Shown: positions 1-64,000 of the stretch, piece after piece
Numbering within the stretch: the stretch's first letter is position 1
Layout: each line of letters starts with the position of its first letter
Source of the DNA: Polytrichum commune
Lineage: Eukaryota; Streptophyta; Polytrichopsida; Polytrichales; Polytrichaceae
DNA: 64,000 nt
NCBI GenBank assembly: GCA_950295325.1
Contig: OX485805.1
Span: forward strand, 29,437,501 to 29,501,500
Reading direction: 5' to 3'
Position numbers and translations under genes: made by a program
Notes under the pieces: generated by a model
The model's database searches: none
The model's input: only the letters and a program-made list of their open reading frames with translations
Told to the model about the DNA's origin: nothing

Positions 1-551
1 TCGTATGCGACAATTTCCTCTCCAACCCAAAATGGGCTTGGTGATCTTTAAGGGCTCAAGCTTAAACAATCGGTTTAAGAATATGATATAAACAAGGACC
101 AACAAACCTAAATCAATCATCATAAATAGGGTAACTCTTTCTAGGGAGCCCTATAGTGTGGCCCACATCACACATTACAAAAATAGGGTACACTTGTCAT
201 GTCCTGTGATTAATGTCATGCGCATAATCCCAATTTTCCATAGTACAAACTTTGGATGAGTTTTCAAGGGCCTTTATAATTTCATGATCACCGCCCTGAC
301 CTGTAGTGTAAAATGGACCCAAGCTCAATGTGACCATGTGTCTATAGAATTTCGTTTCCCAAGACCTACCATGGAGGATGCGGTAAGACTTGGCCCATAT
401 AGGTTTGTTGATAGATCATCCTAATTTAACCTTAATAGAATATTGCGAGGTCTTCGATCCCAAACTAGGTGTCAATTTAGCTAAGAGTAACAACCATGGG
501 CTCCACATAGCAATCAACAATTGTCACTCTCCCCTCGATAAGGTTCCGATA
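1..551. other. Intergenic, no gene seen
   Basis: AT-rich sequence with stop codons in all frames and no recognisable domain, RNA gene or long repeat end. It precedes the first interspersed MITE copy. Confidence 0.5.
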
Positions 552-928
552 AGTTAGACATGCCTAATTTGGTTACTTATCCTAATCAAACACCTAATGT
601 GAGTGGTATGTGATTTGATGTGGCTCCAATAACAAATAACAAAAAGACTTTTGTTTAGAAAAGACTGGACTACGCTCTCAAGATGTGATAACCATTCTAG
701 ACTCACTACACAACATAATTGGAGGGACCCATATGACCACTTAATGAGCACGAGAATCTTCACTTTGAGAATGAATGAGATATTTATATGAGTTCCTAGA
801 ATGATGACTTAAGAAAGCAATTACGGCCTCAGTATGGATTTGCTAACCATCTCATACCAACTGCATGTTTTATATTCTAAGAGAAGTGGGTTAATTGGAA
901 AAAAGAACCATTTAAGACCCATCTACAT
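552..928 (+). repeat. MITE family A, near full-length copy
   Basis: About 380 bp. It starts with GTTAGACATGCCTAATTT and ends with AAGACCCATCTACATTA, which are imperfect inverted repeats of each other (family consensus about TAAGGTAGAYGKGYCTWA). Internal landmarks shared by all copies are an (A/G)CATGTGTTTAAAAGAG-like block, GATAACCATTCTA, AATCTTCACTTTGA(T/G)AATGAAT and GTGGGTTAATTGGAAAAA near the 3' end. It carries no open frame. The superfamily is not established because no target duplication is clear. Confidence 0.6.
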
Positions 929-1380
929 TACTTGGTGCTCCAAAACATGGGTTCCCAAGTCCTAAGACCTAAGTCCCAAGTCACTTGAGGCCCATCTGTG
1001 CAATCTGAACCGTTGAGAGCATGAAGGTTGGGACTTATCACCCCACACGGGTCCCAAGTCCTAAGTCCAAGTATGACATGGATGCCTACGTGGCAACACT
1101 TTTTGGAGGTGAAGCTTGAGACTTGTGTTGAGACTTGGCCTCCATGTTGGAACTTCCTAACATGAGTGGAACTTGGAACTTGGGACCGCCCCACAGTATG
1201 TGGTTACCATAATTAGTGTAGTTCGCCCATACGGACGGAATGCGAACGAAGAGCCAATGAGCGAACGAAGTGGACGCGAGAAATGGACGAGAGTTGGTCG
1301 CGAAGCATGCAAGGGGAAGACAGGAAGGAAGGCCCATGCGATGGTCGCTCTCCCCGCGTGACCGCGTGCTTGCCAATTCC
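929..1380. other. Upstream of the C2 gene, no gene seen
   Basis: The stretch 937-1190 repeats the short motif CCCAAGTCCTAAG and its relatives several times, suggesting an old unidentified repeat. Open frames here overlap on both strands and match nothing I recognise. The composition becomes GC-rich after about 1200, which may be the promoter side of the C2 gene. Confidence 0.4.
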
Positions 1381-1384
1381 TCAC

Positions 1385-2064
1385 GTTTCACCCACCCCGA
1401 TCATGCTAATTCAACTCAACTTACTCGCATTCACATCGCAACAATCCGCATCCCACCCCCCGCCAACGCCCCTTTCTCAAATCCACCTGGAAACTTCCGC
1501 AATTTCCGTGCAATTTGCATGCAGTCAGAGTCAAATGCAAGCAAGATTCCACCAAAACAGCTCGGCTGTCGGCGATCGGCGCTTGCCACGGAATCCTTCC
1601 ACCTTTAACAAGGATTGATGTGAGAGTAGCCGGGGAATTCACGGACGAGGGGTTGGTTGTGCTTTGCATTTGTGGGGTTTGGCATTTGAAAAGGTTTGAG
1701 CGAAGAAGGGTTTGGAGGTTCGGAGAGTTGGGTTTGGGAGTGGTTGGGCCTTGACGTTGTGGGTTTTGGCATTTTCAGAATTTTTGACTGAAAAGTTTGG
1801 GGTTGGAAGTTTTCGGGGAGGTCGGTTTTGGGTTTTGTGGGAATTTGTGGGCCAGGGGGTGGTGGGAGTTGACGTTGTGGGTTTTGGCATTTAGGAAGTT
1901 TTGATCGAAGGGGTTGGAGGTTTCGGAGCGGTGGGTTTTGGCGGTGTGGGAATTTGTGGACCACGGGGTTGTGGGTTTTGGCATTTGAGAAGTTTTGAGT
2001 CAAGGGATTGGAGTTTTGTGGGAGGTGGGTTTTGGGTTTTGAAATCTTCTGGAGGATTTTGGCT
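1385..2064 (+). promoter_or_regulatory. Leader of the C2 gene: C-rich, then G/T-rich imperfect repeats
   Basis: About 1385-1600 is rich in C and A; from about 1620 to the start codon the plus strand becomes strongly G/T-rich and C-poor. Within it GTGGGTTTTGGCATTT recurs near 1670, 1757, 1875 and 1969, each followed by variants of TTTGAGCGAAG or GTTTTGAG, giving an imperfect tandem repeat of about 90-120 bp. I infer transcribed leader plus promoter. No TATA box or transcription start could be fixed. Confidence 0.4.
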
Positions 2065-4480
2065 ATGGCGAGGACGGAGTTGCATGTGACGGTGATGGGG
2101 GCGGAGGATTTGAAGAAACGAAGCAAATTGAGGAGGAATAGTGTGTACGCGGTGGTGTGGATTGACCCTGCCATGAAACGGTCGACACGGATCCTGCACA
2201 GGGCAGGCCGGAATCCCATCTGGAACGACGAGATCACCTTCAGCCTGGGAGACAATGTGTTGATTTACCCCCATTCCACTCTCACCATCGAGGTCAGTGG
2301 CTGCATGCCTCATGCTGAATTTTGACCATATTTTCACCGTATGCACATATTTTCCAATAATTTCTACCGGCAACGGAAACGATCTTGTTCTTGAAGAGAT
2401 GGAATCATTTGTAGGTTTCAATGTTAAAGCCTACACGCCTAACAACTCAAGCAGATTTGGCCCATTTATAGATAGGGATTGAGACTTGGCAGATGAATAT
2501 TTGAGATAAGGACTTAGAAATTTTTGAAGTACTCCAGGTTTTGAAAACCCTACTCAGGAGTACGTCTTTCCCACAAATTTCTACCGACAATTGCGACGTG
2601 TTGATTTACCCCATTCCACTCTCACCATCGAGGTCATGTTTCATGCCCTCATACTAAATTTAGTCCATAATTTTCTACCGTGTGACTAATCCTCGCAATG
2701 TGAGGTGGCTGGCTTCATATTCACCGTATGCATATATTTCCCCCCACGAATGTCTACCGACAACTGGTCCTAATTGAGCTTGTTCTTGAAGGAATGGAAT
2801 TATTTGTGGGTTTCAACGTGGCAACCTACACGCTTAACAACTCTAGCGGGTTTTGCCCATTTCTAAATAGGTTTTGAGACTGGCAGATGAATGTTGGAGC
2901 TGAAATTTTTGAAATTTTTGACTTCAGGTTTTGGAAACTTTTTACTAGCCCTGGAATTGTGTGCATATGGATGCATAAATGAGTGCTATTGGGACGTGTT
3001 CCTGACTTGGAAGGAGATTTTATTCTTGGATATGCTGGTTCTACTTGTACAAAATCGAATACCTATGTATGTTTCTTGAGGATATTGTTACATTTATTAT
3101 CACAGGTGATGAGTGTTGGGAGAAAGAGAGATACAGTGCTTGGGACCACGTTCCTTCTTATGTCGGAAATTGCGACCATGAAGGCAATGAAGGCTGATCC
3201 TGAGGAGCTTGATATTGTTCAGTTGCCACTTCACACGCCCGACGGTCATCCCCAGGGATACGTTAGTCTCTCAATCATCTTGATAGGTATGTATCACTTC
3301 TTCCACCCCCTCCTCCAATGAGAAGGTGCAAATTTATCCTTTCACATTGGAGAAGTTTTTTAGTCCATCAAAATTCAAAAGTTTTTCATGCTGCCTATGC
3401 AAATTAGAGTTATCCTCTAACTCAACATGACTTTTGGTTGGTAGTTGCTTGGTTGGATATAACACCTTTCATGTTCCGTAAGTTTTTGGTGCATAATTGG
3501 AGGTAGTGTGGAGATTTGAACGAAGAACATTCTCTATGGGTTCGTTGATGTTCAAACTCATTTTGGCATGTCAAGAGGTGCTAAATTGAGTTTGGCCTTT
3601 AAGGAACCAAAATAGGTTGCTCGTCCATTCAATTCCAATCACTATCTCTGAGAACGTGCCATGAACCACAAGTGGAAATTAAATTTCTGATATTGTATCC
3701 AAAACAGCCAATGAAAACTGTAGGGACCAACTCCTGACGAAAAATCCCATTGAGTTAAAGGATAAATCTAATGTCTGCAATTGTTTGAATGAATTCATCT
3801 CCTGCCCTGGTGTGATTGGAGATCCACTAAGGTTCACACATGCTTTGTAGGCATTCTTGGTTTGTGGCACTTCAGTGTCTACCAAAGAGTGATGTCTGGT
3901 TCAACACTTTGAGTGCCAAAAGGTGGTTTCCACATACAATGATAATGGGTCTGACCAATGTGAACATGACACATGTCAAATTTATTCCAAAACTAATTAC
4001 TTTGTGTCTTATCATATAGCATCGAACAGTATTGACATTTGCAAGCTCTTTGCAGATAAAAGCCAAGGTTACGTTAACCGTGTGGAGACAATGCCTTCAT
4101 CATCTACAGTCGCAGAACCTGTGATTGGGTACCCGGTTGGACTTACTCCGAGCATGGCGTATTACAGTACTGAACTGCCATATGAAAATTTATCAAATGC
4201 TCCACACCAGCAAGGCTTGAGCAGCAATTATGTCCCATTCGCATCAACAAGCCACGGCAGTGAAAATCTTCCTCAGCCTTCTCAACCTGCGGGAGCGGTT
4301 CCTTACTACCCCTCCTCTTATCAATTCAATCCTTCACCGTACGTGCAAGCTCCACGGTCTTCTGTTCCATTCATGGAACAACGAAATATACGTCGCAGTC
4401 GTGGTAAGCTTGCATTGGCATTGGTCGGGGGTGCGATCAGTGGGTTGCTCCTTGGGGATATCCTTGGATCTGTATTTTGA
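2065..4480 (+). CDS. C2-domain protein, SRC2-like (3 exons)
   Basis: Exons 2065-2292, 3106-3286 and 4056-4480 join in phase (0, then 1) to a 277-residue protein. Residues 4 to about 115 form a C2 domain: it starts MARTELHVTVMGAEDLKK, then YAVVWIDPAMKRSTR and NPIWNDEITF, the usual beta-strand core of plant SRC2 / BAP-type C2 proteins, which bind phospholipid, often with calcium. The middle is rich in P, Y, S and Q. The C-terminus (about 255-277, LALALVGGAISGLLLGDILG) is a glycine-rich hydrophobic segment as in SRC2, probably membrane-associated. Cold and stress signalling at endomembranes is known for relatives; here it is inference. Intron 1 has a partial duplication of the exon 1 end and intron 2 holds a fold-back repeat. 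The exact substrate or partner is unknown. Confidence 0.85.
2256..2950 (+). repeat. Tandem duplication over exon 1 end and intron 1 of the C2 gene
   Basis: Copy 1 runs from about 2256 to 2570 and copy 2 from about 2597 to 2950. Both contain GTGTTGATTTACCC, CATTCCACTCTCACCATCGAG followed by GTCA, then matching intron text (CTTGTTCTTGAAG, CCTACACGC, AACAACTC, GACTTGGCAGATGAAT-like). The second copy therefore carries a duplicate of the exon 1 end and its 5' splice site (near 2631), frame-shifted by a lost C. Confidence 0.7.
3400..3775. repeat. Fold-back repeat D in intron 2 of the C2 gene
   Basis: The left arm (GAGTTATCCTCTAACTCAAC, near 3409) and the right arm (CCCATTGAGTTAAAGGATAA, near 3748) are inverted relatives. 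An inner TTGGAGGTAGTGTGGAG block matches the element in DET1 intron 1 around 59230-59400. Non-coding; probably a MITE. Confidence 0.5.
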
Positions 4481-4825
4481 TGAAATTTTCGAGGTGCAGT
4501 GAATGATCCTGGAAGTGAGGGGTGCAACAGTGGATAGAGGAATTTGTGGTTCTGTTTTGCATGTGCAGACCATTTCACAGCTCTGGAACAGGCTGTGGGT
4601 GGGTTACATTGTTGCCATTTGGTTTGGGTCTAGGATGGGCTGGTCCATTTAACATAGTGGTGATGCCTGAGAATGACAATGTGTACATAGTAGTTTTCTG
4701 AAAAGTCTATAGATAGGTAGCACAAGAATGCTGGTCAAACATAATTGACCTCCAAGGCCCGGGTGGACCTGGAATGCACAAACTGATAGCACAAGGTTTG
4801 TTTCACTTCGATAGGGAATGCGTAA
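4481..4825. other. 3' flank of the C2 gene
   Basis: Presumed 3' untranslated region and intergenic DNA. No canonical AATAAA was located with confidence, and no other feature is visible. Confidence 0.35.
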
Positions 4826-5150
4826 GGTAGATGGGCCTTATTCGGTTACTTTTTGTTGTTTGCTACCTTATACTACTCGGGTTTGCGAGGCTGCACGCAC
4901 GCAAATGTATCTGAAGAAGCCAGGATCAATTCGAGAAAGTTTTGGAGCTAATCATCTTGAATTGCTCTGAATCATCAAAATTCACTGAGGGTAAGCCATA
5001 GGGTCACATAGGTCCCTCCAATTATGTTGACTATTGACCCTAGGATGGTAAACAATTTTTGAGCACGTGGTCCAATCGCTTGTAAACACCTTTATGGTTT
5101 CTGTTCTTAGAACCACATGTAACCACACACCACTCAATTAAAAAAAGTGC
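4826..5150 (-). repeat. MITE family A, truncated copy
   Basis: Begins TAAGGTAGATGGGCCTTATT (inverted 3' end of the family) and runs through CTCCAATTATGTTGACTATT and TTTTGAGCACGTGGTCCAAT. The far terminus is lost after about 5150. Confidence 0.5.
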
Positions 5151-5800
5151 ACACCCTTCAACCCGTGTGCTTTTATGTGCAGTTTAAAAATGTTTGCTGT
5201 GTTCCAACGCACCGAAATGGCATGTGGACAGATGCATGAAAAGCACACTCAGATTGGAGCTCATAACTTATACATACTTCCTCATTACGTGCCTTCCAGT
5301 AGCAGGATGAATTCACTATCTGGAGAGAACACGTGGTTGGAAATTGTCTTCAAGTTCCTTGTGTGGAGTGATGCAATTGTACTTGAAAACATATGGTTTG
5401 AACTTGTCATCAAAGTTCCTTGCGTTAATTGATGCAATCTTACATCAAGACGTGTGGTTGGATCTGTCTTGAATTTCCTTGTGTTGAATGATCCAATGTT
5501 ACTTGAAAACTAGGTATATGGAATATCATAGCTCTTTTTGCTTAAAAGTCATGATTTACTCATTGCAAACCCCACTTGTAATCACCAGTAACTAATGATG
5601 CACTCATATATTTCACTTCTGGTATTTTACTTGTTCGTTGCACTCCTGAATCCTGATGTGTTATTTGTGAGTGATTAGCACATCTATTGCTGCATGTCAA
5701 AATGACAAGAAATATTCTATTTATTCATTTTGTATGTACCATTATGAAGTGATTTCCACTCGGGCAACCAAAAAAGTCAAAGAGCAACACAACATCAAGA
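5151..5800. other. Intergenic, short degenerate repeats
   Basis: Around 5320-5520 a 60-70 bp unit containing GTGTGGTTGGA(A/T)(T/C)TGTC, TTCCTTG(T/C)GT and GATGCAAT recurs about three times (near 5330, 5390 and 5450). No gene is recognised. Confidence 0.4.
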
Positions 5801-5884
5801 TGTCAGCAGTGGGGTTTGAACCCACGCCCCCTTACGAAGACCAGAACTTGAGTCTGGCGCCTTAGACCACTCGGCCATGCTGAC
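5801..5884 (-). tRNA. tRNA-Leu(CAA), nuclear type
   Basis: On the minus strand the gene reads from 5884 to 5801. The acceptor stem GTCAGCA/TGCTGAC is perfect, with discriminator A. The anticodon arm CCAGA-CTCAAGT-TCTGG gives anticodon CAA, which reads UUG. There is a class II long variable arm and the T-arm GTGGG-TTCAAAC-CCCAC contains the internal B box. A run of six T on the transcribed strand (5775-5770) lies about 26 bp downstream and would stop RNA polymerase III. The 84-nt length and sequence match the plant nuclear class, not the plastid trnL-CAA. No intron and no CCA are encoded. Confidence 0.95.
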
Positions 5885-6186
5885 ATATGGTTGTGGGTAT
5901 AGAAATTAAGCCTTTGTCTCAAAGGGCTCATGGAATAGACCCTTCGCAAGGTTAAGTATTAAGGGATAGTTTACACCTAAGTCCTGATTATAATTTCTAA
6001 ATGTATTAATATTAAATGGTAAAATCAACTAACTTTAGATTAACCCAAATGTCAATTCATTCACATCTATAGGCAATGTTACCAAAGATGTTGCCTATTT
6101 GGAGTGGGTTACTACTTATATTCACACATGGCCATCATTAATCTCACATTGTTTGCCACGTGTCACCATGTCGACCTGTCATTTGA
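5885..6186. other. Intergenic upstream of the tRNA
   Basis: AT-rich flank. A CAACC motif just before the tRNA 5' end fits plant tRNA promoters. Nothing else is seen. Confidence 0.4.
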
Positions 6187-6588
6187 TCACTACACTAAAT
6201 ATGATAATTAGTGTCATATGACATTGTATGTCACTACAATACCTTTTTTAGTGACACTTTCTATGAATAAGTTTGCAAATACTATCATCCCAACTTACTC
6301 CAGTTCATCCAAATGCCAATTACCTAAACAAAGTTTGGTATAATTTGCATCCTAGCAAATTTTTGAAGAAATATTGTCATGGATGATTGAAATTTGGATG
6401 AGAAATCACTTAGGCAAGCGACAAAACTTGCAACATTGTAAATCTATAATGCCCAAACTTTTTAACTAGGAATGACAAATACTTGTTAGGTTTACATTTG
6501 GTATTGGTGACACTACACTGCGGTTTACAATTAGTATTGAGCAAGACAATTAGAATTGGTGACAATGAATGTCATATTTAGTGTAGTA
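6187..6588. repeat. TIR element family E (CACTACACTAAATATGA ends)
   Basis: The left end CACTACACTAAATATGA and the right end TCATATTTAGTGTAGT are inverted repeats about 400 bp apart. The interior (GATGATTGAAATTTGGATGA, GTTTACAATTAGTATTG) recurs in opposite orientation at about 40680-41033. No coding capacity. The ends resemble CACTA termini, but no target duplication is clear. Confidence 0.5.
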
Positions 6589-7157
6589 AGTCACTAGTCC
6601 CTACCGTGATCTTTGACTTTAGCTAACCATTCTCATACACATGTGGTAAGTTACCAACATGGTCATGCTTTAACAATGTTGTTAGGTTATAGCTATGCAA
6701 GAACTGAACCTAGTGATGGTAACTTAATGTATGGGCCATATGTGACTGTATATTAAAATAACCATGATGTTAAGAAAAGATATCCATGGGTGTGAATAAT
6801 GCCTAATCAACTTTGCATCGAACTATAGGTGAATGTAAGTGTATCAATAATCAACATCAATAATGGTATCAAAGAACTGACCCGTGAGTATCAAAATTGT
6901 AATACTAGTCAAATGTTGATATTTGATGGGTATCTCAAGGTGGGAGAATTTGTGTATGCCCAATTTAATACTTGGATCATTACCATTCTTTGCTATATTG
7001 ATACTAGGGATGATTTTACCTAGCTTTGCCAATTAAGCAATACGGATTCTCTCACAATTCTCAAAAAGAGTTTGATCACAACTTGTGGTCAATCCATTGT
7101 CAAATTTTGTTATCAAGTTGTCTATGAATTTGGAGGTTCTTGCATCAAGCATTTGAT
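6589..7157. other. Intergenic, no gene seen
   Basis: AT-rich. Short open frames on both strands around 6830-7030 overlap and match no family I know. Confidence 0.4.
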
Positions 7158-7191
7158 GGTGTGTGTGTATATATATATATATATACACACC
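7158..7191. repeat. Palindromic microsatellite (GT)n(AT)n(AC)n
   Basis: A GT tract, an AT tract and an AC tract form one uninterrupted inverted repeat of 34 bp able to extrude a hairpin. Confidence 0.85.
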
Positions 7192-7641
7192 TAAATGATA
7201 TCAAGAACACAAAACTATCAAATATCCCTATCATGTTGGTTCAAAAAAAAAAGTGACATTCTCATTATAGATGCCCAAATTGTATAAAACAACAAACACT
7301 ACGAGTCCAACACTTGCATTAACCTATAGATGTCCACATATTATCAACCGTTTTCTACCCTCCCTAAGGTCAAGCCTAGAAATCATGTACATGTGTGTGT
7401 GTGTGTTTGCTCATTTTCACTTGAGTGCAACAAATGGAATGAGATGTTTTGAGGTTTCCTCCCAACTTTGAGTTGTGAATATTTGGAAAAACACAAAATT
7501 TAGTTGCATTTGGATGCTCACAAAACATACAACTTATGCTTACAATAAACCAAGACGCAAATTCCTTTGTCAACCGGGCCAAGTCTCCTTGGGTGTTGAA
7601 GGTATTCTATTGTGGACTTCAATAGCATGCTCTTTGCTCCA

Positions 7642-7994
7642 CTAAGGTAGACAGGCTGGCAGTGTGTATATTTGACAAAGTTTTCGCAAGTTTTTGACAT
7701 TTGACACGCAAAAACTTGCACAAAAATAAATTGCATGTCCATTGACACGCACAATCTAGATTTCGACATGTAGTGTGACGTATGTTGAAAAAAAACTCAC
7801 ACATTAGTTGACATTTAAAAAAATTGAAATGACACATGTTACTAGGGATATGACATTGAGGTGACGTTTTAAAAGAACATGTAGATGTCAATTGACATTC
7901 ATTTTTGTTTTTGAAAACGTTACGTGACACTTTGGATTTGAAGTTGATCGTCAAATGAAACTTGTCAAACACACACACTGTAGACTGTCTTAGA
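7642..7994. repeat. Short TIR element (MITE), about 350 bp
   Basis: The ends are imperfect inverted repeats of about 33 bp: left AGACAGGCTGGCAGTGTG followed by TATTTGACAAAG; right, inverted, AGACAGTCTACAGTGTG followed by a GTTTGACAAG-like block. The interior is full of TGACA motifs. No coding potential; superfamily unresolved. Confidence 0.45.
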
Positions 7995-8014
7995 TTAATT
8001 TTCAAGTTATTTTT

Positions 8015-8130
8015 TCATCGTTTCATGCGAGTTCCTCTAAAATGAGCGGTAATTTTCCTCGAGACTTGAACTTCCACCAGGTATATCCTAAAACTCAACC
8101 GGTTCATCTGTAATTAACTAGCAGCGGGTT
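8015..8130 (-). repeat. Repeat family B (AACCGGTT-rich), fragment
   Basis: Contains TTCCTCTAAAATGAGCGGTA, GACTTGAACTTC and CTCAACCGGTTCATCTGTAA, matching the block at 32230-32340. Confidence 0.5.
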
Positions 8131-9074
8131 TCATCGATTTAGAATGAAATAGGTTCATTTGATGTTGGTTTTTCTAATGGGGACCAGGACCATGTTACTA
8201 TATATGAAGAGCATGCAGCTCAATTTATTGCTACCATGAGCTTTTTTAAGGCTTTAATTATTAGTACAAGGTACAATGGCATGCTTGTCCATCCATTATG
8301 GGTAAAGTTTGGTGACACGTGTCATTCGGGGAAGAGTGAAAACTCAAAGAAACATTGTATACTAGAGGAATCATTTGTATTTTAAGAAAGTTGATCTCCA
8401 AATTGGCGGGGTCGATGACTGATTTGGGAGAACCAACCCATACACTCGTTCCTTGTTGGATGCCTGAACCTTTGCCTACAAGGAACGAGTATACATGTTG
8501 TTTTGCTTCAGTTGTTGATGACCTCGATTTAGTTTAAGTTGTAAAAGTCAATGGGATGAAGTAGCAACAAACTTGGGTGGAACATGATTTCACCAAATCC
8601 CCGATGGTACAGTCCACCCTTGATGTACCCAAAAACCTCCCTGGACACTTGTATGTATTAGAGTCATCCATAATGACTCTCAATGAGGGATGAAATCATG
8701 GGTTTGAATTAGATCATTCTTTGAGAAAACTTTCTATTAAGAGTTTGCTAGCTCAGTGCGTTTCATAGCTTATTTTGAATGTTGGGTGCAAATTTAGGAC
8801 GTCCTCCTCCCACCTCTCAAACCTTGAGAGAATTTTAAGGTCTAAAAAAGAGTATGCGCATGGGGACTGTTGTCCTAAATCTTGGATCAACCAATGCAAG
8901 GCTAGCTTGCCTCAAGTAGGACAAGCTAGAAAAGCCAATTTTTTTTATAGCCCGACACCAATCCTTGTGAATGATAATTTAAGCATTAAGAAAACGTGAG
9001 TGACTTTGTGTTAACTCACATAAACTCATGGTTTGGGACTAAACCCATGATTTACTTTACGAATTACTCTACCA
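8131..9074. other. Intergenic
   Basis: A short hairpin at 8440-8500 pairs CACTCGTTCCTTG with CAAGGAACGAGT, and its text (GAACCAACCCATACA) resembles the ends of the fold-back elements at 14.4 and 19.5 kb. No gene is seen. Confidence 0.4.
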
Positions 9075-9183
9075 CATGTTCTCCCTCTTTAGTATGACAC
9101 GTTTGGGAAACACAAAAAGGTCTTATTATCGAGGTGTCGTCTTCTCATTATTATGACAAATGGCGTAAAGTTGTCATATTATT

Positions 9184-9268
9184 GGCCGGGGATTCGTGGC
9201 ACTCAAGTAAAGTCATCCGGTAACGAAAATCGGATGAGTCCATCTAGAAGCTCGGATGGAGCTTACTT
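9184..9268 (+). repeat. Left terminal inverted repeat of the MULE
   Basis: Pairs with 12762-12846. Shared text includes CACTCAAGTAAAGTCATCC and AAGCTCGGATGGAGCTTAC. It is preceded directly by CATATTATT. Confidence 0.9.
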
Positions 9269-9747
9269 CTAATAATATCAATGACCATGCTTCACCCAAG
9301 ATTATCAAGCTGCATCTGCTGATAAGAGAATAAACATGATATAATATTTGATTATTCCCAGCCCTACCCAATTAACCATGGTATGGACATAACGTTGTAT
9401 GACACTACTTATAGTTACCATCATCCTTTGCACCAATTTTGGAGCCTCTGCTTTCAATGTATGTCTATTATATTAGGGTAAAGGATTTAGAAACTAGGTT
9501 TTCTATATACATACAAGTCTCCTTCCATGCTCCTCATTTGTGTCTATGTTTTAACAACAGCTTAATCCTTCCCTGGATCCTTGCATTTTCTGACAGGAAC
9601 CAAAATTTGCAGAGTACCCATTACCATCACCTGATCCGAAGGCAATGTTGAAGAGGTTATGTCCAATTCAATTGTTGAACATATAGGTTTATGCAAGCAT
9701 AATCTCTCCAAGTGTGCACACGTGACTGACAGTAAATGCGTAGATCT
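9269..9747. other. MULE interior, possible captured exon at 9598-9657
   Basis: On the plus strand TTTTCTGACAG is followed by an open stretch reading EPKFAEYPLPSPDPKAMLKR and then GAG/GTTATG, which looks like an internal exon between an acceptor and a donor. I do not recognise the protein. It could be a second captured gene fragment or chance. Confidence 0.25.
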
Positions 9748-9753
9748 TTTATT
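9748..9753 (-). terminator. Putative poly(A) signal of the NIP gene
   Basis: AATAAA on the minus strand, about 300 bp beyond the NIP stop codon and still inside the MULE. The intervening 9754-10050 is the presumed 3' untranslated region. Confidence 0.4.
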
Positions 9754-10050
9754 CACAATTGTCTGTATGCATGTACATGAATTGATGCCTGCTACCTATC
9801 TACTATAAAGCACACTAACTCTGTCTTGTACAACTAACAACTATAATGTCCCTATGTAGTGTCGTGGCGAACTGCTGAGAGGAGCCGGGAGTTTTGACGG
9901 AAGGTTCTCAAAGAAGTCTTTGGAAGTCAGTTAATCACCTTGTACAGGGAGGTTGTGCTGACGTGTAGCTGAGGTAACGTCCTAGGCAGACAAACTGATG
10001 ACGTGTCATCTGAGTTGGAGAATTCTAACTCTTGTTACACTGCACTATGA

Positions 10051-11787
10051 TCAGCAACCGGGCTGTCTGTTGGCAGGTTTTTGGTCACAGGCGGAGCCTT
10101 CTTCCTCTGGGAGGCGGATGAGACTGTAGCTTAATGCTCCGGCTGCAGCACCCAGAATTGGACCGACAATATACACCCACAGGGCATGGTAGTTCAGGGA
10201 CACCATTGCTGGGCCGATCGACCTTGCGGGGTTCATCGATGCTCCGGAAATTGGCCTGCGACGGGTGCAAACATGCCAATACTCAATGATTAGAGAGTTA
10301 CTTAAGGTAGATCGATCAGTGATCGGGGAGATTTTTGGACATAACCGGTTGACATCCTAGTGTTTGCATGTCCAACCGGTTACATGTTGACATCCTCCGG
10401 TTTTCCATTCTAAGTTCAATTGTCAACATGATTTCTGGGATCAACAAGAAGTATGAGGCAAACGACTACGGGCACAATTTGGAGTTGCTAATTAATCATC
10501 TCGTACAACACATGCACGCATTGATCCGAATGTTTGTCCAAATGCAAGTTACGGTTATGGAACTTACTTGGCCATCATGACATTTAGTGCAATCGTGGAG
10601 CCAACGGCGATTCCTGCCAATTTGCCGTGCTGCAAAGCAGACCAAAACAACACATAAGTCCAATGAACCTACTCAAGGGGGGACCGAGGTTTTCAAATGG
10701 GGGCTTTCAAATGGCGCTAGTCACCAAATGTTTTCATGAATATGATTACATGGCCTGTATGAATATCTTTACATTCATTACCAAAGTGAAGATTTTTTCG
10801 AGTTTCTTCTTGAACGATCGTATAGATCCCCCAATTACGTTGACCATCTGAGCTCGAATCATCAACGATTTCTTAACATGCAGTCCAATCTTTCTTAAAC
10901 TCATGTCTTGGGTGGGGGACCTACAGTATATGACCAATTTGATGAGCACGAGAACCTTCACTCTGATAATGACGAAGATGTTCTTCAGGGCTCCAGGAAT
11001 TGCGAGGAAAGTGGCGACGGTCTCGACTTGAATTTGCTTATTACCACCTTGCACTAATCAACCGCGTGTTTCATATCCTAGGACAAGTGGGCTCGTCGGA
11101 AAAAGTGACCATTTAAAAGTCATCTACCTTAGTGGTAACTTTTAATCAAGTTTCGATGAAAAGGGTATAATTAAGGAGGAGGCGATCACGTACCGATTGT
11201 GTGTCGGTGGTGACTGCGGAGACGACGAACATGAGAATGAAGGTGATGATGATCTCCAGCACCAGCGACTGCACGTCGCTTCCCGACGGCAACGTCGCGC
11301 CCAAGAAGGCCGCCGGAGGCAAGATCAAGCCGAGCACGAACGATGCCGCGACCCCCCCTGCACACTGGGCCACCACATACATAGGCACCTGGTGCCACGG
11401 GAAGTGCTTGGTGACCGCGGACGCGATGGTGACCGCGGGGTTCATGTGAGCTCCCGAGATGTGGCCCACGGTGTAAATCATGGCCGCCACCACGAGCCCG
11501 AACGTGAGGGCAACACCAACATGCGTGACCACCCCGCCCCGCAGTGCGTCCACCATGATGGCCCCGCACCCCGCGAACACCAAGATGAATGTGCTAATCA
11601 GCTCGGCCATTCCCTTCTTCAGCGGAGCGATCCACGGTCTTCGGGTCTCGTACGACGACCCTGCGGGGTGATCTGCTGAAGAATTCGGCTCAATGGGGTC
11701 ATCGTGGGTACGAGATAATCTTCCCACTTTGTTCCCGAGGGAGGAGCGGGAGGGCACGGCCGGCATCTGAATTCGGACGTCTGCCAT
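10051..11787 (-). CDS. NIP-type aquaporin (nodulin-26-like), 3 exons
   Basis: Exons 11787-11194, 10629-10568 and 10255-10051 splice with GT-AG borders in phase (0, then 2) to 286 residues, the normal NIP length. The start is the ATG at 11787, because the open frame extends upstream only by a non-ATG codon. Six hydrophobic segments are visible (for example [19 protein letters not shown] and [16 protein letters not shown]). Both half-helix motifs are intact: [10 protein letters not shown] (N116) and [10 protein letters not shown] (N227). By spacing to AQP1 the selectivity filter is F96, V215, A224, R230, so F-V-A-R. NIPs are membrane channels for glycerol, metalloids, ammonia or water; the substrate here is unknown. 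The gene lies wholly inside a Mutator-like element, yet the reading frame is undamaged. The introns carry repeat families A and B. Confidence 0.9.
10300..10410 (-). repeat. Repeat family B fragment next to and in NIP intron 2
   Basis: Contains GATCGGGGAGATTTTTGG, CATAACCGGTTGACATCCTA and TCCAACCGGTTACATGTTGA, matching 32100-32215. It lies in the NIP intron 10256-10567. Confidence 0.55.
10745..11135. repeat. MITE family A, internally inverted copy in NIP intron 1
   Basis: 10745-10905 reads as the minus orientation (CTTTACATTCATTACCAAAG, CAATTACGTTGACCATC), while 10915-11135 reads as plus (GATGAGCACGAGAACCTTCA, GTTTCATATCCTAGGA, CATCTACCTTAG at the end). Either two copies inserted tail to tail or one rearranged. 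It occupies most of the 564-bp intron 10630-11193. Confidence 0.6.
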
Positions 11788-12070
11788 TTGTGTTATTTTG
11801 TGTCGATCGTTGGCTGTTGCAGTGATGATTCTCAACTTTGTGACAAACTTCAAACCGACAACCCCTGCCTTCTCTTTATTAATGGCAAACACGATGATGT
11901 TTAGTCTTCAAATTACCAGGTAATCAAAAAACTGTGGGTCTTGATACAAATTACAATGAGGGCGTTCTTGATTTCTCTCAACGTTTTGAGCAATGATATT
12001 GGTGGGTTAATGATATGGGATTCTGTTCAGGAAAATACAAAAGGTTTACCAACATATAACAATGGTCACC

Positions 12071-12078
12071 TTTATATA
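12071..12078 (-). promoter_or_regulatory. Putative TATA box of the NIP gene
   Basis: TATATAAA on the minus strand, about 285 bp before the NIP start codon, which would give a 5' leader of roughly 250 nt. It lies within the MULE. Promoter activity is inferred from the motif and its position only. Confidence 0.45.
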
Positions 12079-12139
12079 GTAGCTAGGTTTCCAACTTTAT
12101 TTTTACTTTATTCATTAAAGGTTCTGTTTATGCTTTGGT

Positions 12140-12205
12140 TTTACTTTTACTTTTACTTTTACTTTTACTTTAATTGTACTTCTACTTTTACCTTTACTTT
12201 AAACC
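12140..12205. repeat. (TTTTAC)n microsatellite in the NIP upstream region
   Basis: Near-perfect TTTTAC/CTTTTA hexamer repeats, degenerating to CTTCTACTTTTACC towards the 3' end. About 70-130 bp upstream of the TATA motif. Confidence 0.8.
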
Positions 12206-12761
12206 TTAAAGTTTGGCGCATTTCTTTTCACTTCAGTAAACATTGAATTTTTTTACAAGGTAACAAGATCACATTTCTGGTGTTATATTTGATATTTACT
12301 TTGTGTACATACCATTGGCTTAATATGCCCGAATCAGTAAACAACACGTCACAGTTGATGGGGTCACATGTGTTTAAACGTGTGTTCTGATTTAACAGAT
12401 TGTCATCAACTGCACCTATGAGCAGTAGACACGTGGGATCACCCTATTGGTGGGAAGTTCATATTTGTCGTTGATAATAAATAAATTCCACATGGCCTTT
12501 TGTTATAATTTCATGATCATCTTCAAGCTTCCATTTGATTGTATTTGTATGCAAGTATTCTCTCCTAAGCTCCCTGCCATAATGATCATGTGGAATTCAA
12601 TGCCACATCATGGCCTTGGAAACAATTACTCATGGGAGGTTAGAAAATAGCCTTAGAGCATCCAAGGCCACATCATTGCCCCTTGCCAACTAATGAATAT
12701 TTATAAAATAACTATGAGGGAGAAAATAGGTCTTACATGCCAACTCGGAGGTGTTTCACTA

Positions 12762-12846
12762 AAGTAAGCTCCATCCGAGCTTCTTGATGGACTCATCCGA
12801 TTTTCGTTACTGGATGACTTTACTTGAGTGCCACGAATCCCCAACC
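12762..12846 (-). repeat. Right terminal inverted repeat of the MULE
   Basis: Inverted partner of 9184-9268, followed directly by the second CATATTATT target copy at 12847-12855. Confidence 0.9.
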
Positions 12847-13092
12847 CATATTATTGAGGAAATACGACAACATAAGTAATATGAGCTTAAAAATATATAC
12901 AACGAGTTTAAGCAATATAGATGGTATGAAATAATAACTTAGAACTCCCAAAAAACAAAAATATTCTCAAGAACACTTGAAACAAAAGTCCAAATTTACA
13001 CCAAACTGCCTGATCATGTCCATTCTTACACTAGTAACCCTAATTCTCATTAAATTCCCAATGATAAATGAAGTTCCCAAATAATTCCCAAG

Positions 13093-13791
13093 CAGGGTTG
13101 TCTATTGTGTCGTGACGGAGGCTAATCTCGGCATAATGTCGTGCCGTCACGACATGTATCCGTCACGACATTATGCCGGATGCTGTCTTTATCCTGACGG
13201 ACTTGAATTTTACCGAATTCTGTGTGTAATTACATTACCCCATTTTGGACACGTAGGATGTAAGATGTCCACGTGTGATGACATGTTAGCAAAGTAGAGG
13301 TAAAGTGGGGAAAAAATTACTAGTGCCCGTCCGCCCCCCCGTCCACCCCCGTTCCCCCCGTACGCACCCGTTCCCTCCCCCATCCGCTCCGTTCCCTCCC
13401 CCGTCCACCCCGTTCCCAACCCGGTCTGCCCCCGGTCTGCCCCCGTTCCCCCCCCCCCCCCCGGTCCACCCCCGTTCCCCCCGTACGCCCACCCCCCACC
13501 CCCGTCCGCCCCACACCCTCCTTAGTCATATTTTACTACTTTGATTTTAACAGAATGATAAAAATAATGGCAAAATGGTTTACCTGGCGCTAGGCATATC
13601 CACGTCCACGTCGGCCTTTTCTGCCACATAGGACGCCACCTTGGCAAGAAGGTAAGTATTTTACCCACCCTACTAGCTTCCCCCTAGGTTGACCCTACGT
13701 GGACCCTATTGTGTCGTGACGGAGGGGTCCGTCACGACACGACACGTCATGACGGCACGACACCGTCATGACGTCGGGATAGACAATCCTG
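13093..13791. mobile_element. hAT-type element, 699 bp, non-autonomous
   Basis: The ends are CAGGGTTGTCTAT and, inverted, CAGGATTGTCTAT. The 8-bp target duplication TTCCCAAG is perfect (13085-13092 and 13792-13799); 8 bp and CA..TG-type ends are hAT hallmarks. Subterminal regions carry many copies of GTCGTGACGG or its complement, including a hairpin GGCATAATGTCGTG/CACGACATTATGCC, as hAT transposase-binding regions do. The centre has a long C-rich tract (about 13325-13520) of CCGTCCACCCC-like units. The pogo copy at 33439-33446 preserves the empty site with a single TTCCCAAG. No transposase. Confidence 0.85.
13325..13520. repeat. C-rich low-complexity tract inside the hAT element
   Basis: Units of CCGTCCACCCC/CCGTTCCC/CCGTACGC with a run of about 14 C at 13447. 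The open frames predicted over it on both strands are artefacts of the repeat. Confidence 0.8.
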
Positions 13792-14012
13792 TTCCCAAGT
13801 GAAAACGGATGTATTTTAGATGTACATAACATAGTTGAAGGGAATTATAGCATTAACTACCATTTTCATATGACAAAAGGGAGATTCTAAATGTGGCATT
13901 ATCGAGTGCCGTAGTTGTATAAAAGAGGGAATTTTGAACTAAAAAGTCTTCGTCTTGCAAAAACGTGTTGTAATATTAAGGGTGTTGTATAAACGAGTGT
14001 ACGTGGTTAGAT

Positions 14013-14344
14013 TGTGCATGGTTGTCGTTCGGTGACATAAAATAGAACCGAGGATGTAGTACGTAGCTAGGATGCCGAGTATTTCAAAGAATAAAACCGG
14101 AACTCAATGAAGTGAAGTGTAACAAAGTCAACAACTTGGAAGGTTGTCCCTTAATTTGCATTGCTGTGCCTCTTGACCGGGGCTAGAATATGCTCACCTC
14201 TTTGATCTGGGCTCTTAAAATTACGACATTTTTGGTGTTTGGTGACACATGCGTAATAGTGGCACGTATCCTATTTTGAGGCATATGCTAGTTTAAGTTA
14301 TGGCATCTTATTATAGGGGATTACATCTTGAGCAATTGCTACTA
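14013..14344. other. Intergenic, no gene seen
   Basis: AT-rich flank between the pogo right end and the next fold-back element. Confidence 0.4.
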
Positions 14345-14353
14345 TTTATGTAC

Positions 14354-15755
14354 AGGGGACGTTAAACCCCTCCCCCCCTCCTCTCAGTTGGGGCGAACCA
14401 ACCCGTACATTGGTTCCTTGGAGGCAAGGGTTTAGGCATTCAACGCGGAATGAGTGTATGGGTTGGTTAGCCCAAATCTTCCCCTCTCCCTATGAGCTTT
14501 TCAGGGAGGTGGATAGAGGCCGGGATAACCCCCTAGAAAAATTCAAGATTTTTTTGGAACCGACTGGAAATTGTTGCATGTCTTGCCCGACTTTAAAAAA
14601 CACATTGCCCTTGCATTTTTGAAGGTTGCTTGTCCACAATTTCCCATATTGAGTGCAGTTCACCTGCAGGGTCAAAAATCCAATGTATGTGTGCATTTCC
14701 ACTTAATAAACAAGCAATTGATTGGGATTTCATTTCCAGCATAAACCCTTTAATAAACCATGTGATTGACTTGGAAGTTAGAAAAAATAATGTGAAATCC
14801 TCATTAGCATTGAGGTTAAAATTTGTGTGACTTACCAATTTAAAGGGTCTTTGTCATTCTAGAATGAGACTTAAATTAGTGTGTTGGTTTTGGTATGTGT
14901 ATTTTATAATAGTTTAGGTAATGCCTTCTACTTTCACAAGTATTCATACACATTCAAACGAATTCTGTGTGATTAATTGTAATCAAGCATATTTAGCCTT
15001 ATTAAGCTTGATGAATCTAATTAAGCCCGATTAAGCCTAATCAAATTAGAAATTGTGCTCACCAAACTGATTAACCCTAATTAATTTTCAAATGCACTTA
15101 CATGTATTGATTATGATTCAATTCAGAGATAGGAAATGATGTGCTTAATTACACTTGTTTAGGCTTCATTCCACTTAATTAGGTTTAGTGTGCTTACTTG
15201 CACTTAATCAGGCTTAATTAGTTCGAACGTGCATGTTTAGAAACTTAGGCCATGCGCTCAATTATGTTCTATTACAGCTATCTACGCTTAATTAGTTTGA
15301 ATGCGTATGAATACTTGTGAAAGTAGAAGCCATTACCTAAAATATCATAAATCACACATACTAAAACCAACACACCAATTTAAGTCTCATTCTAGAACGA
15401 CAAAGACCCCTTAATACTAATGAGGATTTCATATACTTTTTTCTTACTTCCAAGTCAATTACATGGTTTATTAAAGGATAATCTTTGAAAATGAAATCCC
15501 AATCAATTGCTTATTTACTAAGTGGAAATGCACACATATATTGGATTTTGGACCTTGCATGTGAATTGCACTCAATATGGGAATTGTGGACAAGCAACCT
15601 TCAAGAATGCAAGGGTAATGTCTCTTTTAAAGTTGGGCGGGACGGGCAACAATTTTGAGTTGAGTTCAAAAAAATCTCGAATTTCTTCTAGGGGAATACC
15701 ATGGCCCCTATCCACCTCTCCCTAGAAGCTCGTAGGGGGAGGTTTAGTGTCCCCC
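14354..15755. mobile_element. Fold-back Mutator-type element, about 1.4 kb
   Basis: The ends AGGGGACGTTAAACC and, inverted, GGGGGACACTAAACC are flanked by TTTATGTAC (14345-14353) and TTCATGTAC (15756-15764), 9 bp with one mismatch, pointing to the Mutator superfamily. The left arm runs to about 14962 and the right arm from about 15292; shared blocks include CAAGCAATTGATTGGGATTT, TTCTACTTTCACAAGTATTC and CATATTGAGTGCA. The right arm lacks about 100 bp present in the left. The loop (14963-15291) is rich in (C)TTAATTAGGCTTA-like repeats. Small open frames in the arms are not genes. Confidence 0.7.
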
Positions 15756-15764
15756 TTCATGTAC

Positions 15765-18289
15765 ATTCGCATTTGGCATGAAATAAAATTTCCTTGTAGA
15801 GGAACCGTACAAAAATATGCCTTTCTTATAAAGTATTATGCTAGAGTGTGATATAATCTATTTCGAAAGATCTCATTTTGGACTTGAACAAATCCTGTCA
15901 TAGAATAAACTATTGTCTACTTATTACCTCTAAGTTTATCTTTTCACACTCATCACGTGTCTTGGATCCCGACACCTAATGAGCTAGTTACACACTAACT
16001 CGACTCTAAATACCCTCACCAAGTGTCCTAAGTTATATCCGACACCCTTGTCAACCAAGAGATAGGAACTAATTATTCTTGTCCTTGAAAACTGTGCTAA
16101 CCTTGTCATATTTAGAGACCGTGTCCTTATTTATGGGTACTTGCCTCTCCCATTGCAAGTGCTTCGAAAGTTCCTCCATGGAGATGGACTCCACCTAACT
16201 CAGACACCTCCCCTCCCTCAGTAGTGAATGCATTGGGAACTTTGGGAACGTTAGGACTCTACTTTTTTGAGTTTGTTCCCTCGAGCTCAACAAAAGGGCA
16301 CCCTCTCGGTATCAGAGTAGCATACCTTACACTTATACCTTATACTTGACAGTCTAGTGTGCTTGCTAATATCTTGACATGAGTATGTTTAACGGTGTTA
16401 TGAGGTGTATGCCTATGTTACACAATGGTCTCCAAGTTGATCAAACTGTATACGAAGGACACTTGGGCATTAGTATGCTCAAGTATATCTTCTTGCATAC
16501 TAAAATGTCAGTACATCATGCTTGCCATTAGTTTGGCTCAATGATATCTTCCTCTTGCATGCCTGCTTATTTAAAACACAAAACTTCCATCTCGAGTATC
16601 CCAATGTGCTACACTAAATGTCTTAATGTGATTTTTTATTTTATTTTATTTTTTCACTTAGAAAATGTACTTATGTTGACGAACAATACCATGTCGACAA
16701 TTAGCGGGCGTGACACTTTGAGATCTCTAGGCATCTAGTTTGGGCCTTCACAAATAGTGTATGTGACATTGAATATCATAAACGGTGTATTACCGAGGTA
16801 AAAGGGGTCTAGTAATAACTTGACCCCCAAAAGGTTGTGGTTGATTCATCTCAAGTGGGTCTTTCCATACTAAGCTTGAGCTTCTAATGCTAATTTTTAG
16901 GTAAAGTACTCTCAAACCAAAATTCTACATGCTATGATAGAATTGATTGTGTTTCACCTTGGGTCATAGTGGTAGGCAAATGGCCATGGCCATTCCAATC
17001 TATTCATTTTTAGCACCTAGAGAAATCTCAAATTTTAGGATACATTATTGTTCTCATTGAGAACAATTCACCAGCCTAACATTGTTCATCTACATGGTTG
17101 TGTTCCATTCTATATTTAGCGTCTAACACGGGTCTCCACTATCTTACCTTCATGGGAAGAAATTGATGTCGGTACGAATAATAAATGATGCAAGTATGAA
17201 TAGTAAGAATATTGTAAATAATATCAGTTTTTCTCTGGGATAGTACATCTATGAATAGTATTTTTATCAAATAATATTGGGGGTGAACAATGTTTCATGT
17301 GAAACACTGACAACATTACAACTCCACCGAAATTTCCAAGTGCCAACCTAAATGTATGAATAGTAAATGAATATTCTTATTTTTTGGGGGCCATATAATA
17401 TAATTGACATATTCTAGGGTCATGGAACCGACCCACATGGCTGAATAAAGTTATGAACTTGCTACCTTTGGTTAATCATACTTTGATATCACGTTTTAAG
17501 AAATTCTCATGAAACCAAGAAAAAGAAAAATAAAGAAAAATGAAAGATTGGTGTGTTTTACACCAATACGAATGTTTGCCCGTTTGCCTTGTAATGTACA
17601 CATGTGAGTTGTGTAGTATTATAGGGTGGTGTTGACTTAGGTGGGTCACTCATTTTCAAGTTAAGAAACCATGTGCAAAAACCGGGTGTTTAAAAAAAAG
17701 GGTTATTAGAGTTGGTTTTGTCAACTTTCAATATCGTTACATTATATGTGTCAAATAGATTGTGTCGAAAACTCCCTCTTTTTCCTATTAAGGTATACGG
17801 ATCTTATTCAATTGGTTTTTTTTTTTTAATATCTATCTTCTATTATTCGTATTTACATCTTGAATTCTAATCTTACATTAACAATTGATGATAAACAACA
17901 ACATAAAAATCAGATTTAATAGTAGAACCCAGTAATGGTTTTTGGAAGTGCATGTGTAGTAATTCCTTGAATGATTACATAGGACCCCTAAATTGTGTTG
18001 AGTGTAGAGTAGTACTATAAAATTTAAGATTGGACGGTAGCCCAATATCTTTTAAACCTATGCCTCGACCCTTTATGGTGTTTGTGCTTAATCTCACACC
18101 TAGCCACACATGATTTAAATACAAAATGTCTAGTTAAGAAATGTAACACACAAGTAATGGAATTACAATCCACATACCCTTAGTAAATGGACGCATGCAT
18201 TAACTTATAGACAAAAGCTAGAGTGTTGTTGCAAGGACCTCATCTCCCTCTACTCTTAGTTTCTTGGGGGTGCAACTTATTATGCAAAC
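15765..18289. other. Intergenic, about 2.5 kb without a recognised gene
   Basis: AT-rich, with all frames broken. About 17160-17400 repeats TGAATAGTA(A/T) several times, and 16630-16655 is an (ATTTT)n tract. Possibly old transposon debris. Confidence 0.4.
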
Positions 18290-18480
18290 CCTTTGAAAGT
18301 GGAAAGGCCATGGTCTGAGATGACCCTAAACCACTGGATGATAGTGGAGAGGTACCCAAACTGAACGGAGTGGTTGGCGGTTCGATTCCCGACCGTGAAA
18401 TCGTCTCTTTACTTGACGGAAAACTAGTCAGGTGGAAAGGCCAAAAAATTAGACACCTTGTTGTAGAGGTTGTTTTGTTT
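18290..18480 (+). repeat. Possible SINE or tRNA-like relic
   Basis: GGAGTGGTTGGCGGTTCGATTCCCGACC-type text (18369-18397) contains a near-consensus RNA polymerase III B box (GGTTCGATTCC). A GTGGAAAGGCCA motif occurs at both sides (18299 and 18432). No tRNA fold could be made, so a tRNA gene is not called. Confidence 0.25.
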
Positions 18481-18884
18481 TAAGGTTCATGCATGCAATC
18501 TTAAGGGATGATCCCCAGATGTTTGGTTTTTTCATAACTAATAGAATCCCACCTATTTCACTACTAGTGACTTGCAAGGGGTCTTGTTTTCCTTTTATGT
18601 ATTGAACCAAGTTTAGAAGCGTATTGATTGATGAAGTTAATGTTAGATAGGATTGTTTTTTGATACAACTAGCTCAAATGGAAGCATGTGACACTAAAAC
18701 TTGTTCGTTGTGCATGCTATTTTTTATTGTATATTGTTTATTGTATATGTTTGTTGGGCCTCTTGGACACTTGAAGGTTATTGGTAAGACTTCACCCAAC
18801 CTATTGTAGTTCTTAGTAATTAACAATTAAGAAACAAGAAGGTGAGTAGTAAGAAGGTAGTGAGATTATATTAAGTGGGCCCAA

Positions 18885-19109
18885 TTTGGTTACTTATCCT
18901 AATTACACACCAAAATAACAAGTGTTTAAGTAAAATCTAATTGCATGCTCCTAGACATAATTTAGGACCATTAAGAAAATAGAGATCTTCACTTTGATAA
19001 TGAATATGGTACTCATATGAGCTCTGAAAAGTACAAGGAAAGTGGCTTCAACTTCAATATACCTTTGCCAATCATCATGCATTTAATCATATGTTTAATA
19101 TCCTAGGAG

Positions 19110-19137
<28 letters not shown>
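18885..19137 (+). repeat. MITE family A, internally deleted copy
   Basis: Begins CCCAATTTGGTTACTTATCC, contains GATCTTCACTTTGATAATGA and ends TATCCTAGGAGAATTAGATG...GGCTACCTTA. About 100 bp shorter than the consensus. Confidence 0.55.
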
Positions 19138-19149
<12 letters not shown>

Positions 19150-19547
19150 GGTTACTCCCGGCATTTACATATGCTTGGATGAATTTCTTCACTTCACAAG
19201 TAGAAACAAGGTATCGAAATGACACAACCATCTAACACGAAGTATAATCTACTTATGCTTTGACATTTAGATGTTGTTTACACCAGGGACCATGAAGTCG
19301 TCCCAATGCCCCATAAAATTTGTGATTGGTTGTTGAACTCGTCATGGGACCACTTCGGTTTACACCAAGAAAAAGATTGTCAAAGTGACCATGGAGTTCG
19401 AGGTCTCCAAAAGACATATTTTAAGACCCACATTATCCATTGACATGGTCCAACGGATATTACAGTGGGAGAGGCAAAAGAAGTGCTCTAGTAGAAAAAG
19501 GCAAGGGCCGATGGCAGAGAAATGTTGTTAGAATAAAGAAATGTTGG

Positions 19548-20130
19548 GGCGAACCAACCCGTACATTGGTTCCTTGGAGGCAAGGGTTTAGGCATTCAAC
19601 ACGGAATGAGTGTATGGGTTGGTTAGCCCAAATCCTCCCCTCTCCCTATGAGCTTTTTAGGGAGGTGAATAGAGGCCAGGACAACCCCCTAGAAAAATTC
19701 AAGATTTTTTTGAACCTGACCGGAAATTGTTGCATGTCCTGCTCGACTTTAAAAAACACATTGCTCTTGCATTCTTAGAGGTTGCTTGTCCACAATTCCC
19801 ATATTGAGTGCAGTTCACCTACAGGGTCAAATATCCAATATATGTGTGCATTTCCACTTAATAAACAAGCAATTGATTGGGAGTTCATTTCCAACTTAAA
19901 TCCTTTAAATAAACCATGTAATTGACTTGGAAGTGAGAATGAAATATGTGAAATCCTCATTAGCATTGAGGTTAAAATATGTGTGACTTACCATTTTAAA
20001 GGGTCTTTGTCATTCTAGAATGAGACTTAAATTGGTGTGTTGGTTTTAGTATGTGTGTTTTATGATATTTTAGGTAATGGCTTCTACTTTCACAAGTATT
20101 CATACGTATTCAAACGAATTATGTGTGAAC
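19548..20130. mobile_element. Half copy of the 14.4-kb fold-back element
   Basis: Nearly identical to 14392-14960 (both start TTGGGGCGAACCAACCCGTA and end near TATTCAAACGAATT). No opposite arm was found. It is followed directly by a coding remnant. Confidence 0.65.
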
Positions 20131-20642
20131 AAGCCTCTGTCTCCAAGCAATGCGTCTTTTGCCTCCCCAACACAAGCAAATCAATTAAGCACAAGTTTTG
20201 GATTGCATTCAAGCTCGGAGAGTTTGGTGGTGGGCCACCTGCATCATGCATGAACTTTGTGTGGTTAGAACTAGCAACTATGATAGTTTTCAATGGAAAC
20301 ATGCTCTCTTTGGGAAAAAAAATTCCTAAGAAGTTTGTCAAAAAGATTAAGATTTGGCACCTACTTCATGGCAATGCCCTTTGAACTATTTGGATCAAGT
20401 GCAATGACAAGGTGTTTAACCAAGAACAATAGCATGAAACCAAAGTTAAATACCTCATTTGGGATGACCGTATTGTGTACGCCAAGGTGGCTTGGTGGAG
20501 AGTGGTCAAGTATGTTAAGATTAGCGTATTTTCACCTGAAGCTCTCCTCAAAGGTTTTTGACCAAACGTGGGCCGTTAGAAATGTTCTTTGTAGGAGCGG
20601 CAATAGGATATCACTTGGAACTAGAAGCAGCAACACACTTAG
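20130..20642 (+). pseudogene. LINE-type coding remnant (zf-RVT/C-terminal region)
   Basis: Conceptual reading gives KKIKIWHLLHGNAL, then TIWIKCNDKVFNQEQ, then HETKVKYLIWDDRIVYAKVAW, each separated by an in-frame stop where tryptophan would stand (TGA, then TAG), followed after a frameshift by FDQTWAVRNVLCRSGNR. The pattern 'LWTIWIERNDxVFN..W' followed by 'WD...YA+.AW' is what I know from the C-terminal part of plant LINE-like reverse-transcriptase ORFs. Assignment is from memory of that pattern, hence moderate. It sits inside or beside the fold-back element arm, as captured sequence would. Confidence 0.5.
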
Positions 20643-20732
20643 GTAGTTAGATGCTATGATTGTTCACTTGGTGGCATGAAGATAGTCCTTGGTAGGAGGT
20701 ATTGGGTGTGTTGTCATTAGTGGTGTCCAACA

Positions 20733-20849
20733 CTACACTAAATATTTGATGTTCGTTACTTTCATAGGGTTAGTGATATTTAGTGTATGCGTTCGTATTT
20801 AATATATCAAACACTAGTCATCATATTTAGTGTAGTGATATTCGCATCC
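20733..20849. repeat. Small TIR element, family E ends
   Basis: CACTACACTAAATAT and its exact inverse ATATTTAGTGTAGTG flank 117 bp. No coding. A derivative of the family at 6187-6588. Confidence 0.6.
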
Positions 20850-21340
20850 GCGGGGCTCCACCTCCCCTCAAAGTGAGTGTTTTTACGTACCTTGGTTCCT
20901 ATTTCATTTTGGCATTGACTTTTTGGCCTCTGTCTCAAATTTTATATATATATATGTCCTAGGAGAAGTGGGTGCAATGAGTCAAATTATCCATTTTAGG
21001 TCAATTGGCCGTTTTAGCTCATTGCAAAGAACATCAACCCAAGGAAAGGGTTGTACATAAAAATACATAAAAATACTGCTTCATTAAATGGGTAACATCA
21101 CCCAATTTTTTGGATGATGTCACCTGTTTCTCACCCATTTAAAAAATGGACCGGCACAGGCACATGTACCTTCTCCCTTAGGCACCACAAGCGGTACCAG
21201 AGAGGACATAACTAAGCACGGAGAAGATCATGAGCTCCCTTTCTGTCTGCACAAACTTTCAGAAAGTTTGTGAACGAAAGCTAGATCGATCGATCTTAAG
21301 TTGGCGCTTAATCTTGCACAAACTTATACGTACTCATCAA
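20850..21340. other. Intergenic upstream of the receptor kinase
   Basis: Contains an end fragment of MITE family A (CCTAGGAGAAGTGGGTG, 20958) and a short inverted repeat (AAACTTTCAGAAAGTTTGTG, 21252). No gene. Confidence 0.4.
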
Positions 21341-21343
21341 ACA

Positions 21344-22050
21344 TTCATTTTCTAGAAGAGTTTGAAGACTTTGCCTGGAATCGCGCGGTAGGTTAGGTCG
21401 GCTACTTGCACATTGAGAGATTTTTATGAATGCGAAAGGAAGGAAGGCTTAGCCCTGTATCACGGTCAAGGTTTACGCTAGATATATGTGATCTCCATCA
21501 CGTCTTTTAAGGTCCGACCGGAGCTAACTCAAGAATATGAAGAAAGATTTAGCTTCGTTGTCGACTGCCGTGTCTATTTGCAGAGATTATGTTTGATCAT
21601 GACTTCCTGGTCGATTGCTATGGATGAACTGCTCGAAGTTCAGACGCGGCTACCAGAGAAATTTTTAACACTTTTCATGATTAATAAATTAGCTCTTTGT
21701 GCGAACTTGTACTGAGATATTCATTTCCATGAGAAACTGAAGACTCCGCCTGGTGTCGGTAGGTTGGAATTGCTACTTGCAGTTCAGAGGTCTATGAATC
21801 TGGAAGGCAGGAAGCCTTAGCCCAGTTATATCATGGCCTAGTTATACAATAGGTTTAGGTGATCTCCAATGTCCATGTCTTTTAAGGACCGACCGAAGCT
21901 AGGTGAAGAATGTTCAGAGAAAAAATCAGCTTCGTTGTCGACGGCCGTGACTATTTTGCAGAGATTACATTGATGGTTTTCTGCTTGATTGCTTTAGAAG
22001 TAGTTCAATGTTTTACAGTATTCTTCATAAGCACTGACCATATTATGAGA
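21344..22050 (+). repeat. Tandem duplication, about 375 bp unit, upstream of the kinase
   Basis: Copy 1 is about 21344-21715 and copy 2 about 21718-22050. Shared blocks in order: TGAAGACT(T/C)(T/C)GCCTGG, GGTAGGTT, CTACTTGCA, GGAAGCCTTAGCCC-like, GTGATCTCCA, GTCTTTTAAGG(T/A)CCGACCG and CTTCGTTGTCGAC(T/G)GCCGTG. Divergence is considerable, so the duplication is old. Confidence 0.6.
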
Positions 22051-22238
22051 GACCCGTTTAGTTTCTCTCGAATCACTTCATCCGAGTGACAACCGTGGCC
22101 AGAAATTTCAGAAAACCTTAATTAGTACAGATCAACTACCGTGTGCATTGGCATCATGACTGGTCGCAAAACTTAGAGAACATTTAGTTCATCTTGAAGG
22201 AATTAGTAGAGAGTTGCGAGTACTCGGCCGACCTTGAT

Positions 22239-22527
22239 GTTGCACAGTAATCAGCTTACCAAAATACTCTTCGACTAGGTCTAGTGCCTATCGGTAAGTT
22301 GCGAAAAAAGGAAAAAAATTTACCTAGTATTTTTGACCGCAAATTCTAGTTTTGAGTTGCACTACGTTCGTTAGTTTAAGTTGCACAGTAATCAGATTAC
22401 CAAAATTCTCCTCGACTAAGTCTAGTGGTTGTCGGTAAGTTGCGAAAATAGGAAAAAAATTTACCTAGTAAGTGGTTGCCCTCAAATTCTAGTTTTGAGT
22501 TGCACTACGTTCGTTAGTTTAAGTTGC
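22239..22527 (+). repeat. Tandem duplication, 141 bp unit, just before the kinase start
   Basis: Copies 22239-22379 and 22380 to about 22527 share GTTGCACAGTAATCAG, CTCGACTA(G/A)GTCTAGTG, TCGGTAAGTTGCGAAAA and TTGCACTACGTTCGTTAG. The copies are close to identical and end about 55 bp before the ATG, so they probably sit in the promoter or 5' leader. Confidence 0.8.
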
Positions 22528-22580
22528 AGGCCTGTCAATGATATGATTTTTTTCAGCAGAATTTGAGAACCACGACATCA

Positions 22581-25500
22581 ATGGATTATTCCCAGGCTCG
22601 GTTCCGTCGATTTCTCTTCTTGTTTTTGACAACCTTATGCATATTGTTCCAAACGGCAACATGCCAATCCTCGAGCAACATGACGGTGAATGGAACATTG
22701 GTTGCAAGCAAGAAACAAACGTTGGTGTCGCCAGGCGGAATTTTTGCGCTGGGTTTCTATGCGGGGATACAATCGTCGTCAAATGGAGCGAATCATGATC
22801 CAATTTACACGCTCGCTATTTGGTACGTACAATCTCCAAATACGGTGGTTTGGCTGGCCGACCGGTCCATGAACTTGAACAGTAGTGCGACCCTTTCACT
22901 GACTGCCCAGGGATTCCAAGTTTATTCCTCCGGGAAAAATTTGTCCGCGGAACCCATTTGGACTTCCCAACCAACAATGGTAAGTGTTTGATTTTCATGC
23001 ACTTCCAGTTCTAAATATTAGACTTTTGTAGAAATCTGCACGTATAGAATGTGGCACAAAACCAGTACGCATCCTTGAGCTGTGGAGAGGAGGCTTAAGA
23101 GCAAGCAACATGGATAAGAAGGTTGAATAATGATTTTGTTGCTCCCCTCCTCTTCTATTGTGTAGCTTTTTGATTGCTCTTTTCACTACATGAACTACAG
23201 GGTCTCACCAATTGTTCCATTGCACTAGATGGCTTTGATCTAGGATAAAATGGATTGAAAACTTGTGATTATAGTCGATCATAAAACCATCACTACCAGC
23301 ATGTATATGAGTCAATGGCAATCGTCTCCTGTCACTAGAAGAAATATGCAAATCAACCATTATGGAAGGTTTACAGATTTATTAGTGACAGAGGATGATT
23401 TTGGTTTACAGATTTATTAGTGACATAGGATGATTTTGTAGTGAACATGTTAATTAATACCTCTTATGCTTGTTGTGCAACTAATGGAAGTGAACCAATG
23501 TTAAGACCAAGTGATCCTCATAGTGTTTAGAGGAAGTAATGATTCCCAAGTCGGATATTTGCCCCAACATTTAATGACTTCAATAAAAATCTATGGAAGA
23601 TGACTATCAACTAGGTTAGTCAACGCAACATTGAACGCTTAAGAATGGAACATGGTTGCCAAGTAACTTGGTAACTGCACACATAGGTATAAGTATCATC
23701 GCAAAAAAATTTAAAAGGACTTCTCCTTTGCACTAGTACAATGACCAAAAGTAATTTACATTTTAAAAGCCATGTCACCACACGTTGCTAATTTACTCTT
23801 GTTATGACATGGAATATTTTTTTGATTTTTTTGGTTTGTCAATCCCTTTTGCTAAATCTTTTTGACATGGAAGAGGGGTTAGTACTAAATTAAGCTAATG
23901 AATCACACATACCTAACAACTAGGGGACCCAAGCGAGTTATACTGAAGACAACGCATAAAATCCAAACAATTCTCACAATGTTGGAATTTGTGTCTTTAA
24001 ATGATTTGCAGCCAAGTATAGTTGTTAGCAAGGCCATCATGTTGGACACAGGAAACCTCGTCCTCCTCAACTCCACCAACCAGGTTTTGTGGCAGAGCTT
24101 TGACACCCCCACCAACACTCTCCTGCCCGGTCAACTTTACAAGGCCTCTTCCAACATGGCCATGTACGCATGGCAGGACTTCGGAAACTGGACACAAAGC
24201 AGATACTACCTGAGTTGGAGCACCGATGGCACCCTCGGGGGTTACTACCAGACGCCTTTCACAAACCATGCTCCCATCTGGTACGAGAAATTGGGTGAAA
24301 CTGGTCTAAGCTAGATGATGCAAAAACCATACCAACTCGTTTTGAGTGCTACTTAAGTATAGACATTGTTATTATGCTTTTGAAAGTGAAATGATTCTTG
24401 TTAGCAGTACACATCAAGAGATCCCAACGCACCAAAGCATGTCTAGTTTGAATCTTGTATGTAAAAATTATAAAGGTTCAAAGTTTCTTTGGTAGATGAC
24501 TCAAAACCAACATGGCAATCTCATGTTAAAGGGTGTTAGTTTTGGGTGAGCTGTTGATTTGAAGTGGTAACACCATTTAACTTAGATTTGAAGTGGTAAC
24601 ACCATTTAACTTAGATTTGAAGTGGTAACACCATTTAACTTAGATTCGTAGAGTAATACAGTTGACAATCTGTCTAAAACTTGTTGTGATGGCTGAAATG
24701 TTGTAAGAACTATCCTAACTTCACAAAAATGTCATACATACGATCAAATCCTCCACAAGAAGAAGAAATGTTTTTAAACGATAAGCTCCTGAATTGGACT
24801 AAACTTTTTAAAGCAGTTTTGGGGAGATTTTGCTTTGGCCTTTAGAAGTTAACATGAATTGGTTAATTCTTCACCTCAACCAGCTCATCTGTTACTAGCC
24901 ACTGGATATGCTTTTTTGCAGGTACGACGCGATTTCCAACTCAAACTTTACGTACGCGGTGTTAACGGCCGATGGGCAGCTCGTTGTGAGCTACAACTCG
25001 CAAAACAACATCACAATTGGCCCCAGCAGTAATACGGGAACTAGTCAGGTAAGCAGGCCTGATCGGGTGAATGATCTCTAATTGGACACTTGTTCTTTAC
25101 TTGGTGTGAGGTTAGGTGAGGTTCTAAGGATAAACACACCAAAAAACATCATGTGTTTAAATGAGAATGGACTATGTCCGTGCTCAAATTTTGTTAAATT
25201 TTCTGGTAATCAACGTATTTCGGGGGTATCTATGTGACTAATCAAGAAGAAAGAGATTACTTCTCTATAATAATCAACAATGTATTAATATTAAATGAGC
25301 TCCACAAAGTATGAGGGAAATGGCTACGACTCTCAATGTAGATGTGGTACTCATCTTGTAATAGTACTCATAGTATTCTTAAAGTCTGGTGTAGTGAGTG
25401 TTCACCCTAGATAAGCATCTTGAAGAGTGTACACTCCTTGAGATTCCTTGTGAGCAAGTTCCCTTCAAATCGGTCTTGGTAGATGTGAAAAGGCTCTGTC

Positions 25501-28500
25501 CGAATATATGGAACAATGAGGTGTGGAGTAATGAGAGCTTGCCATTTGACAATGCTTGGCATTCATGCATCATGTAATTTAAAAGCCTTGATTCTTGGAA
25601 GATTTATTCTTACAGCTAAAATAGAGTGAGAACGTCCTACACATGCTTAAGAATGCTATGCTAATTGCATGTTTAACAACCTCTACAAGTGGACTAAATG
25701 GAAAATTTGGGATATTAACTCAGACGAACCCGTTGCGGCGTTTTGTTATCGACTCCGATGGGAATATCCGCATTTACAGCTGGGTCACCACTTCTTCCCC
25801 TGCATATTGGAACGCCACATACACAGATCTACCATATTTATGTGACGTTTATAACTATTGTGGCGACTACGGAATTTGCACCCCATCAAGTGACCCAGTA
25901 GCCTGCACTTGTCCCGAGGGCTTCCAACCTGCTTCGAATAATTCGAATTATAACGCGACGCTTCCAAACCAAGGTTGCCAAAGAACCGAGGACCTAATAA
26001 TCGGTAGTAGTTCTTCGGCATCGCCATCATCATCATCAACGTGCAATATTAGTAGTAACGTCACCGCCAACACTTACTTTGAGCAGCTCGAGTCCGTCGA
26101 CTATTCGTTTGACATAGATCTGATCTCGTATCAAAGCGTGTACGTGAGTTCTTGCGAGCAACAATGCTTGGCATCGTGCACGTGTGTGGCTATCGTGGTG
26201 TCTTTGCCGGACGTTTCAACCGGGATCGTAGCAACTTGTTGGCTCAAAGAGGCACCCCTCCTCGACGGCCGACGTACCCCCCGCGGGGGAGCACGAACAA
26301 CATATCTCCGGTTTTCTAGCTATAATGCGACGAATAACGGTAGCCGTATTATTGCGAATGGGGGGACTCTCTCTCGGGACCAGAAACTTAGAATCGGAAT
26401 CATCACGCTCGGCGCGATGTTCCTCGTGCTTGCGGGAGGTTTGTGTGTGATCGTGGGGTTAGCGCTAATCCGGAAGCACAAGAGCGGCCGGTTTCGGAGA
26501 TTGGAGGCCAAGTGGGTTGCGGCAAAAGGGGTGACGATAAGCTTCACGTACGAGGAGGTTCGGTGGATGACGCGGGACTTTGCGGAGGAGATTGGGAGAG
26601 GGGGTCACGGGTCCATTTTCAAGGGCGAAGTGGCCCCTGGAGGTGAGACCCACCTTGTGGCCGTGAAACGGCTCGACAAGTTGGGCCCCCGCGACGACGA
26701 ATTTGTGAACGAGGTGAACACAGTCGGGTGCATCCATCACGTGAACCTTGTGAAACTCCACGGCTTTTGCGCGGACGCCGCCGCCCCAAATCACCAGAAG
26801 TTCTTGGTGTACGAGTATGTGGAGAACAGCTCCCTCGACAAGGCCCTCTTCTCCCGGCCGCCGAGGGGCGTCAACTCAGGTTTTATAATAGCCAAATTTA
26901 TTTTCATTTTTGTTATGGGTGCTCAAACGTCGATGAATTTGTTGTTCTTGAAATACTGCAGCTCAAAAAGATGAACCTGATGATATCTTGTTAATGTGCC
27001 GGTGGACTTCCATGTTCACCACATGCAATGAATGAAAGTGTATTATAAAAGTGTCGTAGGATCTATAATGAAGCGATTTGCCTAGTAAACAGAAATGTGA
27101 TTTACTCTACCTTTTCGTATACCTAATTTTTACGTTTGACACTCTTACAATAACAACTACATGTTTAATCATGAAGTTTTAGAAGTTACAAGAGACTTAT
27201 TTTGTCAACAACCCTGTTTATTATCCATGAGTTGAAAGTAGTAGGATTGAAGTAAACTAGTAAGAATATAGAATGCGTTTGAGAGTATTTATGCGACTTC
27301 AATACATACACATTGCAAAACAAGTTAGTTGGGAGAAAATCGATTAGAAACGTATGATGACAACTTGAATTATTGTATGATCACATAGTCTGAGAGGCAA
27401 TGTGATTTAAAGACCACAGTAGAAGTATAATTATCACAAACAACATGTCAAGCTTGTCGATGCAAAAAGAATGTGTTCACAACTAGAAATGTGGGCTAAG
27501 GGTTCTTGCATCTTCTATCATAGGACCCCCGAAAAGGTAGATGTGCCTAATTCGGTGTCTGATCTTAAACAGGCGCCTATATTTGAGTAGTGTATGGTCA
27601 GGTGTGGATCTAAGAACAAACACCAAAAACGCAGGTGTTGAAAAGAGGTTGGACTAAGTGCTCAAATACTCAACATCATTGAGAAGACCTACATGATTAT
27701 ATAATAACTCAAAGAATCTTCATTTTGACAATGAAGAAGATATTCAATACGAGCTCGATCCATAAATTATGAGGAAAGTGGCTACAGGCACTATTTGGAT
27801 TTCCTAATCGATCTCATCTATAAGTCTCCATTTATTTAACATATTCATTCGTTGCCCCTCCAGGCCCCTTTCACAAGCCGTCGGAGAACACCACCTCGGC
27901 AGCGGCCGGATGGCCGATCCTCGAGTGGAGGACACGGTTCCGAATCGCGATCGAAACGGCCCGGGGCTTAGCATACCTCCACGAGGGTGTGCGTGACCAA
28001 CGCATCATCCATTGCGACATCAAACCGGAAAACATCTTGCTCGACACCAAAATGTCGGCAAAGGTCGCGGACTTTGGCCTTTCTCGCATCATGCGGAGGG
28101 AGCAAACGCGCACAATGACGATGAACATGCGCGGGACGTGCGGGTACATGGCGCCGGAGTGGACATCGCCCCACACGCCGATCACCGTGAAGATCGACGT
28201 GTACAGCTACGGGATGGTGTTATTAGAAATCGTGAGCGGGAGGCGCAACTTGAAAACCTCGTGCATACTCGATCTCGATGACGACCCCAAGGCCATGTTG
28301 AACATCCTCGACGCACCCGACTTCTTTTACCCGCAATGGGCTTTTGAGAAGCTCGAATTGGAAACGGACGCGTCGATACTTGAAGTGGTGGATCCCTCAT
28401 TGACGGGTGTCGTGGACATGAAGGAGGTCCGGCGGGCATTGCTTGTGGCGTTTTGGTGCATTCATCACAAGCCCGAACATCGGCCGACGATGTCGAAGGT

Positions 28501-28774
28501 GGTGCAAATGTTGGAGGGAGACATTCCCATTCAACAGCCGGTGCCTCGGCCGGGCATTCTCGATGAGTTGCACCCGGGTAGCCTTGTCAAGGGTCAAGGA
28601 TCGTCAAACTTGTTTGATTCTTCGGATCCGGTGAGTTCACATTCGACGTTGTATATCCGTAGGAATTCAGCCCCCTCGAACCCGGTTGCGTCTGATGACA
28701 GTAGTAAAAACCCAAGATTCATCGAGTCTGAAGGCCAAGTATCTTCGAGTGGTTCCATCCTTCATGGCAGATAA
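22581..28774 (+). CDS. G-type lectin S-receptor-like Ser/Thr kinase (5 exons)
   Basis: Exons 22581-22979, 24012-24280, 24922-25048, 25724-26879 and 27864-28774 join in phase to 953 residues. Order: signal peptide (1 to about 34, LFLFLTTLCILFQTATC), bulb-lectin domain (about 45-200, with TVVWLADR and MLDTGNLVLLNSTNQVLWQS), EGF-like region (about 305-333, six-Cys pattern CDVYNYCGDYGIC..CTC), PAN/apple-like Cys-rich region (about 372-463), membrane helix (489-513), kinase. The kinase has GRGGHGSIFKG (556-566), Lys580 in VAVK, HCDIKPEN (Asp702), DFG (720-722) and GYMAPEW. HCD instead of HRD makes it a non-RD kinase, the type common among immune receptors. It is closest in style to Arabidopsis At5g24080-type proteins. 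The ligand is unknown. The start is the first ATG (the upstream frame has no ATG). Intron-split lectin kinases are less usual, as many relatives are intronless. Confidence 0.88.
24556..24645 (+). repeat. Three perfect copies of a 30-bp unit in kinase intron 2
   Basis: The unit begins GATTTGAAGTGGTAACACC and ends TTTAACTTAG; it occurs at 24556, 24586 and 24616 with no differences seen. Recent slippage or duplication. Confidence 0.9.
25125..25350 (+). repeat. MITE family A relic in kinase intron 3
   Basis: Recognisable blocks AAGGATAAACACACCAAAAA, ATGTGTTTAAATGAGA and CAAAGTATGAGGGAAATGGC, with both termini decayed. Confidence 0.45.
27280..27500 (+). repeat. Repeat family F in kinase intron 4
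   Basis: Matches 43460-43660 in order: ACATGCACATTGCAAAACAA-like, a GAT-rich block, GCAATGTGATT(T/G)AA, a CACAACA block and CATGTC. Non-coding. Confidence 0.4.
27535..27835 (+). repeat. MITE family A copy in kinase intron 4
   Basis: Begins GGTAGATGTGCCTAATTCGG, contains AATCTTCATTTTGACAATGA and AAATTATGAGGAAAGTGGCT, and ends shortly before the exon 5 acceptor (27863). Confidence 0.6.
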
Positions 28775-28856
28775 GTGATTGCCATTTTATGCATCACTGG
28801 AGGTTGAAAGCTCGAAGATTTGAGAACCTAAAGGAAACTAGGAGCCTTTTCGGTTA

Positions 28857-29120
28857 AGGATCATCAAACTCATATAATTGGGATCCGTTGAGTACTACCA
28901 ACTCCCGAGTCACGTCCGTTGTTTATTCGTAAATATTTCCCCCCCTCGACTCCGGTGACTTTCTCATGACAGTTCCAAGATCCCGACGTCTGTCGCGTCT
29001 GAAGGCCAATTAATCTCGAATAGTTCCATCTTCAATGGACGGTGAGTGAACCCTTTTATACGGCACTACTAGAGGTTGAAATCTCGGAGATTGAGAGTCG
29101 AAGAAATTAGGAGCCTCTTA
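28857..29120 (+). pseudogene. Degraded tandem copy of the kinase 3' end
   Basis: Aligns to about 28593-28850 (last codons plus 3' flank): GGATC(G/A)TCAAACT, GGATCCG(G)TGAGT, the CCCCCTCGA.CCCGGT-like block, GTCTGAAGGCCAA, TCGA(G/A)TAGTTCCATC and ATGG(C/A)(A/C)G, then the flank GGTTGAAA(G/T)CTCG. Frame is lost by indels. It shows a tandem duplication of the 3' end of this gene or an adjacent dead paralogue. Confidence 0.75.
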
Positions 29121-30090
29121 TAGCTCGACATGCTTGTTCACCCAAGTCCACTTGTGACACTTGTCAAACAGCCAACTTTGAGAGTTGAAATTCTTACCAG
29201 GCTTACAATGTCCGAACGGGCCTTGACTATACATTGCTAAGCTCCACCTGCCATGTCCCACTTACCGCCATGCAAGAGAATAATACGGTCAAGAGTCAAG
29301 AATAAATATGTTGTGATTATGAAAAGGGCAGCCTAAATCTTAGTGTCGTAGTAAGGTGTCCATGGAACAGCTCTCTTATTTAAAAAGAGTCAGGGAGCAT
29401 GAGATTTAGCAATGTTATGGATGGATTTATGCATGTGAAACGTCTATGACAAGCTCTCAGTCAAAGTTTTAAGTAGCTACCTCATGTCAGGAAGGTTATT
29501 TTGGAAACGTTGAGAGTTCCATCTCTCGGTTTGTGGGCCACAAGCCGAGTGATTTTTGAGCAAATTTCTTATGCTTGACATGAACTCCAATTTTGTTTGG
29601 TAGCATTGTCCCCGTGACTTGCATCTCACTTTGAGCATGTCCACTTTACACTTGCTCAAACTAATGAGAGCTCGAGGATTGGTCAAGCTCACTGTAATAG
29701 AGTGAGCCTTCAATTATGTGTTACGTAAATCTAGACTTATTCATGAATATTGGACATAATGAAATTCTATATGTGCACTTCTATTAGCGGACCTTGTGAT
29801 AGAAATGACAACGACTAATGCTAGATGTGAACTGCATCTCTTGTTGTAGCACGTGTTAGTTACATGCACATTGTGTTATTTGTGAAAGAAATACACATCT
29901 AAAGAAAATATTAGGTCATATTGCTTCTCAAAGTATATGTATTTGAAATTCTCATCACATTCTTCTAGTTTCTTCCTACAAATGATTTATTTTGCAATGT
30001 GCATGTCCCAACTGTACAAAAAATACTCTCAGTTGCATTATGAGTTATGCACAAGTGGTTTTCCCTTATGTATTTAAATCTTACTCTTTA
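29121..30090. other. Intergenic between kinase relics
   Basis: AT-rich with no recognised gene. AATAAA at 29301-29306 could serve as a poly(A) signal but is far from the stop codon. Confidence 0.35.
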
Positions 30091-30093
30091 GAT

Positions 30094-30210
30094 AAAAGCT
30101 CAAACATCAGAGGCTACCATGTCAGAGGTGGTGTCAATGTTTAAAAGGTCAGAATAGCTGGTGCCACAAGCTGGAATTCTTGATGAATTGCATGTGAGTA
30201 GCCTTTGTTT
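30094..30210 (+). pseudogene. Second relic of a lectin-kinase C-terminus
   Basis: Reads TSEATMSEVVSMFKRSE, stop, LVPQAGILDELHVSSL. This matches the intact gene's HRPTMSKVVQMLEGDIP..PVPRPGILDELHPGSL. An in-frame TAG and an unrelated upstream flank mark it as dead. More diverged than the 28.9-kb copy. Confidence 0.75.
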
Positions 30211-31320
30211 TTATTTAGGATCACAGTCGTTAATTCAGATTGTAGTTTGAGCAAGTGCAAAATGGCCATGGTTGACCTAGAGGATGTTCCATGTTGAGCA
30301 ACCCTAAGTAAGCTGGTGTCTCTTCTACCACCCAATAACAGTAAATTTTTGCATGTTTTAAATTTGGCCATCATATTTAGAGATATAAAGACATTGGTTT
30401 GTATTTGATAAACCTAATAAATTTGAACTCAACCAACCAAAAAACCAAAAGAAAGATTAATTGAGACCTTTGGATTTTGGGTCATTGGGAAACCATTTTA
30501 TCGCTTGTTAATTGTGGGCATCTCCAATACCAAATACAAATTTGTCCACTGGATCAAATCAGCAATTGTCTCATGCATTTTTCATTTTGCAATTGCAATC
30601 ACACATATTTTCATTTCAAGTTTTAAAAATAACGTTGAAATACAAAAGTCAGATTGAAGATTATCCAACTCTTAAATGATCACAAACACCCTCCCAATCA
30701 TGTGAACAATGAAACCTAGAGTGATGTTTTATTATTATTTTGAGCACATAGTCCAATCTCATCATAACACATGTCTTTTTGGTGTCCATGTTTGACTATG
30801 GGCCTCGATATATACCACTTATATACATGTATTCAATTCAGAACAAGGTACAAGGTGCTAAAACCAACACTCCACCCTAAAATCTTGCACAATTAACACG
30901 TATGGATTCAGAGAATGTTTACCACCTTTCCATCAAACTACCCTAACGATTAAAATGGGTACTCCAACAATAAATATTTGAACCCTTATAACTTTTGCAC
31001 ATTACAAAATCCAAAAACAAAAACATACTTTGGTGCGTTGGAAACCCCTTTCATTTGCTAACAAGAAACTTCTAGGATTTAATCAATCTAGTTATAATAT
31101 CTTTACTCAACACTTGAGATGACAGTTTTAGCACCCTCTACCTTAGTGACCACATCATACCCACACCAATGTCAACACTTACGTATATTAATTCACTAGG
31201 GATACTGCAATATCGTGGCCCAAGAATGCGGGAGTGCAAGTAAAGTAATGTCAGTGGCCTGCAGGCCTGGGGTGGAACTGGGCCAATACACACACACACA
31301 CACCAATGACCGCGAAGAAT
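30211..31320. other. Intergenic
   Basis: Contains a short MITE family A fragment on the minus strand at about 30730-30840 (TTTGAGCACATAGTCCAATC, ACACATGTCTTTTTGGTG). Otherwise nothing recognised; a (CA)n tract lies at 31290-31304. Confidence 0.4.
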
Positions 31321-31324
31321 CAAC

Positions 31325-31925
31325 CAATTTAGTTACAGAGGAACCGGTTGAGTATGAGAGATAACCGGTTGAAGTTCCAGACTTCACGAAAATCATCGAT
31401 CGTCTTAGAGTAATCTATAGAATGTATCTCTAAGAGCGTCCCCACCAGACCGGGTACACGCCAAATAGAGTATATAATATTTTATACCTTTGGGGAGCCC
31501 TCCATCTTGGGCGGGGCAGCTCATCTTGAGTCAGAGCCCATCAAAGCCTAGGCATACCCCCGGTATAATTAGGAAGCAATCAATAAGACAACGACACCTA
31601 TTATCTGACATGGGATAAAGTAGGATATCGGAGTATCTGATATTAAAGTAATCTCTTGGCGGGCCGGAGGAGGGCCGCCATATGAACCATTTATGGCGGG
31701 GGAAGGCCCTTACTATGCCCGGGCCGGTTCTAAATTATGCCGGACCGGACATTGGTGGGGCTCAATTTATGCCGGTACCGCCACCTAAGAACCCGGGATG
31801 CCCCATTTTTGGCGTTGGCATGCCCTATGCCCGGTCTGGTGGGGACGCTCTAATTATCAACACAAAACACCAAAAGATGTCACCATGTAACCAGTTTGAC
31901 TTGGAAACAATGATCAGGCAGAATC
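31325..31925 (+). repeat. Repeat family B copy, split by a Tourist-like MITE
   Basis: The left part, 31325-31433, has GAACCGGTTGAGTATGAGAG and ATAACCGGTTGAAGTTCCAG; the right part, 31851-31925, has CACCAAAAGATGTCACCATG and AACCAGTTTGACTTGG. Between them lies the inserted element 31434-31850. Confidence 0.6.
31434..31850. mobile_element. Tourist-like (PIF/Harbinger) MITE, 417 bp
   Basis: The 21-bp terminal inverted repeats are essentially perfect (left GAGCGTCCCCACCAGACCGG; right is its exact inverse) with the 3-bp target duplication TAA (31431-31433, 31851-31853). The interior is GC-rich and partly palindromic, with GGCCGGAGGAGGGCC. The open frame across it is not a gene. Confidence 0.85.
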
Positions 31926-32400
31926 GGCAGTGAGTTACGAATGAACCAGTTGAGTTTGAGAAAAAACGGGTTGAATTTCAAGACTGCGGGAAAATTACAG
32001 ATCGTTTTAGAGGAATTTACAGAATATACCCCAATTTAATAAAGGAAACCCAAAGGATGTCAACATGTAACCTGTTGGGCTTGCAAACACTAGGATCTCA
32101 ACCGATTATGCTCAAAAATCTCCCCGACCACTGGATCCTAGTGTTTCCAAGCAGTAATCGGTTGAGATCCTAGTGTTTGTAAGTCCAACCAGTTACATGT
32201 TGACATCCTCCGGTTTTCCTTTATTAAATTGAGGCATATTCTATAAATTCCTCTAAAATGATCCGTAATTTTCGTGCAGTCTTGAACTTCAACCGGTTAT
32301 TTCTCAAGCTCAACCTGTTCATCTGTAACAAACTGCCGGTTCTTCCCGATCATAGCTAGGATCTCAACAGATTATGCTCAAAATTCTCCCTGGACACTGA
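31926..32400. repeat. Two head-to-head copies of repeat family B
   Basis: 31926-32120 (plus) and 32125-32400 (minus) form an inverted repeat. Paired blocks: AGATCGTTTTAGAGGAATTT with AATTCCTCTAAAATGATCCG, GATGTCAACATGTAACCTGT with CCAGTTACATGTTGACATCC, and GGATCTCAACCGATTATGC on both sides. Confidence 0.65.
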
Positions 32401-32769
32401 CACACAGGGGCCAATAATTTACCATTTTTCCCCTTCGGATTCGAAGTCAATGCAATTACTGAGTAGGTACTTCGGCTTACACTGCGAGGGGATGAGGTGT
32501 GCCACATGGGTGAGGGCATGGGGCTCATACAATCAATTAAAGTTGACCAGCTTCATAACAATTATATACCTCAGCTGCGCGCCTTGAAACCCTTTGATTC
32601 ACACCGCAAGCAAAGTACTGTACTGTAACTATAATATATAAGGTGCTCCATTACCGAGAACGTAGTTACTGCACTGTACATGTACATCTAAATTAGTGTA
32701 GACTACATTATTCTTCGATAGACTCTCGTAAATGACATCGTAACCACTTGATGGCCATCAATGAAGATA
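32401..32769. other. Intergenic
   Basis: No gene seen between the family B pair and the second pogo copy. Confidence 0.4.
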
Positions 32770-33649
32770 CTGTTCTCCCTCTTTAGTATGATACGTTTGG
32801 GAAACATGAAAAGTATATTATCGAGGTGTCGTCTTCTCATTGATGTGACAAATGGCGTAAAGTTGTCGTATGATTGAGGGAATACGAAAATGTAAGTAAT
32901 ATGAGCTTGAATATGTATACAATGAGTTTAAGCACTATAGATGGTATGAAATAGTAACTTATAACTCCAAACAAATACAAATATTCTCAAGAACTCTTGA
33001 AATAGGAATCCAAAGATCTATGGTGTTGTCTACCCATTTTAGCACTTGTCATCTTATCTAAATTCCTTACTAATTTTTGAAAACTAAGAATTTCATTAAC
33101 ACCAAAATATAAAGAGTTCTCTAATAAGAAACTAGACAATAATGATGCATGACGTTTAGCATCACTAACTTTACATGTAGGCGGAACAACATCATCAACA
33201 TCTACTGAACGTAGATCAACATTAAGATCGAGAAGCGAGATTGGGAGTGAGACTAGTATGGAGTACTGCAAGATTAAATTGGAGACTACAAGAATGTAAG
33301 AGAGTGCACAAGATGTTGGTGATACTATACCACCCATGTATAATGCAACGTACTACGCAAGGCGCCACCCTAACCCTAACCATGTCCATTCTACACTAGT
33401 AACCCTAATTATCATTAAGTTCCCAATGATAAGTGTAGTTCCCAAGTGAAAATGGATGTATTTTAGATGTACATAACATAGATGAAAGGAATTGTAGCAT
33501 TAACTACCTCTTTAATATGACAAAACGAAGATTCTAAATGTCGTATTATCGAATGTTGTAGTCATATAAAAGAGGGATTGAACTAAAAAATTTGGTCTTG
33601 CAAAAATGTGTCGTAATATCAAGGGTGTTGTATTAACGAGGTTAGACTG
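32770..33649. mobile_element. Pogo-like (Tc1/mariner) element, copy 2, 880 bp
   Basis: Flanked by TA on both sides (32768-32769 and 33650-33651), as this superfamily requires. The right end, inverted, reads CAGTCTAACCTCGTTAATAC; the left end reads CTGTTCTCCCTCTTTAGTAT. CAGT..AACCTC ends with nearby ATTATCGAGGTGTCGT repeats are the plant pogo/Lemi style. It retains the unoccupied sites of the MULE (32867-32875) and the hAT (33439-33446) found in copy 1. Confidence 0.75.
32987..33337 (-). pseudogene. C-terminal remnant of a pogo-type transposase
   Basis: A 116-residue open frame on the minus strand. Its second half has DDVVPPTC, a run of alternating hydrophobic residues (ASLLSSFLLEN), FQKLVRNLDKM and a RQHHRSLDSYF ending. 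Pogo/Tigger DDE transposases end the same way: a helix pair, then a Lys/Gln-rich segment and xIxxFF/SYF. The catalytic DDE part is missing, so the element cannot move itself. The first 40 residues match nothing and may be chance. Confidence 0.5.
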
Positions 33650-33651
33650 TA

Positions 33652-34229
33652 GTAGCTTCAAATGGGACACTTGCTGCTCCATGATAAGTCATGAAGACAG
33701 CTTTTCATTTAACATGTGATATCGAATTTGATTCCACACTATATGATGTGTTTCGTGTAGCAACATGTCATGTGCAGTGCAGCCAAGCATGAGCATATGT
33801 TCCATTTACCACAATTTTCTCCAATTTTCATTAACTTTTAGTTATTTATATTAACTATGTCAACTGCAACTACATTGATACGCCCTATTAGTGTTTGTGA
33901 GATGAATTTATATATATGATTCATGTTATTGCCTTCAAAAAAAACCGTGGTGCATTTTTGTTTTCACAATGTGTCTTCTATTTCTAGAGAAAGTAAGTGG
34001 CACTTTAGCTCTGCACCCACTTCTCCTACTAATATAAACAAGCGATTATTGCATGTGATAAGTAAACCCAATTTTAGGCCGTAGTCATTTTTCCTATAGT
34101 TTTCAAAGCTCATATGTCTATCTTTTTCATTATTAAAGTGTGAATTCTCTTCTTTCTTCCAAGTTCATTATTGTAAAATTAAAAAGTCAAAACATCAAAA
34201 AAAATTGCTTATTCATCTTGATGATTCAA
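33652..34229. other. Intergenic
   Basis: AT-rich with no recognised feature. Confidence 0.4.
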
Positions 34230-34400
34230 AATGTATAGGTTATACGTGTAGACCAATATCTTTTAGTCACATGTCTTTTTGGTGTCCTCTTAGATCAACA
34301 TTTAACCATACACCACTCATATATAGGTGTTTGATTAAGATTAGTTATTGAATGAGGTCCACTTACTACTTTAGTACAATGTCATCAAATCAAAAGACTC
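34230..34400 (-). repeat. MITE family A fragment
   Basis: GTCACATGTCTTTTTGGTGT, ACACCACTCATATATAGGTG and TTGATTAAGATTAGTTA match the minus orientation. Truncated at both ends. Confidence 0.45.
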
Positions 34401-34819
34401 AATGTTTCTAAAAGATGACTCATATATGGTCCCTTGCCATTTGGTGCGACATTGCAAGGATGGTTTGGTGAAGGATCACATTGGTGGTCACCTATCATTG
34501 TCAAAGAAAAAAGAAAAGAAAAATGAGCATCATAATAGTACATTGATGTGTGATGTCCGTTCATCACCTACCAATGGGCATGGGCGTCGCTTATCATTGC
34601 CATGATGACTTGGCACATCCTACCTTAAAATCGCAAGTTACTTGTCATGTCATGCAAGTGTCTAACAAAAAAAAAATTCTCATTGAAAGAATGAAACCTT
34701 CTCTAGAGATAATAGAGCTTCAGATGTTGTCTCATTGCATTTTTGTAGAACAAACCCCCAGGAGATTCATTGTGGACTAATTTTCTAGGCTTCTCTACAT
34801 CTATATAAATTCATTTGTC
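34401..34819. other. Intergenic
   Basis: Short overlapping open frames only; no recognised product. Confidence 0.4.
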
Positions 34820-34828
34820 ATGAATGAG

Positions 34829-35784
34829 GGCAGACATTAAGTCCCCCCATACGAACTCTGGGGGGTGTCAGATCCGGGCGGGGGCAGCCTCCTCGGAAAT
34901 TTCTGAACCCGACCAAAAACTGCTGCCCGCCCCGCCCAACTTCAAAAAAATATTGCTCTTGCATTCTTGAAGGCCGCTTGACTACAAATCCCATATTGAG
35001 TGCACTTCACCTTCAAGGTCTAAAATCCAATATATATGTGCACTTCCCACTAGTAAATAACAATTCATTGCCCGGAAGTGAAACCATCAATGAAGCATGT
35101 AATTAACTTGGAGGTCAAATAAAATTACAAAATCCTCATTAACATTGAGGTTATAATTTTTATGACTTACCATTTGAAATTGTCTTTGTCATTCTAAAGT
35201 GAAACCTAAATTTAGTGTGCTGATTTAATATGTATATTTTACAATTAATTTAGTAATGCCGTCTACTTTCACAAGTATTCATACACATTCAAACCAATTA
35301 AGTGTGATTTAAGTGTGATTTGAGTGTGTATGAATACTTGTGAAAGTAGACGGCATTACTAAATTAATTGTAAAATATACATATTAAATCAGCACACTAA
35401 ATTTAGGTTTCACTTTAGAATGACAAAGACAATTTCAAATGGTAAGTCATAAAAATTATAACCTCAATGTTAATGAGGATTTTGTAATTTTATTTGACCT
35501 CCAAGTTAATTACATGCTTCATTGATGGTTTCACTTCCAGGCAATGAATTGTTATTTACTAGTGGGAAGTGCACATATATATTGGATTTTAGACCTTGAA
35601 GGTGAAGTGCACTCAATATGGGATTTGTAGTCAAGCGGCCTTCAAGAATGCAAGAGCAATATTTTTTTTGAAGTTGGGCGGGGCGGGCAGCAGTTTTCGG
35701 TCGGGTTCATAAACTTCCAAGGAGGCTGCCCCCGCCCGGATCTGACACCCCCCATAGTTCGTATGGGGGGACTTAATGTCTGCC
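34829..35784. mobile_element. Near-perfect fold-back element, 956 bp (Mutator-type)
   Basis: Arms 34829-35293 and 35319-35784 are inverted copies with only about 8 differences over 465 bp, around a 25-nt loop. The ends are GGCAGACATTAAGTCCCCCC and its exact inverse. The target duplication ATGAATGAG is perfect (34820-34828 and 35785-35793). Nine bp points to the Mutator superfamily. The arm interiors are related to the 14.4-kb fold-back element (CATATTGAGTGCA, CTACTTTCACAAGTATTCAT), with different outer ends. No coding capacity. A transcript would form a hairpin of nearly half a kilobase. Confidence 0.9.
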
Positions 35785-35793
35785 ATGAATGAG

Positions 35794-38034
35794 GAGTTGC
35801 AACAACAAAAACCCCCTAAATAAGGTTGTGGGTTGATTCATTCCAACTAGATCGTACTAGGCTAATTCAAAGTCTTTGATGCCATTCTTGGAGTTGAATC
35901 AGTTGGTTATAAATAGTGTTGCATTTTCACCTTCCTAACAGATGAGATTATGTAGACACCACAAATCCTCGGTCATTATGGGCTTTATGATTTTTTTAAA
36001 TGTTTCACCTACATAATCATTGCATTAGCAAGACTCGTGAAGTATAACCCCTATTCAAATTGTCGAATTCGCTTTTAAACATAGTCAAAATTGCAATAAG
36101 TGCAAAATGCATGCCTTATGTAACATTGTGCTTTGTAGTAGCAGAATGTAGCACATGTCAGAAGAATATAAGAACAATACAATTATCACTCATGAATCGT
36201 GAATGCATGTTATTTCAACATGTTATTCATTTTACATCATATTTTTGGCTCCAGAGTTTTGTGATGTTCAATAACATCACAGATAATATTTTCACTACAT
36301 GAAGAAGGGTGGCTAGATGACATGTCCCAAAAGACAAGACTCATCATAAAAGCTGTGTTGCTATCGGTTTGTAAAATCCCATTATGCTACAGGTAGCCTC
36401 AAGCCACTAGGTCATTCTCTGTTTCTAAATACCAAATATTTCATAACTGACTTAACATGTTAAATACTATTTTGAAATGGATCACCATCACAAGGAGACC
36501 GCACCTATGACATTTGCATTATTGCTACATGGACATTGTTGTTGAGTCATTCCCAAGCTAGTCATTTAATCCATTGACGAATTTTTACAAAAAGAACTAT
36601 CTCTTATCATTTTCAATGAAAATGCAATCTAGACACAAAGTCATAATCCTCACCATGAGCTACAACTGCCCGATCTACAAGGAGCTCCGAAAGTTTTCAA
36701 CCTTGAACTTAACTTACACGGCTGCCACGAATCTTTTGGCTCTTGTCAGTTACATAGTACAAAGTGCTTTGTACTTCACATAAGGTCATCAACATTTCAA
36801 GGCCGTGTGTCAATATCGGCACGTGAATACCATAACAACCTCTGTACAATAAATGCTTCAAGGAAGATGTACCCATTTTCAGCATGTCTTTTGACCTATT
36901 AGAGACATTGTGATGTATTCCAACCATCCTAGATGTTGAATGTGTGTAAATAACAGTAATGTGTGATCTTTAGTTCGAACTTGAATGCTTATAATCATAA
37001 ACACCAGCATCATGTGGGAACAAGCATGAATGAAGAGTCTCTTGACCTTTGACCTACATTTTACTACCAACTTTTCGGTGGAGGGTGCTTGAACATGGGT
37101 GAGTCACTCATATTCAACCATGCCATCTAAATGGGGACAGTAGTCACTTTTGACATCTACAAATGCCTCAACTGGTGGCAGTAATATTTGGTACTCGAGC
37201 AATCAAAACATGTAACCATCTTCACCTTTACCCTATTTGTAGAGGACGTCACAAACCTTTACCCTCATTCCAAGGGTTACCAACATTTTCACTAACTTGT
37301 ATCCCATTGAAACAGTGATGTGACTTACCATGAGGAGATCCACACCAATTTAAGACTGTCCTGGATCAGATAATATGACAGATGTACATAGAATACCCTT
37401 GAGGGATTTCAAAAATGTTCAAATGAGTTCCTGCAAGAGACACGAAACAATTAACTCTCAACTGTAGCAGCTGCGGGAATGACATTTGAATCATTTACAC
37501 ACATTTATTACAAGCTTTACTTCTGGAGCCACCTGTAAATCATAAGGCAGACAAAGCACTCTTGCATGTGGGGTAAAGCTTATATTGTTACATACCATTT
37601 TTACCAAGCAATAGCATCTTTGTAACCAATTCTACAAATTGTTGCTAAAATCTCATACCACATTCACAAATCCAAGAAAAATCCAAACTCTGAAACCCAA
37701 GTTGAGAATCGTGACAAACAGCAAAAGCTAACCATATAAGACATGTTTCCCTTATGGGAAGCTTGATTGTACTTGGTCATATACACATGCTTTGAGAGCC
37801 AAACTCACTGAAGTATGCTATGCCGTAGCAGATACACCATTCTGGTTTGTACTCTCCTCCCATCAAAGATAAAGCATCAACCTCCTGGACAAGCTTGTTG
37901 TACTTGAACCAATCTGCGGGTACAACTAGCACTGTACAATCCGAATCCAAATTATCCAGTTCCTAACCTCTTCAAACATGTGAGTATCTCTCAAAACTGT
38001 GCGCTGCTTTAGGTTTTAGGGTTTAGAAGGGAAT
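35794..38034. other. Intergenic and presumed 3' region of the next gene
   Basis: Open frames at 36060-36302 and 36574-36783 match nothing known and look like chance. The last few hundred bases before 38035 are probably 3' untranslated sequence of the minus-strand gene; no convincing poly(A) signal was picked. Confidence 0.4.
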
Positions 38035-40012
38035 CTACTCAGTTGATGCAGGCCTGGGCACCACATTCTCGTGTGAAGTTGATGTGGTGCTTCCACCTCC
38101 TGCACTACTAGCCACTGCCTTTGACATGCCAAACATCTACACACAAAAGAAGCTCATCAGTAAAAACCTCTCAGCAGTCCAATTTACCTGGAAGTGCTTT
38201 AATTTCCACATTCTAAGTTTTAAAAATAAATAAATAAAAAATGACTCCAATCTTGCCACTGGTGTGAATTATGGTATTACTTCATTTTCAAGTTGGTCTA
38301 AGTCTATGTGTAATCTAGAAACAGGCATTATGAGAATTAGAGGGCCCTGAAGACTACTGCCACCTTTCAAAGGTGCAGACACCTTGACCTGGCGCAGACA
38401 AGAAAACCTGCTAGGCTCCCACATGGTTGGTTGAAAATATCCGATTCACCCATTACCCCACTATGATTGGGTGCACCATAGGTGGTAGGGAGCATTGGAA
38501 TTCAAGTGCTAGGAAGGTCACCCATCCGAACACTATACTGGCCTTTAGGTGGTGTACCCTTGGAGTTCCCATGGGACCCAGGTTAAGCCCTTGGGTTTAA
38601 GCCACCCTTCACATAAGTACACGTCAGGTAAACCAAAGGCCCAATTGCTTTATCCGGTTGAGAATTTGCACTTGTAAGACTTTGCTGAACTTCATTAAGA
38701 TGCATCTAAACTCCCCAAGGCTCACCATCGCCATTTCCTTCCTTATGTTCCTTCCCTCAGACGTGGAATGAAGTAAAATTGCAACCCTCATTCTACTAGG
38801 GTTTAAGGTCGCTCAACCCTACCTCCAGCATGAGTGAGACCTGCTGATTTTGGCTAAATTGCATAAGCACCAAGTGTTGATGAGATCTTTGTTCAATATA
38901 ACCCTGCCACTTTACTCTGAATTTACGGCTGACCAATTTCCCCGAAAATACTTTCCACATTTTTAGTACATGTCATGTAAACCAGAGGCTCAATTGCTTG
39001 TACGGTTGAGAACTCGGCACTCATAAGACTTCTCCTAAACCTCATTAATATGTGTCTAAACCCTCCACACTTCGCCATCGCCATTTCCTTCCTTCAATCC
39101 GTTCTTCAGACGTGGATTGAAAACTGCAGAATCCTATTTCTGCTAGGGTTTAAGGTTGCCCAACCCTGCCACCAGGATGAGTGACACCTGATTGGTTTTG
39201 GCTAAATTGCAAAACTACCTAGCGTTGTTGAAACCCTTACACCTTACTTTAGATCAGTTTAAGGCTCACCAAGGGCACATAACCATTTCCATCCTTGCGT
39301 TCTTCAGGAAGAACGTGAAATGAAGATTGCAAACCTACTTCTACTAGGGTTTAAGTAAGCTCAACCCTGCCTCCAGGATGAGTGACACCTGCTGATTTTG
39401 GGTAAATTGCAAAGCCAGCAAGTGTTGATGAAACCCTCGTTCAATGTAACCCTTACGCCTTACTCTGAATTACTTTACGGCTGACCAAGGGCACATAACC
39501 ACTCCCTTCCTTCCGTTATTGAGAAGTGAATAAGTTAAAATTGCACACCTATTTCTACTAGGGTTTTAGGTCGCTCAACCCTGCCTGCCTCCAGGATGAG
39601 TGACACATGATTAATTCTGGCTAACATGCAAAACCCTTACACCAAGTGTTAAAAACCTCGTTCGTTGAAACCCTACCCCCTTAATCCGATGAAATCACAG
39701 CTGACCAATTTTATGGCGCATAACCTCTAGTCATCAAGACTTCCTGAAATTACGTACATACAGAGCTCAACAGTTGTCATGAAAGGAAAGGCACACTCAT
39801 ACCTTGTTCAGGGTCTTCGTGAGGCATGATTTGTGTTCATCATACGATGCATTCACGAATTCATCGATGTGCTCCAAGACGTCTCCAAAGAACGTCGTCG
39901 ACTCAGTGTCCGATTTCTTCTTGCGGCACGACGTTGCCGTCGGTGGTGCCGCCGCCTCTGATTTCACATTCTGCGCTCCATTCTGCGGCTGCTCTGATGA
40001 TGAGGCACTCAT
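38035..40012 (-). CDS. Small conserved plant protein, 103 aa (2 exons)
   Basis: Exons 40012-39803 and 38136-38035 join in phase 0 to 103 residues. The start is the first ATG of the frame (MSASSSEQ). The N-terminus is low-complexity and charged. The core TTFFGDVLEHIDEFVNAS, then YDEHKSC, then KTLNK joined across the intron to MFGMSK, is a motif I recognise from small uncharacterised plant proteins with the pattern DVxEHIDEFxxASxDEHKxC..KT..KMFGMSK. Function is unknown. No signal peptide or membrane segment is seen. The tail is Ser/Thr-rich. The 1.67-kb intron contains a tandem repeat array and a 5S-like relic. The exon 2 join is supported by motif continuity and a TGTGTGTAG acceptor. Confidence 0.8.
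38229..38325 (-). repeat. Fragment of the 52.7-kb SINE-like repeat
   Basis: TGACTCCAATCTTGCCACTG, AATTATGGTATTACTTC and GGTCTAA(G)TCTA(T/C)(A/G)TGTAATC match 52695-52785, here with an (AAAT)n tract at one end. Lies in the intron of the small-protein gene. Confidence 0.6.
38468..38615 (-). pseudogene. 5S-rRNA-like relic
   Basis: On the plus strand AGGAAGGTCACCCATCC, followed after about 35 bp by CCCTTGGAGTTCCCATGGGA, mirrors the complement of plant 5S rRNA (GGAGGTCACCCATCC...CTTCGGAGTTCTGATGGGA), including the internal promoter region. Ends and spacing have diverged, so it is not functional 5S. Such sequences occur as stray 5S pseudogenes and inside the long terminal repeats of Cassandra retrotransposons; no paired repeat was found here. 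Confidence 0.55.
38620..39735. repeat. Intronic tandem array of four imperfect units
   Basis: The hallmark CTA(C)TAGGGTTTAAGG followed by CTCAACCCTGCCTCCAGGATG and GAGTGACACCTG occurs near 38794, 39142, 39342 and 39555. Units 1 and 2 are about 350 bp and also share CAATTGCTT, GGTTGAGAA and GCCATCGCCATTTCCTTCC; units 3 and 4 are about 200-215 bp. It fills most of the intron of the small-protein gene. Confidence 0.75.
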
Positions 40013-40127
40013 CCTCGAAACTTCCTCGCACTCCTGACCCCTCCGTTCCAATCTGCAAACTTGTCAAAATCTCTCAGTTGTGGTGCTGGTGCAAATGCAA
40101 TTCTAAGCGGTGACAGAAAAAGGATTG

Positions 40128-40480
40128 TTCAAAGATAGATGGGCCCTATTTGTTCACATTTTGTCGTTCACTAAGCGGATTCGCTTGTTAATATTGAATT
40201 CTATGTGCGTCCGCAACATATATATGAAGAAACCGATCGGTCCACGCAAGCTTTGGAGCTAATCTCCAATTTTTGTGAATTATCAAAGTCCACTAACAAT
40301 GAGCCCCAGAGATCCTCCCAATCATGTTGACTATTGAGCTTAGAATGGTGAACAAATTCTCAGCACAAATTTCAATTTGTTTCAAACATGTGTCAATATG
40401 GTAATAATTTTTAAATTCGAACCTAATCACATGCCATTTAAATATAGGTGTCAAATGAAGATAACTAACCAAATTAGATC
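40128..40480 (-). repeat. MITE family A copy upstream of the small-protein gene
   Basis: Begins ATAGATGGGCCCTATTTGTT and contains CCCAATCATGTTGACTATTG and AAATATAGGTGTCAAATGAA. About 115 bp from the start codon, so it may overlap the promoter. Confidence 0.5.
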
Positions 40481-40679
40481 CGCTTGGCTTAGGTTTCAGC
40501 CGCACATCCCGGTTAAGGCTATGGTTAGAATAAGTAACCATTCAAATTAGTTATATTGTGCCCACACTGCTCAGTTAAGACAGTTAGCTAACATATGAGG
40601 TAGCTAATCTACCTTAGGGTTGCATCACCTAGTAAATTAAAGTTCAAATAAAAGTTATCAAAACATAAGCTACCCTAAA

Positions 40680-41033
40680 CATAATATTTAGTGTCACCAT
40701 TTCTAATTGTAAACTACGGAATAGTGTCACCAACACTAAATGCTAACCCAACATTATTTGTCACTCCTTGTAAATTTTTGGGAGAATATAGATTTACAGT
40801 GTTGCGATTACTATCACTTACCAAGTGATTTTTCATTCAAATTTCAATCATCCGTGACAATATTTCCTCACAAGTTGCTGACAATAGAAGGTAGGGTTTT
40901 GGCCAACGGATGAACTCATCCATCATTCATGACAATATTTTTTCACTTATTTTTAAGAAGTGTCATCCAAAAAGTTATCGTAGTGACATAAAATACCATA
41001 TGACACTAAATATGATATTTAGTGTAGGTAACT
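40680..41033. repeat. TIR element family E, second copy
   Basis: Inverted relative of 6187-6588: AATATTTAGTGTCACC at one side, GATATTTAGTGTAGG at the other, with AATTTCAATCATCCGTGACA and CCAAGTGATTTTTCATTC between. Confidence 0.5.
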
Positions 41034-43210
41034 TTTGGGACCTTGCTTTTGTGAAAATTTTGAACTCATCTATACCCCTAATGGTAACTAACTTTCACAA
41101 ACGAGTAGCTCAAGTTTTTGCCTTGAATGCATGTCTTTCATTTTTCTCGTCTCTTCTATGTTCCACTATGAGGTGGACCACATAATTATAATGTATCATA
41201 ATTAGTGTCATGTTCAAAACTTTAGCAAGTTGAGGAAAACTTTGGTTAGTCAACCTTAACTCCGCTCTTAAATTGGTCAACCTTTGGTTAGTGGTGACCA
41301 AGATGTGCAGACATGTAATTGATTAGCTCGCATATGAGTTACTGCATAGGGCTCCCTATTTCATCTTTGCATGTGCCATAATGTAGTTTCCACATGGGAT
41401 ACAAGTGGGTCATGGCGAATGTGAAGCACGACACGTGGCAAATTTTTAGAGGAAAATTAATTATTTTGTGTTGGAATGGACAACCCTCTATAATAGTTGA
41501 TTTCACTAACTTGCAGTGTTAGCATATTCTCCTAGGTAGGTGGTGCGGCCATAATTTTACTCAGCTAGAATTTTGGTTAACTAATCCTCACTTCTCATAA
41601 GTTAGGCTCCAAAATCAAAGATTCTTTGCTTCGCAATATGGTGTTACAGGGGAGAACTCTTTTATTAATCAATGTGGTGTAAGTGGACAACATCATTAGC
41701 AAATTCTACATGGGTCCTTTGCTAATGTAATCCAACTTTGATGACAACATTGGTTGTGTCATGTCTCTAAAATTGTCACATGTAATATAAAATGTTGCCA
41801 AATTGGCTTTTCATTATAGAATACCCGCAATACAAGTTGGTTAGCACATAGCCATGTGCCGCCTCCTAATTTGCCCATACATATTCCTCTTGGTTCCCAA
41901 ACATAATTAACAAAAATGGTCCATCGTATGCACAACATATACAGATTTGGTGATACCATTAGTGTTGAGGCCTTTTGCACTCAAAATTGTTGGTAGCAAA
42001 ACAAATAAGGTATGCAAGCCGTATATGGTCAATATTCTTAATTTGACAGCTCCATTTGAGTGGTGGTATATGGCATAAATTGTAGTTAAGAACACACGTG
42101 GAGGAAAAAAAACATGCGTTACAATGTGATTGACTATGTGCTCAAAATATGGACATCGTTTTTGGTTCCAATTATCAACACAATTTGGAAGGTCTATGTG
42201 ATTATTTAAAGACACAAAGAGTCCTCACATAGATCTCTTATACCTTTTGCATCTCAACTCCGATTTAAAACTGAAAATACTAGTCTTTACGATTTGCAAT
42301 TGCTAACTAGATGAAACAATTCCCACACCAATCTAATGACTATAAGTGTATGTGGAGTTGGAAGTTGTCCACAATAGGGGCACATATGTTAACCCATGAA
42401 AGCCCATGGAATTAAAATGTCTTAAAATGCATGTTATTTTTGTATTTTAGGGTAGTGAATTTAATCGTTATTTTTTGGCTTTCTTATATGCGAGGTGCTA
42501 CATTGCTAGTAAAAACGAACTCTAGGGGGGTGGGTGGGAGGGGAATGCAACCAAACAAATTGCAAACATGTCTTCAAGGTCATTTCGGGGTAACCAACAA
42601 GTGAGCATTTAGGGTTTAAATTGTCTTCATCTACTATGCCAAGATGCAACATTGATGTCCCCATTGCCCAACTTGATAATCCAACATAAAATCAACAACA
42701 AATAACCAAACAAACATAAATAATTTAAATTGGAGCAATAAGGCATTTTTAAATATATAAAAAATCATTACATAATAACCTCGGGATATACATTATCAAG
42801 GTAAGCAAAGGTTGCTCAATCAATTCTCTTCAATGAATACCTATTTTTGAATGATGGGTGGTTAGGTCTACATATAAGAATATAAAAATAAAAATAACAT
42901 TAATGGTTTCCTACATCGACGTGAATAGGAGGCCGCTCACCCTAACCTTCATCATGTTTCACCAAGCTTCAAGGCAAGGTCAGTTCCTTCATTTTGGAGG
43001 GTGAGTTCTCTTACGTAATATAAGCAGATGTAGTGGGGATTATCACCTTAAGGCAGGTCCATGGGGGCATGTTTGTTGTCATTTTTTTCTTTTTGAGGAC
43101 AACATAGCTGAGATATTTTATGGATATTTGATTTAGGTGTTTCATGAGCTTTTTGATTTCTTGTAGAGGTATGCTGAGGTTTTTAAGAATATACATCAAA
43201 ATGGTGGTTG
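41034..43210. other. Gene-poor interval
   Basis: AT-rich. Minus-strand frames at 41759-41980 and 41907-42215 match no family. No RNA gene or clear element ends seen. Confidence 0.4.
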
Positions 43211-43280
43211 TGTGTGTGTGGGGGGGGGGGACATTGATTCAAACTTAGAACAATTGACACATGTTGGGCCGAAGGGGGGG
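43211..43280. repeat. G-run and (GT)n tracts
   Basis: A GT tract is followed by runs of 10 and 9 G (near 43221 and 43274). Similar G-runs of 9-12 recur in this window near 50200, 50436, 53245, 57198 and 57941. Confidence 0.7.
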
Positions 43281-43459
43281 GGGACAACTTGAAAACAAAC
43301 AAACAAAGAGGAAAATGACCCAAAACAAAACAATAAACCCTTGCACCCTATCGCCTCATATGTACACGTCATCGGCTGCACATGTTGGCACAAACTAGGA
43401 TGCAAGCAAATCTAGACAAAGTACTTATGTAAAAATGAAAATAAAAATAAAAACTATGA

Positions 43460-43660
43460 TGGTATTCGTTGCATCGTTAATACATGCACATTGCAAAACA
43501 AATTAACTAGGATCAATGAACTAGAAGCATGTGATGGCAACCCCAATTATATAGATACTTTGAGATGCAATGTGATTGAACACCGTTGTGGATGTGTATT
43601 ATTCACACACAACACAATGTTGACCAATGCAACAAAACATGTCCATAACAAGACATGTGA
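43460..43660 (+). repeat. Repeat family F, second copy
   Basis: Partner of 27280-27500 (ACATGCACATTGCAAAACAA, AGATGCAATGTGATTGAA, CACACACAACACAATG). Confidence 0.4.
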
Positions 43661-44080
43661 TCCACATTTGAGACTTAAAACTCACATCTTAGGGCTGGCA
43701 TCACGCAATTTCTTACATTTGGGTTTTTTGGGTTTTATTTTTTTAAACCCAATCATTTGAAGTCCAACAAAAGTTGGCTTTATTTGGTTTTACTCAAGTT
43801 TTTTTTGCATTAAAACCAAAAATCCACTACATCATCCGGAACAAGTTGAGGTTTTCCCACCCTTGATGATAATTGCCAGTTGGAATACACATGGCGACAA
43901 CTCAAATAAAACCGTAGTTTTATTTGCATAATATAGGTTTTTTGCATCAAAACCAAAAACTCAATGCATCGGCTGGAAGAAATTGGGTGTTTTCCACCCT
44001 TGTCACATCTTCTATCAACAGGCCACGAACAAAGTTACATGCTTGCAATTGAACATGTCCATAAATGTATGATAAGACTA

Positions 44081-44203
44081 TATTATTTAGCAGATACCGA
44101 TATTTTTATCATAACAGTGAACACATCAGTGGTCACACACATAATGGTATTGTATAGGCAAATGCCATATAGATTGGGTATCTGCTAAATATAGTCCTTA
44201 CAA
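44081..44203. repeat. Small TIR element, about 120 bp
   Basis: AAGACTATATTATTTAGCAG plus ATACC at the left pairs with GGGTATCTGCTAAATATAGT plus CCTT at the right. Non-coding. Confidence 0.6.
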
Positions 44204-45274
44204 AAAAAACACAAATACGGTGCAAGACATTTTCATTCCTTAACCCATAACTTCCCATGCCCAATTTCCCTCGAATTTGCTTAGTAAATGTGATCTCAAT
44301 TTTGGCAAACGTAGCTGAAGATTTAAGGGTTTTTTCTGACAAATCCAACCATACAAATGTTTGCAAGTTAAAAGTGACTATTCGTAGTCCAATTTTTATA
44401 TGTTGAAGTTTTATCATGTAGAAGAAGAGAATATAATAGGAATGTCAATAGTGGTCTTGAGGAACAACGGTTCGGAAATTAAATTTGGGTTGGTTTTTTT
44501 TATCAAACCTCCCCTCAAATATCTCAAAATGAAAAATAATCACCCTCATTCAAAAGAGGGGCAATGTACCTATTCAAATCAGCTCATAAATCTTGAAACC
44601 ATCAATTTGTAATTTTGTGGGAAGTTTTGCAATTTGAGGCATCAATGGCACAGTTGTGAACCTTCCACATGGTTTTACAACCACCGACACATGTCCAACT
44701 AAGAATTCCAATGGGTAGATGTTTAGGATTTGTTCTAATTGAGTGTCATGCAAATTTCCAAATCAATTGGGATTCATTTGCACATAATGTTCAACAAAAA
44801 AACCATGTTTAGAATACGTTGCCCCTATACCGCGGGGGTGACAAACGTAAACTTTTGGTTTGTGGACTTGGTTCCATTGTACACTAGTTGAGAAGACACT
44901 CCCATACTTCATTCAATCCCAAAATAGTTGACTATGTCAAATCAAAATTCTCCATGTGGCACAACATAGCATACTTGAACATGAACAAGAGCAGTAGTTG
45001 AAACAATCCATAAACCATATGAACTAGTGTCAAAGGGGTCGAAGCAAATTGTTCACGACCAAATTATGGTTGCATAGGACATCAGGGGTTATACAACCTG
45101 CCATATGGAAGAGATTACCACAATAGCACATCAACCAAGACTTTGTTTTTATACACAACCAACACACATTATGGTGTAGCTAAAAAACGAAAGCATGAAG
45201 TTCAAATACACAACAATACATATGGTGCATGTCTCAAAGGCTTCTTGCATTAGACTCCTCGTAGCCAACGAACG
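44204..45274. other. Gene-poor interval
   Basis: AT-rich; no recognised gene, RNA or repeat end. Confidence 0.4.
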
Positions 45275-46115
45275 GGGAGAACCGACTACTAGTTACAGTT
45301 GAACCGGTTCAAGCTCAAGACTTCAGGAAAAACATCAATCATTCTAGACGAATCTATTGAATATACCTCAAATTAGTAGTAAAAAAGAGAGAGGAAAGAT
45401 CACATCACGCATAACATTATTCGATTGCTATCAACCGTTCCATTCTAATAACACCAAGACATTGTTTCACCCGAGTTTTTCCAACATGAATACAACAATG
45501 CAATGCTATGTTGTGAGAACAAGAAAACTGTAGAATCGTGAGGCTTTGTCCTTTACTATGAAAGACTATAATTATAGTTGTCCACTTTGCTCATGTCAAT
45601 CCATGGCTATTTACTATACCAAACCTTTCTTGGATTTTGTGCACCTTCTTCTCAAATGCAGGTCAAGGATTTTGATATCACCCGAAATTTTTAGAATAAA
45701 TAATCAAGAACTGCCGAAATAACTATAGTTAACTAGATTTCTTTCAATGCATTTTAGGGAGCAATTATAGTTCTATATATTTATATATACACACATATAC
45801 ATATATAATTATAGTTAACATCCACATTAAATAAAGTGGACCAAAAATAACAAGAACAAGTAACGTCCAAGTGTGAACGCAAAGTGGTTAGGAAATTTGC
45901 TTCTGAAACGAAGAAGTTGATGCATAGCCTCTGTCCTACAGACAAAGCCAATAAACAAAGTATAACTCCGAATAGAATCCATCTTATTCCTAGCCCCACC
46001 CAACACACAAAACTCAACTGAAGAATGTTACGTACAACCGGTTGGACTCGGAAACAAGGGGATTTTGACCAAAATTTTACCCTAAAATCTCCATGGACAC
46101 GGCTCCGGGGAGCTC
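45275..46115 (+). repeat. Repeat family B copy, possibly split
   Basis: 45275-45370 (GGGGAGAACCGACTAC, GTTGAACCGGTTCAAGCTC) is the first half and 46027-46115 (CGTACAACCGGTTGGACTCG, TAAAATCTCCATGGACAC) the second half of the family. The 650 bp between them would be an insertion, but I could not find its ends. Confidence 0.4.
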
Positions 46116-46488
46116 AACTTAACTAAACTTAAACTTAGGCCATGGCACATGCGCGACCTGATTCAACACCCATGCTCCGTCTATTTCCCCGATTTAAAAA
46201 GGGAAAGCGGGGGGACACGGGGGATAGACGGAAGTTGTTTAGGAGGGTGGCTTGAATGCGGGGCCACATGCGTGTGTTATTTAAAAGGGGCCCTCGTGCC
46301 CAAGCATGTGGGAGGGGTGTGGGCAGATTCCGCCTACACGCGTGTCGGGTTGCGGAAAAAGGTCCATTGTGAAATCCGCATCTTACTTACTCCTCACTCG
46401 TCTTTACTATGCTCCCTTCACCCACCACCACCACAACAAGAGGCCCTTCAATGGGAGGGAGGGAGGGAGGGAGGGCGGGCGGAGACTC
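46116..46488. other. GC-rich promoter-like stretch without a gene
   Basis: Contains a hairpin CCGTCTATTTCCCC/GGGGGATAGACGG (46168-46232), a TTATTTAAAAGGG TATA-like motif (46278) and a (GGGA)n tract (46452-46475). The 136-codon frame over it resembles no known protein. Perhaps a stranded promoter or 5' leader of a lost gene. Confidence 0.3.
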
Positions 46489-46945
46489 GTGCCCCGATCA
46501 CACCAAACTTTCTATCCGGTTCTAGTCGTGAAATTGTTGGGGATTCTGTTGAGGAATAGATGATGCTGGCCCACCACTTTTCACACTATTATAACCGGAG
46601 ATGCTGACGGATGGTGTGATCAGCCCCTCATGTCCCGATCACACCAAACTTTCCATCGAGTTCTAGCCGTGAAATTGTTGGGATTATGTTGAGAAATAGA
46701 TGATGTTGGCCCACCACTTTTCACACTATTACAACCGGAGATGCTGACGGATGGTGTTAGAAGTGGTTGGTGTGATCAACCCCTCATGCCCCGATCACAC
46801 CAAACTTTCCATCCAATTCTAGCCGTGAAATTGTTGGGATGATGTTGAGAAAGAGATGATGCTCGCCCACCACTTTTCACACTATTACAACCGGAGATGC
46901 TGACGGATGGTGTCAGAAGTGATTGGTGTGATTAGCCCTTCACTC
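46489..46945 (+). repeat. Three tandem copies of a 143-157 bp unit
   Basis: Units start at about 46489, 46632 and 46789, each with CCCCGATCACACCAAACTTT, GTGAAATTGTTGGG, GCCCACCACTTTTCACACTA and CGGAGATGCTGACGGATGGT. The first unit lacks a 13-bp piece present in units 2 and 3. Confidence 0.85.
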
Positions 46946-47059
46946 TTGAGTGGGTGGAGCCGATGGGTTCAAAGTCACGTCGGCTTGCTCAACGTTGGTT
47001 TGTTATTGTTATTTATTTAAGAAATATGGTAATTATTACCAAAAACATCACGACTCAAT

Positions 47060-47290
47060 CAATGCCCCGGGAGAATTTTGGGCACGATCAATCGACTTTC
47101 TAGGGTTTCCCAAGTCCGACCGGTTGCATGTGGACACCTTTAGGAGTTTTATTTCATTGAACCGGGTTTTGTTTCATACATTCCTCTTAAGTGATCGGTG
47201 ATTTTCCTGGAGTTTTGAACCCAACCTGGTTATTTCTCAAACTCAACCGGTTCACTTGTAACGAGCGGCCGGTTCTCCCCGTTCATTGAC
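47060..47290 (-). repeat. Repeat family B copy
   Basis: CCAAGTCCGACCGGTTGCAT, TTCCTCTTAAGTGATCGGTG, AAACTCAACCGGTTCACTTG and GGCCGGTTCTCCCC match 32165-32360. Confidence 0.6.
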
Positions 47291-47344
47291 CTGAACATCA
47301 TTTTGGGTGTAATGGCATTTTTTAGTACTTTTTTTCACAAAAAT

Positions 47345-47755
47345 GTAAGGTAGACGTGCCTAATTCAATGCCTCTTCTTAAATGGACACCTATGTTTCAG
47401 TTGTGATTGATTGAGTGTGGATCTAAGAATAGATAGAAAAAAGACATGTGTTTGAAAGAGAGTGGATTGCATGCTCAAATTTTATTAACCATACTAAAGT
47501 GCAATGGTCAACGTAAAAGGGGGCGAGGGGTTGTGGGGAGGGACCTTTATAATCATTTCATCACTCACAGAATCTTCGTTTTGAAAACGAATAGAACATT
47601 CATCCAAGCTCCGAAAATTAAAAAGAAGAAAAGTGGCTGCGGCACAATATGGATTCGCCAATCCACTTGCACTAGTTCCGTGTTTCGATATCATATCCTA
47701 TGAGAAGTGGGTGCAGAGTTAAATGTGTCCATTAAAGACCTTAGATATCATAAAT
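47345..47755 (+). repeat. MITE family A, near full-length copy
   Basis: Begins TAAGGTAGACGTGCCTAATT and ends CCTATGAGAAGTGGGTG...CATTAAAGACCTTAG. Carries its own G-rich insertion GGGGGCGAGGGGTTG at 47520. Confidence 0.6.
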
Positions 47756-48030
47756 GCATGATTTGCAAAACAAATTAGAATGAGAGATGACATGGAGATG
47801 AGAAGCCTCAAAGCTGCCCGGCCACGTGCAACTTGCCTAATAAACTAAACTAGATTGCATGCGAACGTTGCCTCAATCCTATTCAAGCAGCTTCCACCGG
47901 TTGTTGTACAAAATCCCCGATTTAAATTAGAAGATTGTGCAGCTATATATGTGTGACTAGAATCAAACAAGTTCAACTAACAATACCCTCGGGTTATTCT
48001 TATTAAGCATTTACTCTCTTGCACAATGAA

Positions 48031-48702
48031 AGGGGAGAGCCGGTTGCTACACTAAATAGTCCTATTGGTGGCCCCGGGCTAGATCACATCTTCATTCAGC
48101 TGGGCTCCGCCTCTCCCACGCTTTTTTCATCGGTCAGTCGTCTTGTCTGCCCTGCGTTGGAACTCTTCCTCGTTGGGAATCAATGTGACAATACCCGGTC
48201 AGTGGATTCATTAAGCTCCTTCTGCATGTGAAGGAACTTCGTCGATTAACTTGGGAACAATGAAAGTGATGTTTACTTGAATATTTGTAATTTTGACCGA
48301 GTATTGTCACATTGGTTCCCAATGGGAAAGAGCTCCCACGCATGTGCGGGCAGGAAGACCGGGCAGTGAAGGAGGTGTGGGAGGGGTGGGGCCTAGCCGA
48401 ATGAAGATGTGATCTAGCTCAGAGCCTATTGGTGTGGGAATAATTAGCGTGGACCACACCAATTTTCTAGTTAGGGTGGAATTAATGTGGGTCCAACACC
48501 CCAAGTCTTTTTCCCAAGTCTTCATGAAGACTTTCAACCAACACATTGAATTGTAGTTTTAGGGCAAAAATAACACAACATCAAATAATCACCCACATTG
48601 ATTTTATAGGAAAACAAGTATTGTGGCCCATGCTAATTGTCTACTAGAAGTTTAGTGTGGGTTGAAAATTATTGTGGCCCACAATAATAGGATTATTTAG
48701 TG
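48031..48702. mobile_element. Nested fold-back element, about 670 bp
   Basis: The outer ends ACACTAAATAGTCCTATT and, inverted, ACACTAAATAATCCTATT are TIRs. Inside, 48043-48185 and 48300-48445 form a second inverted repeat (CTAGATCACATCTTCATTC, CCCTCCCAC-like, AATGTGACAATAC). The flanks on both sides are family B text (GAGCCGGTTG and GTGAACTGGTTGTAGTTCAA), so the element landed in a family B copy. Target duplication unclear. Confidence 0.55.
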
Positions 48703-48880
48703 TGGCTATTGGTGAACTGGTTGTAGTTCAAGACTTCATGAACATTACCCGTCATTTTAGAATAATTTATGGAATATACCCCATTTAACCAAGAAAACTA
48801 AAAGATGTCAACATATAACCAATTGGACTTGGAAACCTAAGATCTCAACCAATTATGCCCAAAAGGTTTCCCAGACATTA
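48703..48880 (+). repeat. Repeat family B, remainder to the right of the fold-back
   Basis: GTAGTTCAAGACTTCATGAA, AAAGATGTCAACATATAACC and GATCTCAACCAATTATGCCC follow the family order. Confidence 0.5.
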
Positions 48881-48909
48881 TTTTTGCATGGAATAGCATT
48901 TTTTTCCAT

Positions 48910-49600
48910 TGATAAGATGAATAAGGTAGATGGGTCTTTCAATGATTACTTTTTCCAACTAGTCCAGATAGATAGAAACTCCGGTCCCTTTTAAGGGCCG
49001 GCGTGAATAAAGTGTCCGTTCGTAATGCCAATGACCCGATGCCCACCGGACAAGGGAACATTGGGACAATACTACTCTCCCCTTTCGAGGATGGACACTA
49101 TAGTGACACACTATACTAGTTCCTAGCTAGCCACTAGTGCCTTGAAGATACCGGACATGGTATCCCCCCAAAGGGCTTTGAGGTACCCATACAACAAGGT
49201 CCAAGGACCCCCCACCATAGTTGGGTGGACTAAGGCGGTGAGCACCACGCCGGCATGGGGAATAGAACCCACAACCTCCTCAACTAGTCCACTTCTCCTA
49301 TGACATGAAACAAGCAATTAGCACAAGATGATTAGCAACTCCAAGTCGGGTTGTGCCCACTTTCTTCATGATTTTTGAAGCTCATATGAATATCTTATTC
49401 ATTATCGGTGTGGATTTTCTCTTGCTCGTCAATGGTCATAAAGGTCTCCCCAATTATGTTGATCGTTGAGTGTAAAATGGTTATCGTGTTTTGAGCATGT
49501 CATCCATGTATTCTAAACACGTGTCTTTTGGTATCCGTTCTTGGAACCCCATCAAACCACATATGACTTGAATTATAGATGTCCTCCAAGGTGGACTTAT
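48910..49600 (-). repeat. MITE family A copy enlarged by an insertion
   Basis: The 3' end (AATAAGGTAGATGGGTCTTT) is at 48910, while the body (CATATGAATATCTTATTCATTA onward) is at 49380-49600. The 380 bp between contains TTAAGGGCCGGCGTG and a GGGGAATAGAACCCACAA motif resembling an inverted RNA polymerase III B box (49257). Confidence 0.45.
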
Positions 49601-50714
49601 GAGAGCAACTTGGAGAAGACCCAAGAAATGATTGACTTAAAGTCACACATACATCAAGGAACCAAAACCATATTGAGTAACATGAACCAAAAGCCACAAG
49701 CCTCAATAACAAGATGAGAGGGAATTATTGCATACGATCATCCCCACAAAATGCCATATAACAATACATTGACACCAAAATCATTTTCAAGTACCTTTAA
49801 TAAGTCTAGAAGAACTCAAAGGAAATGATCAAGCATAAACATATAGGGGGTAGAATCTTTAACCCCTAGACATTTTTTGGAGCCCGATATGGGCTTCACC
49901 TATGGTAGTTCAAGTTTGTACAATCTGAATATAAATTATGATGTGCCTTTTTTGTAGATTGTGATAGCTTGTTGCCTTGCAAGGTTACTCTTCTTGTCGG
50001 TGACCACACAAAGTAGCTTGGAATACATTTGACAACGATGACGATGATGTCATATCATCCTATAGAATGAGAAAATACACAATTAGTGTAACCATGTTAA
50101 AAACGTCTATGAATTAACATGGATGGATGAGAAGTATGCGCATATGCAACAAGTATTGCCCAATGGCATGAGCTGACAACTCCCCTCACAACACCGCGGG
50201 GGGGGGGGGGTTGATGTTAGCACTCGTGATAGTTCTACCTCACGTTATTATTCACTAAGGTAGAAGCACACAATTTCGTGAGTTCCCCCAATTCCGACAC
50301 CTGCTTTCGCCCCTATAGCGGGAGACTACGTACTTCAACATGAACATTAACTATATATTCAAAGGACTAGAAATGCAACTCACTGGTTGAAGGTGACAAA
50401 AAGTCAATGAACAACAATATCCATTTCCGGAAGGGGGGGGGGCTATGTGACTAGGAAAGGGTCAATGGCAATTTTGACTTTGAACATTTCTACAACAATT
50501 TGGTTCACTCTTAATGATGTGATCATCATGTCGTTATGCTCATAATGTAATTGCTATCTAAAAAAAGAGCGCACAATAGATGCTTCTACTTTACCACACC
50601 TCAACTTATTGTATCAAAGTGCCAAAACATTTAGTTTTGATTTGTTTCACAAATATAAATTCGGGCTTGCAAGTTAAAGATAGTATTCCCAACATTTCCA
50701 ACACTTCATCAAAT
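49601..50714. other. Gene-poor interval
   Basis: Contains G-runs near 50200 and 50436 and no recognised gene. Confidence 0.4.
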
Positions 50715-51070
50715 GTGCCTTATTCAATTACCGGACACCTAAAATTCAAGTGGTATGCAGTTGGATATGGCTTAAGGAACATATACCACAAAGACATGTG
50801 TTTAAAAGAGGTTGGATTGCACGCTCAACATGTGATAACCATTCTTAGCTCAACGACCTACACAAATAGACCTACGTGACTATTTAATGAGCCTGAGACA
50901 CTTCACTATTATAATGAATAAGATATTCATACAACATCCAAAGAATTATGAGGAAAGCGGCTATGGCGTCGATTTGGATTTGCTACCCATCTTGTGCAAA
51001 TCGCGTGTTTCGTATCTTAGAGGAGTGGGGTAGTCGGAAAGAGTAACCATTTAAGACCCACCTCCCTTTA
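50715..51070 (+). repeat. MITE family A, near full-length copy
   Basis: TTCAATTACCGGACACCTAA near the start, AAAGACATGTGTTTAAAAGA, GTGATAACCATTCTTAGCTC, AAGAATTATGAGGAAAGCGG, and the end GACCCACCTCCCTTTAC. Confidence 0.65.
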
Positions 51071-51455
51071 CAAATGGGTTTTCTTTCTAAAACGCTCAAT
51101 TTAATGAATATTTGGTTCCCAAGAAAGGTCCTCGCTCTCGGTAGCCGGTCAAAGGGAGAGAATACAATAGGTGGGGTAAATAATGGAGCACCTTTGGGCG
51201 GCCATTGAGAGGACGAGTAGCATTGAATGCTCCTGCCAAAGAGCAAAGATTTGGGAGATCGATGTCCTCTGCTAAGAAGGTACATGAGGCGAAAAGACAA
51301 CAACACTTTCTAGGACGCGTACATGACGCCTTGTATGACGTGCGTCATGTCCCTCCGTAATGCAATGAATTTAGAAGCCCAAATCATGACAATGGTGATT
51401 TCGATACTTGTCACCATTCCAATGGGTATTCTTGGATGGAAGTGCTTGAAATATA
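51071..51455. other. Intergenic
   Basis: No recognised gene; a 107-codon minus-strand frame (51306-50983) runs into the MITE and is not supported. Confidence 0.4.
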
Positions 51456-51957
51456 ACGGTAGATGGACATTAAACGGTCACCTTTCCCAACGACCTAGTC
51501 CACTTCCATAAGGATACGAAATACGCAATGAGTACCAAGATGGTTAGCTAAATTAAAGCAAGGCCGTAGCCGCTTTCCTCATCATTTTTGGATCTCACAT
51601 GAAAACCTTATTCATTATCGAAGTGAAGATACTCATGGTCATCAAACGGTCGTATAATATTTCTCTATGATGTTGACCATTCAACCGAGTAGAAAGAACG
51701 GTTATCATATTTTGAGCATATTCATTATTAAAGGGAAGATACTCATGGTCATCAAATGGTCGTATAATACATCTCTATGATGTTGACCATTCAACTTAGT
51801 AGAAAGAATGGTTATCGTATTTTGAGCATGTAGTCCAGTCTCGTTTAACACGTGACTTTCTGGTATATGTTCTCGGAGCCACGTCCCATCACATACCATT
51901 CAAACATAGATGTTCGATCAAGATAAGTAACCAAATAAGGCACGTCTATCTTAGTTA
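51456..51957 (-). repeat. MITE family A, complete copy with internal duplication
   Basis: Both ends are present (ACGGTAGATGGACATTAA at 51459; GGCACGTCTATCTTAG at 51942). A block of about 110 bp is tandemly duplicated inside (51611-51720 and 51721-51829), with ACTCATGGTCATCAAA(C/T)GG, CTATGATGTTGACCATTCAA and GTATTTTGAGCAT in each. Confidence 0.75.
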
Positions 51958-52690
51958 TACTCTAAGTTCTAACCATCGACTATCAATGTTAACGTGTGTG
52001 GTAATTCATATAGGACACAATAGAACAAGTTATTGGAGTGGTTCTCTATGTTCTCACCTTATAAACAAACGACGATGCCCAGTTTCATTGAACCTTTGGC
52101 CGAGTTACTCCAACAAAATAGGAATCGACTTGCCCTACTAGATTCACTCTACTACATGTGTTGGGTCTCATCTCATATTGACCTAGTTTTTGTCCCCACC
52201 AAAACATGATCATGGCACAATAGTACGTTGTCATACATTTGGGGCCGGGATACATATGGGTACATGCACACTCGAGATGACTTAATATTTGGCACTCGAT
52301 GTGCCTTTGATTAAGAAAATATTCTCGGGGAGGGGGTGATGTGGCCTATTCATGTATCCGTTGGTGTAATGGCAAGAGGACAAAGGGGACATGGAATGTG
52401 GCCGTTGTTTGGCTTGGGAGTCATGAACATTGAATACTATACGGAGCCCCAATGGAGTACTTTTCAAGGCTCTCCAACCAACATTCCGTGGCTTGGCTAC
52501 CTTCCACACATCAACCAATAGATAATGGCATCCAAATGTTTTTTGGCACCTCACATTTACATTTAGTATTATTCTTCATCTCATTCACTGTCCTTCACAA
52601 TAATTAGGTACAATCTTCGGTATTCTTCTTTCTATCATATTGTGTATTGAAAGGTGATCCTTCAACTCTTGTGAGGGTGGATGGGAGTAG
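51958..52690. other. Gene-poor interval
   Basis: No recognised gene or repeat ends. Confidence 0.4.
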
Positions 52691-52985
52691 AAAAAAGAAA
52701 GATGGCTCCAATATTGCCACTGGCGTGAACTATGGTATTACTTCGTTTCTTATTTGGTCTAAATCTACATGTAATCCCAAAACATACTACTTGTATAGCA
52801 TTGTTAAGCCCATGTGGGAGGGACCCCTTGATAGAACCCCATTCATGCTCATACCTATTCCAAAGGATGAGCTCATCTTAACACTATCATGTGTTTTGCC
52901 CATGCTATGATTCGGTTAGGGGATTTCTTGAGGATTTGAACCTTGATCACTTTCATGACTAACAAACTAAGGCACCCAACAATGA
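52691..52985 (-). repeat. SINE candidate
   Basis: On the minus strand the head has a B box GGTTCAAATCC (52942-52932), preceded by an A-box-like TGCCTTAGTTTG about 30 bp upstream, as in a tRNA-derived promoter. The other end finishes in a T/A-rich tract (near 52695). A truncated copy lacking the head is at 38229-38325. The plus-strand 87-codon frame here is not a gene. Confidence 0.4.
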
Positions 52986-54055
52986 AGAAGCTATCATTTG
53001 ATAGATGAGCATGCATGCAAAGAAGTTGTTCATTCATGCTTGCTTAGTAAGAGTTGTTCTATCTATCTATTTGTTTATCTATTTATATGTTTGTATGTAT
53101 GTTTATCTTGGTTTGATCCTCTCATGTAGCTCAGTGAGAATGTTGTGGCATAGTTCCATATCTTACTTGTGGTGGACAACACCACCACCTATTTGTCCAC
53201 GCATGTGTGATCCAACCAACAAGAACAAGGAGGGAGACAAAGGGGGGGGGGGGAGGGGGAATGGTGAAGGAAGGTTAGAATCGAGGGATGGAACCCATAT
53301 ATCTCGTTGTGCCCCAAAGATGTTGGTTTTTTAATAACACATAAATTGCATCCAAATCATCAATGTCAAATTTGTATGAACTCATTTGCGTTAACCTCCA
53401 TATGCATTTGTTGATTTTTGAAAATTTTCAAGTGTTGGAAGTGTTCATTACAAACATTGTGATGTTGCTCCTAGTATCTTCAGTCAACACAAGACCGCAT
53501 TCAACCCTCATAATGTCCATGGAGACTTGATTCATTGACAATATTACTCTTCTCCTATGCCAAAAAAAAAGTTCAATGAAGAATATATATATGAAAATAA
53601 TCCACAATAATTACACAAGTCATAAAGTATTTCCTAACCACTTGGCTCAAGTGCAAACTTGTGATTACACCAATGCAAAGTAGAAAGTCTCTTGAAGAAG
53701 GGCATTCTCTTAAATGTGTGCACATTACACAAATGTTTTTCATCTAAGTGTTGCAACGACTAATCTGCTTGGGAGTTATATTTGTACTTGCTACATGCAA
53801 CTATACACTTGTCAGTTTAATTCACTTGCAATTGGCGCTTTCTTAATATGGTTCAAATAGTTAATGGATATGATGACCAATAGGGATTGCTATTCTCACA
53901 TATTTGGAGCACAAAGTTTAATCTCATTTTGACACATGTCACCTTGTGTCCTTTTAAATTTTTTTTAAACTACAAACTTTGCCATATACTTCCCAACTAT
54001 TGATGTCCAATTAAGAAATTGGGGTACATATTACATAAGGCACATGTATCTTACC
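52986..54055. other. Gene-poor interval with microsatellites
   Basis: (TATC/TATG)n at about 53060-53105 and a G-run at 53243. No gene. Confidence 0.4.
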
Positions 54056-54059
54056 ACTC

Positions 54060-54092
<33 letters not shown>
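54060..54092. repeat. (AC)n microsatellite
   Basis: About 15 AC units without interruption. Confidence 0.9.
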
Positions 54093-54093
<1 letters not shown>

Positions 54094-55439
54094 GCCAATT
54101 GAGAAAAGCGACCCCATTTATGTGGAGGTGAATATGTAGAGGACCAAGGTCAATAAGTGTAGGCTGCTTGCCCACCATATTCTAGATAATAGTGAGTTGA
54201 AGGTGTTCGCATGTAGATAAGCACAAGCCATGAACCAAGCACATTTTGGTGGCCTACTAGAATACGAAGGGCCATGGACACGGGCCACTAGACTTCCATA
54301 CACCCACAAAAGCACATTTTTACCTACAAGTGTCAATCACCAAAGGATTAAAACCCGGTTTTAAGAGGAGGAGAAGGAGGTTTTAACTTCGAGGAGGTTA
54401 GTGGGTGGGCCTAATTGAGAAGATGAGAGTAGCTAGTTGTCACATACAAACCTTACTCCACTGGGTTCCATCAACATTTGGGTGGGTTTGTCCTTATTCC
54501 CACTATAATTTGGTGGGCTAGTGGCCTATTTGGAAACTCACCCCAAGGCCTAGATAACTTACATTCTTAAGTACATTTCTTTTGAGCATGTAGTCCAATC
54601 TCATTGCAACATGTGTTATCTTGTGGCCATTCTTGACTACGAACCTTGCCATTACAACACAAATATATTAAGTGTATGATTAAAGAGATCAACTACATAA
54701 GGGTGGCGTGGAGTGACCACACTAGAGGCCGAGACCAAAGAAAACTCCAAAATGGAGTGATCAATTGGTCAAGAACAACATTATAGGCCCAAGGAATGTA
54801 CGTTAGGCTTTGGGTTGAAGGTATGAAAACAATGAAGTAGCACTAATGTGGCATGACTTTTTTGCCAAATCTTAATAGTCTTCACTCGAGAAAATACTCC
54901 TCCTCCTATCATGCGAAATAGATCTTCAAACTTGGATCCTATTTTTGACTTCATAAGGTCCATTAAAGGGTGTTTTGAACACTGGACCTAGACTTGGTGT
55001 GAACTCATCCTAAGGCACATGGATCTTACCACTCAACTATTCAATACAAACAAAGTGACCTCAATAGGCAATCTAGGTGATGTATTTGTGTAGGTTGTTA
55101 ATAAGGGCTTGGGGTTCGTAGTATCTATATAAACTCATCCACTACGGACAAAGGGGTTATAGTAAAACTAAGTCCCTACAAGGTTGATGGCCTGTTCATT
55201 CCAACTACATTCCACTATGTAGACCACTTCAACATCTCTATGCCATTTCCAAAGTCAACCGTTTAAATAAAAACCATGTCCAACATATAAGAAAGTTGTG
55301 TTTTCAACTTCCTAATAAATGGGTTTATAGTTGGTGTTTAGGTAATTCCAAACTTTTGATGAGTTTGGATTTAATCAAGCAATTCTTGGAAATGTGTTGT
55401 TTGGACAATGTAGACTATGCATCCATTTCTTGTAGGATA
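54093..55439. other. Gene-poor interval
   Basis: A weak MITE family A fragment (TTGAGCATGTAGTCCAATCT) lies at 54583-54660. About 55140-55340 resembles 35810-35960 in several short blocks (TGTTCATTCCAACTA, TTTTCA(A/C)CTTCCTAA), perhaps an unidentified repeat. Confidence 0.35.
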
Positions 55440-55745
55440 TGAAACATGCCAGTAGTGTAAGATACATATTGTGCCATAGCCAATTGCCTCATGATTATCA
55501 AACCCATATTGTACGAATGTCTTATTCATTACTGTAATGAACGTTTTGGTGCTCATTAAATGGTCATATAGCCCCCGGCCCCAACTCCAATTATGTTGAT
55601 TATTTAACCTATAGGGTTTTGAACACGTAGTCCGATCTCTTCTAAACTCATGCCTTTCTTGTGTGTGTTCTTTAATCCAAACTTGCCACATACCACTCAA
55701 ACATAGATTTGCATATATGTTGCATTTAGGCATGTCTACCTTAAT
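55440..55745 (-). repeat. MITE family A copy
   Basis: Ends with GGCATGTCTACCTTAATTTG (family 5' end inverted). The body has CTCCAATTATGTTGATTATT and TTTGAACACGTAGTCCGATC. Confidence 0.6.
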
Positions 55746-57229
55746 TTGAACTCACCATACTAATAAGGCACATGTACCTTCCCACTCCAATATTATATAA
55801 GAAGTTTGACCCCAATATTGAGAGGTCATTAATAAGGCCCACATAAGTACCTTAGGAGGCTTCCAACAAGCTGGCCGGAGGTTATGACACTCCAAGGATC
55901 CCATTCATCCATCCGTCCGTCCATCCATCCATCCATTGGAGAATGGGGAGGGAGTTTGAGAGGACAATCTTTAGTTAAGCTTGGGTTCGAATTTTAAGTT
56001 TGAAAATTTCTTGGACCCGGACCGGACCCTTCTAAAACTCATCCTAAGGTTGGGATGTACTTTACTATTATGATAGTGTATAAGAAGGTTCACGCTAGCC
56101 TAAGTGATTATTAAGGGAACACTACCTTGTTTATTGTAGAGGTCGTTAATAAGGCTCACATATCTTAAGAGTAGTCATGCCTAATTTGGTTACTTATTTC
56201 AGTTGGACACTTATATCAGAGTGGTGGGTGGTTAGGTGCACATTTAGGAATGAACACCAATGAGACCTTCTCATGTCTCAACGTCAATAGACTCTGATAA
56301 CTCATAACTATTCGAGATTAGTTCCAAGATTGTCATGGATCAATCTCGTCTTCTTCATATGTATATTTGTGGACGCACATAAATTTCATAATTGCGAAGC
56401 CACATTATATAAGATAATGAACGTAGTAAAATAGAGGGTAACCTTTGTGAGGTGGAGCCTAATATTAGCTTGAGTATCTAATTGAAAGGGAGATTTGAGA
56501 CTCCCTAATACTGTAGAGGACTCTCTATTCTAACAAAAAACACTTTCCCCTCAAGCTTTGCCACGTGTCAATCTTACATCGGTTGAGGCCCTCTTGAATC
56601 CCACATGGAAACTACATTTTGGCACTAATAAGGGCCGGCCTAGACTACGACGAAGAAGCGCATTGGTTAGTAAAAAACTTTAGCCCATCACAAGCTTATT
56701 TGAGGGAACGGTTGGTAATGACGGACACGATGGGATTTTTCTTCTTCTTCTAAAATGCCTCAAGCTGGAGTTCTCCAGAGGCCAAGTTTCTTGTCCGAGG
56801 GTTTGAGGTTGCCCAAGAAACTAAACCTCCAAAGACCTCGCCTAGCAAGAAGTGTTGCCATGTTGGGCAACCATGTCATTTTTTCCATCCATGCCTAAAG
56901 TTCTCCACTGGAGAAGTCTTGGCCATATTGTAAACCCCAGGCGGTGAAGAACCCATTTCGTAGCCAATCATATTGCTCCATTCCATTCCCCTAAAATTCT
57001 TGACCGGTGCACTTCCTTCAGCATAGTCTAAACCGACCCTAAAGGGTGAAATAAAGTGCCGTCTACAACACCACTACAAATTCAAAAAAGTGATGGGGAA
57101 CTTATCCCGTAATGGAGTTATTATATTCATACCCCATGCATTCACCTATCCACCGGTCCACCATCATGAATTTCATTCATCCATCCATCCAAGAGGAGGA
57201 GGGGGGGGGGGGTTTGAGGGAGGGATGGG
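55746..57229. other. Gene-poor interval
   Basis: (CCAT/CCGT)n at 55912-55937, a family A fragment at 56170-56300 (CATGCCTAATTTGGTTACTT), (CCAT)n at 57177-57190 and a G-run at 57198. No gene. Confidence 0.4.
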
Positions 57230-58489
57230 AGCCACATGGTAGCGTGGGGGGTGACGTGGCCCATTCCCTTCCCCAAGCTGCCTGTTCCGCTTGGCTCTAC
57301 ATCTTCCGCCACTCGCCTCGCCTTCCTCTTTCGCATCACTCACCACTCACCCAACCCCCACTCCCAATCCCCGCTCTCCTCTCGTCTCCTCCGCAATCCT
57401 CCCCCGTCATCCCAATCCCCGCCTCCCCATCCAAAATCCAACTCACACCCGCTCCCCACACCTGCTGCTGCCCGCAGTGCAAATTCGATCATTGTCGGGG
57501 CGCCCACTGTACCGCAATTGGGGTGGACGTCACCACCTTCGATCTCCTCACACCGCTCCCGGACGTCCACTTTCTGCGCACTTGCGACGACGACGACGAC
57601 ACCAGCGACTCCTCCACTCCGACTCTCGGGGAAGTCGTCGCAGCCAATTTCACAAGGAGGTGGGTGGGTTGGATGGTGGGTGGGTTGGTTGGTTGGCTGG
57701 TTGATTGGTTGATTGATTGATTGATTGATTGGGGTTGGATTAATTGGGTCTTGGGTTGTTGTGGAGGAGGGGTTTTGGGTTATTGGAAATCTTGCAATCT
57801 CAGAAAGGAAAAGGAAGTGGCTTGGCAACAGAGCAAAGCAGAGCTGAGGGAGTGAAGGGGAAGTGACTCGAAGATCGTCGAGGTTTTTTTTCTTTTTGTG
57901 ATTGTGGGTTTGGATTTTTCGGGGTGGGGTATTTTTTTTTGGGGGGGGGGGGGAAGGTTTGGGGGTTGTGTGGGAGGATTTTTGTGTGTGTTGGGAGGCT
58001 TTGGCGAGGAGTTTTTGTGCCGATTTGGGGAATTGGCCAGGGGAAGTTTTCGGGTTCCGCGGTTGGTTGGGGCGGATTTTCTTTTTGGTGGAGTTTTGGA
58101 GGAGGAGGACGGAACGGTGGTGCAATTGGTGGTGTTGATGGTGGTCGGACATTGAGTGAAGCGGATTAAATTGGGGGTTCGCAGCAGGAGGTGATTGGGA
58201 AGCGATTATTTGTTTTTGTTTTGGATGTGTCGAAGTGGGGAGGAAGGGAAGCCTGGGAGCTGGTGGTTATGTCACGTTGAGTTTGCCGGGATTGGTAGCT
58301 TCGAGAAGGAGCTTTGAGGAACAGGGTTAGGAGGCCGAGCTGTTGTTCTGTGTGCGAGCACCGGGAAGAGGGATGAGAAGAAGAGCCGCGTGGTGAAGAC
58401 GAGGAGAGTGGTGCATATGGTGGGCATGGCAGCAAAGGTTGTGTGTAGTTCCACCGATATCCCCCCAGGCGGCTGCCAGGGCTTTATGA
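57230..58489 (+). promoter_or_regulatory. CpG-rich promoter and leader region of DET1
   Basis: 57280-57655 is C-rich with many CG dinucleotides; from about 57660 the plus strand turns G/T-rich ((TTGA)n at 57695-57731, G-run at 57941, repeated GTTTTGG and GGGAATT motifs). All three forward frames stay open only because of composition. A leader exon ending at about 57659 (CACAAGGAG/GTGGGTGG) followed by a leader intron is possible but unproven. Confidence 0.4.
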
Positions 58490-61400
58490 ATGTGGAAGCA
58501 GAGTGAGAACATTGTCCATCGGCTTTTCTCTCGACAAGTCAGCCGTGGCGCCCCCAACACACATGTGTGTATTCTCTTCCCCCTCTCTTGCCCTCTCCTC
58601 TCCTCTCCTCTCCATCCTCCCATTTCCTCTTTGCGCATTTTATTTCATGTGCAACAGCACACCAACACTCTCTCTTGAACAACAGAGTTATCTTTTAACT
58701 CAATGTGACTTATCGTAGGGAGTTGGTCCCGTATGATTTCCCATTGGTTGTTTTGCGTACGACATCAATAATTTCTGTCCACTTGTGATGGTGCATGCTC
58801 TCTTCCCCATCCTCCAATCCTTCCATGCTCTCTGTTCGCATTTTATTTCATGTGCAACACAGCAATACTCTTTCCTGCACAATAAAGCTATTTTTTAGCT
58901 CAATGGGACTTTGCGTGGGGAGTTTGTCCCCTATTATTTTCCATTGGTTGTTTTGCATACAATAGTAATAATTTCTTTCCACTTGTGATGGTGCATGCTC
59001 TCTTCCCTATCCTCCTATCCTCCCATTTCCTTTTTGCGTATATCATTTCATGTGCAACACAGCATCACTCTTTCCTGCACACAATACCTTCTATTGCAGC
59101 TCAAAAAATATTTTGGTGGCAGTAGAGTTACCATTTAACTTGCTGGGACTTTTTGTCACACTATCCCCTATAATATTTCATTAGTTGTCTTGCATATGTT
59201 TCAATAATTCATTCCCACTTGTGAATAGTGCATGCTTGGAGGTAGTGTTTGAATCTGAATGAAGTACAACCTTTTGCATAGGTTCATTGAGGGCCTAACT
59301 TATCTTAGCACCTCTTGATGGCATGCCAAAATGGGTTTGGCCCTCAATGAACCGATAAGTATAGAATGATCATCGTTCAAACCTCCACACTACCTCCAAG
59401 CATGCACCAAAAGTTTATAATTACGGGAGGTTTTGTTTGAAAAACAATCAACTCCGGACCAAAAGTCCTGGTGGGTTAAAGGATAACTCTAGTGAGTCTA
59501 GTCTTTTGCATGATTGCTGCCACTGGATGAAGGGGGCTTGGGGGCTGGGAGATACAGTTGTCTTCAAGAACTAAGAAATCCAAGGGAATGCTAAAAAATA
59601 TGGTTTAGTTCAAGCTGGGCATGAGAAATTACAAGGGTCACAAATGGGCTAAGTAAGTTGTGGGCATTAGAGCTTGCACTTGATACTGGTTCTGAATTTT
59701 TGTGATTAGTGGGTTATAGAGTTTTAGGTTGATATTTCATGCAATGTTCCTTATTTCCATTTAGAGTCACTGGTAGAAACGTCAGTAGCAGGAATTGAAT
59801 GAAAGGACAGGTAGCTGACGATTGTGGTGACTACCATTGCTCTCTTTAAGTAACATTAGAAGTGAAGTGTGTACATATATTTGTGTGTAATAACAGAATG
59901 GTACCTTGGAGGGGATGATGATGCATTCAGAGATTTGCAAATGAGAAGCATTATGATAATTGGTGGAGGGTTATGTGTTAAGATATCATTTAATTACATC
60001 TTTGTATTCACAAAAATGGTGCAATGTCACTGCAGATACATAGAGCACGACAGCTCTACGAAAACATAGTACCGGGCCACACAGTCTATGACGTGGACTG
60101 TCCTGATCAATGGTGGCGCCGGTTTACTAATGACGGACAGTACTTGATCTGTTTTAGTCGGAGTTACCAAGATTTAGTGATCTATCGGCCGTTGTGGCTC
60201 TCATACTGCTCAACGAGTGAGACTCTGGATGAGCTCCCTGCAAAATCTAAGAAGTTTGAGAGCTACTTCAGCTTGCTACACCAAATCCCTCTTGCAACAA
60301 GCCCCAATGAAGTGATATGCAAGGACTTCTTCTTGTCGACAGAGAATAATCAGTATGGAATCTTTGCAACATCAACTGCCCCGGTTAACAATGCGCCAGC
60401 CGCACCCGGTGCCGTGGCAGGGGTGCCTTCCATTGAGAAGATTACGTTTTTTGTAGTCCGGTTGGCAGATGGGGTCATTACAGGTCAATCTGTTTTCCAG
60501 GATGACTACATTCACCTTGCCCACAATGCTGGTGTCTTCTTACACGATGACCTACTAGCTATCTTGTCTATACGGTTCCAGCGGATTCACATCCTTCAGG
60601 TTCGAGATGGTGGCCTCTTTTTGGATGTGCGCACCATCGGTGAATTCTGTCGAGAAGATGATGAGCTTCTCCTCAACTCACAGGCTCAGGTTTTTCCCAC
60701 TCCCTCATAAATCCTCCTAAGTCTCTTTGGAAGCTTGGCTGTGCGTGTGGAACATTGTGTGTGGGTGAATTCATTTTGTAATCGCAAAGTAAGTAGTCTT
60801 TTTGTCATCTTTTTCCAGCAGGGTAGTTCCGTTATAGTTAACAGCAGGCATCTCTACATGGTTTTGATTTCACAAGAAAGCCTATGGTTTTAAGGAGTCT
60901 GTGTTTTAAAGGTTGTGGTGTGGTCACGCGGCCTTAATTGAAGATTGCTGCACATGACATGTTGATGATCATGTGCCATGTAGACATTCTACAAGTATTT
61001 TTATGTTTACGAAGTGATGTTAATATGTGTGTTTGGAATCTTGACGTCGGCGTGAAGTGGTCAAAACATGTTATATTGCCATCGATTGTCAAGGGTGATG
61101 GTCAATGCAATTGGTGTTTCATGCTTAAACTGAGCATTACCTAAATGCCTGGCCTTGGTGAAAGGATCACTTGTGGGTGCCTGGACATCCCTCTGAGCTT
61201 GTCCAGCACGCGGAGATATTCCTCTTTATCTCCCATCCAGCCTAAGACCAGTTACTGGTTTGACAAGACAGTGTTTTGATTATGGTACAGAAGTTTTCTT
61301 TCAGTGACCATAGCAACATGAGCTTTGTGCTTGTAAAGGTGAAGGAGCTCAGGATCCCTTTACACTAGAGCTCGAGTTGAGAGCCCAAACTTGCAATATA

Positions 61401-64000
61401 TTGTGATTTTGATATTTGGAGTTCTCAAGCTTTTCTCACCTTCTTCAGTGTCTCTGGTTTGGCAGGATGAAGCTAAGTTCCAGAAGGAACAGGCAGGCCA
61501 GCGGAAAGCTCGAGGTCTGGCCCCAGAATCAGAAGCTCAGGTTCCAGGCTCCCAACACAGCAACAACTGGAGTACCAAGCCCTGGACCAATCTGAGTGAC
61601 AACAGGAGGAGGCCGCTCCCTCGAGATGCAAGGGCCACAACAGCTCATGATCCCATTTCCCTTCGCGTCGCCCCCTCACGTACTCATTTGCAAAACCATA
61701 ACGAAGTTTACGGCGTCAGTCATGTCGACGACATCAATGTGTTGTATGATGGGTACTTCCGAGGTCTTTTTCCCCATGCAAACACAAATACAAACACAAA
61801 TGCAATCGCAAATGGAAATGGGAATGCAAACGGAGTTGAATTGAATATACCGAATGGAAATGGAAATGGGAGCATCAATTCACTCCCTTTTGTGGACCAT
61901 GGCAACATCTATGAGAATGTGCCCGGTCGTAGATTCACAGCAGGAGGAGGGCACTCGGAAAATCTAAACAACCTACTGGGCCGCCGCTCCAGTCGTGGTC
62001 GTGAGCATGGTAATTATGAAATCTCATCCTCAGGGCGCCATCCTCGCTATGGGGAGAGCACAAGCCATGAGGTTATGTCAGGACGTCGCGGGTATGGTAA
62101 TGGAGGGGAGTATGTTGCTGTACGCGAGAACACAACTGCAAACGGCCGTCGGCTTGATGCGAGTGTATCGACAAGCGGGAGCTTGTACAGCAGCAGTGGC
62201 AGCGATACCGTGAGCCACAGCTACAATACTGCGACTGACCTGGGTTCGTCGGATGCAACAATGCTTCATGATTTCTCGAGCCATAATGAGGATCCTGGCC
62301 CGAGTGAGAGGTGGAACAACGGCCCTGTCCCCAGCTTGTCCGTAAGTGCGCGGGCAATTGGTGCGCTTCTGAGGCATTCGGGATTGGTTTTTCGGGAGGA
62401 GAATTCAAGCTTACCAGGTCCTTTGGTTGGGTTATCAAGGTCAAGTGCAGAGGATAGTGGTGGTGCTGGATTCTCTGGTAGAGCAGGTGGCCACAATACT
62501 GGTCCGGCCAATTCCTCACCATCGCAGGATACATCTGGGTCGGGGAGAATTCGGGGACAAACTGGTACTCAAAGTGGGAGTCTAGCAGAAGGAATAAGTA
62601 GGGCAGATGGTGTTCTGCAGGGAGGTAGCCAGATACTGGGTGGGCTTAAGCAGCGGTTATTGTCTTTCATCTTGCAGGGCATAAAGGATGATAACACAAG
62701 TCCCGCCACGGTATGTTATCAATCTCAAATCACTGTTTTGTTTTATCTTTCTATTCACTTTTGAGTCATTGAATTGATTATTATCTTTCTTAAATAGTAA
62801 TCAATGAGAATGCAACTGATGTTATCATATCAAAGACCATTTTGATTCTTGAAACAAGAGGTATCTACTCTTGACAACTAGAAGGTTTTCAATGAAAATT
62901 TTCTATTTGAAATTTTCTATCTGATCGATATCAATAATGCTTGGTTATGCAACAATTTGAGATCAGAGGATACGATCAGTCTATAACCGAGTCATAACCG
63001 GTTGATAACTGGTAATGGTATGTATAAACGGCCAACACTGATATGTGCCCCTCTCATGTTACGGAGCTGCTATGAAGGCAGCTATTCTTTTCACTGGACA
63101 TGCTCACTGGAAGAGCTACTGATTTCTTAGTGAGGATTCTATTGACGCATTAGGCTCAATCAACTCACACAAAATTCTGAATTCGTATTGAATCCAACTT
63201 CTTTTTGTATGTCATGAAAGCAGAAAGCTCAACAGCTCAAGCGTTTCTATTACCATTTCCAGCACTATGTGGATTTGGTGATGTGGAAGGTGGGTGAGAC
63301 CAATTCACTCGTGGTGATTCTCTAGTGCATGCTGTAGGAGCTGTGGAGTTATATGTGAACCTTATTTTCAATATGAAGTTAAATAGCTGGCAATACTTGT
63401 AGCATTTTAGGGAAACGGCTGAGGGTTCAGGAAGCTGATAAGTTTGTTTGATTTGACAGGTACAATTTCTGGATCGGTATCATATACTCATCAAATTTGG
63501 GAGTGTTGATGGCGTGGTGAGTATATTGCTCTGAATGGTACCAGGTTTATGGATTTTTTTTTTGTGCCTCGTAAATGTTTAGGAGTAATTTAAGCACCTT
63601 ATAAACTGTAAGTGCTAATGGGAATAGCTACTTTGGTTATGCAGGTATTGAGGAACTCTGAAGCCTCACATCAAACAGCATTTTTGGCAATCTATAACCT
63701 GGAGACTACCCAAATCCTGGGTTTTTATCAGGTACAAAAATTATTGCTCAAGCAAGCGTAGTTTTCTGAGAGTTCTGTTGGATGTGCACTTTCGTACTTG
63801 GTTTTTTTTTTATATGATCTTAGTTCCCTCACCTTTAATTTTTATTCTCAGTGCAACTTCTCCCTAAGTCAAATTTCTTGTCTCCACAGAATTCATCTGA
63901 GGAGTTGCTGCAGTTAGTAGAGCGTCACTGTGATCACTTCAGAGTGGCCCCACAGTATCCATTGTACATGAATTTCATTTCTAGCTTTGCAAACAACTCC
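58490..64000 (+). CDS. DET1: DET1 (de-etiolated 1), 5' part, 7 exons, cut by window end
   Basis: Exons 58490-58564, 60036-60689, 61466-62710, 63224-63289, 63460-63516, 63645-63731 and 63890-64000+; every junction is phase 0, giving 765 residues so far. DET1 is a nuclear repressor of light-type development that works with DDB1, COP10 and DDA1 as part of a CUL4 ubiquitin ligase system. Family landmarks: N-terminal MWKQSENIVHRLFSRQ (compare N..ARVFERQ), IHRARQLYENIVP, NLAHN-like IHLAHNAGVFLHDDLLAILS, FCREDDELLLNSQAQ, LGGLKQRLLSFIL, FYYHFQHYVDLVMWKVQFLD, LIKFGSVDG, and AIYNLETTQILGFYQNS. Residues about 244-630 (exon 3) are an Asn/Gly/Ser-rich insertion absent at this size from Arabidopsis DET1 (543 aa). 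The start ATG was chosen because it aligns with the conserved N-terminus. About 150 residues probably remain beyond the window. Confidence 0.92.
58575..59235 (+). repeat. Three tandem copies of a 200-240 bp unit in DET1 intron 1
   Basis: Units start near 58575, 58790 and 58990. Shared blocks: CTCTTCCC(C/T)(A/C)TCCTCC, GCATTTTATTTCATGTGCAA, TTTAACTCAATGTGACTT-like, GGGAGTT(G/T)GTCCC, CCATTGGTTGTTTTGC and TTTC(T/C)(G/T)TCCACTTGTGATGG. The unit is the arm of repeat D. Confidence 0.75.
58680..59495. repeat. Fold-back repeat D in DET1 intron 1
   Basis: The outer arms GAGTTATCTTTTAACTCAAT (58685) and GTGGGTTAAAGGATAACTC (59471) are inverted. An inner hairpin pairs GTGCATGCTTGGAGGTAGTG (59229) with CACTACCTCCAAGCATGCAC (59388), and AGGTTCATTGAGGGCC with GGCCCTCAATGAACC. 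Same family as C2 intron 2; here one arm has been amplified. Confidence 0.65.
61788..61880 (+). repeat. Coding (AANGCN)-type hexamer repeat in DET1 exon 3
   Basis: Tandem ACAAAT/GCAAAC and AATGGA/AATGGG hexamers encode the tract NTNTNTNAIANGNGNANG (residues about 349-366), with a second short NGNGNG run just after. Likely length-variable between individuals. Confidence 0.8.

Follow-up and report, generated by a model that had tools for sequence, protein, structure and literature searches.

A Mutator-like element with a complete, intron-containing NIP aquaporin gene and its donor locus in Polytrichum commune

Introduction

Can a transposon relocate an entire gene in working order? Pack-MULEs, the Mutator-like elements (MULEs) that carry captured host DNA, are treated in most accounts as vehicles of gene fragments; those of rice were reportedly treated by Jiang et al. 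2004. We address the question with a locus in the window, i.e., the whole stretch of 64,000 nucleotides of Polytrichum commune DNA analysed here, which lies on contig C3 of the searched genome (408 Mb, 64 contigs). The first-pass annotation of the window had proposed that a Mutator-like transposon at this locus carries a full aquaporin gene of the NIP type. A single assembly contains the captured gene, the donor, a paralogue of greater divergence, an empty site and transposase-bearing relatives of the element, and the locus offers a clean case for asking whether MULEs relocate working genes.

Insertion site and termini of the element

The transposon occupies positions 9184-12846 of the window (C3:29446684-29450346) as one unit. 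Its left terminal inverted repeat (9184-9268, plus strand) corresponds to the outer 85 bp of a family terminus designated end A, and its right end (12578-12846, minus strand) comprises 269 bp of the same end A, the outer 85 bp of which (12762-12846) constitute the right inverted repeat. The two repeats are identical at 81 of 85 positions, in agreement with the ~95% identity reported for them earlier, and a repeat search delimited 93 nt at 94% identity. Within the window, the terminal 18-mer (up to 2 mismatches allowed) was found at the two ends of the element only, against a shuffle expectation of 0.00. Both ends are bordered by CATATTATT (9175-9183 on the left and 12847-12855 on the right, neither being assigned a strand), and the perfect 9-bp target site duplication (TSD) claimed in the first-pass annotation was thus recovered, with 9/9 positions matching and a length within the 9-11 bp typical of MULEs.

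The element interrupts an older repeat, a putative pogo element according to the first-pass annotation. When the two flanks were joined with one copy of the TSD, they aligned unbroken to a second, related copy of this repeat at 32771-33014 on the plus strand (246 columns, 87% identity, 2 gap columns). This copy, which holds the TSD-like CGTATGATT and no insert, represents an empty site; the host repeat is therefore continuous across the insertion, as had been suggested on the basis of a second copy at 32.8 kb.

Other features of the window include an 86-bp repeat with inverted copies at 8421-8506, 14393-14478 and 19549-19634 (~81-83% identity), a tRNA match at 5801-5884 and a short match to eukaryotic large-subunit rRNA at 19060-19215 (model positions 2193-2324 of 3401).

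The NIP gene inside the element

The gene is encoded on the minus strand by three exons, i.e., exon 1 at 11194-11787 (594 nt, with the start codon at 11787-11785 and the first NPA motif), exon 2 at 10568-10629 (62 nt) and exon 3 at 10051-10255 (205 nt, with the second NPA motif and the stop codon included), which are separated by introns of 564 and 312 nt with GT..AG borders. Its coding sequence comprises 286 codons without internal stops, and the product retains an intact MIP domain (Pfam, E 4.4e-59) and both NPA motifs. The full NIP gene with three exons, two introns and a stop codon, as described in the first-pass annotation, is thus present. The closest solved chains are those of Aquaporin NIP2-1 (7nl4 and 7cjs). 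At the positions assigned to the selectivity filter on an alignment with these two chains, the residues of the NIP product are predicted to be F-V-A-R; the filter of NIP group I is W-V-A-R.

The TATA motif and poly(A) signal noted previously are also there, as motif matches only: TATATA is located 291 nt 5' of the ATG (window 12078) and AATAAA 297 nt 3' of the stop codon (window 9753). GC content is 62% in exon 1, 44% in the whole cargo and 41% in the window. Each of the two introns contains pieces of dispersed repeats that have many matches elsewhere in the genome, at 10313-10409 (94-98% identity for most) and at 10910-11133 (74-79%).

Donor locus and a third copy

The captured host DNA (9267-12575, no strand assigned) is 94.4% identical to C3:29536641-29539910 in inverted orientation, over 3331 columns including 83 gap columns, and the match runs from edge to edge of the captured segment. 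The parental NIP locus, which the first-pass annotation had proposed to look for, lies ~86 kb from the element, on the same chromosome and in the opposite orientation, and no family end was found in 6 kb around it. The first 2 bp (TT) of the captured segment overlap the left repeat and represent an overlap between end A and the donor at the left junction; the right inner junction was placed to within ~10 bp. Besides the gene itself, donor DNA of ~790 bp on the upstream side and ~780 bp on the downstream side was carried along, the upstream region lying at 11788-12575 on the minus strand and including the TATA-like motif described above. The earlier claim that the gene has its own promoter holds in the sense that this upstream DNA is present, and its meaning is limited to that putative promoter DNA.

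The donor adjoins a tandem NIP paralogue with 75% protein identity over exon 1. In the region C3:29531065-29539910 (L001, L002), the two genes of the pair share one orientation; the first is apparently intact, its three exons looking open, and the second is the donor, which carries a frameshift. We also considered the donor as the derived copy, and this was ruled out, as the window copy has a TSD in an interrupted repeat and the donor sits beside a tandem NIP paralogue.

Three near-identical NIP copies appeared among the scored genome matches, namely the window copy, the donor on C3 and a copy on C4. They were sought by a protein search in which all 31 candidates were scored and by DNA searches in which the best 40 of 56, 396 and 4055 candidates were scored. 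Ends of the MULE family were detected around neither the donor nor the C4 copy, the window copy alone possessing them, and the window element was the only NIP-bearing MULE among the best-scored genome matches. Relative to the in-frame majority, the element copy has no coding indels. In the donor, a single C is missing from codon 12 (corresponding to window 11754), which causes the frameshift; the open stretch upstream of the frameshift contains no in-frame ATG, and a Met in the proper frame is first encountered at residue 60. The donor thus appears to be damaged, yet not certainly dead, since a start at residue 60 would cost the N-terminal tail and keep the NPA motifs; an assembly error is also possible.

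In the C4 copy (C4:27433528-27436276) the reading frame is kept, with an 18-bp in-frame duplication right after the first NPA motif and one extra codon; this copy corresponds to 9607-12248 of the window, ending inside the captured segment. The possibility of this copy being a second transposon-borne NIP was examined and rejected, as its match to the family end is 12 bp at most and neither paired repeats nor a TSD occur at its breakpoints. Other matches of its left flank are only 62-63-bp pieces on C4, and its right flank is an unrelated dispersed repeat (best 40 of 146 candidates). At the left breakpoint (L003 2020-2031), the preceding 8 bp are GGCCGGGG, identical to the outermost 8 bp of the tip of the MULE family, and next to them stands ATTC, which belongs to the region upstream of the NIP gene. 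On both strands, one occurrence of this 8-mer was counted in L001-L003 and one in the remainder of the window, and no right tip or TSD for the C4 copy was found near the breakpoints.

The transposon family

Other copies of the end sequence, for which the first-pass annotation had suggested a genome search, proved to be abundant: the exact terminal 18-mer occurs 806 times (400 and 406 on the two strands), whereas the reversed control yielded 0. Ten family loci comprise six complete members of 1.41-1.45 kb, two without end B (L007, L013) and two partial ones, one interrupted by ~3.8 kb (L009) and the other incomplete in the sequence examined (L012). In the six complete members, a long end A is paired with a different end B, the two being alike in the outer 26 bp only; their TSDs are perfect in three, 8/9 in one and unrecognisable in two (5/9 and 4/9). 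A short class of ~246 bp has perfect 9-bp TSDs in 3/3 members examined. The NIP-bearing element has end A on both sides (the outer 85 bp on the left and 269 bp on the right) and no end B.

Among 100 of the 806 tip places listed, all on C1, 30 facing tip pairs lie less than 30 kb apart. They are 210-249 bp in 23 cases, 1.41-1.44 kb in four and more than 11 kb in three, one of the latter being 25.5 kb; no facing pair of 2-10 kb was seen among these 100 places. As the survey covered only these places and the ten loci, the family may include further Pack elements.

Two long members, C1:11696204-11707747 (11.5 kb) and C1:27685811-27700409 (14.6 kb), bear the family tips, perfect 9-bp TSDs (2/2) and matches above the cut-off to the MULE transposase domain PF10551 (E 1.0e-7 and 1.7e-5, respectively). 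Because the long members combine the same tips, perfect TSDs and PF10551 matches, the family is Mutator-like by its sequence features, and its long members are candidate autonomous partners. One TGA lies inside each of the two PF10551 matches, and therefore neither candidate transposase is demonstrably intact. No PF10551 match fell on the NIP-bearing element itself (C3:29446684-29450346) among 142 genome matches listed (best 150 of 271 candidates).

Origin of the element

We consider, with a probability of roughly 0.85, that a non-autonomous MULE (i.e., a Pack-MULE) copied a ~3.3-kb stretch, which holds the whole gene with DNA on either side, from a NIP locus 86 kb away and inserted as one unit into an older repeat. 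The transposase of the MULE family would move such an element in trans, and the capture would have occurred when repair or replication switched templates; the latter is proposed because end A and the donor overlap by 2 bp at the left junction, the donor is nearby and the two ends are both of the end A type. One capture and insertion of the NIP gene are shown by the data. The "mobile aquaporin" of the first-pass annotation is consequently upheld for a single relocation and does not extend to the other close copies on C3 and C4, which have no ends.

Two other accounts of the termini were considered. The MULE family is abundant, and two of its ends could belong to separate elements or have been paired by chance. 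Against such a pairing, a perfect 9-bp TSD spans the two ends, the host flanks are unbroken and a related copy is empty; the captured DNA fills the space between the repeats end to end, and neither end has a partner and TSD of its own within the window. We regard a fortuitous pair as extremely improbable, and on the TSD, the empty site and the end-to-end captured DNA it was ruled out: the ends share a common TSD and a single insertion site, so that the earlier claim of one insertion instead of two elements stands. A composite origin, in which the NIP gene lay between two adjacent, oppositely oriented members of the family that were mobilised jointly by their outer ends, would account for both ends being end A in inverted orientation, and a route of this kind is described for Pack-TYPE elements in PMC8903248. 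Against it stands the absence of any family end within 6 kb around the donor, and the two shared base pairs at the left junction fit template switching too, a process that PMC8277862 describes for animal Pack-TIRs. Joint mobilisation is a possible but rather unlikely origin, and an internal loss that left 85 and 269 bp of two copies of end A, as the composite route supposes, is no less tentative. The sequence data slightly favour template switching, since the surroundings of the donor are free of family ends. Whole genes of Arabidopsis can also move by ectopic recombination between repeats, as argued in PMC2869330; the TSD at the insertion speaks against this route for the NIP-bearing element.

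Selection on the captured gene

Whether the captured gene has been maintained was assessed by comparing the three near-identical copies. The noncoding comparison used 1561 columns common to all three, columns 5 or fewer positions from a gap being excluded, and gave 27 unique changes for the element copy, 18 for the donor and 47 for the C4 copy, with 2 three-state columns; the stem leading to the element copy and the donor is counted with the C4 branch. Because they have fewer unique noncoding changes (27 and 18 vs 47), the element copy and the donor are, on these alignments, the closest pair. Substitutions distinguish the three copies at 28 codons. Coding changes were classed by hand after omission of the frameshift codon and of one codon with three states, and the unique changes (replacement/silent) numbered 3/6 for the element copy, 4/5 for the donor and 7/2 for the C4 copy. 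The share of replacement plus stop changes expected under neutrality was 0.68, as calculated from mutation rates in the noncoding columns. On this basis, the binomial P for so few replacements was 0.033 for the element copy, 0.12 for the donor and 0.83 for the C4 copy; the value for the element copy rests on 9 changes and is one of three branches tested. When scaled by the noncoding changes, the replacements expected and seen were 10.5 vs 3 for the element copy (Poisson P 0.007), 7.0 vs 4 for the donor (P 0.17) and 18.3 vs 7 for the C4 copy (P 0.002), the scaling being rough because silent changes in the C4 copy were also below expectation (2 vs 8.5, P 0.009). Between the element and C4 copies, dN and dS were 0.016 and 0.042, respectively (NG86).

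These values provide modest evidence that the protein of the element copy has been under some constraint since the capture. If so, the captured NIP may encode a working channel. It is an even chance, in our opinion, that the gene is instead a silent passenger, whose decay is yet to come. According to PMC13317346, captured sequences are usually non-functional; divergence is low in the present case (45 unique changes on the element copy and donor branches together, over 1561 noncoding columns), so the undamaged frame could be luck, and the frameshifted donor is likewise poor in replacements (4 vs 5 silent). On the other hand, replacements fall below expectation on the element branch (P 0.033 and 0.007), and coding indels are absent from the element copy, as opposed to one in the donor and two in the C4 copy. 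It is attractive to speculate further that the element copy replaced its parent, the moved NIP being maintained and the original locus having lost its normal translation start. We judge such a replacement to be unlikely, and the frameshifted donor makes it directly testable. If it were true, a MULE would have relocated a whole gene functionally, unlike the usual shuffling of fragments.

Comparison with known systems

All Pack-MULE features that were tested, namely MULE ends, a captured host gene and a donor without ends, were found in the NIP-bearing element. The Pack-MULEs of rice and other plants, as described in PMC13317346, PMC9168764 and PMC3310237, likewise combine MULE ends, a 9-bp TSD and host DNA copied from a donor in the same genome. 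The element differs from them in that its cargo is not a fragment but an entire gene, introns included, together with flanks of ~790 bp (upstream) and ~780 bp (downstream), and in having both ends of one end type. Captured fragments are usually non-functional, yet many are expressed and some show selection (PMC13317346), and functional genes have been captured by some Pack-MULEs (PMC9168764). Beyond MULEs, a maize Helitron carries an intact cytidine deaminase gene, ZmCDA3, whose transcripts had not been found according to PMC1657028. The Helitron and the present element are alike in that a DNA transposon copied an apparently intact gene elsewhere, whereas the former uses a rolling-circle mechanism and the latter has terminal inverted repeats and a TSD. 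Pack-TYPE elements that arise from neighbouring insertions resemble it in their compatible outer ends around host DNA and in being local events, but the examples cited in PMC8903248 carry gene pieces of 58-280 bp, in contrast to 3.3 kb in the NIP-bearing element. As for the cargo, rice NIP2-1 (Lsi1; 7nl4, 7cjs) is likewise a major intrinsic protein with both NPA motifs; the filter is G-S-G-R in Lsi1 and is predicted to be F-V-A-R in the NIP product.

The first-pass annotation regarded the locus as its strongest candidate for something undescribed. This was too strong, as Pack-MULEs are well described, and both the capture of functional genes and an intact gene in a Helitron have already been published; among the titles and abstract openings listed from the open-licence literature, we found no report of a complete aquaporin gene carried by a Pack-MULE. 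The TSD, the family ends, the donor and the intact frame all support the central proposal of that annotation, a MULE-type element with a NIP gene that is complete and contains introns. What is unusual in comparison with the known systems is that a complete gene was taken together with its flanks, that this gene is intact and apparently constrained beside a frameshifted donor, and that the element is bounded by two ends of the end A type.
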